Shown: positions 1-60,000 of the stretch, piece after piece
Layout: the number at the start of each line of letters is the position of its first letter
Numbering within the stretch: position 1 is the first letter of the stretch
NCBI RefSeq assembly: GCF_026151205.1
Contig: NC_087081.1
Location: 6,321,246-6,381,245 of the forward strand
Origin: Bolinopsis microptera
Lineage: Eukaryota > Ctenophora > Tentaculata > Lobata > Bolinopsidae
DNA length: 60,000 nt
Direction: 5' to 3'
Program-made: the position numbers and the translations under genes
Notes under the pieces: generated by a model
What the model was told of the DNA's origin: nothing
What the model saw: only the letters and a program-made list of their open reading frames with translations
The model's database searches: none

Positions 1-1587
1 TTCAGTAAATCTTGGCATATTTTAGTAATCAGGAATCACTAAGTGGAAAGGTCTGAAACTGAAAAACGTTAACCATACGATATAAGAGTTTCATAACTAA
101 TTACTAAATTACAATACAGCCTTATCGATATTCACAGAAACTGCACCAATGGCACAGTCAAGATCGAACCGATAGCCTGCTGTACTATCATTTTATTGAT
201 TTCAATGATGAATCAGTGGGGTTAAGATAATCACATTTGTAATAAATAAAACCTCTCTGTACCGTCAATTATGCTAATCTAAACCGGCCTACCTGGATTA
301 CCAGACCTCTTCTTTTCCTCATCAATCAAACCGAGTTGTTCATATCACATTTGGTGGGTGATGTAAGTACATATCGAGCTGTATTCAATCACAATATGAC
401 ACAATACGTGTATATTATATTATAGCCCTTAATGAGGTATATGAAACGCTCTATAACGGGGTGTTTCTATACCGTACACTTCTCGTTTCTCCCGTGAGAG
501 GCCCGGTATAGAGAGGTTTCACAGTTTATCACGAAAACGTCTTCTTGGCCTCATGGCTCTTTGACAGCTCAAAGAAGGAAAGAAAAGACCAGAAAGCTTA
601 AAATGTCAACTCGCTCTTTTCAATGCTCTTCGGTCCGTCCCACATTAATCCCGAGCTGATCATCATGGCCTCAAATATCCTGCGGAAAGAACCTGTATTT
701 TTACTTCACAACGCCCGGATTTCAAATCATCATCCTCAATAACATTAACAATCCTTCTTGATCAGGATCTGTCCCGTCGTCTCTATTAGCAATTTCCAAA
801 ATATCCTGACTCGGATCTCGTGCAACATTTCACTGAATTAATTATTACCGCGGCCGGTTCTTTACTTCCCCTTGCCCGTCGCTCGTATTTAAATATTACC
901 CTTGCCCGTATGTTACCCTTGTTGATTTTACTTTTAGCCGACCCTGACATATGGGGGTGATTTGAGGTATCCCGCATAGCAAATGAAGCGGTATGCAGTA
1001 CAATACAAAACAAGTCACAGTAGATGTTGAAAGGTGTATTTTCACTTGCTTCCTGGACCTGGCTGTTCCTTAGTTTCCCTGGTCGTTTCTTGCCTTCTTT
1101 GAGCTGTAAATGAGCCATGAGGCCAAGTAGACATTTTCGTGATAAACTGTAAAACCTCTCTATACTGGGTTTCTCGCGGTATAAAGCGTTTGATAAACCT
1201 TATTAAGGGCCATAATATAATATACACGTATTGTGTCGTATTGTGATTGAATACAGCTCGATATGTACTTACATCACCCACCAAATGCGATATGAACAAC
1301 TCGGTTTGTTTGTTGAGGAAAAGAAGAGGTCTGGTAATCCAGGTAGGCTGGTTTAGATTAGCACAACCCCACTGATTCATCATTGAAATCAATAAAATGA
1401 TAGTACAGCAGGCTATCGGTTCGATCTTGACTGTGCCATTGGTGCAGTTTCTGTGAATATCGATAAGGCTGTATTGTAATTTAGTAATTAGTTATGAAAC
1501 TCTTATATCGTATGGTTAACGTTTTTCAGTTTCAGACCTTTCCACTTAGTGATTCCTGATTACTAATATCTGCCGAGATTTACTGAA
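1..1587. mobile_element. Foldback element with ~0.5-0.6 kb inverted arms
   Basis: The first ~594 bases and the reverse complement of ~1076-1587 are the same sequence with few differences. Both arms begin TTCAGTAAATCT and carry matching blocks throughout, for example AGCCTGCTGTACTATC. The left arm is longer because it has two extra stretches (about 45 and 35 bases). The ~480-base centre has no recognisable gene, and the short open frames here merely cross the arms. Length and architecture fit a non-autonomous foldback DNA transposon. The window starts exactly at, or just inside, the left terminus, so no target duplication can be read and the superfamily is unassigned. Confidence 0.85.
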
Positions 1588-2118
1588 CTCCAACTACAAA
1601 TATTGGTGATTTAAGTATTCTTGAAACGAAAATTTCACTAAGTTTTTTTTGAAAAGCATTTTTCTCCGCGTTTCATGCAATTTGATCACTTTTGGAGGAA
1701 AAAAATATTTTGAATTTTCGAAATTTTTCGAAGTCTCGAAAAAAAATGTAAGTGAAAAATTTTCAAAGTTTTTCTAAAAACTACCTTTTTCCGTGTTTTA
1801 AGCTATTCCGATCATTTTGAGCCAATAAAATTTTTTTAGAATTTTGCTAATTAGCTAATTGATAATTATCCAATTAACTGATTATCTGACGTAAAAATTG
1901 TTTGAACAAAAGTTTTTCTTCCTGATAATATAAACACCCTCGATTAATCTGCAACTTTCTACGATGTTCACAACTCAAGATATTTGACAAACAAGAAAGG
2001 TGGTAAAAAGTGGTAAAGTGGCAAAAAGTGGCCTTAAGACACGTGGAAAAGTTTGGAAAAGTTGGTCAGCCATAAAGGACATCTATTAGGACTCAAAAAC
2101 GTCAAAAATCCTTTGTAA
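1588..2118. other. AT-rich spacer
   Basis: Low-complexity AT-rich sequence with A and T runs and two loosely similar stretches (about 1620-1720 and 1745-1830, each with TTTCTCCG or TTTTCCG followed by TGATCA-like or GATCATTTT text). No coding signal, RNA gene or terminal repeat was seen. Confidence 0.6.
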
Positions 2119-2475
2119 GCTTTGTGTGTCGGCAGATCGATTTTTCAGACGGATCTGTCTGTACTAAAAGTTAGGTTTGCTTCCGGAAGGGAGGCCTCGG
2201 TATCGATTCGGGATATTGCTCCTCTGGCAGGTCAAGTTGAGATTGACCCTGGACAAAATTCTGTTGTTGATTGCGGTGAAGTACAGACTATTGATAGGGA
2301 ATTAACCGCAGGACCTGTTGTAATCGGACAAGATAGTGGCTCTGTTCCTACTAAGAATACGTGTAACCCTGCTGTTCCGCCGTCGGATGTTGTGGTACCG
2401 GACTTAACCCCTGCATTACGTAGGTCACAGAGGACTAATAAGGGAGTACCTCCTCCGCGGTTTGAGGCAGGTTGA
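2119..2475 (+). pseudogene. C-terminal remnant of an LTR-retrotransposon pol (integrase tail)
   Basis: An open frame of 117 codons ends in LRRSQRTNKGVPPPRF just before its stop. Arg/Ser-rich endings of this kind (RRSxRxRKPPxRF) are typical of the integrase C-terminus of Ty3/Gypsy or Ty1/Copia-like elements. The upstream acidic, Pro/Val-rich stretch suits the linker before that tail, and the segment VRFASGREASVSIRDIAP resembles the small chromo/SH3-like fold of integrase tails. No integrase core, RT or protease is present, and no paired LTRs were recognised, so this is a relic. Assignment rests on the terminal motif alone. Confidence 0.45.
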
Positions 2476-2646
2476 AACTTTATTGACTTGCTGTTTAATG
2501 AATGAGATATTTTCTGGAATTGTGATTTTTATGGTATTAACCGGATTTATAACTTGGTAGATTTGAGGTTTTACAAATTCATGTTGAATCGTGTTTTACA
2601 AATTCATGTTTTATGAGTGCCGTTTAGAACAACACATGTTTCTGAA

Positions 2647-3507
2647 TAGTAGAGGCTCTTACGGGCATTGTCTGCTCGATACGTTAGGGACCCCAGATAC
2701 ACCTTACTAGACGTATTTTTGACCGTAGAATCGATTGAAAGTGGTTTCAAGATGATTGGACTGATTGTTCTGGGGTAAAATCGCAAAAAACCGATTTTTG
2801 GGCCAAAAATAGGCCAAAAAACCATGTTTTTTGATATTTTGAGCAAGTTAATTTTGTTGGCATGTCGGCAAAACTTGCATAAAGATAGCTAAAAGACAGC
2901 CGCACAAGATTGTATAAAAATAAAACAAATCCCTTTATTTGTTCTGAGGTAAAAATCCAAAAAAGTGGTAAAAATTTTGACTTTTTTGCTTGAAGTTTGA
3001 ATAATTTTTTGCAGTTGTATTAAATCAACCCAAAAATAGTCACATCGTGTTTGCCTAAATTTTTCCTTTCCGAGAAGTACCCACTTCATATACTTTATCG
3101 AAGTTTGAATATTGTCACTCCGCAAGCGTTTTTGCCAAATTTTCGACGCGCACTACGCGCAAAAGCATTTAGTTGTTATCAATTGGCACCCGCGCGTTCA
3201 TCATAAATTTCAAACAGCTATAACTCAGCGAGATTATGTCCGTTCTAGCTCATATTTTCACACTAAATAGAAAATAATGTGATCTTATTGCTGACAAAAT
3301 ATGAATATAATTACTCTATTTGCCTTAGAGTAATAGACTGTCAAAGTTTTAAACGCGCATTGGTATAGCACGTGACTAATAAGTCCAAATTTATACTTCT
3401 TAACATATTATCGATCCTTAGACATCATACTATTGTGTCCAATTAGCGGTTAGGTCTCTAAACTCGTAGCAGAAAACACGTCTTTTTGCCCGTAAGAGCC
3501 TCTACTA
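2647..3507. mobile_element. ~0.86 kb TIR element (MITE-like)
   Basis: A 21-base sequence starting TAGTAGAGGCTCTTACGGG at 2647-2667 recurs as a perfect inverted copy at 3487-3507. Similarity continues inward imperfectly (TCTGCT near both ends, then GTTAGGGACC versus GTTTAGAGACC). Flanks allow either a TA duplication with a TIR beginning GTAGAGG, or a GAA duplication. The interior is AT-rich and has only short open frames with no recognisable transposase. It is best read as a non-autonomous DNA transposon; the superfamily is uncertain. Confidence 0.65.
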
Positions 3508-4028
3508 GAAAGATGTATTTTTATACGAACCGATTATTTGGTTTTTGCGAGTATGTGACTTTTGAGAAGTTTTATCAATGTTTTAAATGTATCCTTATCT
3601 GCGCATTGAAATGGCGCAAATTCGTATAAAAAGCACGAATTTTCAGCTGACGCGCGCATTTGCGCGTTTCCATTTGTTAAATTTTTAAATTTTATTTGAT
3701 TTTTACGGGGGGTGTATGTTGTGATTTATTTATTAACCATTTATCATTGTTAGGCATGTAGACAAATTTCCAGTTATCGCAAGAGTTGTCTCACTTGTTC
3801 AGAACACGAAGGTCAGTTCAATTTGGTTTGGACACATAGTAAGACAGCACAAATATAGGTGAATTCTTCGTATATTTACATCACTAGCCTATAAAAATAA
3901 AATTAGGTTAGACTAATGAAAGCAATTTAAAAGTTAACAACTTGAAAATTCAAACAGATTTTAATCTGAAACTTTACTAAAGAGCTCAATGTGTTAGGTA
4001 GAATGGACAACAGAGCATAACAGATTAT
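3508..4028. other. Spacer between TIR element and Penelope-like element
   Basis: AT-rich with a few CG-rich clusters (GACGCGCGCATTTGCGCG near 3650). Its distal part may include 3' flank of the adjacent minus-strand Penelope-like element. No gene was seen. Confidence 0.5.
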
Positions 4029-5384
4029 TCAGCGAGTAACTACAATCCTATTTAACCCGAAAATATTAGTTCTAAATTTTGAAATAAGAATGCTCTCTTC
4101 TCTATCAAGTGCTGTTGGTCGGACTTTTCTTACTACACCTAATTTAAAAACTCCCATAGTGAAATCAGATTTATGCGCTAGAAAACAATGCATGGAAAGT
4201 GCCGACTTCTCAAATGACAATTCATTATCAATTTTAAACTTGTTTCTGTGTCCATTCATTCTGATATGAAATGGAGAAACCGTTTGGCCGAAATAGGTGT
4301 CGTCTTTTAGGCTCTGGGGAAGTTTATTACAAACTTGGCATTGGGCGACATAAATTATATTGCTGTCCTTACATGTCAACCGGAAATCCAGAGTTAAATC
4401 CAAACCATTGACAGTGATAACTTCGTTGGAGTTGAACAGTTGGGGACAGGTTGCACAGCCTCTCCCGCCACAGTTTTGGCTGACGGTGAAAGAATCCGTT
4501 TCGGAGCACGAACTGAGTTTTCTATTACGCACTACTGTGTTGCCTATAGATGGCTGTTTACGTAGTGCAAACAATATCTGTACGTCTCCGCATAATTGTT
4601 TGATGTCCTCACTAGTAGTGTGTACCAACTTCCTAAGTTCAGTGACCTCTTTGAAAAATTTCACTGAAAAGACAACTTTGTCAGTGATTGGCTTCTTATC
4701 TTCCCTCTCATACAAATCGTGTTCTATTGACCTCAAGACTGCTTCAGGCTCTGTTTCCGTTAAGGTCCCCTCCTTGTGTCCACTTTTCATTAGGTCTTCT
4801 TTAAGTTCCTCCATGTCCTCCACACATGTGTGATCCTGCGAATTTCGTTTGATCACTCGGATCATCTGTGAGAATACTACTGATTTAAAGACGTGGTTTG
4901 GGTGGAAACTATCAATATTAAGGTAAAGCCTGGCATCAGTCTCTTTCTTAAATAGTCTGTAGTCGATGTTGTTGTTCTCCCCCAGTGAGAGTTCTACATC
5001 CAAGTAGTTAACTGATTTGCCAAACTAACAATCACCGAACTGAATTCCAAATCGTTTTGCGGCTTCATTTAGTTTCGACACAAAAAGATCAAATTGCCTC
5101 CTGGAGCCCTTCCAAATTCCAAAGACATCGTCGATGAAGCGTCGCCAGAATAAAATAAGACTCCATAGCTGTATCATTTCAGGCCAGATGTTGATGAATA
5201 GCACCCAATGAAGCATGATATCAGCGACTTGACGCGAAATACAATTTCCAGTTGGGATACCCTTTTTGCCTGTGTACACATTTTCTTGAAAAGTGACAAA
5301 GGAGTTTGTGAAGATAATCTCCGTGAATGTTTTCAGAATAGCCTTTCGTTTATCAATCATAGCACTACGAAGGTCAGTTTTCAC
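4029..5384 (-). pseudogene. Penelope-like retroelement: RT C-terminal half plus GIY-YIG endonuclease, 5'-truncated, one in-frame stop
   Basis: Reading on the minus strand from 5384 to 4029 gives one frame broken only by a TAG near 5025-5027. The first part has reverse-transcriptase motifs: GIPTGNCISRQVADIM and the catalytic FWRRFIDDVFGIW (IDD in place of the usual YADD). After the stop come the connector (LDVELSL, SFHPNHVFKSVVFSQMIR) and a GIY-YIG-type endonuclease with a CxxC pair (GCATCP), NIIYVAQC, TYFGQT and RMNGHRNKF. RT followed by GIY-YIG in that order is the hallmark of Penelope-like elements. The N-terminal RT motifs are missing because the copy ends at ~5372, where gene A's duplicated block begins. 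It is non-functional as it stands. Confidence 0.85.
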
Positions 5385-5445
5385 TTTGAAATTCGTTTTT
5401 TACCGTTATTATAATATTCCACTTTCCAGAATAACAGAATAGAGA

Positions 5446-5518
5446 ATGAACATGTCTCTGAAAATCGTTGTGGTCACCGCTTTGATGCTTTTGGCAGTGA
5501 GTGCAGGTCTTGGAATAG
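5446..5518 (+). CDS. Gene A exon 1: signal peptide
   Basis: Begins [20 protein letters not shown], a short basic start followed by a hydrophobic core and small residues (VSA) suited to signal-peptidase cleavage. It ends after 24 codons plus one base at G|GTAGGA, a phase-1 donor matching the LDLa exons downstream. A second in-frame ATG lies two codons in. The same exon recurs at 26533-26605 with few substitutions. Confidence 0.7.
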
Positions 5519-8500
5519 GTAGGAAAATGACCGAATAATGCATGTTCAATGCAATGTTGATTTTAACTTTTATAATCGTATCTTTAACTCAAGTTTAATA
5601 TTTTGCTTTATACCGATCTGCGCATTTCAAATGGTTTTTTTTCGTCAGTTATAATAGGTACTTAACTTAATGATTAGATGGTTTGATCTGCCACCTGTCA
5701 TAGTTTTCCAATAAATAAATAAGTTTAGTAACAAACAAATTAACCCGCTTCAATACTGACATCTATAATAATAACGGTCGCCGTTAGACCGGCTTACTCC
5801 GGCCATTTATGTTTTAACCCATTTAAATACCGGACCAATAACGTTCCTCAATGAATTTTTGAAATACAGCTGTTTGTTGACCAACAAACTATAGGCTTAT
5901 AGGGCCCGTGACCGAACTTTTGAGTGGGTTCCAGACTCCTGGTGCCCGCGGGACAACCACGCCCATATTTGGTCAACTTTTGGCTCAATTTTGCCAAATT
6001 ACCTTAACATGGTAGATGGGAGACCGATGAAGGGATCTCCACATTTCTTTCAAGGTCCCGGAGATCTCTTTCTTGTATTCAATGAGATATTTTGCCTTAT
6101 CGTTAAAATTCTTTATAATCATGAAGATAATCAACCCAGCAACCCGCATAATACAAAAACTTTCAGATGAATACAACTTAAGGTATTGAAGTTATAAGGT
6201 AAACTGCCACCATGTTTGAATAGAAGGTCAAGGGCTCGAATCCCAGTGTCAAATAGCTATAAAAGACAAAACTATAAAGATATGTGGATCTACTTTACGT
6301 CCTTACAATGTGTTGCATTAATCGTGGTAGACACTTCCAAGTGATACACTGTTTATGATAAATAGTCTCAATAAATATCGTAAGGTAAACTGTTCTCTGA
6401 GATTCTGGTTTTAAAATGGTACGCCTACGAGTGTAGCACACTTACTGTACCTAGCTGCTCGAAATAAGTGGAAGGTTGTACAAAAGAAAATACGTTAAAT
6501 TTTGGGTTTTGTGGAAGAAAGATGAAACATTAAAAAGTACTATTTACTTTTGTTGGGTTTAGCGCACTGCAACAGGGTCATCAACTATCTTGACCGCCCC
6601 ATAGCTCCGCTGTTACAGGACCCTTTCGCCATTCCAGGATGGAGTTGGTATTGAGGGATGTGTATCCCTTGACCGGAGGCTGGTCAGGGATCTGCCGGAG
6701 CAAGGATGTGAGTTGTATTTTGAAGGATTCAAATTCTTCCATCTTGTTAATGTAACCAGGAAGACAATTCCAGAGACGTGGGCCATTTTAACAGCGAATG
6801 AATTGTCATATAGAGACTCTGGTGGTAAGCAGCAACACCCTTTCGTAGGAAGGTACAAGTTCTGCTTTAATGCCAGTTTGAGGTCTTGAAGTGAAGTTAA
6901 TCTTCAAATCGTTGCTGATGGACCCATGGAGGATCTTCCACATGTGTAGCAGGATATAGCGTTCCCTTCGACGTTGTTAAGACATGAGTGAGAGTTTTTT
7001 AATCTCCCCCAGTAATCAAGGTGTTTGGTTCAGCTGCTATTCGAGATGTGAATGTCCGTTGAACTCCTTCCAGTTCTTGTATATCTGACACTTTAGATGG
7101 ATTCCATAATGGGCAGCAGTATTCAAGTTAGCTGCGTACCATAGACTTGTATAGTGTCAGCATGATAGTGGAGCTTCTGGTGTGGAAGACACTCAATACC
7201 CACGCGGCCTTGTTTTCCATAGCTTTGATTTGTTAAGTCCAGCTCAAGTCAGAACTGACAGTAACTCCAAGGTCCCGAAGTTGTTGGACAGGCGTAAGAT
7301 TGCCTTTGGAGGTTGAATACTGGTAGACTTCACATGTAATTTGTCTTCATGAAGTGACATTGAAAACCACCGAGTGACTCTGTCAAGGTCTTGCTGCAGC
7401 AGTGGCATATCCTGAGTCTTGGATATGGCTTTCATAATCCTTGTGTCATCTGCAAAGCAACAAATGACACTGTAATTAACGCAGAAGGTGATGTCGTTGA
7501 TGAAGATAAGAAACAGGATAGGACCAAGAACTGTTCCTTGTGGGACACCACTAATGATTAAGGCTGCTACACTCAGCTGTCCCTCTACCACTACTTGTTG
7601 AGTACGGTCGTTCAGCAATGACTCTATCCAATTTATGATTTTTGGCTGGATACCATACTTGGCATAGCCATAATCCAAGTATATGCAGTCGGTGTCATTT
7701 CCATCAAGGAAGTTTTCCAGGATGTCGTCAAAATAGTGGAGGAGCTGTGTTAGACAACTGTGACCTGACCTAAATCCGTGCTGCTGGCTACACAGTAGGT
7801 TGTTGGACTCAAGATGATGGACGAGTCGTTTCCTAATGAAGCGCTCAAATATCTTAATGATATGGGAGGTCAAGGACACAGGGCGATAGTTTGACGCAGT
7901 TGCATGGCTCCACTTCTTGTACAATGGGCAGATGAGGGATATTTTGTAGAATGCCGGGACAGCACCTGAGTCAAACGATTTGGAGTTGAACCAGAGGAGA
8001 GGACTGAGGAGGTGTATTGGTCGTGCCAATGCATACTTGCAAGATTTGAGAAGTGTTGTAGGGTTACCGTCAGGGCCAGGTGCGGCATTTGCTTTTATGT
8101 CATCAATGGTGGACACCACATCTCCCTCTGAGAATGACAAGTCGGCATCTTCAAATATGCTTGCAATGGTTGGGGATGCAAAATCAGCAGCAGTCATGTC
8201 AACAGCATCTGGTTTTGCAGGATGTTTGCAATAGCTGCTGAGGATCAGTACAGATATTGTTCCTTTCATCGAAGAGCATGTTAATTGACTGTTTCTGCTT
8301 AGAAAATCTCTTAGCGGAGCTATAAAAATACTTTGGGTTGGACTTAACTTTCCCTACTGCACGCTCTTCTCTGAAGTGTCTATCACTGACAATGGTATCT
8401 CTAATATCATAGTGAATTAAAGCAACACGGTTCTCGAGGACTGCGATGGATTACTTGGAAGACGTGGGGTCAGCATTAGCTCTATCCAGATGTTTTTGCA

Positions 8501-11500
8501 ATCTCCGTTTCTTTCGTGAGAAAATGCGCATCTTGCATGACATTTGTCCTTTTGGTGGTAGTTTTTGCGGACAATGGTCTTAGCAGATGTTTAGTAGGGT
8601 ACACTTAAAGAGCTCAGGAAATCTCTCTACTCCATTGGTGTCCAGAATGTTGTCCCAGTCGAAGGACTCGATTCTGTCGCTGATGCTAGTGAAATCAGTT
8701 TGGTTGAAGTCCAGCCTTCGAAAGGATGCAGCTTCAAACAGAGGAGGAAGGTTGATGTTTGGCTGACAGGGGTTGTAGGACAAAAATATCTCCACCAGGT
8801 CGTGATCAGACATCCTTGTGGGTTTGACGTCCACGTGGGTAACAAGGGAGGCTGAATTTGTCATGAATAGATCCAGAATATTTTTCTGCCTTGTTGGTTG
8901 AAGGATGTACTGACTATACAGGTGGTTATTCATGAAATTCTCCATGAGTTCTGTAGATGGGCCGGGAGTGCCAACCATTGGATGATCCCATGAAATGCTA
9001 GGGAAATTTAAGTCCCCTAGAAAGCATTTGTCAAAATCCTCTTTGCCGTTAGTATACTCGTGTACAGCATCGAGGCAAGCTTTGAAATCAGTAATGGTGC
9101 TGAAGGCGGTCTGTAAAGCACACAGATAATTATCTTAGCTGGTTCCGAAGTACACATGAGAAGCTGACAGGAGTCTTTGTCAAGCGACTCAGTGTTTGTG
9201 ATGTGCAGGTCACGGTGGGTTTAAAGGAGTACCCCACCCCCAATCCTGGTACTACGGTCAAATTGGTGGGTATGATAGTCTTTTATGCTGATTTGGGCAT
9301 CGTGCACATAAGATTTCAACCACTTTTCCGTTTATAGAGCTATGAATGTCTTCAAGATAAGGGATTTTCCAACTGCAGACACTCCTAGCACTAGGGTTAA
9401 CTGACTGTACATTTAACAGCAGGAAGGATGAATAGGAGTCATATTCGGCGGGTAGAACATCTGTTGACTCTGAACTGGATCCGATTAATTCTCCATCCTC
9501 TGTTGGTACAGTTGATGACACAGAACTGAATCTTCAAAACTATATTATGACTCGGGAATCGAAAACTTGTGAGAAATGGTCATGTAACATGAATGGAATG
9601 GAAGTTTTAGGATTAAGCAGACTAATGGTGACAAACTCTTTCAACAAGGTGAACTAAAGCGGAAGATTATAAATGGGATGGTGTGTCATGTGATAGATGA
9701 AATAGGCCTTATAGGATGGCTAATTAATTGAGTGAAGCTTATTGGTTTAAGTGAAATGCGTCTACAGAACTTAATGACAGGTATGAAACTATTTGCTGGA
9801 AAATGAAAACTTACATGATTTGAGGTTCTGAAACTGTGAAAAAATCGGTACAATTTGAGGTGAAGGTGACTCATGATAATTTACAACAAACAATATATAA
9901 ACTATATAAATACTACTGAGCAATTACTTCATTAGGATTAGAACGTGATTACATAAATATTAAAGTTATTCTAAATTTCAATATAATCTAATTCTTAAAT
10001 AATAGTATGTACCTAAACTAAAATATGCCTATCGCACACGAGGAAAACTGCTGCCGAGAATTTTAGGTAATAAGTTCAAAATATCGAAAGGTAAACTGTT
10101 CTCCGAGAATCTCGTTTCAAAATGTAATGTAACTGTAAACGCTGCTTTTAGTTTTAGTTTTGGCAAAAACTGACTCATAATAATAATAATCTATAAATAT
10201 CACAAACTACTCAGAAGTCTATAAATAAAAACTACTCAGAAGTCTATAAATAAAAACTACTCAGAAGTCTATAAATAAAAACTGCTCAGAAGTCTGTTAA
10301 TGTCAACTACTCAGAAGTCTATAAATAAAAACTGCTCAGAAGTCTGTTAATGTCAACTACTCAGAAGTCTATAAATAAAAACTACTCAGAAGTCTATAAA
10401 TAAAAACTGCTCAGAAGTCTGTTAATGTCAACTACTCAGAAGTCTATAAATAAAAACTACTCAGAAGTCTATAAACAAAAACTGCTCAGAAGTCTGTTAA
10501 TGTCAACTACTCAGAAGTCTATAAATAAAAACTACTCAGAAGTCTATAAATAAAAACTACTCAGAAGTCTATAAATAAAAACTGCTCAGAAGTCTGTTAA
10601 TGTCAACTACTCAGAAGTCAGAAGTGTGTTAATACCAATTATATTTTTACCATGAGTGGTCGAATGTCACGCAGGATATGAAGTGCTTTGCATTTAAATC
10701 GGCTGTATCTTCGGTTCAGATGGATATATATTTTGATGCGATAAAAACTTACTACCACTGAATATTATTACTTTCTTCCCTGTGACCACGGGCTTTCTAT
10801 TATTCTATAAACATCAACTACCCCCCCCCCCCCCCCCAGATTGAGAGTGCTGACTGATCTCTCTTGATACATTTTAATTTTCTCTATTCCCATCATACCG
10901 ACTGATAGGGGTGTTGAATTCCTGACCAAAATAGAAGCCTTCATAGTTCACAAAAGTACATTATTTTGTAATTATTATATAGCATCCAATAATCAATAAT
11001 AATCAACTATGCTCCAGAGAAAGCGTGTGAACAAGGATTTTCGCCGTGCTCGAACGGTGAATGTGTCGAAGATGCCTGGGTATGTGATGGGGAACAAGAT
11101 TGTAGTGATGGGTCAGACGAAAAAAACTGCTCAGGTTGAGTATCTATAAACTTAACTTATTTACCAATTTAAAACAATTGTAACCCAATGATAACGGACT
11201 AAAATTTCCGTCAGATTTTGGGACGTAGACGGTACCTTTAAAAAAATTGCTATTATCTGGATCATAGTCAAATAACATTATACTTTATTTAGTTGACGTA
11301 AGTACGCCTGCTTAGCTACACCAAATCGGGCGTCTTCCAGTTACTGATCAAAATATTCAAAATTCCTTGTATATAGATGTGGTGTGATAGTGCTGACTGA
11401 TCTCTCTTGCTACATTTTAATTTGCACTATTCCTATCATACCGACTGATAGGGGTGTTGACTTCCTGACCAAAATAGAAGCCCTCATAGTTCACAAAAGT

Positions 11501-14302
11501 ATATTATCCTGTAATTATGATTTATTATAGCATCCAATAATCAATAATAATAAACTACTCTCCAGAGTGTCAAGAAGGATTATGGTTGTGCTCGGGCGAT
11601 GAGAAATGTATCATCAATGCCTGGGTATGTGATGGAGCAGACGATTGTGATGATGGGACAGACGAATCAACTGCAACCTGCTCTCCTGCAGGTTGAGTAT
11701 CTATAAACTTAACTTATTTACCAATTTAAAACATATGTTACCCAATGATAACGGACTAAAATTTCCGTCAGATTTTGGGACGTAGACAGTACCTCAAAAA
11801 AATTGCAATTATCTGGATAATAGTCAGATAATATTATACTTTATTTGACCAAAACCCATAATAATGGGTCATCTAGCCATATTTTAAGGTATGTCGAGTA
11901 ATTGGGGTAGAATATTGGGTGCCTATCGTTATTATGAGGACATTATAAATTTGTATTTTATATTATTAGTAGTGATCAATAGTGTAACCCAGCCATAGGG
12001 CCGGGACTACGCTATTACAGCTGAAACAATTTATATTTCATATTGTCAAGTTTATGTGGAATGGCCAAGTTATATAGTAGTATAGTATTGAGATTTGTCG
12101 CGGCAAATGTTAACAAGAATTGCGCCCGTTGTTTCGTTTTGGCGGACGCTAGATTTCCATTTCACATTTACTATAGATTTAAGTATAAGCTCCAATCAGC
12201 TCATTTCAATATTAATGATCTGATAATAATATTGATAAATTATGCATCAAATACGGCAAACACTTGAAATTCAGTTCAATTGCCGTAGAACTTAACTTGT
12301 ATCTGTAATTCAAGAAATTATCGGCAAACCTAATAGTAATATTATACATTACATGCATCATATACGTTAAAACACAGTCGCGCCGCGCCTTCATAGATCA
12401 CAGGCTATCTATACATCACATCTCCGAAAGCAATCCTCGCGCGCGCGCAACTTTTTCGTTGCATGGTAACGGACGTAAGGAAGGAAGGACACACGACATA
12501 TTTAAACCCACCTATCTCGTTCTCCAAAATCCACGTTTTTCTGCAAAAACCTCCATTCGTAACCTGTCACTATTGCCTTTTTTCAAAAGGGTGAAAAGGA
12601 AAAAATAATTCAAGTCTTTTTATGTCTCACTACTTTAAAATGGAAGGCACGCTTGTTTAATACGGCTGAAGATTTATTATAAACTAAACTCGACTTACTT
12701 CAACTTTCTTTATTTACAATTATTTAAATCTAAGAACAGTTAACTAAAACAGCTTCATACTTAAAGGTGACCGTTGTTGGTAGTTATCATCTCAGCAATG
12801 TCTTGTCCTCAGATATACTCCTTTAACTCTATAAGTTTCGTTAAAGCAGATATACAGTAAGATGAAGTATTTTGTTTAATGGCTAGGGTTAGGGCTGAGT
12901 CAGATTAGAGGGATAAGCTGATAAAGTTTTGAATATTTTGAATAGTCACTAAGAAACACCTAGAGAACGTGTTAAAGTATAAGTCAAGTGATTGTCGAGT
13001 GAATAAGAGTTTAACTTTCGATCTCAATAGTTGAATAAGTTTATCGAGTGATGCAGGTTGAGCAAACCAACAGTTTTGGACAAAATATTAGTTTTATGAC
13101 GACAATGAACTGCCACAATTATTTATAAAAACTGTTATCTAACTGAGTGGTCTAGTTAGTCACGAAATCATCATGTTATGTTTCTAACCCTGTACAATGC
13201 ATCAAGTGTTGCAAATTGTTGCCTCAGGTGCCTCAGCGCCTCAAAACTGGTTTTTCAAGGGCCTAAAAGTCGTGCCTTCGGTGCCTCAGTGCCTCAAAGC
13301 GTCACAAGGTTATCTGAAGAAACTCCAACGGGAGACGATTGTGTTGATGAAGCGGATTCAACCACTGAAAAATCATATAGTTTCTCAAACAGTTATACTT
13401 ATACTGCGTTATTAACACTGTCCACTGATCGCTACTCTCTAGGTCGCCTTTACCGCGCCTGATTCACAGATACCCGATTTAATACGCCCCAATTTACTGC
13501 AAACCCCAATATACCTCACTATTGTAAGCGAGAAACTGTTCTTGTTTTTGCTATAACAATGTTTTCTAAAAAGAATAACCAATGGATTAGCTCCCACTCC
13601 ACTCCCAGCTCCAGATTGTATTGAAAATGACGGATCAGAGTACAGGGGAAAGGTAGCTGTCACAAAATCAGGACGCAAATGCCAGGGATGGGACTCTCAA
13701 TCACCTAACACACAGAATTTTGGATCCAAGCAAGAGTAAATTTTTTCGTTGCTTTTTAAGCCGTTCTACACTTCTAAAGTTATTCAAAAGTCTTTTTGTT
13801 GCTTCTTATTTGGATTTATTCTTTTTTATGTTTGAGACCATCATGGTAACTTTGCAGATGGTATATTGTTACTTATCACTCTGTTTACCCCCATAACACT
13901 TTTAATCTATATGATTATAATATTATATACATCGAAAATGCACATCATTGACTATTTTAGGAAAAGACCTCATCATAAAAACATTTTCAGATACACTAGA
14001 TTAGGACTGCAAGAGAACTATTGCAGAAATCCAGACGGGTAAGTTTTCAATATCTGGTAGTGTTCCATAATTATTGTCATCAAGTCGAGCACAAGGTATG
14101 GGCACAAACATTTATAAAATAAATCTACAAAAAAACTGCAATGAAGATGGATTTAGAAATATAATTGATCTATGAAATTTCTTTTCTGAAATATTCCATT
14201 GTAACATATGTCATAATTTTCCTCAGTGGCTCAGGCCCCTGGTGTTATAATGGCGAGCTGGAACTGTGCCTCGATGGGAGTACTGTGATACACCTACATG
14301 TG
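5446..14302 (+). CDS. Gene A: secreted LDLa-LDLa-kringle protein, six recognised exons, likely damaged
   Basis: Inferred exons: signal peptide 5446-5518; LDLa 11018-11134 and 11566-11691; kringle 13609-13735, 13991-14038 and 14227-14302. Every junction has GT-AG boundaries. Phases agree throughout: phase 1 between modules and phase 2 at both introns inside the kringle, which is the usual kringle arrangement. The first intron is ~5.5 kb and holds a CR1-like LINE in antisense plus a minisatellite. LDLa modules bind calcium and lipoprotein or other ligands; kringles mediate protein or lipid binding. The product would be secreted. The last kringle exon needs a 1-nt shift to read through, so the gene is a pseudogene or carries a sequence error. 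No terminal exon or stop was identified beyond 14302. Joining LDLa and kringle exons in one transcript is inferred from order, strand and phase. Confidence 0.6.
5519..6544 (+). other. Gene A intron 1, proximal part
   Basis: Intron sequence shared almost base for base with 26606-27365. It contains CGGTCGCCGTTAGACCGG near 5776 (an imperfect palindrome). No exon-like frame was recognised. At 6381-6430 the copy A sequence has an extra stretch (TAAGGTAAACTGTTCTC) that recurs near 10088 and 34669, suggesting a small dispersed repeat. Confidence 0.55.
6545..9540 (-). mobile_element. CR1/L2-like non-LTR retrotransposon (LINE), decayed, copy A
   Basis: Read on the minus strand: an APE-type endonuclease start ([13 protein letters not shown], 9521-9258), endonuclease end ([15 protein letters not shown], 8978-8580), reverse transcriptase ([72 protein letters not shown]; 8269-7244) and the C-terminal GPRLWN...LPGYIN region near 6780-6600. 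These are hallmarks of the CR1/L2 branch of LINEs. About 50 bases are missing around 7665, which removes the motif A catalytic block (YAKAFD), and several frameshifts are present, so it cannot be active. It sits antisense inside intron 1 of gene A and is shared with copy B. Confidence 0.9.
9541..10205 (+). other. Gene A intron 1, distal part
   Basis: Intron sequence shared with 31511-31921 and 34279-34785. It keeps the empty sites for two insertions seen in copy B: ACGTGATTACAT near 9949 (foldback, TGA target) and TAAACTAAA near 10014 (SINE). No gene was seen. Confidence 0.75.
10206..10617. repeat. 25-bp minisatellite, ~17 copies
   Basis: Tandem copies of ACTACTCAGAAGTCTATAAA plus TAAAA, mixed with a variant in which the second half reads GTCTGTTAATGTCA. 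The two variants alternate in a higher-order pattern. The orthologous array in copy B (34786-35118) has ~13 copies and different variant order. Confidence 0.95.
10821..10837. repeat. Poly-C tract (17 C)
   Basis: Homopolymer just upstream of the first LDLa exon module. The matching tract in copy B is 25 C long (35320-35344). Confidence 0.95.
11018..11134 (+). CDS. Gene A exon 2: LDL-receptor class A module
   Basis: Acceptor CTCCAG and donor G|GTTGAG give a symmetric phase 1-1 exon of 117 bases. The peptide has six cysteines and the calcium-binding end [15 protein letters not shown]. Only one module fits the exon, typical of LDLa exon shuffling. Confidence 0.85.
11566..11691 (+). CDS. Gene A exon 3: second LDL-receptor class A module
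   Basis: Phase 1-1 exon of 126 bases with six cysteines and the calcium site [15 protein letters not shown]. It and its flanking intron text are a tandem duplicate of the preceding exon module (about 10850-11280 versus 11390-11860). Confidence 0.85.
11692..13160 (+). other. Gene A intron between LDLa 2 and kringle
   Basis: The first ~170 bases repeat the intron after LDLa 1. The rest is AT-rich with a CG-alternating run at 12438-12450. No exon with family motifs was seen, and a 74-codon frame at 12043 has no recognisable content. Confidence 0.5.
13100..13330. repeat. GCCTCAAG-rich repeat, arm 1 of a distant inverted pair
   Basis: Contains GTTTCTAACCCTGTACAATG followed by reiterated GTGCCTCAG/GCGCCTCAAA units. 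The same text lies inverted at 16200-16440, including the GTTTCTAACCCTGTAC anchor. Confidence 0.65.
13609..13735 (+). CDS. Gene A exon 4: kringle, N-terminal part
   Basis: Encodes [20 protein letters not shown] then [12 protein letters not shown], the classic kringle opening (YRGxxxxTxSGxxCQxWxSQxP). It starts in phase 1 and ends at CAAGA|GTAAAT in phase 2. Two in-frame acceptors six bases apart (CTCCCAG and CTCCAG) make the exact start ambiguous; the second would begin at 13615. Confidence 0.8.
13991..14038 (+). CDS. Gene A exon 5: kringle, middle part
   Basis: A 48-base exon between ATTTTCAG and GG|GTAAGT encoding [16 protein letters not shown], nearly the textbook kringle [12 protein letters not shown]. 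Phase 2 at both ends. It is too short to stand out as an open frame, and the motif plus splice phases identify it. Confidence 0.8.
14227..14302 (+). pseudogene. Gene A exon 6: kringle, C-terminal part, 1-nt frameshift
   Basis: Follows acceptor CCTCAG. One frame gives [13 protein letters not shown], the next gives [11 protein letters not shown], and together they are the kringle GPWCY...RWEYCDxPxC ending. The frame change lies between ~14252 and ~14272 and needs one base gained, or two lost. The donor G|GTAATT follows in phase 1, as expected for a kringle end. Confidence 0.75.
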
Positions 14303-14456
14303 GTAATTAACTGTGGTGAATTTTTTGCACAAGGTTTTTGCCATTGAATCGAGTTAAATAAGTTATTGTAACTTGTAATAAGTTGTTTGTTGTTTGTTTG
14401 TTTGTTTGTGATTATTTTACTATATAAGTATATACTAGCAGGAACCCGTATAATAT
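14303..14456. other. Spacer with GTTT microsatellite
   Basis: Contains (GTTT)n at about 14380-14410 and the first copy of the 20-base direct repeat ACTAGCAGGAACCCGTATAA (14434-14453). Confidence 0.7.
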
Positions 14457-14725
14457 AACCCTAAACGGTGTCAATACTCAATACACTACTTTAACGCGAC
14501 TTTCCGCAAAAAACCGTAAAAGATATACAACTGAAACTTTTTTGGCTGGGTCAAAAGCTTTAATGGTCTCCAAATCAGCATGAAAAAATAAAAAATTGGC
14601 CAAGGAATAATATTAATGATTCTAGAGCCGAAAATGTGGACCCCCAAGTGGTGTCAAAAACGCCAATTAAATAGGTTATAATTATTTTAGTGTATTGTCA
14701 TTAAGTCTTGACACCATTTAGGGTT
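14457..14725. mobile_element. 269-bp TIR element (MITE-like)
   Basis: Ends are inverted with one mismatch: AACCCTAAACGGTGTCA at the left and TGACACCATTTAGGGTT at the right. The direct repeat ACTAGCAGGAACCCGTATAA flanks it at 14434-14453 and 14726-14745. That is longer than a usual transposon target duplication, so the arrangement may be a nested or duplicated insertion. Confidence 0.6.
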
Positions 14726-14745
14726 ACTAGCAGGAACCCGTATAA

Positions 14746-16150
14746 ACCTAAAAGTGTTATTTTTATGAAACAAGCTTAATGAACTACCGACTGATAAAAT
14801 TCAGCAAGTCAAAACAAATAAAATTATGATATCAGCCGATAAACTCGCGGCTGATTATTTAATAGTTTGACACTGAATGGTAAATAGCGAATACATAGTT
14901 GAATACAGATGTTACTTTACATTTACATGAGCAAATAAGATTGCGGCATGTCGAGTAAGCATCAAAATTTATTAGTTTATGTTAGACACAAATAATAGTA
15001 ATACAATGAGACAGAATATTATATAACATTCAATAAAGTTGGCATACGATACAATAATTATAGGACGTGACATGATGTGCGCATTGTTAACACGAAACAA
15101 AACCGCGCAAAATATGATGTGGTCTACAAGTGACTACAACCAAACCACAAATCGACGTAAACTCAGTGAAGGCGAAACGTCAGAATCTGACGCTTTTTTG
15201 AAAAAAGCTGCCGTTATTTGTTTCTCCGGCAAAATATTCGGAGTTAAAGTATCGCATCGGTCATATTTGGTCTATCACTATGTGATGATCAATTTAAGTT
15301 ATGGTTATATTTAAAATGTTTATATCTAATGGTCGAATAAATATTTGCAGGTCATCAGTAAGCCAGACAACTAAAAAGGAGCTGATGTACAAGAAGTTCA
15401 AACGAAAAGGATTATATAATTTAAATTTAGTGACTGAAATTTGCAGCAACTGGACTGTTTAAGTTTTTTTTGAACTTCATTGTTTTCATATTATAAAGTC
15501 TTTATGCATATAATTTTTTGGAGCATCAAACGTCTTTAAATCAGGATATACGCATATTATTATTATATATGTTTACTAGTATGTTATTTAATAACGTGAG
15601 ATACTCGTAAAATATTTATTTCAAATATTCAAGAACGTCGACGATTTCAACGATCGGCGCGTTTTGGTAATAGTAGATTATAAACCTACAAGTACAATAT
15701 GTTATACTACCTTATGATATATTTTAATTTGTCTTAAAACTGCATCATTATTTTGAGTGGGGTAAACCATGGTTCCAAATCAAATTATTCAGACTTCAGG
15801 TTGTTAAGTTTATTAAGTTAATAGGCCACACCCTATTTTACGCTCACAGTAGCAGTTTAAACTTAATTAATCCACCTCTTAAACACCGGGGTGGAAGTTG
15901 TATAGTCGGGAATGTTATAACCAGCTCCTTCATCCTTGATTACTAACTTTGAGGTAACTTTACAATACATCATGGGGGAGGGGGGGGGGCGTTTGAATGT
16001 GGGACAATTTTTAAAACAACGCGTTACTCCACTAACCCCAACTATCTCTACCTGGAGATGCGTGTCAGTATACTTGCTTACTTGTTAACACATTATATGT
16101 GTTAGTTAAATTATATGTGTTAGCAGTACCTACATATCGCTGTGTTTTTA
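14746..16150. other. AT-rich region without recognised gene
   Basis: A 91-codon frame at 15039-15314 has no recognisable motif and no ATG start. A run of G occurs near 15976. Possible 3' part of gene A, but no exon could be supported. Confidence 0.4.
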
Positions 16151-16199
16151 CATATTAGCATATTGAAACTCGAGTATTATATTTCATCCGGTATAACAG

Positions 16200-16440
16200 A
16201 CGTACCATGTGGTTAGTTCTTTTGAGGCACTTGAGGCAGCACTTTGAGGCCCTGAGGCACTTGATGCACCACTTTGAGGCCCTTGAGGCAGCACTTTGAG
16301 GCCCTGAGGCACTTGAGGCACCAATTCTCAACACTTGATACATCGTACAGGGTTAGAAACATAATATGATGATTAATGGATTGATCTCGGCACTAACTGA
16401 CCAACTAAACTAATCATTAATCAGTACTCGTCCAAATTAT
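16200..16440. repeat. GCCTCAAG-rich repeat, arm 2 (inverted copy)
   Basis: Reiterated TTGAGGC[A/C]CTTGAGGCA units, the inverse of 13100-13330. The arms are ~3 kb apart and could bound a larger foldback element, although the kringle exons lie between them. Confidence 0.6.
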
Positions 16441-16726
16441 TGTGCCGATAATGCTCAACGGTTTAAAATGTAAAACATTTTTCTTATTTATATTTGGAAT
16501 TTGGATGCTCATTTCTAAACAATACTTATTATTACTCAAATGGGACGTTGGTTTATACATTATAACTTCATATTGGTACTCTTTATTCGCTATTATGAGT
16601 GGGTCGATCATATATTTTGATGATAGTTTGTGACGAAATGAAAGTTTCCACTCAGTGTTTCACTAAGTGTTTCACTAACTCTCACTTTGTCACCAACAGT
16701 CATCATCTCCCTATGTCTTTCAACAA

Positions 16727-17017
16727 ACCTGATGTTCTTAAGAAACACAAGCTATAAACACATGGCGATGATGAGTTCAAGTGTAGGTATTGTGGGAGAC
16801 GTTTTTTACGTTCAGATACACTTTAAAAGAACACATTCAGATACACAGAGAGAGAGCACACGAGTGTGATGTGTGTGGTAAGCGGTTGACTAGAAACAGT
16901 AATCTCACAGTGCATATGAGAATTCACACAGGAGCAAAACCCTACTCCTGTACTCACCGGAGTATGGAATTTAATGTAAGTAGTGCAAAAAACAGACATG
17001 AAAGTAGCTGTAATTAA
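16727..17017 (+). pseudogene. C2H2 zinc-finger relic
   Basis: A first finger reads [20 protein letters not shown] in one frame and meets a stop. The next frame continues [13 protein letters not shown], then a full finger [19 protein letters not shown] with its HTGAKPYSC linker. The last finger has lost its second cysteine (SCTHRSMEF). Two C2H2 fingers and a linker are unmistakable, but the stop, the frameshift and the lost zinc ligand mark decay. It is probably a retrocopy or exon fragment of a DNA-binding protein; no flanking exons were seen. Confidence 0.75.
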
Positions 17018-17362
17018 TATAAATAATATTAAATATCTGTCTCAAACTTTATTCGAATACATTTGCTAAATAAGAAAAATCTAGATGATGGATCATTTTT
17101 AAAATTTGCCTTATTGGGTCCTCGCTGTGTTTGATGAAAGAAGAATCAGGAGGAGGTGTAGCATCGTTTGTGATAGAGCGCCGTTTCTTTGGTAGTTGCA
17201 GGTGGGCTGACGGTTGTTTCTTTAGCTGATACTAATGAGATTGCGTCAGCAGAGGTTTTGAAACAAATCCCCCTCCATGAAGCTAAGATCATTAACTTAT
17301 ACCACCCTATGGAAACAAGAAGTTACACTAACACCGTCTTGTCTTAACGTTTTACTCGCAAA
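17018..17362. other. Spacer with a short dispersed repeat
   Basis: The segment TTTTGAAACAAATCCCCCTC (17255 onward, ~100 bases) recurs at 19333-19427 with a ~20-base deletion, and leads into the larger segment that follows. Confidence 0.65.
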
Positions 17363-18700
17363 TTGTCCTTGATTAAAGCAAACGTACTTGATTCTAGTAG
17401 CCCCTACCTCCTCGAACTCTACGCAGTTGTTGAATGTACTGTGCTATTGTTCTATGGAAGCTATAAGTCTCTTCAAATATTACAATACAATGGGTCGTTC
17501 ACATATTACGTAATCAATATTTTAGCAATTTTTAATCAACCGCCGTTATGATTTGGGAACCCCCTCCCCCCTCGGTTGATTACGTTATATGTGAACGAAC
17601 CCTAATCCCAAACTTAACCCCTCAAGAACTGAGCAGACTTATTATCTTGTTACCAGACGGTAGGCTGACTCATATGAGTAGCATGTTCTTATTGTTATTT
17701 TACTCAATTCTAAGATCATTAGCTTACACCACCATAGTCCCTACCTCATCGAACGTACTTGATTCTAGCTCCTACCTCCTCGAACGTACTTGATTCTAGT
17801 AGCCCCTACCTCCTCGAACTCAGCTACGAATACAATGTATTGTTTTTGTATATTAGAGCTTTAGCCACAGGTAGGTTGGTCTGCACGGAGCCCCACAGTT
17901 TCAATTCCTTGTTTAACTAGCCGTACAGCAAGGATATCCACTAGGCACCAGCAAACGGCACTTTGTCTTTACACTTAGCTAACTTGTACTTGTACTACAA
18001 GTTGGATACAAGTTGCATCTTCAAGTTGTAGATCGATACTTCATAAGTCATACTGCCATAGCGATTGGTTCATAATTTATCTTTCATCTACCAGTATATA
18101 TACTACCCTTGCAAGCTTTCGACACGAAAGTTTCATGTCCCTTGATACTAGAACCAACCCCATTAGCAAGAGCTCCCGTCTCTTATGTGATCTACGAGTC
18201 GAGCAGACAAGATCATGTTAACTTCTTAATGTACATCTACATCTATACTTCCGTGTATAATTATCTTTATCCCGGTTGTTGTGACAAGTAAAGATGCTAT
18301 CATTAAGGAAAGGAGTTTACGTTTCAATGTAACTATATACATCGTGTTCATGATCTCAAATTATTTGTTATATAGTAGTGTTGAAAGTATTAAATTTTTG
18401 TCATGAATTTCACACGGTACTACTATAACCAGAGGCTACTCGCTTACAAAAACTTGTTTACTATCTTAACAAGTTTTTGTTTGTATATATTTTTAGTATA
18501 CATTGGCTGGTACTACTATATACTACGGGCTAGTAAAGTGGTTTGTTATTATAATGGGTTCAATTTAAATAGGGTTTTGATCTGCATTGAGGCTTGAGTT
18601 GGACAATTTCGTCTGCAAAATCTGTTGGGTAATACAATTGGGTAGATTTGAAATTTTATCAAATTATTATGATTATGACAAAGAATTTAATTTGTTCAAC
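17363..18700. repeat. ~1.3 kb interspersed segment, copy 1
   Basis: Matches 21320-22192 and 25986-26300 in order and orientation. It contains internal direct repeats (CGAACGTACTTGATTCTAG) and a 13-bp perfect hairpin at 18446-18480. About 160 bases (18236-18393) are missing from copy 2, where an RTE-like LINE stands. Short open frames within it are not gene-like. Confidence 0.85.
18446..18480. repeat. 13-bp perfect hairpin
   Basis: ACAAAAACTTGTT, a nine-base loop, then AACAAGTTTTTGT. It is conserved unchanged in the second copy at 26034-26068. Confidence 0.9.
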
Positions 18701-19496
18701 TTTTCATTATACGGCCATTTAGCTAGCTTCTCGTAAATTATTCACTTTCCCTGTGCATACTTACCGTTCTCCTACTAATCGGGACTAATCGGTAATTTAA
18801 CCCTTATTATTTCCACTCTTATATCTCCAGCGTGACAACAACATGTGAGGTTCACCTTTACGATATTTGTTTTCATGCTTTTATAAACTTCGTTATTATG
18901 AAATCTTTACACCATATTACTTCACACCACGTTTTTATAAAGTATGAATCAGTATGAATTCATACTGGTTCATACTTTAAAGCTACGGCGTTTTTAATTC
19001 AGAGGAAGCACTTTCCCAACTATTTACTTTAAAAGGCTAAATTGTATCACTATCAGAGTGAAATTGAGTGGAATTTGAATTAATTTAGAAAATTTTCCTT
19101 TTCATCTACCTCAGAAGCCTAGTTTTGAATTTGAATGTTATTGTAATGTAAACTTAGAACATTTTCCCATCATCATCCATTCTCCCCACTCCACCCTTGC
19201 ACATCACACACCCCTCATCATTGACATCACTCCATCATATATAATCATCCCTTCACAACATTATCCCTAGCTGAAGACGATTAACACATGTATTTTGAAA
19301 GCTCCTGCAAAAAAAAATTTTCGTATCTTTATAGGTTTTGAAACAAATCCCCCTCCATGAAGCTACCACCCTATGGAAACAAGAAGTTACGCTAACACCG
19401 TTTTACTCGCAAATTGTCCTTGATTAAAGGAGGGGGTGCACGATAAAAATTAACTTGCTTCGATTATCAAAATTTTTGTACCATTGTTTTCTAGAG
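18701..19496. other. AT-rich spacer
   Basis: Holds a 40-base near-perfect palindrome at 18939-18978, a C/A-rich run at 19170-19260, and a second copy of the 17255 dispersed repeat at 19333-19427. No gene was seen. Confidence 0.6.
18939..18978. repeat. 40-bp palindrome, one mismatch
   Basis: AAAGTATGAATCAGTATGAA is followed directly by its reverse complement with a single T/G mismatch (18949 against 18968) and no loop. It could extrude as a cruciform; the origin is unknown. Confidence 0.9.
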
Positions 19497-19510
19497 ACTG
19501 TGAGAATTTT

Positions 19511-20007
19511 GACTGACTGACTGACTTAAGTCGGCTTCTTGGTCCGAGCAGCTACAATTCCTCGCCACACTTCGCGGACAAGCATAGCAGATCTTATCTC
19601 GTCAACACAGGAAAGGCTGGTGTCCTTCTTTAGCATGTCCAGAAACGTAAGGTGGGGCCTTCCCGGTCTCCTGTATCCATGCTGAGGGTCCCAGAACAGA
19701 AGTTGGTTTGCCAAAAGGTCGTCATGCCTGGCTACATGTCCAGACAGTCTCATTCTTCTGGAGGCTATCATCACTGATGGCTTGGGGATGTTGCCGTATA
19801 AATCACTGTTGTTGATGATTTGTGGCCCACGTATGTTCAAGGCCATCCGGAGCATTTTAGTGTAGCATCCATTGATCCGCTTAGTTATGGATTGACTTAT
19901 AGTTATCGTCCAAGCTTCAGAGCCGTACAGGAGTACGGACTCAACCGTTGCTCGAAAGACACGGATCTTTAAATCCCTGCGCATTCCAGACTTCCAGGTT
20001 GTCTTTA
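19511..20007 (-). mobile_element. 5'-truncated LINE insertion (RT C-terminal part) with 14-bp TSD
   Basis: On the minus strand it encodes KIRVFRATVESVLLYGSEAW, then RRMRLSGHVARHD and RRPGRPHLTFLDML, the conserved post-RT region of RTE-like and related LINEs. The element ends in a (GTCA)n tail (19511-19527 on the + strand). ACTGTGAGAATTTT flanks it exactly at 19497-19510 and 20008-20021, so both boundaries are fixed. Heavy 5' truncation is the normal result of incomplete target-primed reverse transcription. Confidence 0.9.
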
Positions 20008-20021
20008 ACTGTGAGAATTTT

Positions 20022-20373
20022 CATAGTACCAAATTTGTCATACTTTTTTGGAATGAGCAGTAAGTTTCGCCTAGGTGCCATATTTGATGGTGCGCGGCTT
20101 TAGCAAGCAAAATAACGTGTAAAAGTCACGTAATTTGACGAAATTCGTTGATTTTTGTCGTATTATTTTGTCATTTCTTCGGTTCCTTAACATGAATCAT
20201 GTTGAAAATTTGTCAGAACCTTCCAATCATACTCAGCTACCGAATCTAAATTAGTTGAGAGAGATTAGCTTTGATTAAAAGGTCTAAACATGACAAAATA
20301 GGTATAGATTCGTTGATAACTCAAATTCTGACCATCGAAATTGCTCAAACTATTTTAGGTTCAGTAGAACATA
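20022..20373. other. Spacer
   Basis: AT-rich sequence with no gene-like frame or repeat recognised. Confidence 0.5.
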
Positions 20374-21172
20374 CCTTATCGGACCTTATTTGGACGGACA
20401 TTACTTGAACGCTGGAGGCCCTAGCGTTCATCTTAATGTCCGTTCAAATAAAGTCCGTTCAATTAATGTCCGTCCAAGTTAAAGTCCGTTGAAATTTTTT
20501 CAAAAATTTTTCCATTTCGAAATTTTTGTCCAGAATATGACAACTTTGGGAACTTTATTGTGCCGTAAGTTAACGACGGCGGAAAAAAGTCAACGAAATT
20601 ATGGCACTCAACAACATAGTTCATGAACTAGTCCCCGCCAACAGGCAACATGATAAACTTGTTCCAGCCTCTAGATATTACGGTAAATCGTGTTGCCAAG
20701 GACATTGTCCGACGTTGTTATAGTTCATATTACTCGGGGGCGGTAATGAAACAGTGCTAGGAAAGCTCCACGTGATGTTAAGGTTAACCTTAAGTTGTCT
20801 AAGATAAAACCACTTCACGCCGAATGGCTTGTAAAAGTTAACACTGAAATGCAGGACCAGGGTAGTTTGATTTTTAAAAAGGTTTCCATAAAGCTTTAAA
20901 GCATCAGGTACCCATTTGATGAAGATGATATGTAATATTAGACACTGATCATGTACACATATTTTAACATTTTTACTGCTTAATGACTGCTTTTCTTACT
21001 TACTGTATAAAAAATGGATTTAAAAATTATTTGCTGAAATTTTAAAAACGTCAAAAAAATTGAAAAAAATTCGGATTTTTTATGGTTTTGAATGCTTTCG
21101 AGCGTTCATATTAATGTCCGTTCTTAATTGTGTCCGTTCATGTAATGTCCGTCCAAATAAGGTCCGATAAGG
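20374..21172. mobile_element. 799-bp TIR element with subterminal repeats
   Basis: CCTTATCGGACCTTATTTGG opens the left end and reappears inverted at the right end, with identity continuing for about 37 bases (one mismatch). Inside both ends are many copies of AATGTCCGTTCAA-like motifs in both orientations, as found where a transposase binds subterminal arrays. No target duplication is evident and there is no coding capacity. Confidence 0.8.
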
Positions 21173-21319
21173 AAGTGTTTACGTAAGCTGACCAAATTTC
21201 AACAAAATTTTTATATGGGAAGAATTGTAACTTTTTGATTGTTTCCGAAATAATGTGCTGGCCGAAATAAGAGCTAAAAAACCATTCAATGGTCAGCGCG
21301 CGCGTCTTACGGTCGATGG

Positions 21320-22192
21320 CGCACGTCCTAATTAAAGTAAACGTACTTGATTCTTGTAGCCCCTACCTCCTCGAACTCTACGCAGTTGTTGAATGTACTG
21401 TGCTATTGTTCTATGGAAGCTATAAGTGTCTTCGATTATTACAACTTTACAATACAATGGGTCGTTCACATATTACGTGAACAATATTTTAGCAATTCTT
21501 AATCATTAACCGTTATGATTTGGGAACCCCCTCCCCCCTCGGTTGATTACGTTATATGTGAACGAACCCTAATCCCAAACTTAACCCCTCAAGAACTGAG
21601 CAGACTTATTTTCTAGTTACCAGACGGTAGGCTGACTCATATGAGTAGCATATTCTTATTGTTATTTTACTCAATTCTAAGATCATTAGCTTATGCACCA
21701 CCCTAGTCCCTACCTCCTCGAACGTACTTGGTTCTAGCTCCTACCTCCTCGAACGTACTTGATTCTAGTAGCCCCTACCTCATCGAACTCAGCTACGAAT
21801 ACAATGTATTGTTTTTGTATATTAGAGCTTTAGCCACAGGTAGGTTGGTCTGCACGGAGCCCCACAGTTTCAATTCCTTGTTTAACTAGTCGTACAGCAA
21901 GGATATCCACTGCACCAGCGAACGACACTTTGTCTTTACACTTAGCTAACTTGTACTACAAGTTGCATCTTCAAGTTGTAGATCGATACTTCATAAGTCA
22001 TACTGCCATAGCGATTGGTTCATAATTTATCTTTCATCTACCAGTATATATACTACCCTTGCATTCTTTCGACACGAAAGTCTCACGTACCTTGATACTA
22101 GAACCACCCCCATTAGCAAGAGCTCCCGTCTCTTATGTGATCTACGAGTCGAGCAGACAAGATCATGTTAACTTCTTAATGTACAGCTACAT
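21320..22192. repeat. ~1.3 kb interspersed segment, copy 2 (left part)
   Basis: Same order and orientation as 17363-18235, with small indels. It is interrupted at ~22193 by the RTE-like LINE and resumes at ~25986. Confidence 0.85.
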
Positions 22193-25100
22193 CTACTGGT
22201 GGATCACAGCACTAATATGATATGACCCCTTATTGGGGTCCTCCTTAGTCCGTCTTTCGTCAGCTGCACTACTCCGGTTATATTTGTTCTAAAACCTCAC
22301 AACTCTGTCTCGATCATTTTAAGATTAAACAACATCTTCAAATTAAACAATACGATATTTTTGGAACAAAATAAAACAAGGTAGAGTTCGATTGTTGAGA
22401 CACGACGAGTTCAGTGGTTAAGGGGTTTTCCAAACTCCAGGGGCTCGTGAAGTGTCTTACACAACCTCTCCGAGCCCAAGATCCGTAGTGCGTGGTGAAG
22501 AGCCACACCCTTCTCGAGGTGCCACTGTTAAGCTTAGTAGCCTGTTCTGGGTGATTCCAGTTAAAACAGGTGAACGGTAACAGAACACTGCGGCTCTAGA
22601 CCAGTACAGGTCGAAAAATATAACCGGGACATCTGTCTCGTTAGGACTGCATGCAGTTCATCGAGTGCGAAGGGCCAGCATCCCTTCCACCTCAAATAAC
22701 AACGCTACTGAAACAACACACACATCAAATGGACGGAGTGCTACTTCCAATTCAAGGACGGATGGTTCCAGCATGACGGAGGCTGGGCAAAGCCTACGGG
22801 ACCCCAGTCGCCTGATGAGAAGAGGGGGTACTCGTCATCCGACCAGATTTATTAGTCAACAGATCATCCATGTTGACCCTGCTTCCAACAAATCCAATCC
22901 AGTAAATTATTGCAAACAGTTTTTACGTTTTGGAACATGGAACGTTCTATCTCTTGTCAGCTCATCTACACAGCTCTACCAACTTAGTAAAAACATTGAT
23001 CAGTACAGATTGGATCTTTTGGGGATCACCGAGACTCACATGCCTGGATCTGGCACCACTCTACTGGACAATGGCAGTCTACTCATCCATTCCGGTAGAG
23101 TCGACGGGATCAAGAGACAGGGAGTCGGTCTCAGTCTTTCAAAACGAATCAGAAACTCCCTGATATCGTTCACTCCCACATCGGAGCGGGTTTTAACTGC
23201 TAGGCTGCATAGTAAGCAAATCAACATCTCTGTTGTTGTGGCCTATGCTCCAACTGAGGGTGCAGAGGAGAGTGAGAAAGATAAGTTTTATAGGACACTC
23301 ACAGATACATTTGATGGGCTACCTCGTCACGATATCAAGTTACTGCTCGGCGATTTTAATGCAAAAGTAACATCAGGCAGATATGGAAGTGAAGCGGTCA
23401 TCGGTGGGGAATCACTCCATAGCTCATCAAATGACAACGGGACAAGACTTGTGGATTTCTGTGCGACGAACCAGCTTGTCATCGGGGGAACTCTCTTCGA
23501 GCACAAGAACATTCACAAGGGAACATGGCGGTCCCCCAACGGGCTCACCGTCAATCAGATAGATCATATCTGCATTGGAAAGCGGTTTCGTCAGTCACTT
23601 TTTGATGTTAGGGTATGTCGCGGGGCAGACATCGGCTCCGATCATTATCTGGTTCTAGGACTGCTGAAAATCAAACTTCAGTCAGTGACAAAGATCAACG
23701 CCAACAGGCCCAATGTGCCTGCCATTGAGCGCCTGAGGGATAGTACTACGGTTTTAGAGTACAATGTGGCTCTTCAAAACCGATTTGCAAGTCTGGATAG
23801 TGAGGTCGACCTCGAGGATATGTGGCGTAATCTCAGTCAGACCGTCACTGATGTCTCACTGGAGGTACTAGGCAAAAGACCCCGGAAGGCAAAGGAGCAA
23901 CACCTGTCACGGAAGACCAAGGATTTATTGACTCAGCGGGCACAGTTTAAGCGCAAAGACCCAAACTCGGACACTAACAGGTCAGAGTATTCTAAACTTA
24001 ATAAGTTAGTCAAGAAAAGCAGCAAGCTAGACGACAATAACTGGGCAGTAATTAGAGTAGCTACTGATCTTGAGGAAGCAGCGAGCAAAGGTCAGCAGCG
24101 TGAGGTATGGGCAAAGATCAAGAAGATCTCTGGTAAGAACAAGAAGCCTCAAGCATCTTGTGTCCGGGACAAGGACGGTAGGAAGATCACGGATCCCCAA
24201 CAGCAGAGGGATAGGTGGAAGGAGCACTTTACTGAACTTCTGAACCCCCATCATCAAGTGTCAACCTTGCCGACCTTGATACAGTACCACCCCAACCCCA
24301 CTTTAACTCTCTCTCTTGTTCGGATGGACCACCCACCAGAGACGAGATTAGTTATTCCCTGACAAAGCTTAAGAACAACAAAAGCCCAGGAGTGGATGGG
24401 ATAACTAACGAGCAACTGAAGTATGGTGCGAGTGCTCTAGTTGATCAACTAGAGTGTCTATTCAAGAAAGTGTGGGAAGAAGAGACTGTTCCTGAAGATT
24501 GGTTAAAGGGTGTGATCATTGTTATTGGGAAGAAAGGAGACACTTCAGTCTGCGGGAACAACAGAGGGATCACCTTAAGGTCTACAGCATCCAAGCTTTT
24601 TCAGATGATTCTTCTTAAGCGGTTACATGCTGGTATGGAGTGTCTCCTCAGGGAGAATCAGTGCGGATTTCGACAGAACCGCTCATGTATTGATCAGATT
24701 TATTCTCTCCGAACTATTATTCATAACTGTCTTGATTTTTTTACATTAATTTTGTGGATTTCAAGGCAGCGTTCGATTCTATCAGAAGGGACTTTATTTG
24801 GTGCAGTATGAGACACTATGGGCTGCCTGAAAAATATGTCAGAATATTTCAGTCATTTTTTGGGGGTACCATGAGTGCCGTGAGGGTTAATGGGGAGCTG
24901 ACAGACTGGTTTGATGTTAACTCAGGCACAGGTCAGGGTGACATTCAAGCACCTCCTGTCTTTAATTTCTGCCTAAACTTTTCTGCATTTCTGGCTGAGA
25001 CCAACAAGATCATCAGTCAAGGCGCAGTGCTGCAGAAAGAGATGAAGACGGTCGAGGAAAAGGTCATTCTGGACACCGATTATGCTGATGACATGGCTAT

Positions 25101-25985
25101 TATGGACAACTCAGGGGAAGGCCTACAGGAATCAACTGATCTATTAGTTCATTACAGCTCCTACGCTGGGCTCAGAATAAATGCAAAGAAGACCCAATGC
25201 ATGGCTGTAAGCAAGTGCGCCTCCCAGCGACCTTTCATCAAGGATGATTGTATTGAGCTGTCGGTTGAGGGTGAACCCGTCGAGCAGGTTAGCAACTTTG
25301 TCTACCTGGGTGCAACTATTAGTGGGGATGGGACAATCAACAGAGACCTGGATGTCCGTATCCAGAAGGCTAATGGCGCCTTTCATCAGCTCTGGAACAT
25401 TTGGAATAGCAGAACTATAAAGACTCCAACCAAGATCAGGATCTATAGGGCTGCTGTCCTCACCATCTTGTTGTATGGAGCTGAAGTCTGGAACACCACC
25501 AAAAAGCAGATGAAACGTTTCGAGGTTTTCCATCAAACCTCCTTGAGAAGGATCCTTAGGATTAAATGGTTCTTTCATGTAACCAACGACGAAGTTCTTA
25601 GGAGGGCTGGCATCAAGTCAGTTGAGACTTTCATCAGTGCTGCCAGGCTACGTTGGTATGGACATGTAGTTAGAATGCCAGACTCTAGACTACCGAGGTT
25701 TCTGTTGAACTGGAAGCCAAACTATGGAAAGAGGTAAAAACATCGACAACGACACAACAGAAGCTTTGGCTACCAACCGAGTACAGTGGAGACATATGTT
25801 ACGCCGCCAACGCGATGTGTGTGATGCAGGCCACTCCAACGACTAGGAGGAGACCTTACCATGTAACATGTATGTATGATGAGTTCAGTTATTCCTTTTA
25901 AAGACTAAGAGTTGCTTTATGCAGTTCACTGCATTCAGTTCTGTTCCAGGCACTTTGAGCTTGGTGGGCGATAATTCAGTAACTC
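22193..25985 (+). mobile_element. RTE-like non-LTR retrotransposon, near full length, two frameshifts
   Basis: The APE endonuclease spans 22665-~24290: GTWNVLS, GITETHMPGSG, VVAYAPTEGAEES, LLGDFNAKV, NQIDHICIG and GSDHYLV, so its catalytic residues are intact. The reverse transcriptase follows in a second frame (KSPGVDGITNEQLKYG, ENQCGFRQNRSCIDQI) and then a third (VDFKAAFDSI, GTGQGDIQAPPVFN, DTDYADDMAIMDN; to 25737). The C-terminal LLYGAEVWNTTKKQ and RLRWYGHVVRMPDS region completes it. Frame changes lie near 24290 and 24750. It is the most complete LINE in the window and sits inside copy 2 of the interspersed segment. Element ends are estimated from where that segment breaks and resumes. About 470 bases of 5' untranslated sequence precede the frame. 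Confidence 0.85.
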
Positions 25986-26300
25986 ATTTTGTCGTGAATT
26001 TCACACGATACTACTATAAGAGGCTAGTCGCTTACAAAAACTTGTTTACTATCTTAACAAGTTTTTGTTTGTATATATTTTTAGTATAAATTGGCTGGTA
26101 CTACTATATACTACGGGCTAGTATAGTGGTTTGTTATTATAATGGGTTCAATTTAAATAGGGTTTTGATCTGCATTGAGGCTTGAGTTGGACATTTTCGT
26201 CAGGAAAATCTGTTGAGTAATACATTTGGGTAGCTTTGAAATGTTATCAAATTATTATTTATATTATGATTATGACAAAGAATTTAATTTGTTCAACTTT
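25986..26300. repeat. ~1.3 kb interspersed segment, copy 2 (right part)
   Basis: Matches 18394-18700, including the 13-bp hairpin (26034-26068). A small internal expansion occurs near 26250 (ATTATTATTTATATTATG). Confidence 0.85.
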
Positions 26301-26532
26301 TCCGTACAAATTTAAGAAGACTGAACTGTTATTATAAGGCTTTTAAACATTTCCATTTAAGATGACTGGTTCCATTTTCATAAAATAATTATCAAAAATT
26401 AATAGAATATCAATAACTGCGTTTTAAACGATTCATTCAATTTTTATTGTGGCATGAAGGTCAGTTTCCACTTTGAAATTCGTTTTTTACCCTTATTACA
26501 ATATTCCACTTTCCAGAATAACAGAATAAAGA

Positions 26533-26605
26533 ATGAACATGTCTCTGAAAATCGTTGTGGTCACTGCTTTGACGCTTTTGGCAGTGAGTGCAGTTTTTGG
26601 AAAAG
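26533..26605 (+). CDS. Gene B exon 1: signal peptide
   Basis: [20 protein letters not shown], then a phase-1 donor G|GTAGGA. Differences from gene A are Thr for Met in the core and VFGK for GLGI after the predicted cleavage site. Confidence 0.7.
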
Positions 26606-29600
26606 GTAGGAAAATGACCGAATAATGCATGTTCAATGCAATATTGATTTTAACTTTTATAATCGTATCTTTAACTCAAATTTAATATTATGCTTTATAC
26701 CGATCTGCGCATTTCAAAAGTTTTTTTTTGTCAGTTATAATAGGTACTTAACTCAATGATTAGATGGTGTGATCTGCCACCTGTCATAGTTTTCCAAGAA
26801 ATAAATAAGTCTAGTAACAAACAAATTAACCCGCTTCAATACTGACATCTATAATAATAACGGTCGCCGTCAGACCGGCTTACTCCGGCCATTTATGTTT
26901 TAACTCATTTAAATACCGGACGAATAACGTTTCTCAATGACTTTTTGTGAAATACAGCTGTTTGTTGACCAACAAACTATAGGCTTATAGGGCCCGTGAC
27001 CGAACTTTTGAGTGGGTTCCAGACTCCTGGTGCCCGCAGGACAACCACGCCCATATTTGGTCAACTTTTGGCTCAATTTTTCCAAATCACCTTAACATGG
27101 TAGATGGGAGACCGATGAAGGGATCTCCACATTTCTTTCAGGGTCCCGGGATCTTGTTCTTGTATATAGACAATTTTGCCTTATTGTTAAAATTCTTTAT
27201 AAACATGAAGATAATCAACCGGGCAACACGCACAATACAAAAACTTTCAGATAAATACAACTTACGGTATTGAAGTTATAAGGTAAACTGCCACCATGTT
27301 TGAATAGAAGGTCAAAGGTTCGAATCCCAGTGTCAAATAGCTATAAAAATGATATAGTAAAACATACTACTTACTTTTGTTGGGTTTAGTGCACTGCAAC
27401 AGGGTCATCAACTATCTTGACCGCCCTATAGCTCAGATGTTACAGGACCCTTTCGCCATTCCAGGATGGAGTTGGTATTGAGGGATATGTATCCCTTGAC
27501 CGGAGGCTGGTCAGGGATCTGCCGGAGCAAGGATGTGAGTTGTATTTTGAAGGATTCAAATTCTTCCATCCTGTTAATGTAACCAGGAAGAAAATTCCAG
27601 AGACGTGGGCCAATAACAGCGAACGAATTGTCATAGAGACTCTGGTGGTAAGCAGCAACACCCTTTGGCAGTATCGAGATAGCCCGACCACTGTCCGCGG
27701 ACCACTGTCTGCGGACCACTGTCTCAAGACAATCATTTCTATCATCAACTCCTTCTTGAACAACTACAAATATGGTCTCAGAGAAAACGAAACGGATGAA
27801 CTCAGCCCTACCCTGCGACCCTATCTGCAAACCTATCTCACCTCTCGACAAGTGGACTCAAGCTGGTAAAACCCTCATCGTCTCCAGAGCCAACCCAAGC
27901 TTCTGCGTTTTCTGCAACAAGAGGCATGCTGGTATATCATGCGCTGCTCATGACCCTGTAGCATCTTCTGATGCCGGAGGTCTTGCTAACTCCTCTGCTC
28001 ATGCTCCTCGTGTCCGCTCCAAATGTAACAACTGCAACTGCGTTGTTATGAATGTCCACCGAGAATCTTCAGTCCTCGATGGGATCCTACATTCTACTAC
28101 AAAAAAGATAACAAAGCTTTGTCCTGAGCATCAACTCCCGGACTCCATTCCACCAACTCCTCAAGACACGATAGATAGAGACAACGCTGAACCCTTCACA
28201 TGTCAGGAATTGGAATAGTTGTTGTTGTTGATGATGGCAACTGATAATACTTCACCAAAAACGAACGACTTATATACCACATTTTAATCGTAATCATTTA
28301 TTTCATTGAGCAATCAATATAATTCGTAACTAATTATATCCAAGAGACCACATTTGAATCGTAATCAATAGTTTGATCCAGTAATTTACTACGCTACAGT
28401 TAATTATGCAAGTCGTAACTAATTGCATCCAAGATACCATACATACCATTCATATGATCTGGTAACCAATAAACTATTCACAAACACCTGTTGCTTGATT
28501 CAGGGGATACTGTTATTATACAGTAATATGATCTAGTAGACAGGTGTCTGCGGACAACTGTCCGCGGACAGTGGTCCGCAGACAGTGGTCCGCAGACAGT
28601 GGTCCGCAGACAGTGGTCCGCAGACAGTGGTCCGCGGACAGTGGTCCGCGGACAGTGGTCGGGCTATCTCGATACTGCCCACCCTTTCGTAGGGAGGGTA
28701 CAACTGCTTTAATGCCTGTTCGAGGTCTTGAAGTGAAGTTAATCTTCAAATCGTTGCTGATGGACCCATGGAAGCATGGATGATCTTCCACATGTGTAGC
28801 AGGATATAGCGTTCCCTTCGACGTTGTAGAGACATGAGTGAGAGTTTTTTAATCTCCCCCAGTAATCAAGGTGTTTGGTTCAGCTGCTATTCGAGATGTG
28901 AATGTCCGTTGAACTCCTTCCAGTTCTTATATATCTGACACTTTAGATGGATTCCATAATGGGTAGCAGCATTCAAGTTAACTGCGTACCATGGACTTGT
29001 ATAGTGTCAGCATGATAGTGGAGCTTCTGGTGTGGAAGACACTCAATACCCATGCAGCCTTGTTTGCCATAGCTTTGATTTGTTAAGTCCAGCTCAAGTC
29101 AGAACTGACAGTAACTCCAAGGTCCCGAAGTTGATGGACAGGCGTAAAATTGCCTTTGGAGGTTGAATACTGGTAGACTTCAAATGTAAATGGCAAGTGA
29201 TTCAATGGGTTAGACCGATTGACAGCATGGCTTAGAAACTCAAATTTGTCTTCATGAAGTGACATGAAAAACCACCGAGTGACTCTGTCAAGGTCTTGCT
29301 GCAGCAGTGGCATATCCTGAGTCTTGGATATGGCTTTCTTAATCCTTGTGTCATCTTCAAAGCAACGAATAACACTGTAATTAACGCAGAAGGTGATGTC
29401 GTTGATGAAGATAAGAAACAGGATAGGACCAAGAACTGTTCCTTGTGGGACACCACTAACGATTAAGGCTGCAACACTCAGCTGTCCATTTACCACTACT
29501 TGTTGAGTACGGTCGTTCAGGAATGACTCTATCCACTTTATGATCTTTGGGTGGATTCCATACTTAAACAACTTCTTGATGAGTAGGGCATGATTAACAT

Positions 29601-32600
29601 TGTCAAATGCTTTGGCATAATCCAAGTATATGCAGTCGGTGTCATAATTCCATCAAGGAAGTTTTCCAGGATGTCGTCAAAGTTGTGGAGGAGCTGTGTT
29701 ACACAACTATGACCTGACCTAAATCCGTGATGCTGGCTACACAGTAGGTTGTTGGACTCAAGATGATGGACGAGTCGTTTCCTAATGAGGCGCTCAAATA
29801 TCTTAATGATATGGGAGGTCAAGGACACAGGGCGATAATTTGACGCAGTTGCATGGCTCCCTTTCTTGTACAATGGGCAGATAAGGGATTTTTTAGAATG
29901 CCGGGACAGCACCTGAGTCAAACGATTTGGACCAGAGGAGGTGTATTGGTCGTGCCAATGCATACTTGCAAGATTTGAAAAGTGTTGTAAGGATACCGTC
30001 AGGGCCAGGTGCGGCATTTGCTTTTAATTCATCAATGGCGGACACCACATCGCCCTTTGAGAATGACAAGTCGGCATCTTAAAATCTGCTTGCAATGGTT
30101 GGGGATGCAAAATCAGCAGCAGTCATGTCAACAGCATCTGGGTTACTGAAGACAGATTTGAACTGGTTTTGCAGGATGTTTGCAATAGCTGCTGAGGATC
30201 AGTACAGGTATTGTTCCTTTCATCGAAGAGCATGTTGATTGACTGTTTTTGCTTAGAAAATCTCTTAGCGTAGCTATAGAAATACTTTGGGTTGGACTTA
30301 ACGTTCCCTACTGCACGCTCTTCTCTGAAGTGTCTCTCGCTGACAATGGTATCTCTAATTTCATAGTGAATTAAAGCAACACGGTTCTCGAGGACAGCAA
30401 TGGATTACTTGGAAGACGTGAAGTCAGCATTAGCTCTATCCAGATGTTTTTGCAATCTCCGTTTCTTTCGTGAGAGAGTGCACATCTTGCAAGACATTTG
30501 TCCATTTGGCGGTAGTTTTTGCGGACAATTGTCTTGGCATATGCTTAGTAGGGTAGTCTTAAAGAGCTCATGAAATCTCTCTACCCCATTGGTGTCCAGA
30601 ATGTTGTCCCAGTCGAAAGACTTGATTATGTCGCTGATGCTAGTGAAATCAGCTTGGTTGAAGTCCAGCCTTCGAAAGGATGCAGCTTCAAACAGAGGAG
30701 GGAGGTTGATGTTTGGCTGACAGGGGTTGTGAGACAAAAATATCTCCACCAGGTCGTGATCAGACATCCTTGTGGGTTTGACGTCCACGTGGGTAACAAG
30801 GGAGGCTGAATTTGTCATGAATAGATCCAGAATATTTTTCTGCCTTGTTGGTTGAAGGATGTACTGACTATACATGTGGTTATTCATGAAATTCTCCATG
30901 AGTTCTGTAGATGGGCCGGGAGTGGTAACCATTGGATGATCCCATGAAATGCTAGGGAAACTGAAATCCCCTAGAAAGCATGTGTGGAAATCCTCTTTGC
31001 CGTTAGTTTACAGCATCGAGGCCAGCTTTGAAATCAGTAATGGTGCTGAAGGCGGTCTGTAAAGCACACAGATAATTATCTTAGCTGGTTCCGAAGTGCA
31101 CATGAGAAGCTGACAGGAGTCTTTGTCAAGCGACTCAGTGTTTGTGATGTGCAGGTCACGGTGGGTGTAAAGGAGTACCCCACCCCCAACCCTGGTACTA
31201 CGGTCACATCAGTGGGTATGATAGTCTTTAATGCCGGTTTGGTCATCGTACACATAAGATTTCAACCACGTTTCCGTTAGAGCTATGAATGGTAAACAGT
31301 TGGAGCTTGACTTCTGTCCGACAATGTCTTCAAGATAAGGGATTTCCCAACTGCAGACACTCCTAGCACTAGGGTTGACTGACTGTACATTTAACAGCAG
31401 GCAGGATTAATAGGAGTCATATTCGGCGGGTAGAACATCTGTTGACTCTGAACTGGATCCGAATATTTCTCCATCCTCTGTTGGTACAGTTGATGACTCA
31501 GACCTAATTCTTCAAAACATTATCATGACTCGTGAATCTAAAACTTGTGAGGAATGGTCATGTGACATGAATGTAGAATGAGTTTTAGGAGTAAGCAGAC
31601 TAATGGTGACAACCTCTTTCAACAAGGTGAACTAAAGCGGAAGATTATATGGGATGGTGTGTCACGTGATAAATGAAATAGGCCTAATAGGATGGCTAAT
31701 TAATTGAGTGTAGCTTATTGTTTTAAGTGAAATGCGTCTACAGAACTTAATGACAGGTATGAAACTATTTGCTGGGAAATGAAAACTTACATGATTTGAA
31801 GTGCTGAAACTGTGGAAAAAACGGTTCAATTTGAGGTGAAGGTGACTCATGATAATTTACAACAAACAAAATATAAAATATATAAATACTACTGAGCAAT
31901 TACTTCATTAGGATTAGAACGTGATAATCCTGGACCAGGCAAAAGTCCTGCTCACATTGGGACACTGGCTAAGTTTCTCGATGTAATTCGACTTATATGA
32001 CCCTAAATAACATAATTGACTCGGGTACACTTTTTCACCAGTGGGGCATTTCTCGGAATCACGCCCTTTTTGACCACACCCATATCGCGACCCCAACTAT
32101 AAATTATCTCGTCTTCTGATTGAGATACAGACCTCAGCTATGAACCAAAACGTGCCTAAGATGCATGTTTATATTAGTGCTATGAAGATACTTAAGGCCT
32201 AAGAGACTTAGTTTTTGAGAAATCGCCAAAAATCCGATTTTACTATATTAGCAGTTGAGTTATTAGGTCAAATCCCATTTTTACGCTTTCGCGAGTAGCG
32301 ATTGATGCACTTATTTCAAGATATCTCAGCTTCTGATTGGAGTTCAACGCTCATCTTGGGCATTGAAATGGTCAGAATCATCATATTAAGTGGGGTAGAG
32401 CATGGTTTTAAAGTCTTCAGACTTCAGGTTGTTGAGTTATTAGTTCAGATCCCATTTTTATGCTCTCGCGAGTAGCGATTGATGCACTTATTTCAAGATA
32501 TCTCAGCTTCTGATTGGAGTTCAACGCTCATCTTGGGCATTGAAATGGTCAGAATCATCATATTAAGTGGGGTAGAGCATGGTTTTAAAGTCTTCAGACT

Positions 32601-35600
32601 TCAGGTTGTTGAGTTATTAGGTCAGATCCCATTTTTTCGCTCTCGCGAATAGCGATTGATGCACTTATTTCAAGATATCTCAACTTCTGATTGGAGCTGT
32701 GGAGATAAGCGTTTATCATGGGCATAAAATAGTAAAAGTTATCAAATTAAGTAGCATCGAGCATAGTTTTAAAGTCTTTAGACTTCAGGTTATCAAATTA
32801 TTAGGTTAAACCCTATTTTTATGCTCTTGCAAGAATGGTCACTGCAATGGTGGAAATATTTATTAAATGAACTGTAATTAATCGCCAGGAAAAAGTCGTT
32901 TGCCAAGAAATATCAGTAAAATGTCACTAAAACCTCTAACACTGGGAAATGCTTTACCCCACTTAATATGATCATACTGACCATTTCAATGCCCATGATA
33001 AGCACTTAGCTTCAATCAGATGCTGCGATATCTTGTAATAAGTGTGTCAATCGCTACTCGCAAGAGTGTAAAAATATGTTATAACCTAATAATTCAACAA
33101 CCTGAAGTCTGAAGACTTTGAAACTATGCTCTACCCCACTCAATGTGATGATTCTGACCATTTCAATGCCCAAGATGAACGCTTAGCTCCAATCAGAAGC
33201 TGATATATCTTGAAATAAGTGCATCAATCGCTACTCGCGAGAGCGTAAAAATGGGATTTGACCTAATAACTCAACAACCTGAAGTCTGAAGACTTTAAAA
33301 CCATACTCTACCCCACTTAATATGATGATTCTGACCATTTCAATGCCCAAGATGAGCGTTAACTCCAATCAGAAGCTGAGATATCTTGAAATAAGTGCAT
33401 CAATCACTTCTCGCGAGAGCATGAAAATGGGATTTGACCTAATAACTCAACAACCTGAAGTCTGAAGACTTTAAAACCATGCTCTACCCCACTTAATCTG
33501 ATGATTCTGACCATTTCAATGCCCAAGATGAGCGTTAAACTCCAATCAGAAGCTGAGATATCTTGAAATAAGTGCATCAATCGCTACTCGCGAGAGCATA
33601 AAAATGGGATCTGACTAATAACTCAACAACCTGAAGTCTGAAGACTTTAAAACCATGCTCTACCCCACTTAATATGATGATTCTGACCATTTCAATGCCC
33701 AAGATGAGCGTTGAACTCCAATCAGAAGCTGAGATATCTTGAAATAAGTGCATCAATCGCTACTCGCGAGAGCGTAAAAATGGGATTTGACCTAATAACT
33801 CAACAACCTGAAGTCTGAAGACTTTGAAACCATGCTCTACCCCACTCAATATGATGATTCTGACCATTTTAATGCCCAAGATGAGCGCTTAGCTCCAATC
33901 AGAAGCTGAGATATCTTGAAATAAGTGTGATAATTGTTACTCTAGAGACTGCTAGTATAGTAAAATCGGATTTTTGGCGATTTCTCAAAAACTAAGTCTC
34001 TTAGGCCTTAAGTATCTTTATAGCACTAATATAAACATGCATCTTAGGCACATTTTGGTTCATAGCTGAGGTCTGTATCTCAATCAGAAGCCGAGATAAT
34101 TTATAGTTGGGGTCGCGATATGGGTGCGGTCAAAAAGGGCGTGATTCCGAGAAATGCCCCACTGGTGAAAAAGTGTACCCGAGTCAATTATGTTATTTAG
34201 GGTCATACAAGTCGAATTACATCGAGAAACTTAGCCAGTGTCCCAATGTGAGCAGGACTTTTGCCTGGTCCAGGATTATGATTACATAAATAATATTAAA
34301 GTTATTCTAAATTTCAATATAATCCAATTCTTGAATAATAATATGTCCCTAAACTAAACTAGTGTGGTGTAGTGGTAACACGATTCCCTCCCAAGCCGAA
34401 GACCCGGGTTCAAATCCGGTCGGATGCAAGTCGGCCAGTTACAAAGCTGTGATTTGGTACAGCTTCGGCTGGTGATACACACTCGGTAGCTCGTAGGACT
34501 AACCCCCCAGCCCCCCTTCAGCTAGTATAGTGCCTCGGCACAGAGTGGCTTAGGGTTACTGAAAAGGAGATAAGCACCTCTGGCCATCCCAACGTTCGGG
34601 AGAGACCTGCCCTTGTATCTTGTGTCATGTAAACTAAAATTTTAGGTAATAGGTTCCAAATACCGAAAGGTAAACTGTTCTCCGAAAAATCTTGTTTTAA
34701 AATGTAATGTAACTGTAAGCGCTGCTTTTAGTTTTAGTTTTAGCAAAAACTGACTCATAATAATGACTATCTATAAATATCACGAACTACTCAGAAGTCT
34801 ATAAATAAAAACTACTCAGAAGTCTATGGAAAAAACTACTCAGAAGTCTATAAATAAAAACTACTCAGAAGTCTATGGAAAAAACTACTCAGAAGTCTAT
34901 AAATAAAAACTACTCAGAAGTCTATAAATAAAAACTACTCAGAAGTCTATAAATAAAAACTACTCAGAAGTCTATAAACAAAAAACTACTAGAAGTCTAT
35001 AAATAAAAACTACTTCGAAGTCTATAAACAAAAACTACTCAGAAGTCTATAAATAAAATCTATTCAGAAATCTATAAAAACTGCTCAGAAGTCTATTAAT
35101 ATCAACTACTCAAAAGTCATTAGTGTGTTAATACCAATTACTTTCACCATGAGTGGTCGAATGTCACGCAGGATATGTAGTGCTTTGCATTTAAATCGGC
35201 TGTATCTTCGGTTCAGATGGATATATATTTTGATGCCTTAAAAACTTACTACCACTGAATATTATTACTTTCTTCCCTGTGACCACGGGCTTTCTATTAT
35301 TCTATAAACATCAACTACTCCCCCCCCCCCCCCCCCCCCCCCCCAGTTGAGAGTGCTGACTGCAGATCTATCTTGATACATTTTAATTTGCACTATTCCT
35401 ATCATACCGACTGATAGGGGTGTTGACCAAAATAGAAGCCCTCATAGTTCACAAAAGTATATTATTTTGTAATTATTCTACATCATCCAATAATCAATAA
35501 TAATTAACTACTCTCCAGAGTGTGAACAAGGAAAGTCGCCGTGCTCGAACGGTTGGCAATGTGTCCGAGATGCCTATGTATGTGATGAAGAAGACGATTG

Positions 35601-37414
35601 TGATGATGGGTCAGACGAAAATAACTGCCCAGGTTGAGTATCTATAAACTTAACTTATTTACCAATTTAAAACATATGTAACCCAATGATAACGGACTAA
35701 AATTTCCGTCAGATTTTGGGACGTAGACAGTACCTTTAAAAAAATTGCAATTATCTGGATAATAGTCAATTAGTCAAAGTATATTATATTGAAATTATTA
35801 TATACTTGTACTTGATTAGGTCTCCTCAATCATTCGAGTGGCCTGCACCAATGAACTCCCGTTTGTGACGTAACATCTCCCTCCAGAGTTTGCGGTCACT
35901 AGCCACCTCACTCGCTCCTTCTAGGTCTATGTCAGTGTTTCCTGTAAACGCTGCAGCATCTTCCAGCAAAAATTTCATCCAGTTCTTTCTTGGACGACCA
36001 CTAGATCTCCTCCCATGCGCAGGGGTCCAGTTAAGCAGATACTTAGGAAGCCTAGTGTCTGGCATTCTGGTGACATGGCCAAACCAACGCAGGCGGTTTG
36101 CTCCTATGTACAATGTACATCTCTACTGGATTAATCTTTGTACGCTCCAGCACTTCAGTGTTTCTAACCCGATCGAGCCATCTTATCCTAAGTATTCTCC
36201 TCAAGCAACACTGATGGAACACCTCAAAGCGATGTAGCTGCTTTTTGGTTGTGTTCCAAACCTCACTACCATATAACAATATTGTCAAAACCGCTGCCTT
36301 ATAAATCCTGATCTTTGTATAAGACTGGATGTTGCGGTTTTTCCATATATTACTCAGTTGATTGAAGGCTCCGGAAGCTTTCTGAATCCTCGCTGACAGC
36401 TCACGCGGTCGATAGTATCGTCGCTGGAAATAATTATACCTAAGTACGTAAAGTCAATAACTTGCTGCACTGGCGTGTCTTCAACAGTGATGTTCACTGT
36501 GGCTTCTTTCGTGTATGGCCGTTGAGAAGTTGCTTTACTAATGACCATAGCCTCAGTCTTTTTACCATTGATTCTCAGACCTCCCTGGGCACCATACATA
36601 CACAAAAGGTCAGTTTTTTCTTGAAGACCCTCCTCGCTGTTATCCAGTACAGCCATGTCATCTGCATAGAGTGTATCTAACACAGTGATATCATCAACAA
36701 GCGGACTGATAGATCTTTGAAGAACCGCTCCGTGGGACACCACTTTGTTGCTTTCTGTTCTCACAGCAGCCACATTGAGGCAGACATTAAAAAGAGGGGG
36801 ACCCTGAATGTCTACTTGGCCACTGCCTGAACTTACTTCAAACCATTCTGACAATTCACCATTGTGTCTAACAGCACTAACAGTTTCATTAAAGAATGCC
36901 TGTATAATTCGAATGTATTTACATGGCAGGCCATAATGACTGAAAGCTTTCCAAATATAATTCCTGTCGATAGAATCAAAAGCTGCCTTGAAGTTCTTCA
37001 ATTTTTTGAGACAGTTTAAAATCTCAAGTCTAGTGGGGGGACCATCACCATCCCCAAGATAAGGAAAGCAGGGAAGCACTTCAAGATGGTCCAGGTCAGA
37101 CAGGTCCGCATTTGTTGGAGGAGGGTTTAATAGCTCCGAAAAATGTTCTCCCATCTCTCTCTCTCTGAGAAGAGGGATCAGCAATCAACTTCCCGGATTT
37201 GTCTCTTACAGCAGTTGATTTTCTATTCTTCTTACCGGACAGTGTTTTTATCCGTATAGCATCCAATAATCAATAATAATCAACTACTCTCCAGAGATAC
37301 CGTGTGTACAGACGTGCTCGAACGGTGACTGTATCTACGATGACTGGGTATGTGATGGAGCAGCAGATTGTGATGATGGGTCAGACGAACAAGACTGTGA
37401 TTATGATAATCCTG
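26533..37414 (+). CDS. Gene B: secreted LDLa-repeat protein, paralogue of gene A
   Basis: Recognised exons: signal peptide 26533-26605 and LDLa modules 35519-35632 and 37295-37414, all joined in phase 1 with good GT-AG sites. Intron 1 is ~8.9 kb and intron 2 ~1.7 kb, both inflated by transposons. All six cysteines and the DxxDDGSDE calcium site are intact in each module, and no stop or frameshift was found in the three exons. No kringle counterpart was found downstream. A possible short last exon at 40783-40799 (phase 1, four residues, then TGA) is weak. Function beyond extracellular ligand binding cannot be inferred. Confidence 0.6.
27667..28679. mobile_element. 1,013-bp TIR element with 8-bp TSD CACCCTTT
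   Basis: Termini are perfect inverted repeats beginning GGCAGTATCGAGATAGCCCG. Inside are CCACTGTCCGCGGA-type subterminal repeats, about 3 at the left and about 8 at the right. CACCCTTT flanks both ends (27659-27666 and 28680-28687), and copy A has the uninterrupted site GCAACACCCTTTCGTAGG near 6834. An 8-bp duplication suits hAT or P superfamilies, although the terminal GG is not the usual hAT start. It landed inside the decayed LINE after the segmental duplication. Confidence 0.9.
27772..28218 (+). CDS. Open frame inside the TIR element, function unknown
   Basis: 148 codons with a C-x2-C-x3-H-x4-C group (CVFCNKRHAGISC), followed by CNNCNC and a Pro/Asp-rich acidic end. The first ~45 residues are also read in an overlapping frame (IISIINSFLNNYKYG), so a shift near 27870 may join two parts. 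The knuckle resembles gag-type CCHC knuckles but the spacing is off. It does not look like a transposase and may be cargo or captured sequence. Confidence 0.3.
   Translation: MVSEKTKRMNSALPCDPICKPISPLDKWTQAGKTLIVSRANPSFCVFCNKRHAGISCAAHDPVASSDAGGLANSSAHAPRVRSKCNNCNCVVMNVHRESSVLDGILHSTTKKITKLCPEHQLPDSIPPTPQDTIDRDNAEPFTCQELE
31925..34278. mobile_element. 2,354-bp foldback element with 3-bp TSD (TGA), copy 1
   Basis: Ends are TAATCCTGGACC and GGTCCAGGATTA within ~330 bp of near-perfect inverted repeat. Inside are arrays of a ~177-bp unit (for example GATTGATGCACTTATTTCAA and CATCTTGGGCATTGAAATGG), about three copies facing one way and five to six facing the other around a ~120-base unique centre. 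TGA flanks both ends, and copy A retains ACGTGATTACAT at 9949. A 3-bp T-N-A target suggests the PIF/Harbinger superfamily, but no transposase is encoded. The recurring 60-codon frame at its ends is only translation of the terminal repeat. Confidence 0.9.
34359..34629 (+). mobile_element. tRNA-derived SINE with 9-bp TSD TAAACTAAA
   Basis: A pol III A box (TGGTGTAGTGG, 34365-34375) and B box (GGTTCAAATCC, 34407-34417) sit at tRNA spacing, followed by a tRNA-unrelated body (GTGCCTCGGCACAGAGTGG). TAAACTAAA flanks it at 34350-34358 and 34630-34638, and copy A has a single TAAACTAAA near 10014. The head does not fold into a complete modern tRNA, so it is not annotated as a tRNA gene. Confidence 0.85.
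34786..35118. repeat. 25-bp minisatellite, ~13 copies (copy B array)
   Basis: Same unit as 10206-10617 with different variants (CTATGGAAAAAACTACTC). Copy number and variant order have changed since the duplication. Confidence 0.95.
35320..35344. repeat. Poly-C tract (25 C)
   Basis: Counterpart of the 17-C tract in copy A, 8 bases longer. Confidence 0.95.
35519..35632 (+). CDS. Gene B exon 2: LDL-receptor class A module
   Basis: Phase 1-1 exon of 114 bases between CTCCAG and G|GTTGAG. Six cysteines and VCDEEDDCDDGSDENNC. The usual Trp before the fourth cysteine is Tyr (DAYVC). Confidence 0.85.
35815..37250 (-). mobile_element. RTE-like LINE, 5'-truncated with internal deletion
   Basis: Minus-strand order: endonuclease-RT linker (KTLSGKKNRKSTAVRDKSGK), KLKNFKAAFDSIDRN, SGSGQVDIQGPPLFN, DTLYADDMAVLDN, LLYGSEVWNTTKKQLHRF, NRLRWFGHVTRMPD and RRSSGRPRKNWMKFLL. 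Compared with the RTE-like element at 22193-25985, about 120 residues are missing between KLKN and FKAAFDS, which removes the first RT motifs. Further frameshifts occur near 36290-36350 and 36110. GQG of the RT has become GQV. It lies in the intron between the two LDLa exons of gene B and is absent from the matching gene A intron. Confidence 0.85.
37295..37414 (+). CDS. Gene B exon 3: LDL-receptor class A module
   Basis: Phase 1-1 exon of 120 bases ending CCTG|GTATGC. Cysteines are CVQTC, GDC, WVC, ADC and QDC, with a shortened first loop and an intact DDGSDE calcium site. Confidence 0.8.
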
Positions 37415-37522
37415 GTATGCATTTCTATAAATCTGGTAAGACTAAAACTCCTTTCGTACCCTCAAACATCTTTTATTTCTAGCATATTTGATAAATTCAT
37501 GTACATAATAACATTATCCTGA

Positions 37523-39489
37523 TTTCCAATCCAACCTCATATAGTAAAATCTACTTCTAATTTCCTTCAATTCTGCTACCTCCACTATAGCTCTATCTAG
37601 CAATCTCTGAATGCTACTTCCTGCTCTATCTAGCTTCCACCTGTCACCAACACCCAATAATTGTTGTAATGTTGCCACTAGCACCTGTAAATTCTAGCCC
37701 TATCCATCAACCTCAGACTTATTCCTACTCTGTTCAGCTATTCAGTTAAACAAAAATTTCAGTTAAACAAAAATTTAAATTTTATGCCATTTATTACATA
37801 TTAAACAAGTTTACAATAAATCAATTTGATATTTAACGGAATCCTAATTCAATGTGCAGTATGGTTGTCACTCTTTAAATAGATTAGATATAGGTTAACG
37901 GGGCAAAGGAGTGTTCGTGCTGTTCGCTATTGCTCACACCAAACGGCAACCTAGTAAATGTTTTGTATGAACACCGGTCTCCATCACGATTCACGATACA
38001 AAATTAGGATTATAGAATTTATTGTATAACTATTGGTGCAGTGGAGGTAGCGGTGTGGTGCATTAATAGAGTGACAGCCTACCAGGGACAAAAGGATTTC
38101 GCGGCGATTTTGGCCAAAAATCGCGATACCGCGAATTACATTTCGCGGTATAATAAACTATACATCAAATTTGTCGCAAATAATGGGAAAAATCGCGATT
38201 CCGTACATGCCGCGTTATCCTTTTGTCCCTGCAGCCTACTGATTTAGAGATGTTTTTAGGTGAGCATAATGGGTGTATTTTTGGATCTAATGGCAACTTT
38301 AAAATTGGTTCTTTTAATCATTTATTAAATATCAGTTTAAAAATATATAAATCTGGAATCTGTTCACACTGTGAACCAGTCCTGTAAAAATTTCAAAAAC
38401 CCTCCTGAATTAAATATTAAAAACGTCTCAGTAATGGAAATAGTCATACAATTAAGAAATTAACCAAATTCTTAATATCTACCTAAGAGAAAAATACCTA
38501 CCTACTAAGTCAATTTCTACCTGTAATACACTAAATATTAGGTTAATTACATAGGTGGTGGAGTCAGCACACATTTACCAAAATCAAAATTTTTTAATAG
38601 GAGGAGCCTGTGGGCCGAGATCACTGGATTAAATTTGATGAAGGGGATTGTTTTCAAATGACAGCTGCATTATGTCATAATCGCTTGTGGTCCATGCCGA
38701 ATCATTATAAGCATGTTACCAGCACCTGCAATTTCTAGCACTATCCAGCTAGCTCAGACTACTTTCTGCTCTATCCAGCTTACACTAGCAAACGGTACCC
38801 ACAAATTTTAGCTTCTTCTAGCTACTTCGGGCTACATCCATCCTTATTCAGTTGGTTGAGCACTCTCAAATTCTATTTGTTTTTACCTAATTCATGCTAC
38901 CTCCAGGCTCCAGCTAGAATTTAAGGGTGCTTGTGCTATTTGGATATAGCAGCATAAGGTAGTCTGAGTTTGCTGAATAGGGCTAGAATTTGCAGTATCT
39001 AGTAGTAGCTTAGCAACAATTAGTGGGTGTTGGTGGAAGCTAGATAAAGCAGGAAGTAGCATTCAGAGGTTGCTAGAAATAGCAGGTTTCCTCTTCCTCA
39101 ATGACCTGAAAATTGTTGAATGCAGCTGAGGCAGCCGGAAAGAGCCAGAATAAATTGTTGCTGGTGGTGCTATAAAAGGCAAGAGGTAGCTTAAGTTAAG
39201 TTTGCTAGAAAGAGCAGACTAGGTTCATGGTGGGCCTGGGGCCAGGGGGGCCTTGCAGTAGTAGCTAAATAGTTGTAGCCGAAGTAGGTGAAAAGAGCTG
39301 GAATTGGTGGTTTCTTGTTGTTGCCCACTGGTGGTACCTGTATAGAGCAGGAGGTAGCATTCAGAGGTTGCTAGAAAAAGCTAAAATTATAACGTGCTGG
39401 TGATAGCTGTGTAAAATAGGCATGACATGGAGGTAGCAGAATTATAGGTAGCTAGAAGTAGATTCTACTTCATGAGTTGGGATTGAAGT
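37523..39489. mobile_element. ~2 kb imperfect foldback rich in CTAGC/GCTAG motifs
   Basis: The left end (AAAATCTACTTCTA, AATTCTGCTACCTCC, CTACTTCCTGCTCTATCTAG) is mirrored at the right end (GGAGGTAGCAGAATT, TAGAAGTAGATTCTACTT). Internal blocks such as AACACCCAATAATTGTTG and CAACAATTAGTGGGTGTT are also mirrored. Many diverged copies of TCTATCCAGCT / AGAGCAGGAAGTAGC recur in both halves, suggesting an inverted array now eroded. No coding region was seen. A 149-bp MITE is nested inside. Confidence 0.65.
38083..38231. mobile_element. 149-bp hAT-type MITE with 8-bp TSD CAGCCTAC
   Basis: Perfect ends CAGGGACAAAAGGAT and ATCCTTTTGTCCCTG, with CAGCCTAC duplicated at 38075-38082 and 38232-38239. Terminal CAGGG and an 8-bp target duplication are standard for hAT non-autonomous elements. 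The interior is itself rich in inverted TCGCGGT-like words. No coding capacity. Confidence 0.95.
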
Positions 39490-39740
39490 TGATTAGCCAT
39501 AATAGTCAAACAGTACTGGAGAGAGCCCAACTTGTGGTAGCTATAACGAGATAGTTAGATTTTCATGTATACATTTGGGGATTGAAGTAGTTTGAAGTAA
39601 CCAGAGAGATGATTAAATATATACATTTGGGGATAAGATAAGATAGCCATGGAAGGAGCTTCTGAAACTGAATTGTGTTGCTCCATAAATATTATCTGAA
39701 TGTGTTCATGCTGAACATTTTGCTATGCTGCAAGTAAAGT
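39490..39740. other. Spacer
   Basis: No gene. Two similar stretches (TATACATTTGGGGAT) are repeated at about 39570 and 39619. Confidence 0.6.
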
Positions 39741-40331
39741 GATTTCTCTTGGAGAATTTCTCTTTAGACTCTTAACTTGCGAACAAATTGAAGCAGCAAA
39801 CTTTAGGCTATAAACTTTATTGAATTGAAATAATCATTCCACGTAACAACGTCTTCTTCAGTTCTGTAATAAAATTGTTAAACATGTGTAAAAATTAACG
39901 ACGGAAAGAAATTTAAAATAACATTAAAACAAAAACAGAGAAATAAAATTTACGAAATAAGACCCAAAAAATGTAATTGCAAAAAATGTCAAAACAACAA
40001 AAAATACGACAAGAAGAAATGTAAGCTAATACAGCTAAATACTGTACTACTCATGATACTAAACTAATTAATAAACGTAAAACTGGTTGTTCAGAATTCA
40101 CAGTTCATGTGTAAAAACTAATGATAAAATCAGCACTTAAGCAACTATAACTCGGTTGTCATGGTTACTATCCAAGATAGTCCTATCAATACATTATTTA
40201 CTAGTTAAACATCGACTAAATATTTGTACGTGGAATGATTATTTCAATTCAATAAAGTTTCTAGCCTAAAGTTTGCTGCTTCAATTTGTTCGCAAGTTAA
40301 GAGTCTAAAGAGAAATTCTCCAAGAGAAATC
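39741..40331. mobile_element. 591-bp inverted-repeat element
   Basis: Arms of ~105 bases: the left begins GATTTCTCTTGGAGAATTTC and the right is its inverse ending GAGAAATC, with a single one-base difference. AAGT lies directly outside each end (39737-39740 and 40332-40335), a possible 4-bp target duplication. Inside the left arm, the reverse strand reads ACTGAAGAAGACGTTGTTAC, reminiscent of tail text in Penelope-like elements, but no coding region is present. Confidence 0.75.
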
Positions 40332-43080
40332 AAGTTCAAATGCGACTCATAAATATAGCCCCCTTGAACTATTGCAAGTAAAGTGTCTGTAATACTTTTT
40401 AGCCCATGATACCAAAATTAAGTACATGTTTGATGTTACTATTTTAGGATGCACGGAAGTTAAAACAGTTTTTACTTTTTAATGAATATCTCCTAAACTA
40501 AGCACTATAAACCCTATGTTGCTTTATAGCTTGTATGTAAATGCGGCCTTTGCAGTAAGTTTGAGCTAAAAGAAAGGCCGCTACAACGTTCAGAAGCCAA
40601 GATACAAAAGTTATATATTTGCACCTGAGGGTGATTTAGAATTTCCCCGGCCCTAGGGTTGGAACTACTGATAGAAACGCGTTTTTCGATCCCTGATCCT
40701 AACAGCTGCAATGGACTGTATAAATGAGATAATATAACTTTAAGCTAACAAGATAACTATAACCTAATAATTTCTATTTCAGGTGATAACCGGAATTGAA
40801 AATGATGTAAGTGCATGTTCATCGTAGTCGATAATTGTTCAATCGTACAACCGTCAAAAAATATGGGGAAAATGAAGAAAACTGTTCAAATTTTATATTT
40901 ATGATTTTAAAACTTACTTTTTAGTTTTTAAATTGCATGACAAAAAATTGGCATCTAATTTAACACTTTTGTGGCGGCATTGTAGTGACATTATTGCATA
41001 TTGGCTTCTTAAGTTATGTCTTTTTGCTATCTTAAATTATGTCTTATAGTTATTGCTTATCGTATTTTTCTTATAGCTAAAATATTTACTCACTCTTCAT
41101 TTATCGTGTTTAATTCTGCGAGTCTACTGTTATAATTATTGGAAAGATAAAATGCTGACATTATGCAACAGACAGTTAGTTAGTTTGCTAATTATAAGAT
41201 ATGAAATAGAAAACTTAGCAAGGATCAACAAACAATTACAAATAAGTTAAGCGGTCTATTGAATCCTCGAGTCTGGTACGGCAATAGTTGAAATTTAAAA
41301 TCATCAAATGTGTAACAAAAGTCGTCATAGCGCATTTGTGTTATTTGCTATACGATGTTCAAGTACAAGATTCTTCAATTTCGTCTAAAATCCAATTAAC
41401 TTTAATTGGACAGATCACAAAGACAGCAAATCAACAGATGACAAGACAGCAAAACTTACACCAGTTTCTGTAAGTGGGTAGACCACAGGTAATTTACGGT
41501 GGGGGTGTCCTAACTTCCTGAGGTTAAACTTAATGTAGCAGTGCCGGCACACAGGCACATTCTGCTACTAGTACACATCATCACTGCACTGGGTAGAGAG
41601 AGTTCAGTATTTGCTGTTTTGTGTTTTTATTGAGGTATGCTTGTTTGACGTATTCATAACTCTAAGGCCTGAAAAAATATAAGGGCAAACAAATTAATTC
41701 CGCCGGTTTATTGTGGAGCAAGCCCCTCACACTGTATAAGGGAATACAGCCTCTGAGTATCTTACAAATTGTTCGAGGAAAGCTGATATCTGAAAATTCC
41801 CTTTACTATTATACCGGTAGGACATTTTCGTGATTTTCCTTTGATCAAAGCTTTCTCTTCATGTTCAGCTTCCAATTTCAATACCTCAATTGTGACTCGT
41901 GTCATACTGACCCCAGTGGTCAAAAGTTCAGGTAAAACTGTGAAATTTGGGTCGATGAGACGGTATCGAATGGAATATGATTCCATTTGGCATGATTCCT
42001 AAAGAAGAAACTTTTGGAAAAAATATCTGTGCTTGTACAGGGTATACCGGAACTAATGAAACTGAGACTGTTGAGGTGGCTATAAAGACGAGGCTAGTAA
42101 GGAGAGCAAGAAGACAATCTAAAAGATGATACACTTCTGCAGGATGAGTGTAGTCCAGATAAGTCAGGGGACCATAGCACATTCTTTCTTATCTGTGTTA
42201 CTTTTGCGGGCCGACTTTATGTCTGGTGTTATTTGTGGTATATTTTAATATGTGACGTAGTAACAAATGTAATATTTTGATCTATATATTGTCCAGTGAA
42301 GGTGTGATTTGGTAATATAACTTTCATTGAACCTCGACGATTTGCCTGGTATCATAAGAACAGATTTGCAACAGCACGAAGCGTGGAACAGCTAATCTTA
42401 AAAAGGGGGCCTTCCATTCAAATTATATAAATTAAATTCTATAATGAAGATGATGTAGACATGAAAAGTGAAAACGACATATCTCGAGACATGCCTTTTT
42501 TACTTTTTATGTTTACATGATCATTGTACACTAAATTATCTCAGGGCGACTGCGGCTAAATACTATCGTCCATCATTACTGACTTGTCGAGTTCATATGA
42601 AACGTCAGCTAACGCTCATCATAATGGCTAGTTCCTGCTACAATTCGCGATAGAGGTCGCATCAATACAGTATCACGCTCTACAATAGTCCGTGTACCCA
42701 CTTATCTCCCCTTAAATCCTACAAAAAACACAAACTAACAAAATATTCACTAAAACTTCTCCTGTCTTCAAAGCTGTCTGCATCCAGAAAACAGCTACTT
42801 TTACCATACAGTTGCTCGTATCACAATGTTATATGAATTCAAGAACCCTTACCAGGCCAGTTGACAGAGCTGTGTCGTCCGGAGGTATTAGTAAGTTAGT
42901 AGTATGTATATTGAGTCGGCACAACCCCTACCCTCAGCAGCTTATTTAATATCAGCCTCGGATCAATGGTCCTCAGTATCCAGTAGTTTGCTTTTCGAAA
43001 GCCTCCTCGGCCGATGCCCATTTTAAATTTTTCTGATTCTGCAAATTTAAATATAATTCCGTGTTCTAGCCTAATTTAGA
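40332..43080. other. Region without supported genes
   Basis: A candidate tiny last exon for gene B lies at 40783-40799 (TTTCTATTTCAG, then a phase-1 frame ending in TGA after four residues), weakly supported. At 41762-42182 two overlapping minus-strand frames (84 and 74 codons), one with a hydrophobic stretch LLDCLLALLTSLVF, resemble nothing recognised. The rest is AT-rich. Confidence 0.4.
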
Positions 43081-43082
43081 CT

Positions 43083-45251
43083 TTGGCTTGGCTTGCCCCT
43101 TTTAGTTATTCTACTAAGATATGTTCGTCTCATGTTCCCCACAAGGCTAAACCTTCTGGGCGCCCAAAACATACCAATGCTTTGCGGCGTAAAAGGAACC
43201 GAGTCAAGGCAAAGCTGAATGCCTTAGTCAACAATGGTGCACCTGACGATCACATCAGAAATGTTAGGAACAAGGTTGCACTCCTACAGTATGATATTCG
43301 ATGTGCCCATACCAAGAGACTTGATGAAAAGGAATCCAGGGCAGTAGAAAAGATCAAAACAAATCCCAAGTTCTTTTTCAGTTATGCTAAGTCTCTGTCG
43401 AAGATCAAATCCAGTATCAACATGCTCTTTGATAGCAACCAGGAGATAACCACAGACCCCAAGAAAATGGCCGATCTGCTGCAGGAACAGTTCAGCTCTG
43501 TGTTTAGCGATCCGACCTCTCCTGATGTTAAGGATCCGGTTTTCTCCCCTCCCTCTATCCAGCACCCACAAGAACTAGAGGACTTTAGAATTAGTGACGA
43601 AGATATCATTTCAGCTATAAAAAGTATCTCTACAGATTCTGCTTGTGGACCAGACGGAATACCTACAACTCTCTTGAAAAACTGTGCTAAGGAGTTGTGT
43701 TCTCCTATACGTATTATTTGGGAGGAATCATTTGAAAACGGTACAGTGCCATCGTTCTACAAAGACACCTACATTACACCACTATTTAAAAAGGGTGACA
43801 GGGCCAAGGCAGTCAACTACAGACCAGTTGCTCTCACTTCGCACATCATCAAAGTGTATGAACGTATCCTTCGTGGTGTTATGGTTGACTTTATTGAGAA
43901 AAATCAGTTACTCTGCAACAACCAGCACGGGTTCCGCTCAGGAAGAAGCTGCCTTACCCAGCTGTTAAGTCACGTAGACGATATAGTTTAAGGTCTTACT
44001 AGAAATGCAGACACTGACGCTATATATTTGGATTTTGCCAAAGCCTTTGATAAGGTCGATCATCGGTTACTACTCCTGAAAATGAAGAGATTGGGTTTTC
44101 ATGAGAAGGTGGTAAACTGGATCCGATCCTTCCTGACTGAAAGGAAGCAATGTGTTGTGTTAGGTGGTGTATCATCGTTTGCTGCCGCAATCCTCAGTGG
44201 AGTTCCACAAGGCACCGTTCTTGGGCCACTGTTATTCATTCTGTTCATAAATGATATGAAGCTATGTGTTAAAGGGTCAGTCATCAGATTCTTTGCTGAT
44301 GACACTAGGATTCTTAAGCATATTTACAGTTTGGCCGACAAAGATGTCCTGCAGGATGATCTCAACTCTGTTGTTAATTGGGCTAAGTGCAACAACATGG
44401 CCCTTCATGAGGATAAGTTCGAGCTTCTTGTTCACAAGCATAGTCCAAAGAATCCCTTGTTTGATCATCCATTCGCCATCCAAGCTCAAACATATGAAGT
44501 GTCTAACGGAAACATGCTGTACCCCACTCAAACGGTGAAAGATCTAGGAGTGACAGTTTCCGCTGATTTGTCCTGGACCCCACACGTCAACAGGATAGCT
44601 GAACGCGCAGGAAAAGTTGTTTCTTGGGTGCTAAGTGCGTTCAAAACGAGAGACAAAGCCACCATGATGACTCTGTACAAGTCTCTCGTTAGAAGCCATC
44701 TGGAGTATTGCTGTCCTCTGTGGAATTGCTCTAAGAACAAGGACATCCAACAGCTAGAAGGGATTCAGCGTACGTTTACATCGAAAATAGATGGCACCCA
44801 GCACCTCAACTACTGGCAGAGATTAAAGGCCCTAGATCTGATGTCATTGCAAAGAAGAAGAGAACGGTATTTAATCATCAACATGTGGAAAGTTCTGCAT
44901 TGCAAGTGTCCTAATGATATTGGTATCCAGTTCTCGGTGACTCTCAGACATGGTCAAAAAGCAGTTGTGCCCAGTATAGCTAAGTCCAGCAGTCAACGTA
45001 ATCAAGCACTACATGACAACTCATTTGCAGTCACTGGACCTCGATTATGGAATGTAATCCCAACACATATGCACACCATCGAGGATCCTATGCAATTCAA
45101 AGCAGCTTTAACGAACTTTGTAAAGTCATTTCCGGACGAGCCTCCAGCTCCAGGATACAGCCGTCGGAATGGAAACTCCTTGCTTGATTGGAGTGGTGAT
45201 AAAACAGTTTCTACACTGTCCGGGGGGTCGACTTTTTCGATGGCCCGATAG
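43083..45251 (+). pseudogene. CR1/L2-like LINE, 5'-truncated, RT complete except one in-frame stop
   Basis: One frame runs from the linker after the lost endonuclease through the whole reverse transcriptase to the C-terminus, broken only by TAA at 43989-43991. Motifs: [115 protein letters not shown] and GPRLWNVIP. Related to, but clearly diverged from, the two intron LINE copies. Catalytic residues (AFD, FADD) are intact, so this is the youngest-looking LINE coding region in the window. No ATG precedes it, consistent with 5' truncation near 43080. Confidence 0.9.
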
Positions 45252-45845
45252 AGGATTCTATGAAACCCTACAAAGTAACAAAGTAAGTAACTTTTATTGT
45301 ATCCGAGCCATCGCAATTGAAAGCACATTTATTCAGCAACATTTAATAACTTTTACATCACGCTTATACTTTTATAGTAGATTACGTTCAAGATCAAAGT
45401 TATACTTGATCAAATCTAAATAGCTCGCTGACGTACTTTACCCCGTATTTCAAAAGTATGTACGTCTGCGTCGTTTTAAAAGTGATAAGCCAAAATGATA
45501 AGAATCACGGGACTTGGGTCGTTACATCAGTAATTAACAGTTTATCTCTAGATCCAGGTTATTCTAACACATAACACATGACAATTAGCTGATATAAAAA
45601 TATACATTATATTTTATACAGTTTTCTGCCTCCAATGACCAAGGGTCAATGGCGAACGACAATTTGGAATTTTTAATCCTGGTGGTAAAATCAACGTATT
45701 GCACTCTGATGCACTCATCATATTAATATTATACCATAAAGATGACTATTTTCTCGTCGGCTCTCTATTCTTAATTTGATTAATTATCAGTTTTCAGGGC
45801 TTTTGGTTTGAAAATTTGTCTTTAGACTGAACATTTAAATCATAA
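45252..45845. other. Spacer
   Basis: Presumed LINE 3' flank followed by AT-rich DNA. No gene-like frame. Confidence 0.5.
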
Positions 45846-48379
45846 TAATCCTGGACCAGGCAAAAGTCCTGCTCACATTGGGACACTGGCTAAGTTTCTC
45901 GATGTAATTCGACTTATATGACCCTAAATAACATAATTGACTCGGGTACACTTTTTCACCAGTGGGGCATTTCTCGGAATCACGCCCTTTTTGACCGCAC
46001 CCATATCGCGACCCCAACTATAAATTATCTCGTCTTCTGATTGAGATACAGACCTCAGCTATGAACCAAAACGTGCCTAAGATGCATGTTTATATTAGTG
46101 CTATGAAGATACTTAAGGCCTAAGAGACTTAGTTTTTGAGAAATCGCCAAAAATCCGATTTTACTATATTAGCAGTTGAGTTATTAGGTCAAATCCCATT
46201 TTTACGCTTTCGCGAGTAGCGATTGATGCACTTATTTCAAGATATCTCAGCTTCTGATTGGAGTTCAACGCTCATCTTGGGCATTGAAATGGTCAGAATC
46301 ATCATATTAAGTGGGGTAGAGCATGGTTTTAAAGTCTTCAGACTTCAGGTTGTTGAGTTATTAGTTCAGATCCCATTTTTATGCTCTCGCGAGTAGCGAT
46401 TGATGCACTTATTTCAAGATATCTCAGCTTCTGATTGGAGTTCAACGCTCATCTTGGGCATTGAAATGGTCAGAATCATCATATTAAGTGGGGTAGAGCA
46501 TGGTTTTAAAGTCTTCAGACTTCAGGTTGTTGAGTTATTAGGTCAGATCCCATTTTTTCGCTCTCGCGAATAGCGATTGATGCACTTATTTCAAGATATC
46601 TCAACTTCTGATTGGAGCTGTGGAGATAAGCGTTTATCATGGGCATAAAAATAGTAAAAGTTATCAAATTAAGTAGCATCGAGCATAGTTTTAAAGTCTT
46701 TAGACTTCAGGTTATCAAATTATTAGGTTAAACCCTATTATTATGCTCTTGCAAGAATGGTCACTGCAATGGTGGAAATATTTATTAAATGAACTGTAAT
46801 TAATCGCCAGGAAAAAGTCGTTTGCCAAGAAATATCAGTAAAATGTCACTAAAACCTCTAACACTGGGAAATGCTTTACCCCACTTAATATGATCATACT
46901 GACCATTTCAATGCCCATGATAAGCACTTAGCTTCAATCAGATGCTGCGATATCTTGTAATAAGTGTGTCAATCGCTACTCGCAAGAGTGTAAAAATATG
47001 TTATAACCTAATAATTCAACAACCTGAAGTCTGAAGACTTTGAAACTATGCTCTACCCCACTCAATGTGATGATTCTGACCATTTCAATGCCCAAGATGA
47101 ACGCTTAGCTCCAATCAGAAGCTGATATATCTTGAAATAAGTGCATCAATCGCTACTCGCGAGAGCGTAAAAATGGGATTTGACCTAATAACTCAACAAC
47201 CTGAAGTCTGAAGACTTTAAAACCATACTCTACCCCACTTAATATGATGATTTTGACCATTTCAATGCCCAAGATGAGCGTTGAACTCCAATCAGAAGCT
47301 GAGATATCTTGAAATAAGTGCATCAATCGCTACTCGCGAGAGCGTAAAAATGGGATTTGACCTAATAACTCAACAACCTGAAGTCTGAAGACTTTGAAAC
47401 CATGCTCTACCCCACTTAATCTGATGATTCTGACCATTTCAATGCCCAAGATGAGGGTTAAACTCCAATCAGAAGCTGAGATATCTTGAAATAAGTGCAT
47501 CAATCGCTAGTCGCGAGAGCATAAAAATGGGATCTGGACTAATAACTCAACAACCTGAAGTCTGAAGACTTTAAAACCATGCTCTACCCCACTTAATATG
47601 ATGATTTTGACCATTTCAATGCCCAAGATGAGCGTTGAACTCCAATCAGAAGCTGAGATATCTTGAAATAAGTGCATCAATCGCTACTCGCGAGAGCGTA
47701 AAAATGGGATTTGACCTAATAACTCAACAACCTGAAGTCTGAAGACTTTGAAACCATGCTCTACCCCACTTAATCTGATGATTCTGACCATTTCAATACC
47801 CAAGATGAGGGTTAAACTCCAATCAGAAGCTGAGATATCTTGAAATAAGTGCATCAATCGCTAGTCGCGAGAGCATAAAAATGGGATCTGGACTAATAAC
47901 TCAACAACCTGAAGTCTGAAGACTTTAAAACCATGCTCTACCCCACTTAATATGATGATTCTGACCATTTTAATGCCCAAGATGAGCGCTTAGCTCCAAT
48001 CAGAAGCGGAGATATCTTGAAATAAGTGTGATAATTGTTACTCTAGACACTGCTAATATAGTAAAATCTGATTTTTGGCGATTTCTCAAAAACTAAGTCT
48101 CTTAGGCCTTAAGCATCTTCATAGCACTAATATAAACGTGCATCTTAGGCACGTTTTGGTTCATAGCTGAGGTCTGTATCTCAATCAGAAGCCGAGATAA
48201 TTTATAGTTGGGGTCGCGATATGGGTGCGGTCAAAAAGGGCGTGATTCCGAGAAATGCCCCACTGGTGAAAAAGTGTACCCGAGTCAATTATGTTATTTA
48301 GGGTCATATAAGTCGAATTATATTGAGAAACTTAGCCAGTGTCCCAATGTGAGCAGGACTTTTGCCTGGTCCAGGATTA
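45846..48379. mobile_element. 2,534-bp foldback element with 3-bp TSD (TAA), copy 2
   Basis: Same family as 31925-34278 and nearly identical to it, with the same TAATCCTGGACC ends. TAA flanks it at 45843-45845 and 48380-48382. It is 180 bp longer, matching one extra ~177-bp unit in the right arm. It ends only 270 bp before the start codon of the pentraxin gene, so it could affect that gene's promoter. Confidence 0.9.
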
Positions 48380-48649
48380 TAAAGGAATATACGACTAGAA
48401 GAAGAAATGACGAAGACCAATTGGTCAAGTGTTATAAGTACTTAAGTATTCTAGGCGAATTTCAATGACGAAGGCCATAATACATAATATGTATTTAATT
48501 TTATCATCATGCATTTTTCCATTTCACCATAAATGGCGATAATTATGAAAAGATTTGTTGAACTATTAATTGGTAATTTCAGGCTTGCAGCGAAAACAAG
48601 CCGTGTAATCTATTTATTATTCTCAACTAAGTTTATTTAAAGTCTAAAG
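48380..48649 (+). promoter_or_regulatory. Presumed 5' flank of the pentraxin gene
   Basis: The short interval between the foldback element and the start codon. No convincing TATA box was seen; TATTTATTATT lies ~40 bases before the ATG. The location is the only support. Confidence 0.25.
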
Positions 48650-49045
48650 ATGAGACAGGTTATCCTTGGAATGCTCGCCCTTATACTCCTGCAACATGGC
48701 ACTAGTGCAGATTCTTTTACCGACCAGCGCCGCTATAATGCCCTGAAGTTCGGGCAAAGTTCAACTGACTAGGTGCATGACAAACCAGACATGCAACCCT
48801 TTGAGACCTCATTTACCGTGTGTGCTTGGATAAGGAAGTTGTATAGCACAGGAGATCCAACCTGGTTCTTTTACTCAACTAGTACTACAGGATACGAAAT
48901 AGAATTGGGTGATGATGGTTCTGAAACAAGAATATTTGGCGACGAAGCTGATTTACGCAGCCTCTACACGGTGTCCCTAGGCACGTGGTACCACAACTGC
49001 CTAAGTTGGGACTCAGCAACCCAAGCGAGAAGCGTATACATAAAC

Positions 49046-49153
49046 GGTGTACTAGTTAACAGTGCGGCAACAACAGAGGGAAGAACACTGGAACTAGACG
49101 GTGTACTAGTTAACAGTACGGCAACAACAGAGGGAAGAACACTGGAACTAGAC
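49046..49153 (+). repeat. 54-bp in-frame tandem duplication inside the pentraxin domain
   Basis: GVLVNSAATTEGRTLELD is repeated once as GVLVNSTATTEGRTLELD; the two copies differ by one base. It would insert an 18-residue loop between two beta strands. Confidence 0.95.
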
Positions 49154-50160
49154 GGGTATCTCGTACTGGGTAACGAACAGAATAGTCCGAATAGCGGAAT
49201 GGATAGTGGCAATATTTTTGGCGGAGAAATGTTCAAGCTCATTGTGTTTAGCAAGAAGTTAAACCAAAGTGAGGTTCAGGAGATGGCAAAACAAATGTGC
49301 TCTGAAGTAGAGGAGACGTACGGAGATGTGCGATCCATAAAGTGGGAGGATATTCTGCTGCAAACTAAGAACGGAGACGTTACTGAGTTGAATACGGGAT
49401 GTCAAGTTGTCATCGACATCATAAAACAGTTCCGAGCCACAATTCTGCAGACAAAGGAAATGCTAAATGGCACGCTCGAAGAGCTGGAGCGGATCAAGCA
49501 GGAAAAAGAAACCTACAGTGACAACTTGAAGAGTAAAGCAGATCAACTCAACACAACTGAGGCACAGCAACGCTCAACAGTAAAAGAATTGGACAAGACA
49601 ACGAAGGAACTGAACATCACCGCTATATACGGCTCTTAATCAGGCCCAAAGCGAGCTTGAAAATGCAAAAGATTTATTGGAAAAGGCCGTTAATGCTACT
49701 TTGGACTGTCCTCTCAACTCGACCGTAACAAGTCGGTGGGATTTACTGTATTCCGAAGAGTTCCTCGGTGAGATTATAACCGCAAAGAAACTTGAAGTCC
49801 TTCGCAAGAGTGTAAAAAAGCTAGGTAATTACTTTGCATGTTTTGATGTTTCCATAACCTATAAATTGATCTACGTTTATTTCAGGATTGAACTCTTGTT
49901 AATACTTATGCTAAACATTTTGAAATGTGCCGGGGAGTGGCGACCCCAAGCTTAGTGCTCACAAAAACAATGAAGATATAGTGAGATAGTGGAATGGCAG
50001 GCTGAGCGCCGACTAGTAACTTAAAATGTGCTCTACTACTTATATATATCCATATGCTTAAAACTTAAAAGATATGAATTTTGTGGAAAGCCATACAATT
50101 GTGTGTTTCGGATTTGCTAACTACGGTAGTTTGTTATCGTAAATTAACTCACAATTTCAG

Positions 50161-50257
50161 AGTACTTTGAGGGCATCAGATAACAAACGGGGTGATCAGG
50201 TTCCTCAAGCTATTCCACGATGGTGACGACCAGTGCCCGAATACTAACAACGAAGAG
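50161..50257 (+). pseudogene. Second exon of the pentraxin gene, frameshifted
   Basis: Acceptor CAATTTCAG and donor GAG|GTACAG. From phase 1 it reads YFEGIR then stops, whereas the next frame continues ITNGVIRFLKLFHDGDDQC. The peptide looks genuine but the domain is not recognised. Confidence 0.5.
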
Positions 50258-51195
50258 GTACAGTTTATAAACTCATTGATTTCATTTTGGATCATACACA
50301 AATATCTATTTATGATTTATTTTTAAACATGAATTTTTTTAATCTGTCATCACCTTTTGGGACCAAAACGTGTACTTTTTGATCTACGATATGCATTTCT
50401 ACAAATTTGGATGATACCACTGCGTCATCTCAGAGTTAAACAGAACAAGATATTACATTTGAGACAAGGCGTGAGTAAACCTGATAAGAGGGACAACCGG
50501 TAAAATAAACTAAAGTTAGTGCCGAAACGTACCTACGGCTACGCCTACTGGAGCCTGGAAACTGATCGGAATCAGCTGAACTGAAATAGCTGATATTGCA
50601 TGCAATTATACTGCAAATATACAGAATATCAAAAAATGTGCTGACAATATGTACGGCATATTATTATAGTTAATGCCGTACAAATTGTTAGAACTTTCTG
50701 TTTGTTTTTTAATTGGCTTGTTTATTTGTTACAGCTGCGCTTTCGATTTGTGTGATTATCATGACCACAAAGCAAATTTCTGGGACTATGTCTTATTTCA
50801 AACATTTTTCATTTTTACAAAGGCTCTGATCATTTTATGGTATAGAATTTGCAAAGAAAAATATATTAATTTAAAGATTTTGAAAATCCTTGTAAAGTAG
50901 TAGTTGTATTTTTGGAAAAGCGACGCTTTTCTGATTTTTTTGGTAAGAAGTTGTAGACACAGGGGCTAGCAAAGGAGATTATTAGGGTTTCAGAAATAGA
51001 AGTGGTACTTGAAAGAAAGAGCGGTATTAATTATTGATTATTAAACATTTTTTACTTTATATAAGACTAAGAGGGTCGTCACTTTGATCTAAAAACTAAA
51101 TGCGTCTGTTATGTCTTGGAACTACTGATAAATACAATTATTAGAAATATTATAATTATTAACTGAGCAAATAAACATGACATATTATATGTTCT
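50258..51195 (+). other. Intron or spacer
   Basis: AT-rich. A 75-codon hydrophobic frame at 50673-50900 has no supporting context. No exon was recognised. Confidence 0.4.
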
Positions 51196-51310
51196 TGTTT
51201 AATTGCTGTTTAATTGCTGTTTAATTGCTGTTTAATTGCTGTTTAATTCCTGTTTAATTCCTGTTTAATTCCTGTTTAATTCCTGTTTAATTCCTGTTTA
51301 ATTCCTGTTT
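51196..51310. repeat. 11-bp minisatellite, ~10-11 copies
   Basis: Tandem GTTTAATTGCT units that switch to GTTTAATTCCT halfway, so the array has two homogeneous sub-blocks. Confidence 0.95.
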
Positions 51311-51997
51311 AGTATCCCTGTTTGATATTATCATGTCAGGAAAAAGTAGAGAGCTTCGAAATTATTTATTGATAATGTCATTTCACCTATAATATTGGTA
51401 TCGAACCTAATTTTCGAATGAAATCTATGTAGAATCTGGAAGGATACATTCCGGTTTATTATATTATAGTTATTACGGACATTCCAAGGCTGGTAAAAAT
51501 CATTATTGTCACTCGATGGTTTGTTATCACACTTATCAGTTTTACAAAAATAATCAAACTATAATATAGGCAATGTTGATATATTTTGCAATTGTGAATT
51601 GTGAGGCAACGTACGTTACGTGGTTTTTATCTGTATGCCCATTGTTCATACACCAGAGCTCGTTTTTCTTTTCAAGAAAACACACCCAAAAAGCTAAAAC
51701 ATTAAATATAAATATTGTCAGATGGTGAGTTGATAATACAACAAATTACTTGCTAAAGTGAATGTGATCAGAAAATGTTAACTGCTTATAGTTATACAAT
51801 TCATTTTACATAAGTAATCACTTATACTCTTTAAGTCTTACACAGTATAATATCCTTCCCAAGTATAATAAAGCCCCGGGCGTCATAGCGGGGTCTGCCA
51901 CTGGCCTACTAGCCTATACTAATGTCATTGTCATTGTCATAAGTAAGTGTAATAATACTGTAAAACAAAATCTCACATTTATGAGGCGCGTGCACAG
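51311..51997 (+). other. AT-rich spacer
   Basis: No gene. A short TGTCAT repeat (ATGTCATTGTCATTGTCAT) lies at 51921-51940. Confidence 0.5.
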
Positions 51998-52209
51998 CTC
52001 TGGCTCATGAACTACAAGAGTACAAGGTCATTAACGCCAAAGCTGAGTTAACGGTTCAATCCTTCGGAGACGGAGGACAGCTAACTCTCACAAACCGGAT
52101 GTGCCTCAGCAGTATAGAGCATATTTTGATGATGCTCAGTAACTGTTCGTTAGTTTTTCTGCTACCAAAATGCTCAGTGCAATCCTTGATCTCTCACAAA
52201 AACATTTGA
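51998..52209 (+). CDS. Coding-like segment, possible last exon of the pentraxin gene
   Basis: After GTGCACAG an open phase-1 frame of ~70 codons encodes LAHELQEYKVINAKAELTVQ, then SFGDGGQLTLTNRMC and a hydrophobic Leu-rich end before TGA at 52207-52209. Composition is unlike the surrounding AT-rich noncoding DNA. The acceptor lacks a good pyrimidine tract and no family is recognised, so both the exon and its gene membership are tentative. Confidence 0.35.
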
Positions 52210-52379
52210 CGTTTTAATCCCCAACTTTTGGTCTTTATAAGTTTTAACATGGCATTGGCATGGCTTGCTTCTTTTTGAGTTTGTTGGATGCTGGCCATAT
52301 GACTATAATTTTTCCGTTTGTGTGAAGCTCGTTTTATCGACGAAAAATTTATTTTTTTCAAGTAAACTAATTTCAGGAA

Positions 52380-52431
52380 ATGTTGAAAATATTCGTGCTT
52401 TTTCTTTTCGTACCTGTCTGTTCAACGGATG
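52380..52431 (+). CDS. Mosaic gene exon 1: signal peptide
   Basis: MLKIFVLFLFVPVCSTD, hydrophobic core and short, ending in a phase-1 donor G|GTAAGT. The ATG lies three bases after a splice acceptor. Confidence 0.75.
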
Positions 52432-55400
52432 GTAAGTGGACTCATGATGATCTAATTTAACAAAATGCATTTTTAAATTATTATGTTCATGTATTTGTAT
52501 TAACTCAAATTTAAATGTGCACTTTTAGATGTATGATGAAAACCAAGTGAAATCTTGTCGAGCCATTATCATATTTCAGGGGTGTTAAGAAGACGTATAT
52601 CCGGTGAGATAACCCCAGTTTTAGCAGAACAGTCCAGCCCCACGTACCAAGATAACGAGGATGAGTATGGTGCTAAGAATGCTATAGATCTGAAGTTTAC
52701 GACCACAGCAAAAATGGCGCCTTCTAACAACGCGTTATGGATAAAGTTCACCCTTCAGCAGGTTCACTGTCTGAGTCAGCTAGTGTGGTATAAGCAAGAT
52801 GGGCGCATTCATCGTAGCTGGATTTGCTCTCCGACAGAGTGTCACTGTCAGCATGAATCGTGTTCTCAGGGCTTTGCTACGACACTGACTGTCAGTACGG
52901 AGGGTACAGCTCATGATGATCTCCCTCAAGTCCCCGACTGCAGGTACGGGGACACAGTGAGCTTTCAAATAGGAGGCGATAGCTGGTCGGGTCGGGTAGC
53001 AGAGGTAGCCATTATTATCAACCCAGGTTTGTTTATAATTATAAAGCATTCTATCGACCTTATAGTTATAAGGACGATATTATAGTTCTTCGCCATCCAC
53101 TTCTTTTACTATTGCTAAAGATACGAAAACAATTCTATGGTTTCATAGACGATCTGCAATTGTAATTGCATTCATATCTGTCACGAAAAAATGAATGCGT
53201 ATATTTCAGATCTGCGGCATCCTTCTGGCACGGACCTCAAATGGGATGGAGTCTGGGGAACATGGGCGACGCATTACTCGACTTGTCCACACGGAGGGTT
53301 TGCCACCATGTTCGAACAGAAAATGCAGAAGTCTTTAGGTGATGAAGGTGATGACACTTCACTAAACGGAATTTGCCTCATTTGCAATACTGGTGATAAA
53401 GTTTGCAGTAACTCTGGGGAGTGGGGTGAATGGCAACCACACAGCAGGATTTGTTCTTCTGGATTCAATGCTGCAGATTTCAAGTTTGAAGCTTACTTGG
53501 GATCTGGTGACGATTCAGCTGGTAACGCTTTGAGGTTGTTCTGCAGTAGATGTGATACTGATTCTTATGACGCGAGTGGTGGGGAATCGGGTGACTATCA
53601 GGGCAAACTCTCTTGTCCAGCAGATCAAGTCATTTGTGGGATTAAAACTAGGATCGAGGGAAATCAAAATGGTGGGGATGATAACACGGCACTCAATGGT
53701 GTTTCGCTTCAGTGTTGTGAAAAACTAGCCTGGACAAATGATGTTTTAGGTACGATAATTATAAGATTCATATTTCTTCGGTCGGTACTCGGTAGTTTGG
53801 AGCATGCACTTTCTATTCTCAGAAGGTTCAACTTCAAACCCAGGCTTCTTTTCAGCTTAATTACTGGTTTTGAAATGTAAATGAAAATCTTTGTTAAACA
53901 TGAAGACAATAATGTATATTATGTTCATTGTTCATTGATAATGTGCATTATTATCGAACATAATAATGTAAAATGTCCTTCAGGTCCGTGTGAATGTGGA
54001 CAACGTTTTGATGAGAACAACGGTTGTGTGGAGTGCCCGGAGAACCAGTGGAGCTCGGATGGAAATACCGCTGAAACTTGCCTAGCATGTCCTTCAGGGA
54101 AAGGGGTGGCAGCTGGAGAAGGAAAAAAAGAAAGTGATTGTGCGTGGGGTAAGTTAAGCCTTTCTGTTGTCTGTTGTAGTCGCAACTCATTTTAATCAAT
54201 TCTCGACTGGATTTTCAGACTCATTTCATTCTATTTTTTTTCTTTCGTTTCAGATTAGATAACCGAGGTATTGAATTTCATTTGATCGATTTTAAGCAAT
54301 TTATATTAAGCTAACGTTTAATATACCTAAACAATATACCTTTACTGTTTAGCTACAATAGCCAACTAATATTCAAAATGATCATCTTGTTTTGCAGTAA
54401 TGCGTGGTTAACTGTTTAGCTACAACAGCCAACTAATACTCAAAATGATCATCTTGTTTTGCAGTAATGCGTGGTTAACTGTTTAGCTACAACAGCCAAC
54501 TAATATTCAAAATGATCATCTTGTTTTGCAGTAATGCGTGGTTAACTGTTTAGCTACAACAGCCAACTAATATTCAAAATGATCATCTTGTTTTGCAGTA
54601 ATGCGTGGTTAACTGTTTAGCTACAACAGCCAACTAATATTCAAAATGATCATCTTGTTTTGCAGTAATGCGTGGTTAACTGTTTAGCTACAACAGCCAA
54701 CTAATATTCAAAATGATCATCTTGTTTTGCAGTAATGCGTGGTTAACTGTTTAGCTACAACAGCCAACTAATACTCAAAATGATCATCTTGTTTTGCAGA
54801 GCCGTGTGTTGCGTGGTTAACTGTTTAGCTACAACAGCCAACTAATATTCAAAATGATCATCTTGTTTTGCAGTAATGCGTGGTTAACTGTTTAGCTACA
54901 ATAGCCAACTAATACTCAAAATGATCATCTTGTTTTGCAGAGCCGTGTGTTGCGTGGTTAACTGTTTAGCTACAACAGCCAACTAATATTCAAAATGATC
55001 ATCTTGTTTTGCAGTAATGCGTGGTTAACTGTTTAGCTACAACAGCCAACTAATACTCAAAATGATCATCTTGTTTTGCAGAGCCGTGTGTTGCGTGGTT
55101 AACTGTTTAGCTACAACAGCCAACTAATATTCAAAATGATCATCTTGTTTTGCAGAGCCGTGTGTTGGTGGACAATTCCTTCATGAGATGAATGGCTGTC
55201 AGGACTGTCCTGAAGATCAGTGGAGTGCTGCTGGTACAGCTGCTTTTTGTACAGCCTGTCCAGAAGGTAAAGTGGTAGCAGCGGGACAGGGACACCAAGA
55301 AAATGACTGCATATGGAGTAAGTTGGATTATTTTTAAATGCTACATAATTCATCGAGTGTGCTTTAGATTCGTAGAAGCAGCAGAATTTGATTATCAGAA

Positions 55401-56056
55401 GTTCTTCTAGGATCGAATTTTTAATAAATACGTAGTAGCGGTGAGTAGCATGGGGTATAAGCTGTTGAAATCCACTAATTTAAAGTATAGCGAGTAAGTA
55501 TCTTTAAGTTGAACGTTACAACTAAACCAGAACTAACAACAATCTCCACAGAGCCCTGCAATGCTGGACAGTACCTTGATGAAGCATCAGGTTGTACAGA
55601 CTGTCAAGATAACGAGTGGAGTTTGGGAGGTGACAGATGTACGCCATGTCCTGAGAACACGGGAGTGGTGACAGGACAAGGAACTAAAGAAGAGGACTGC
55701 AAATGTAAATATCGTCTTTCTTTCAAGGTTAAAAGTTGATAAATCATATCATAGAGGTTGTGAAAAGCAATGATTTATTGAATATATCACCTCTATAATT
55801 TATTATTTCAGCACTCTGTGAAAATTACGATGAAACACTGTCCATATCCACACCGGAACCACCGTTCCCATTGTTCGAAGGATCACTCGTCACCTTCAAA
55901 TGTCTGAGAAAACACTTCCAAATTGGTGGAAACCTTATTGGGACTTGCCAAGAAAATCACATTGTTTTCCTAAATGGGAACCCAGTCTGCTCTAAGATCA
56001 GTAAGTTGTTTTGTGATTATAATGAGAACGTAGCAATAATGGCTGATCTTTTTTAA
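52380..56056 (+). CDS. Secreted mosaic protein: discoidin-like, VMO-I, three ephrin-receptor-like modules, CCP
   Basis: Exons: 52380-52431 signal peptide; 52580-53026 discoidin-like; 53210-53749 VMO-I; 53984-54148, 55156-55317 and 55552-55704 ephrin-receptor-like; 55812-56000 CCP/Sushi. Every internal exon is phase 1-1 with consensus splice sites and no stops, so one reading frame of ~560 codons is intact. An in-frame acceptor just before the ATG (AATTTCAG|GAAATG) implies an upstream 5' untranslated exon. The 3' end is uncertain: reading past the CCP donor gives a stop at 56056, or splicing may continue to an unseen exon. Such carbohydrate-binding plus cysteine-rich mosaics are extracellular, and lectin or complement-like roles are plausible but inferred. 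I recognise no named orthologue. Confidence 0.8.
52580..53026 (+). CDS. Mosaic gene exon 2: F5/8-type C (discoidin)-like domain
   Basis: 149 codons. The opening AEQSSPTYQDNEDEYGAKNA is followed by IDLKFTTTAKMAPSNNALWI, matching the A.qSS.y....A.nAiDg.....W. pattern of galactose-binding discoidin and fucolectin folds, followed by KFTLQQVHCLSQLVWY. Six further cysteines in the second half suggest extra disulphides. Domain assignment is by pattern and moderately sure. Confidence 0.6.
53210..53749 (+). CDS. Mosaic gene exon 3: VMO-I (vitelline membrane outer layer 1) domain
   Basis: 180 codons in one exon. Three internal repeats end in an acidic turn: LGDEGDDTSLNG, LGSGDDSAGNAL and GGDDNTALNG, each preceded by a G.W (WGTW, WGEW, SGDYQ) strand and CP/CS cysteines. 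This three-fold pattern with FATMF and VICGIKTRIE is characteristic of the VMO-I beta-prism fold, known from egg vitelline membranes and common in invertebrate secreted proteins. Confidence 0.85.
53984..54148 (+). CDS. Mosaic gene exon 4: ephrin-receptor-like Cys-rich module 1
   Basis: 55 codons: PCECGQRFDENNGCVECPE, then NQWSSDG, CLACPSGKG and a closing ESDCAW. It has the spacing of the GCC2/GCC3 or ephrin-receptor-like repeat (CxxCPxGxxS...C..CP.G). Confidence 0.8.
54348..55155 (+). repeat. 67/74-bp minisatellite carrying a repeated 3' splice site
   Basis: Twelve tandem units each end with CATCTTGTTTTGCAG, a full pyrimidine tract and AG. Eight units continue TAATGCGTGG. Three continue AGCCGTGTGTTGCG, copying the first 12 bases of the real exon, and the twelfth leads into the true exon at 55156. 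The intron is thereby ~1.0 kb against 150-240 bases for the neighbouring introns of this gene. Confidence 0.95.
55156..55317 (+). CDS. Mosaic gene exon 5: ephrin-receptor-like module 2
   Basis: 54 codons: PCVGGQFLHEMNGCQDCPED, then QWSAAGT, CTACPEGKV and NDCIW. Parallel to exon 4 in cysteine spacing. Its acceptor is the last of 12 near-identical candidates. Confidence 0.8.
55552..55704 (+). CDS. Mosaic gene exon 6: ephrin-receptor-like module 3
   Basis: 51 codons: PCNAGQYLDEASGCTDCQDN, then EWSLGGD, CTPCPENTG and EEDCK. Slightly shorter in the middle loop than modules 1 and 2. Confidence 0.8.
55812..56000 (+). CDS. Mosaic gene exon 7: CCP/Sushi module
   Basis: 63 codons with four cysteines in CCP order (LCENYD, VTFKCLRK, IGTCQEN, PVCSK) and the LFEGSLVTFKC strand. 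The normal Trp before the last cysteine is replaced by Phe (IVFLNGNPVC). Donor A|GTAAGT, phase 1. Confidence 0.75.
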
Positions 56057-57646
56057 CCCCGAGGGCAGGTGTTGAGATCAATCAGTTCATTATTGTTGAA
56101 TCAAGATTTGCTGCAGGTTTGTTTTTTTTATCTCACTAACTTACTTGAATTACAGATTTATAAGTATAACATAGATATTAGATAAGCACATTAAATCGTA
56201 CTAACCACTGCAGCTGGCCTAATTATTAAGTTATATAACAGTTAACTTTGTTGTCAATCAAATATTGGAATATTGATTGATAATATAGACGATAGCACAA
56301 CAGCATAACATCGAAATTTTAAATTGATGGCCAGTGGCCACTTATAATGATGATTTCTTGTATATAATTATTTACATAAATACTTAGCAGTGATGCCGGA
56401 TTCTCAATGTGCAGATAATAAGAAAAGCATAATATACAAATTACAATGTTATATGTATCAACCAAGACTTCAACTAGGACCCGACCAGAATTTTTGAGAT
56501 CATGTTTTCTTTTTAACCCTCGTTCACTTACAAACAGACCCCTGTCTGAAAACCATCAGAAACCAGTCGCCGGCCCCCAGAAACCTTTTTTTGGGATATC
56601 TATAATGACGAAGTTGGTCAAAAATGTACCTAACGACTGACTGCTTGAACACCTCGGATGTAAAAGTGGTTTTAAGCCCTTATAGTACATTAGAAAACGG
56701 TAGAAGTCACCATCAGAGTTGCTGGGAGCTTCTCTCAGATTGAAAGTATTGACGATGCACAGGTGATTTCATGCTTGACCGTTTTAATCCCTCTTTTACC
56801 GTTTTTTTCTACCTCAACTCGATTAGCCGCTTTTCATCAATATATTGAATTGTTCGCTGAGTAAGCCTCATAAAGCTTTAATAACTGCAGCTGCCAGCTA
56901 GCTGCTTCTTTGGCTTTTTTTATTTGATCAGATTGGGTTTCAGACTATTACAAATTTTGAATAATATATGCTCAATAATAAAAGCTAGATGGCATAACAA
57001 TACTATAGTCGAAGTAAATTGAGAGTGCACCTGATCCACAGGAAAGAAGATCCACAGGAACAGGGGCATCTTAAATGGACCATATAATAGAAAATATAAA
57101 ATGGTAAGAGAGGAGGAGTTTTTTAAATTGAATTAGAAGCTGCTCTTTAGCCATCTCATTGTACCCATAAGCATTCTACTTATTGTGCACACGTGTGTAG
57201 TGCCGTGCTCCGTTGCTTGCACGTGCAGCAGCATTCACGTGCATTGCACCTGCTCTTACACAAGAGAACTTTAAAAGCAGATGGAGGAGACCAACAACAT
57301 CTTATTTTTTATTTCTGTTACTAAGGGATTTTATACTTTTATATTAGGTGGCCGTCTGTAGCCGCATGCTATAATGTTGGTGCTTTAACTATAAAGGACG
57401 TATGTGATTTATTGTAATTTATTTATAAAGCTGAATAAGCGTGTACTAAAACATTTCATTGTCATAATATTAATATTGGTATCGATATAAATTTTCAAGT
57501 TTGAACTCTTTTACAGAATAGTTTTAGTTTATTAATATTTTCAGTGGTCTATTCTAACGAAAATTAACGTGAGCAGGTTATATATGATTTAAGTCATCTA
57601 TATCCTCTTATTAAATAGCTGCAGTAACCTTTATATAGACCGCAAA
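56057..57646. other. Intergenic region
   Basis: AT-rich, with a C/G-rich patch at 57180-57255 holding three CACGTG E-boxes. No gene-like frame; a 64-codon frame at 56446 has no recognisable content. It may contain the 3' untranslated part or last exon of the mosaic gene. Confidence 0.5.
57190..57241. promoter_or_regulatory. Cluster of three CACGTG E-boxes
   Basis: CACGTG at 57190-57195, 57220-57225 and 57236-57241, about 410-460 bases before the IgSF start codon. The palindrome is the core site of bHLH factors. Function is inferred from spacing and position only. Confidence 0.35.
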
Positions 57647-59849
57647 ATGGTGTCTCTCAGACTGCCTCACTGTTACTTGGCAATCCTCATTTTGTCATGG
57701 TAAGTGTTCTCCAGATAAATTTTAATTAAAAAAAATACAATGTTTGTTAATAAAAACTTTTAAACCACCTGCCATTCTAACAGCACATTCCTTATTTCAC
57801 TGCGCATATCTATCATAATCTGCGTGCCCTTCGGGGATGAATATTTAACTTATTTCAATTATATATTACTTTTGAGTAAACATTGGCTGGTACTACGGAT
57901 AGGACCAGTCCCCGATCAAATAAAAATCTATAAAACCACTGAGCTCTTTTATATAAGTGAACCTTGTCGAATATAAACATTTTGATTGATCCTTTATATT
58001 GAAAACTTTAAACTTGAATAGATTAACGTAAGAGTGAAGTGTGAATAAGTTTATTTTCAGGTATTCCCCACTATCCCAGTCCCTGGAAATTTGCTGCTGT
58101 CCTGATCTTACTCTTTCTTTAGCAGCTGTAGTATCCGACACAACGAAAAGTCTAGAAAATGGTTTTATGTATGTAGCTAAACAGGACTCCACCGTATCCT
58201 TAAAGTAAGTAAAATCTTATGGGCCGACGCAATATATGTTCAGATGATTAATCGTAATTTCAACACATTCTTTCATTAGCTGCGTGTTCTTTATTTTATA
58301 AATCTTTGCTTAACCTATAAAAGTATATGTCAACCATTTTTCTGTTAGGTGTGATCTTGGTGATAAAGAACATCCAGCAATCATGTCGGTGATATACAAG
58401 TTTCACAAAACTTATGATCTCAGTACAAGTAGACCAATTTCTCTCGACTACAAGAATAAGGAGGTACATTATAATTGGTGCAATATTGCTTTATTTTTTG
58501 GGCTAAAATGTAACCTTAATTGAAACTGAACTTCTACATGACGTGAATACGATTAGAAGCAATGTACAGGAAACTTGTATTATTTATAGAACTCCATATT
58601 ATATAAGTACATAGGAACAAATCGGAGTAATATTAGGTGGAGACGAGGATCATCTCACTGCAATTACTGTACAGACTACAGACCTGATACTCGTTTATTT
58701 AATACCAAATTGTGGGCCCTTACCAGGGCGCAATGTGGAATTTTTGATCCTAAGATAAAATTACATTTTAGACAGATTAAATCCATATATGAATATCCCA
58801 ATACCGATTACAGCTCTGTTCGGAAGATGATGGCTCTATTGCTACTTGCGACCTGACCAACGTGCAGTACTCGGAGAGCCCATCCAAGCAGAATACTTTG
58901 GACACAGCAGATAACCACATTTATCAGTGTTACGCTGAGATAACGATGATGGACGGTGCTGTTACCCAACTGTGGTCACATACTGTCAAGCTGGATGTTT
59001 ATTGTGCGTTACTCTTTCTTCTAAATTGATTAACAAAACCACTGTCATGCATTAGCCTTATCAAGTAATGAATTCATACCTAATGATTAAATTATGTTTA
59101 TAAATATATTATAGTTAAGGTTATGATCATAATATGTAGAATCATGTGAACCAAGACTTGCACAATAATTGGAATGTTATAAAGTCAGGATTTGTTCAGA
59201 TCCACCAACTAAAGACGATATGCCCGTTGTACCAGACCCCAGATCTGTATCCATTGGAAAAGCAATGCAGAAGTTGTACTGTGATCTGCCAGACTCAAAC
59301 CCCAAAACCAAGGCTCGCTGGTAAGCAATTCAATTTTTTTGTAAACCGGTTTTGGTTCTCGGTTCGACTAAGGACATTTAAGATGTAATACAATCACAAA
59401 GCTCAACCAACTGAAGTTTGACTTCGGCATAAGATTTTCTCATCACATTTCTACTTTCCGAGGGAGAGGCCAGGAACTCTTTTTGGCCAAGACCCAAGTG
59501 ACACGTTTTTATATATACTTTTCTATAGAATAATGGTTTATTGTTTTTTTCAAATGCAATTTGCAGGTCGTTTAAAAAAAGAGACACATCAACTTGGGAA
59601 GTGATAGACATTCCAAATGACCAAGTTAGGGGCGATAGGCTTGTTATAGCTGAAGATGACATAAGTGCGATATCAAAAGATGACATAGATCGAGGAATGC
59701 TGCTAATCATGTCCTTTGACGAATATGAAGATCAGGGAGATTACAAATGCGAGGGAGTATACGATACTGAGTTTGATGATACGGATGTGGATTTCGAAAT
59801 ATCTGGTTTCGAAGTGACTTCAAACGGTATAAGTAGTACACGCTCATAG
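57647..59849 (+). CDS. Immunoglobulin-superfamily protein, two Ig-like domains, 3' end uncertain
   Basis: Exons: 57647-57699 signal peptide (MVSLRLPHCYLAILILSW), 58061-58204, 58349-58463, 58814-59003, 59200-59320 and 59567 onward. Splice phases are 2, 2, 0, 1, 2, and the frame stays open across all joins. Ig domain 1 runs from TVSLKCDLG to HIYQCYAEI, the paired B- and F-strand cysteines, and is split by two introns. Ig domain 2 runs from MQKLYCDLPD to DEYEDQGDYKCEG, with one intron. The classic D-x-G-x-Y-x-C appears as DQGDYKC. The last exon either ends at TAG 59847-59849 or splices at 59827 (G|GTATAA, phase 1) to exons outside the window. No transmembrane segment is visible. A secreted or cell-surface recognition protein is plausible. 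Confidence 0.8.
58061..58463 (+). CDS. IgSF gene exons 2-3: first half of Ig domain 1
   Basis: Exon 2 (58061-58204) carries EICCCPDLTLSLAAVVSDTT and ends VSLK. Exon 3 (58349-58463) begins with the B-strand cysteine (CDLGDKEHPA) and continues VIYKFHKTYDLS. The intron 58205-58348 splits the Lys codon before that cysteine. Confidence 0.75.
58814..59003 (+). CDS. IgSF gene exon 4: second half of Ig domain 1
   Basis: Starts in phase 0 with LCSEDDGSIATCDLTNVQYS and contains DTADNHIYQCYAEI, the F strand with the second core cysteine, then WSHTVKLDVY as the G strand. The two additional cysteines may form a second disulphide. Confidence 0.75.
59200..59849 (+). CDS. IgSF gene exons 5-6: Ig domain 2
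   Basis: Exon 5 (59200-59320) opens PPTKDDMPVVPDPRSVSIGK and ends at the Trp codon (KTKARW), the Ig core tryptophan, split by a phase-2 intron. Exon 6 (59567 onward) has LLIMSFDEYEDQGDYKCEG, then an unusually acidic tail (TEFDDTDVDFEI). Confidence 0.75.
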
Positions 59850-60000
59850 TATAGTTGTATTAGCCGTATATCAGTATATCAGTATATCCTTATTATTATA
59901 CACATCGACCATAAGTACTTCCAACCATATTCAAAATATTATATATTTTACCTATATTAATATATATATAAATTATATATAGTTGGTATTATATATTAAT
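59850..60000. other. AT-rich end of window
   Basis: TA-rich low-complexity sequence (ATATATTAATATATATATA). It may be intron or 3' flank. Confidence 0.6.

What the first reader, a model, noticed from the sequence alone, without database searches (positions are those of the whole stretch)
54348..55155. Minisatellite that multiplies a 3' splice site: 11 decoy acceptors before the real one
Each 67- or 74-bp unit contains a polypyrimidine tract plus CAG identical to the true acceptor at 55155. Three decoys are also followed by the first 12 bases of the real exon, so the array grew by copying the intron-exon junction. Decoy use would add intron sequence and early stops, so the gene must choose the last of 12 near-identical sites or tolerate mis-splicing. 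This could tune expression or make allele-dependent isoforms.
Basis: seen in the sequence. Interest (0 to 1): 0.75.

Follow-up and report, generated by a model that had tools for sequence, protein, structure and literature searches.

The report
Minisatellite copying a splice acceptor twelvefold
In what is probably a comb jelly gene, the stretch that marks where an intron ends has been copied into a row of twelve nearly identical sites with only the last one in the right place, a larger case of a repeat type already described in lancelets, and how the cell finds the right site has not been tested here.

Summary
An array at 54344-55155 carries 12 copies of a branch point-like motif, pyrimidine tract and CAG. 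The first 11 are decoys; the last is the acceptor of a phase-1 exon at 55156-55317. Eight decoys are followed by TAATGCG, three by the first 12 bases of the real exon. All 11 decoys put a stop codon after 4 or 9 residues, 207-906 nt before the next exon junction. By the search used, the unit occurs nowhere else in the genome. Of 27 unique acceptors collected from this exon family (10 clearly different), only this one has copies 74-758 nt upstream, inside its own intron. Paralogous introns that I read on C2, C7 and C10 have one acceptor before the same exon start. Assembly statistics match the ctenophore Bolinopsis microptera. The structure is a 'mirage', the name given in lancelets to minisatellites duplicating an intron-exon boundary; reports there say normal splicing is kept. 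Most likely it is a young, tolerated minisatellite with the last site used for productive mRNA and any decoy splicing lost to decay. A copy-number-dependent expression dial is possible but has no direct evidence. No RNA, raw reads or second haplotype were available.

The parts
53984..54148 (+). Upstream exon, cysteine-rich ephrin-receptor-like module (165 nt, phase 1-1), donor GTAAGT at 54149
   Evidence: Reading frame and length; homologous exons and donors in paralogues
54149..55155 (+). Intron holding the array (1007 nt; 195 nt of it lie before the array)
   Evidence: Frame across the junction gives DCAW-E-PCVGG; length
54199..54253 (+). Two acceptor-like AGs outside the array (54218 and 54253)
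   Evidence: Scores; stops after 14 and 1 residues
54344..55155 (+). Minisatellite: 12 acceptor-bearing copies of a 54-base core with 67- or 74-bp spacing
54344..54397 (+). First decoy (followed by TAATGCG)
54733..54811 (+). Unit with decoy at 54799, followed by the first 12 exon bases
54874..54952 (+). Unit with decoy at 54940, followed by the first 12 exon bases
55015..55093 (+). Unit with decoy at 55081, followed by the first 12 exon bases
55102..55155 (+). Last copy, inferred true acceptor (AG at 55154-55155)
55156..55317 (+). Exon after the array, second module (162 nt, phase 1-1), donor at 55318
   Evidence: Pfam on the joined translation
55552..55704 (+). Next exon, third module; in frame both after the 55156 exon and after the 53984 exon

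Best explanation
A mirage-type minisatellite. The 3' end of one intron (branch point-like motif, pyrimidine tract, AG) with at least the first 12 bases of the next exon was duplicated in tandem and then expanded, part of it apparently as a 141-bp dimer, to 12 copies. Eight of the 11 inner copies carry a version in which the exon start is replaced by TAA. Only the copy touching the exon gives an open frame. I infer that productive mRNA uses the last copy, that splicing to other copies happens to some degree but makes transcripts with stops after 4 or 9 residues that nonsense-mediated decay would remove, and that the array is tolerated and not selected for. A further inference is that growth may protect itself: the array lengthens the intron from about 195 nt to 1007 nt while the next intron stays 234 nt, the class in which human alternative splicing data favour the acceptor nearest the exon's own donor, here the last copy. 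Shown: the array, its uniqueness by the search used, single acceptors in the paralogous introns read, frames and stops. Inferred: which acceptor is used, decay, tolerance, self-protection.
For: Array structure; unit found only here (12 of 12 matches in the array). Of 27 unique family acceptors, 10 of them clearly different from each other, only this one has copies 74-758 nt upstream; 12 others have 1-3 near copies at 528-1383 nt, spacings that fit tandem exon-plus-intron copies, and 14 have none; the upstream stretch searched was 115-1500 nt. Paralogous introns on C2, C7 and C10 read by eye have one acceptor. Both flanking exons look constrained: dN 0.14-0.22 against dS 0.34-0.52 in 6 of 6 comparisons, not independent of each other. 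Copies differ by 1.5% on average, so the expansion is recent or homogenised. Lancelet precedent with normal mRNA (passages). Long upstream with short downstream intron (class LS) is said to behave like exon definition for 3' sites, with the border near 250 nt (PMC9225289, passages).
Against: The same paper says that acceptors at least 20 nt apart show an overall preference for the upstream site, strong when both flanking introns are short. Joining to the first decoy would make a 249-nt intron, so the class is not fixed beforehand. Three decoys score exactly as the real site and an AG at 54253 nearly so. The real site is not outstanding: seven of 11 training acceptors score higher. So use of the last site is not self-evident. 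The globin report rests on RT-PCR as I read the passage, which could miss decayed products. Whether ctenophores obey the 250-nt border or use decay in this way was not tested.
Confidence: 0.7

Rival explanations
1. Expression dial: the decoys compete with the true acceptor, each added copy sends more transcripts to decay, and array length sets output per allele or per cell.
For: 11 of 11 decoys give stops 207-906 nt upstream of the next junction; three decoys equal the real site in score; overall upstream preference among competing acceptors in human data; lancelet BflGb6 has 6 and 3 units in two haplotypes.
Against: No RNA, no alleles; lancelet cases are reported as not disturbing splicing; no sign that the array is conserved (no intron-internal copies at other family acceptors; orthologues in other species not available).
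Confidence: 0.17
2. Module-skipping switch: competition weakens recognition of the 55156 exon, which is skipped; the exon is symmetric, so the protein loses one module and stays in frame.
For: Exon is 162 nt, phase 1-1; joining 54148 to 55552 keeps the frame.
Against: The exons collected from this family were required by my pattern to have this symmetric form, and 9 of the 10 clearly different ones listed there are 165 nt, so symmetry is no special feature here; no RNA.
Confidence: 0.06
3. Assembly artefact or wrong copy number.
For: No reads were available; tandem arrays are error-prone; the lancelet paper reports one mirage that was misassembled in the draft genome.
Against: 812 bp is well below usual long-read lengths (recalled); two C/T variants and three longer units in a regular alternation are not what a simple duplication error gives.
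Confidence: 0.05
4. RNA folding of the array hides the decoys and presents the last site.
For: The array folds better than 20 of 20 dinucleotide shuffles, z -3.39. In the whole intron the branch point stretch of the last copy is the most open of the 12 (0.72 unpaired against 0.35-0.61).
Against: With a fairer control, the unit itself shuffled and repeated 12 times, 12 of 60 fold at least as well (z -0.77); the tract and AG of the last copy are not more open than those of decoys (0.24 against 0.18-0.36).
Confidence: 0.02

Closest known systems
Lancelet 'mirages' at intron-exon boundaries (globins BflGb6 and BflGb9, Adh3, troponin C; similar imperfect repeats in PGBD5); PMC3087553 and PMC3902484, passages read
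   Same: Tandem minisatellite-like duplication of an intron-exon boundary; many but not all units keep the splice signal; BflGb6 likewise duplicates the 3' intron end and the 5' part of the exon
   Different: Here probably a ctenophore; 12 acceptors in 67/74-bp units (BflGb6 has 6 or 3 units of 150-160 bp, 81-100% identical); copies nearly identical; only 3 of 11 decoys keep exon bases
Reed and Maniatis splice-site competition (1986; seen only as described in PMC9225289, passages)
   Same: Competing 3' splice sites for one 5' splice site
   Different: Natural, 12 sites, each with its own branch point-like motif and pyrimidine tract
Internal tandem repeats that alter gene structure of human segmental-duplication paralogues (PMC2812944, passages read)
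   Same: Recent tandem repeats changing exon-intron structure
   Different: There repeats activate cryptic splice sites and form novel introns; here an existing acceptor is multiplied

Membership tests
Mirage (minisatellite duplication of an intron-exon boundary) | Tandem repeat unit spans an intron-exon boundary | tested here: met
   3 of 11 decoys carry the 12-base exon start; in the other 8 it is replaced by TAA
Mirage (minisatellite duplication of an intron-exon boundary) | The authentic boundary is part of the array | tested here: met
   The last copy ends at 55155 against the open exon
Mirage (minisatellite duplication of an intron-exon boundary) | Many units keep splice signals | tested here: met
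   12 of 12 copies keep CTAAT, tract and CAG with no other AG between
Mirage (minisatellite duplication of an intron-exon boundary) | Regular mRNA is still made (reported, not strictly defining) | not testable with these tools
   No RNA data
Mirage (minisatellite duplication of an intron-exon boundary) | Length instability between haplotypes or cells (reported, not strictly defining) | not testable with these tools
   One assembly; only one copy of the locus found
Mirage (minisatellite duplication of an intron-exon boundary) | Host is a lancelet (all cases that I found; not part of the structural definition) | tested here: not met
   264.65 Mb, 13 contigs of 15-26 Mb, largest 26.2 Mb, N50 20.8 Mb match Bolinopsis microptera: 265 Mb, 13 chromosomes, largest 26.2 Mb, N50 20.8 Mb, GC 38.5% (PMC11797021 Table 1).

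The most novel reading that the evidence does not exclude
A naturally variable splicing dial: array length at one acceptor sets, allele by allele or cell by cell, the fraction of transcripts sent to decay for a multi-domain gene in a ctenophore, with longer arrays pushing the intron from intron definition into exon definition; and mirages are a general animal phenomenon and not a lancelet oddity.
Probability: 0.15. Interest if true: 0.78.

Novelty: new member of a known kind. Interest (0 to 1): 0.45.

Why it matters
It is a natural version of the classic duplicated-acceptor experiment with 12 sites instead of two, in a lineage far from lancelets. The short-intron proximity rule points to the upstream sites; the reading frame, and the rule for a long upstream and short downstream intron, point to the last. 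Measuring nascent and mature RNA at this locus would test how exon and intron definition are balanced in a ctenophore, and whether reports of harmless mirages in lancelets reflect accurate splicing or efficient decay of wrong products. It also suggests that boundary minisatellites, proposed as a source of new introns, are not confined to lancelets.

Tried and rejected
RNA structure as the chooser: significant against 20 plain shuffles, not against 60 shuffled-unit arrays. One result leans the other way: the branch point stretch of the last copy is the most open of the 12. I rate it low, not excluded.

Identification by microRNA: Rfam let-7 and mir-10 searches rang in none of the control genomes, and exact 22- and 20-base patterns found 0 matches; uninformative by themselves. 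Assembly statistics gave the answer.

Other boundary arrays in this genome: in 28 kinase loci (105,411 bases) TRF printed 13 rows of period 20 or more. I looked at one of the 13 (L073). In 36 family loci (120,933 bases, overlapping loci counted more than once) TRF rows of period 20 or more and 75% match or more are listed; apart from the focal array (seen in L003 and L078) and the exon-plus-intron repeat (L008, L030), I did not hold the other rows against gene models, so I cannot say that none of them touches an exon edge. This is no genome-wide rate.

Fault notes: one search translated in the wrong frame, and searches used 55319 as the exon end; the right end is 55317 and one search replaces them (the stop positions agree; the exon lengths and the 'normal' translation are superseded). 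Searches ended with script errors after printing the rows that I cite. The TRF listing was cut short; one search repeats it. The first Pfam query has one extra letter at an exon joint near its end, and the fourth a wrong first letter. The weight matrix has only 11 training sites (9 family sites after leaving out the focal one, 2 further introns of the window gene), which score 3.8 to 19.0 against themselves; the gap between TAA decoys and the real site comes from the +1 base alone and is partly a small-sample effect.

By titles and abstract openings listed I saw no boundary minisatellite outside lancelets that multiplies an acceptor; several lists were capped (20 of 305; 10 of 69; 12 of 14), one search found no paper, most subscription papers are not held, and the original Adh paper is not held.

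Full report
What is there. The window is G000:C10:6321246-6381245 of a 264.65-Mb assembly. At 54344-55155 lies a tandem array with TRF periods 67 and 141. TTTTGCAG ends at 12 positions from 54397 to 55155, 67 (8 of 11) or 74 (3 of 11) bases apart. The 54-base core before each AG is the same in all copies but for two C/T positions; mean pairwise difference is 1.5% over 66 pairs. In 12 of 12 cores CTAAT has its second A 28 nt from the last base of the AG with no other AG between. Eight of 11 decoys are followed by TAATGCG, three (54799, 54940, 55081) by the first 12 bases of the real exon. In the right half, exon-bearing and TAA units alternate, which fits expansion as a dimer (my reading).

Gene. 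Window translations joined across exons match Pfam VOMI (E 4.4e-30), an ELAPOR1-like TNF-receptor-like model exactly at its cut-off (33.2 bits) and, just under its cut-off, Ephrin_rec_like (22.8 against 23.1 bits); 'ephrin-receptor-like module' is therefore a working name. Exons 53984-54148 (165 nt), 55156-55317 (162 nt) and 55552-55704 join in frame as DCAW-E-PCVGG and DCIW-K-PCNAG. Nei-Gojobori counts against paralogous exons give dN 0.14-0.22 and dS 0.34-0.52 in 6 of 6 comparisons, so both exons look under constraint.

Decoys. Joining the donor at 54148 to each of 11 decoys gives a stop after 4 residues (8 of 11) or 9 residues (3 of 11), 207 to 906 nt before the next junction. Two AGs upstream of the array, 54218 and 54253, give stops after 14 and 1 residues. 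A small weight matrix from 11 acceptors scores the real site and three decoys 13.69, 54253 13.29, 54218 11.28 and the other eight decoys 9.73; a fraction 0.00069 of 7219 AGs on both strands of the window (5) reaches 13.69, the four array sites among them; seven of the 11 training sites score higher than the real site. Skipping the exon keeps the frame.

Where it came from. The unit matches only this array in the genome. A query of 54140-54420 matched only this locus at E up to 1; but in a longer query that includes the exon, alignments to C2 and C10 paralogues run up to about 55 bases into the intron (to 54203), so the start of the intron is shared and the rest is not recognisably so. Paralogous genes with the same exon pair exist on C10 about 5.4 Mb away, which also has VOMI, and on C2, C6 and C7. 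The introns read by eye on C2, C7 and C10 end in one acceptor of the type CCATCCTTCTTTTCAG before AGCCGTG. A pattern found 110 family exons, 27 unique acceptor contexts, 10 clearly different. Only the focal one has copies at 74-758 nt (11 of them); 12 others have 1-3 near copies at 528-1383 nt, in keeping with tandem exon-plus-intron copies (steps), and 14 have none within the 115-1500 nt available. So the array most likely arose in this gene by copying the boundary. A weak hint: the units read GTTGC where paralogues also have C and the present exon has G, as if copies kept an older exon base (one base only).

Organism. Thirteen contigs are 15 to 26 Mb; the five others that I looked at are 0.08 to 0.2 Mb. 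Total, largest contig (26.2 Mb) and N50 (20.8 Mb, computed) equal those tabulated for Bolinopsis microptera in PMC11797021 (passages read); window GC is 38.6% against 38.5%. PMC10232365 describes 13 chromosome-scale scaffolds holding 97.23% of bases (passages read); here 258.07 of 264.65 Mb. The contig count differs (232 here, 346 there). The name is an inference from these numbers.

How it works. Which site is used cannot be seen from DNA. PMC9225289 (abstract and passages; mammalian data) says that competing acceptors at least 20 nt apart show an overall preference for the upstream site, strong when both flanking introns are shorter than 250 nt, much reduced when both are long, and that a long upstream with a short downstream intron behaves like exon definition. 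Without the array this intron would be about 195 nt; with it, 1007 nt, and the next is 234 nt. The locus as it stands falls in the class that favours the last site, while joining to the first decoy would make a 249-nt intron. My inference is that array growth itself may have moved the intron into the class where the last copy wins. Lancelet mirages are reported to keep normal mRNA (PMC3087553 section 16 and PMC3902484 section 17, passages), the other ground for my best explanation; decay of wrong products could hide decoy use in such data. RNA folding is a weak candidate. The lack of decoy-killing mutations is not informative because the copies hardly differ at all.

Comparison and verdict. 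It meets the structural features of a mirage that I could test; normal splicing and instability could not be tested. Host and number of copies are new as far as my seven searches on the subject go. Checking the calls added the intron-class argument in favour of the last site and the open branch point stretch in favour of folding; neither moved the odds that I gave. I score it as a new member of a known kind, interest 0.45.

Noticed in passing
G000 C10:14540450-14564351, C3:7372674-7389625, C4:3311971-3315369, C13:11766124-11771188, C2:22077167-22079493: The same cysteine-rich module lies in long tandem rows, mostly at steps of about 529 to 552 bp, as if exon plus intron were copied as one unit; copy number may vary (one search scored 150 of 613 candidates).
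   Followed up: partly
L028:1771-1869: The paralogous intron on C2 holds a perfect 50-bp tandem duplication inside the intron, not at the boundary.
   Followed up: no
L073:2827-3178: A frame from 2827 reads 32 residues to a stop in what may be the last exon of a gene near a kinase exon; after it, part of that exon recurs, and TGTAG, 18-19 bases and GT (GTAAG twice, GTGAC once) recur three times.
   Followed up: partly
49044-49155: A 54-bp (18-residue) near-perfect tandem duplication inside an open frame that matches pentraxin and laminin-G models, upstream in the window.
   Followed up: no
32254-33927 and 46175-48028: A 177-bp satellite appears in two places, each time as two blocks whose consensus units look like reverse complements of each other (by eye).
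   Followed up: no
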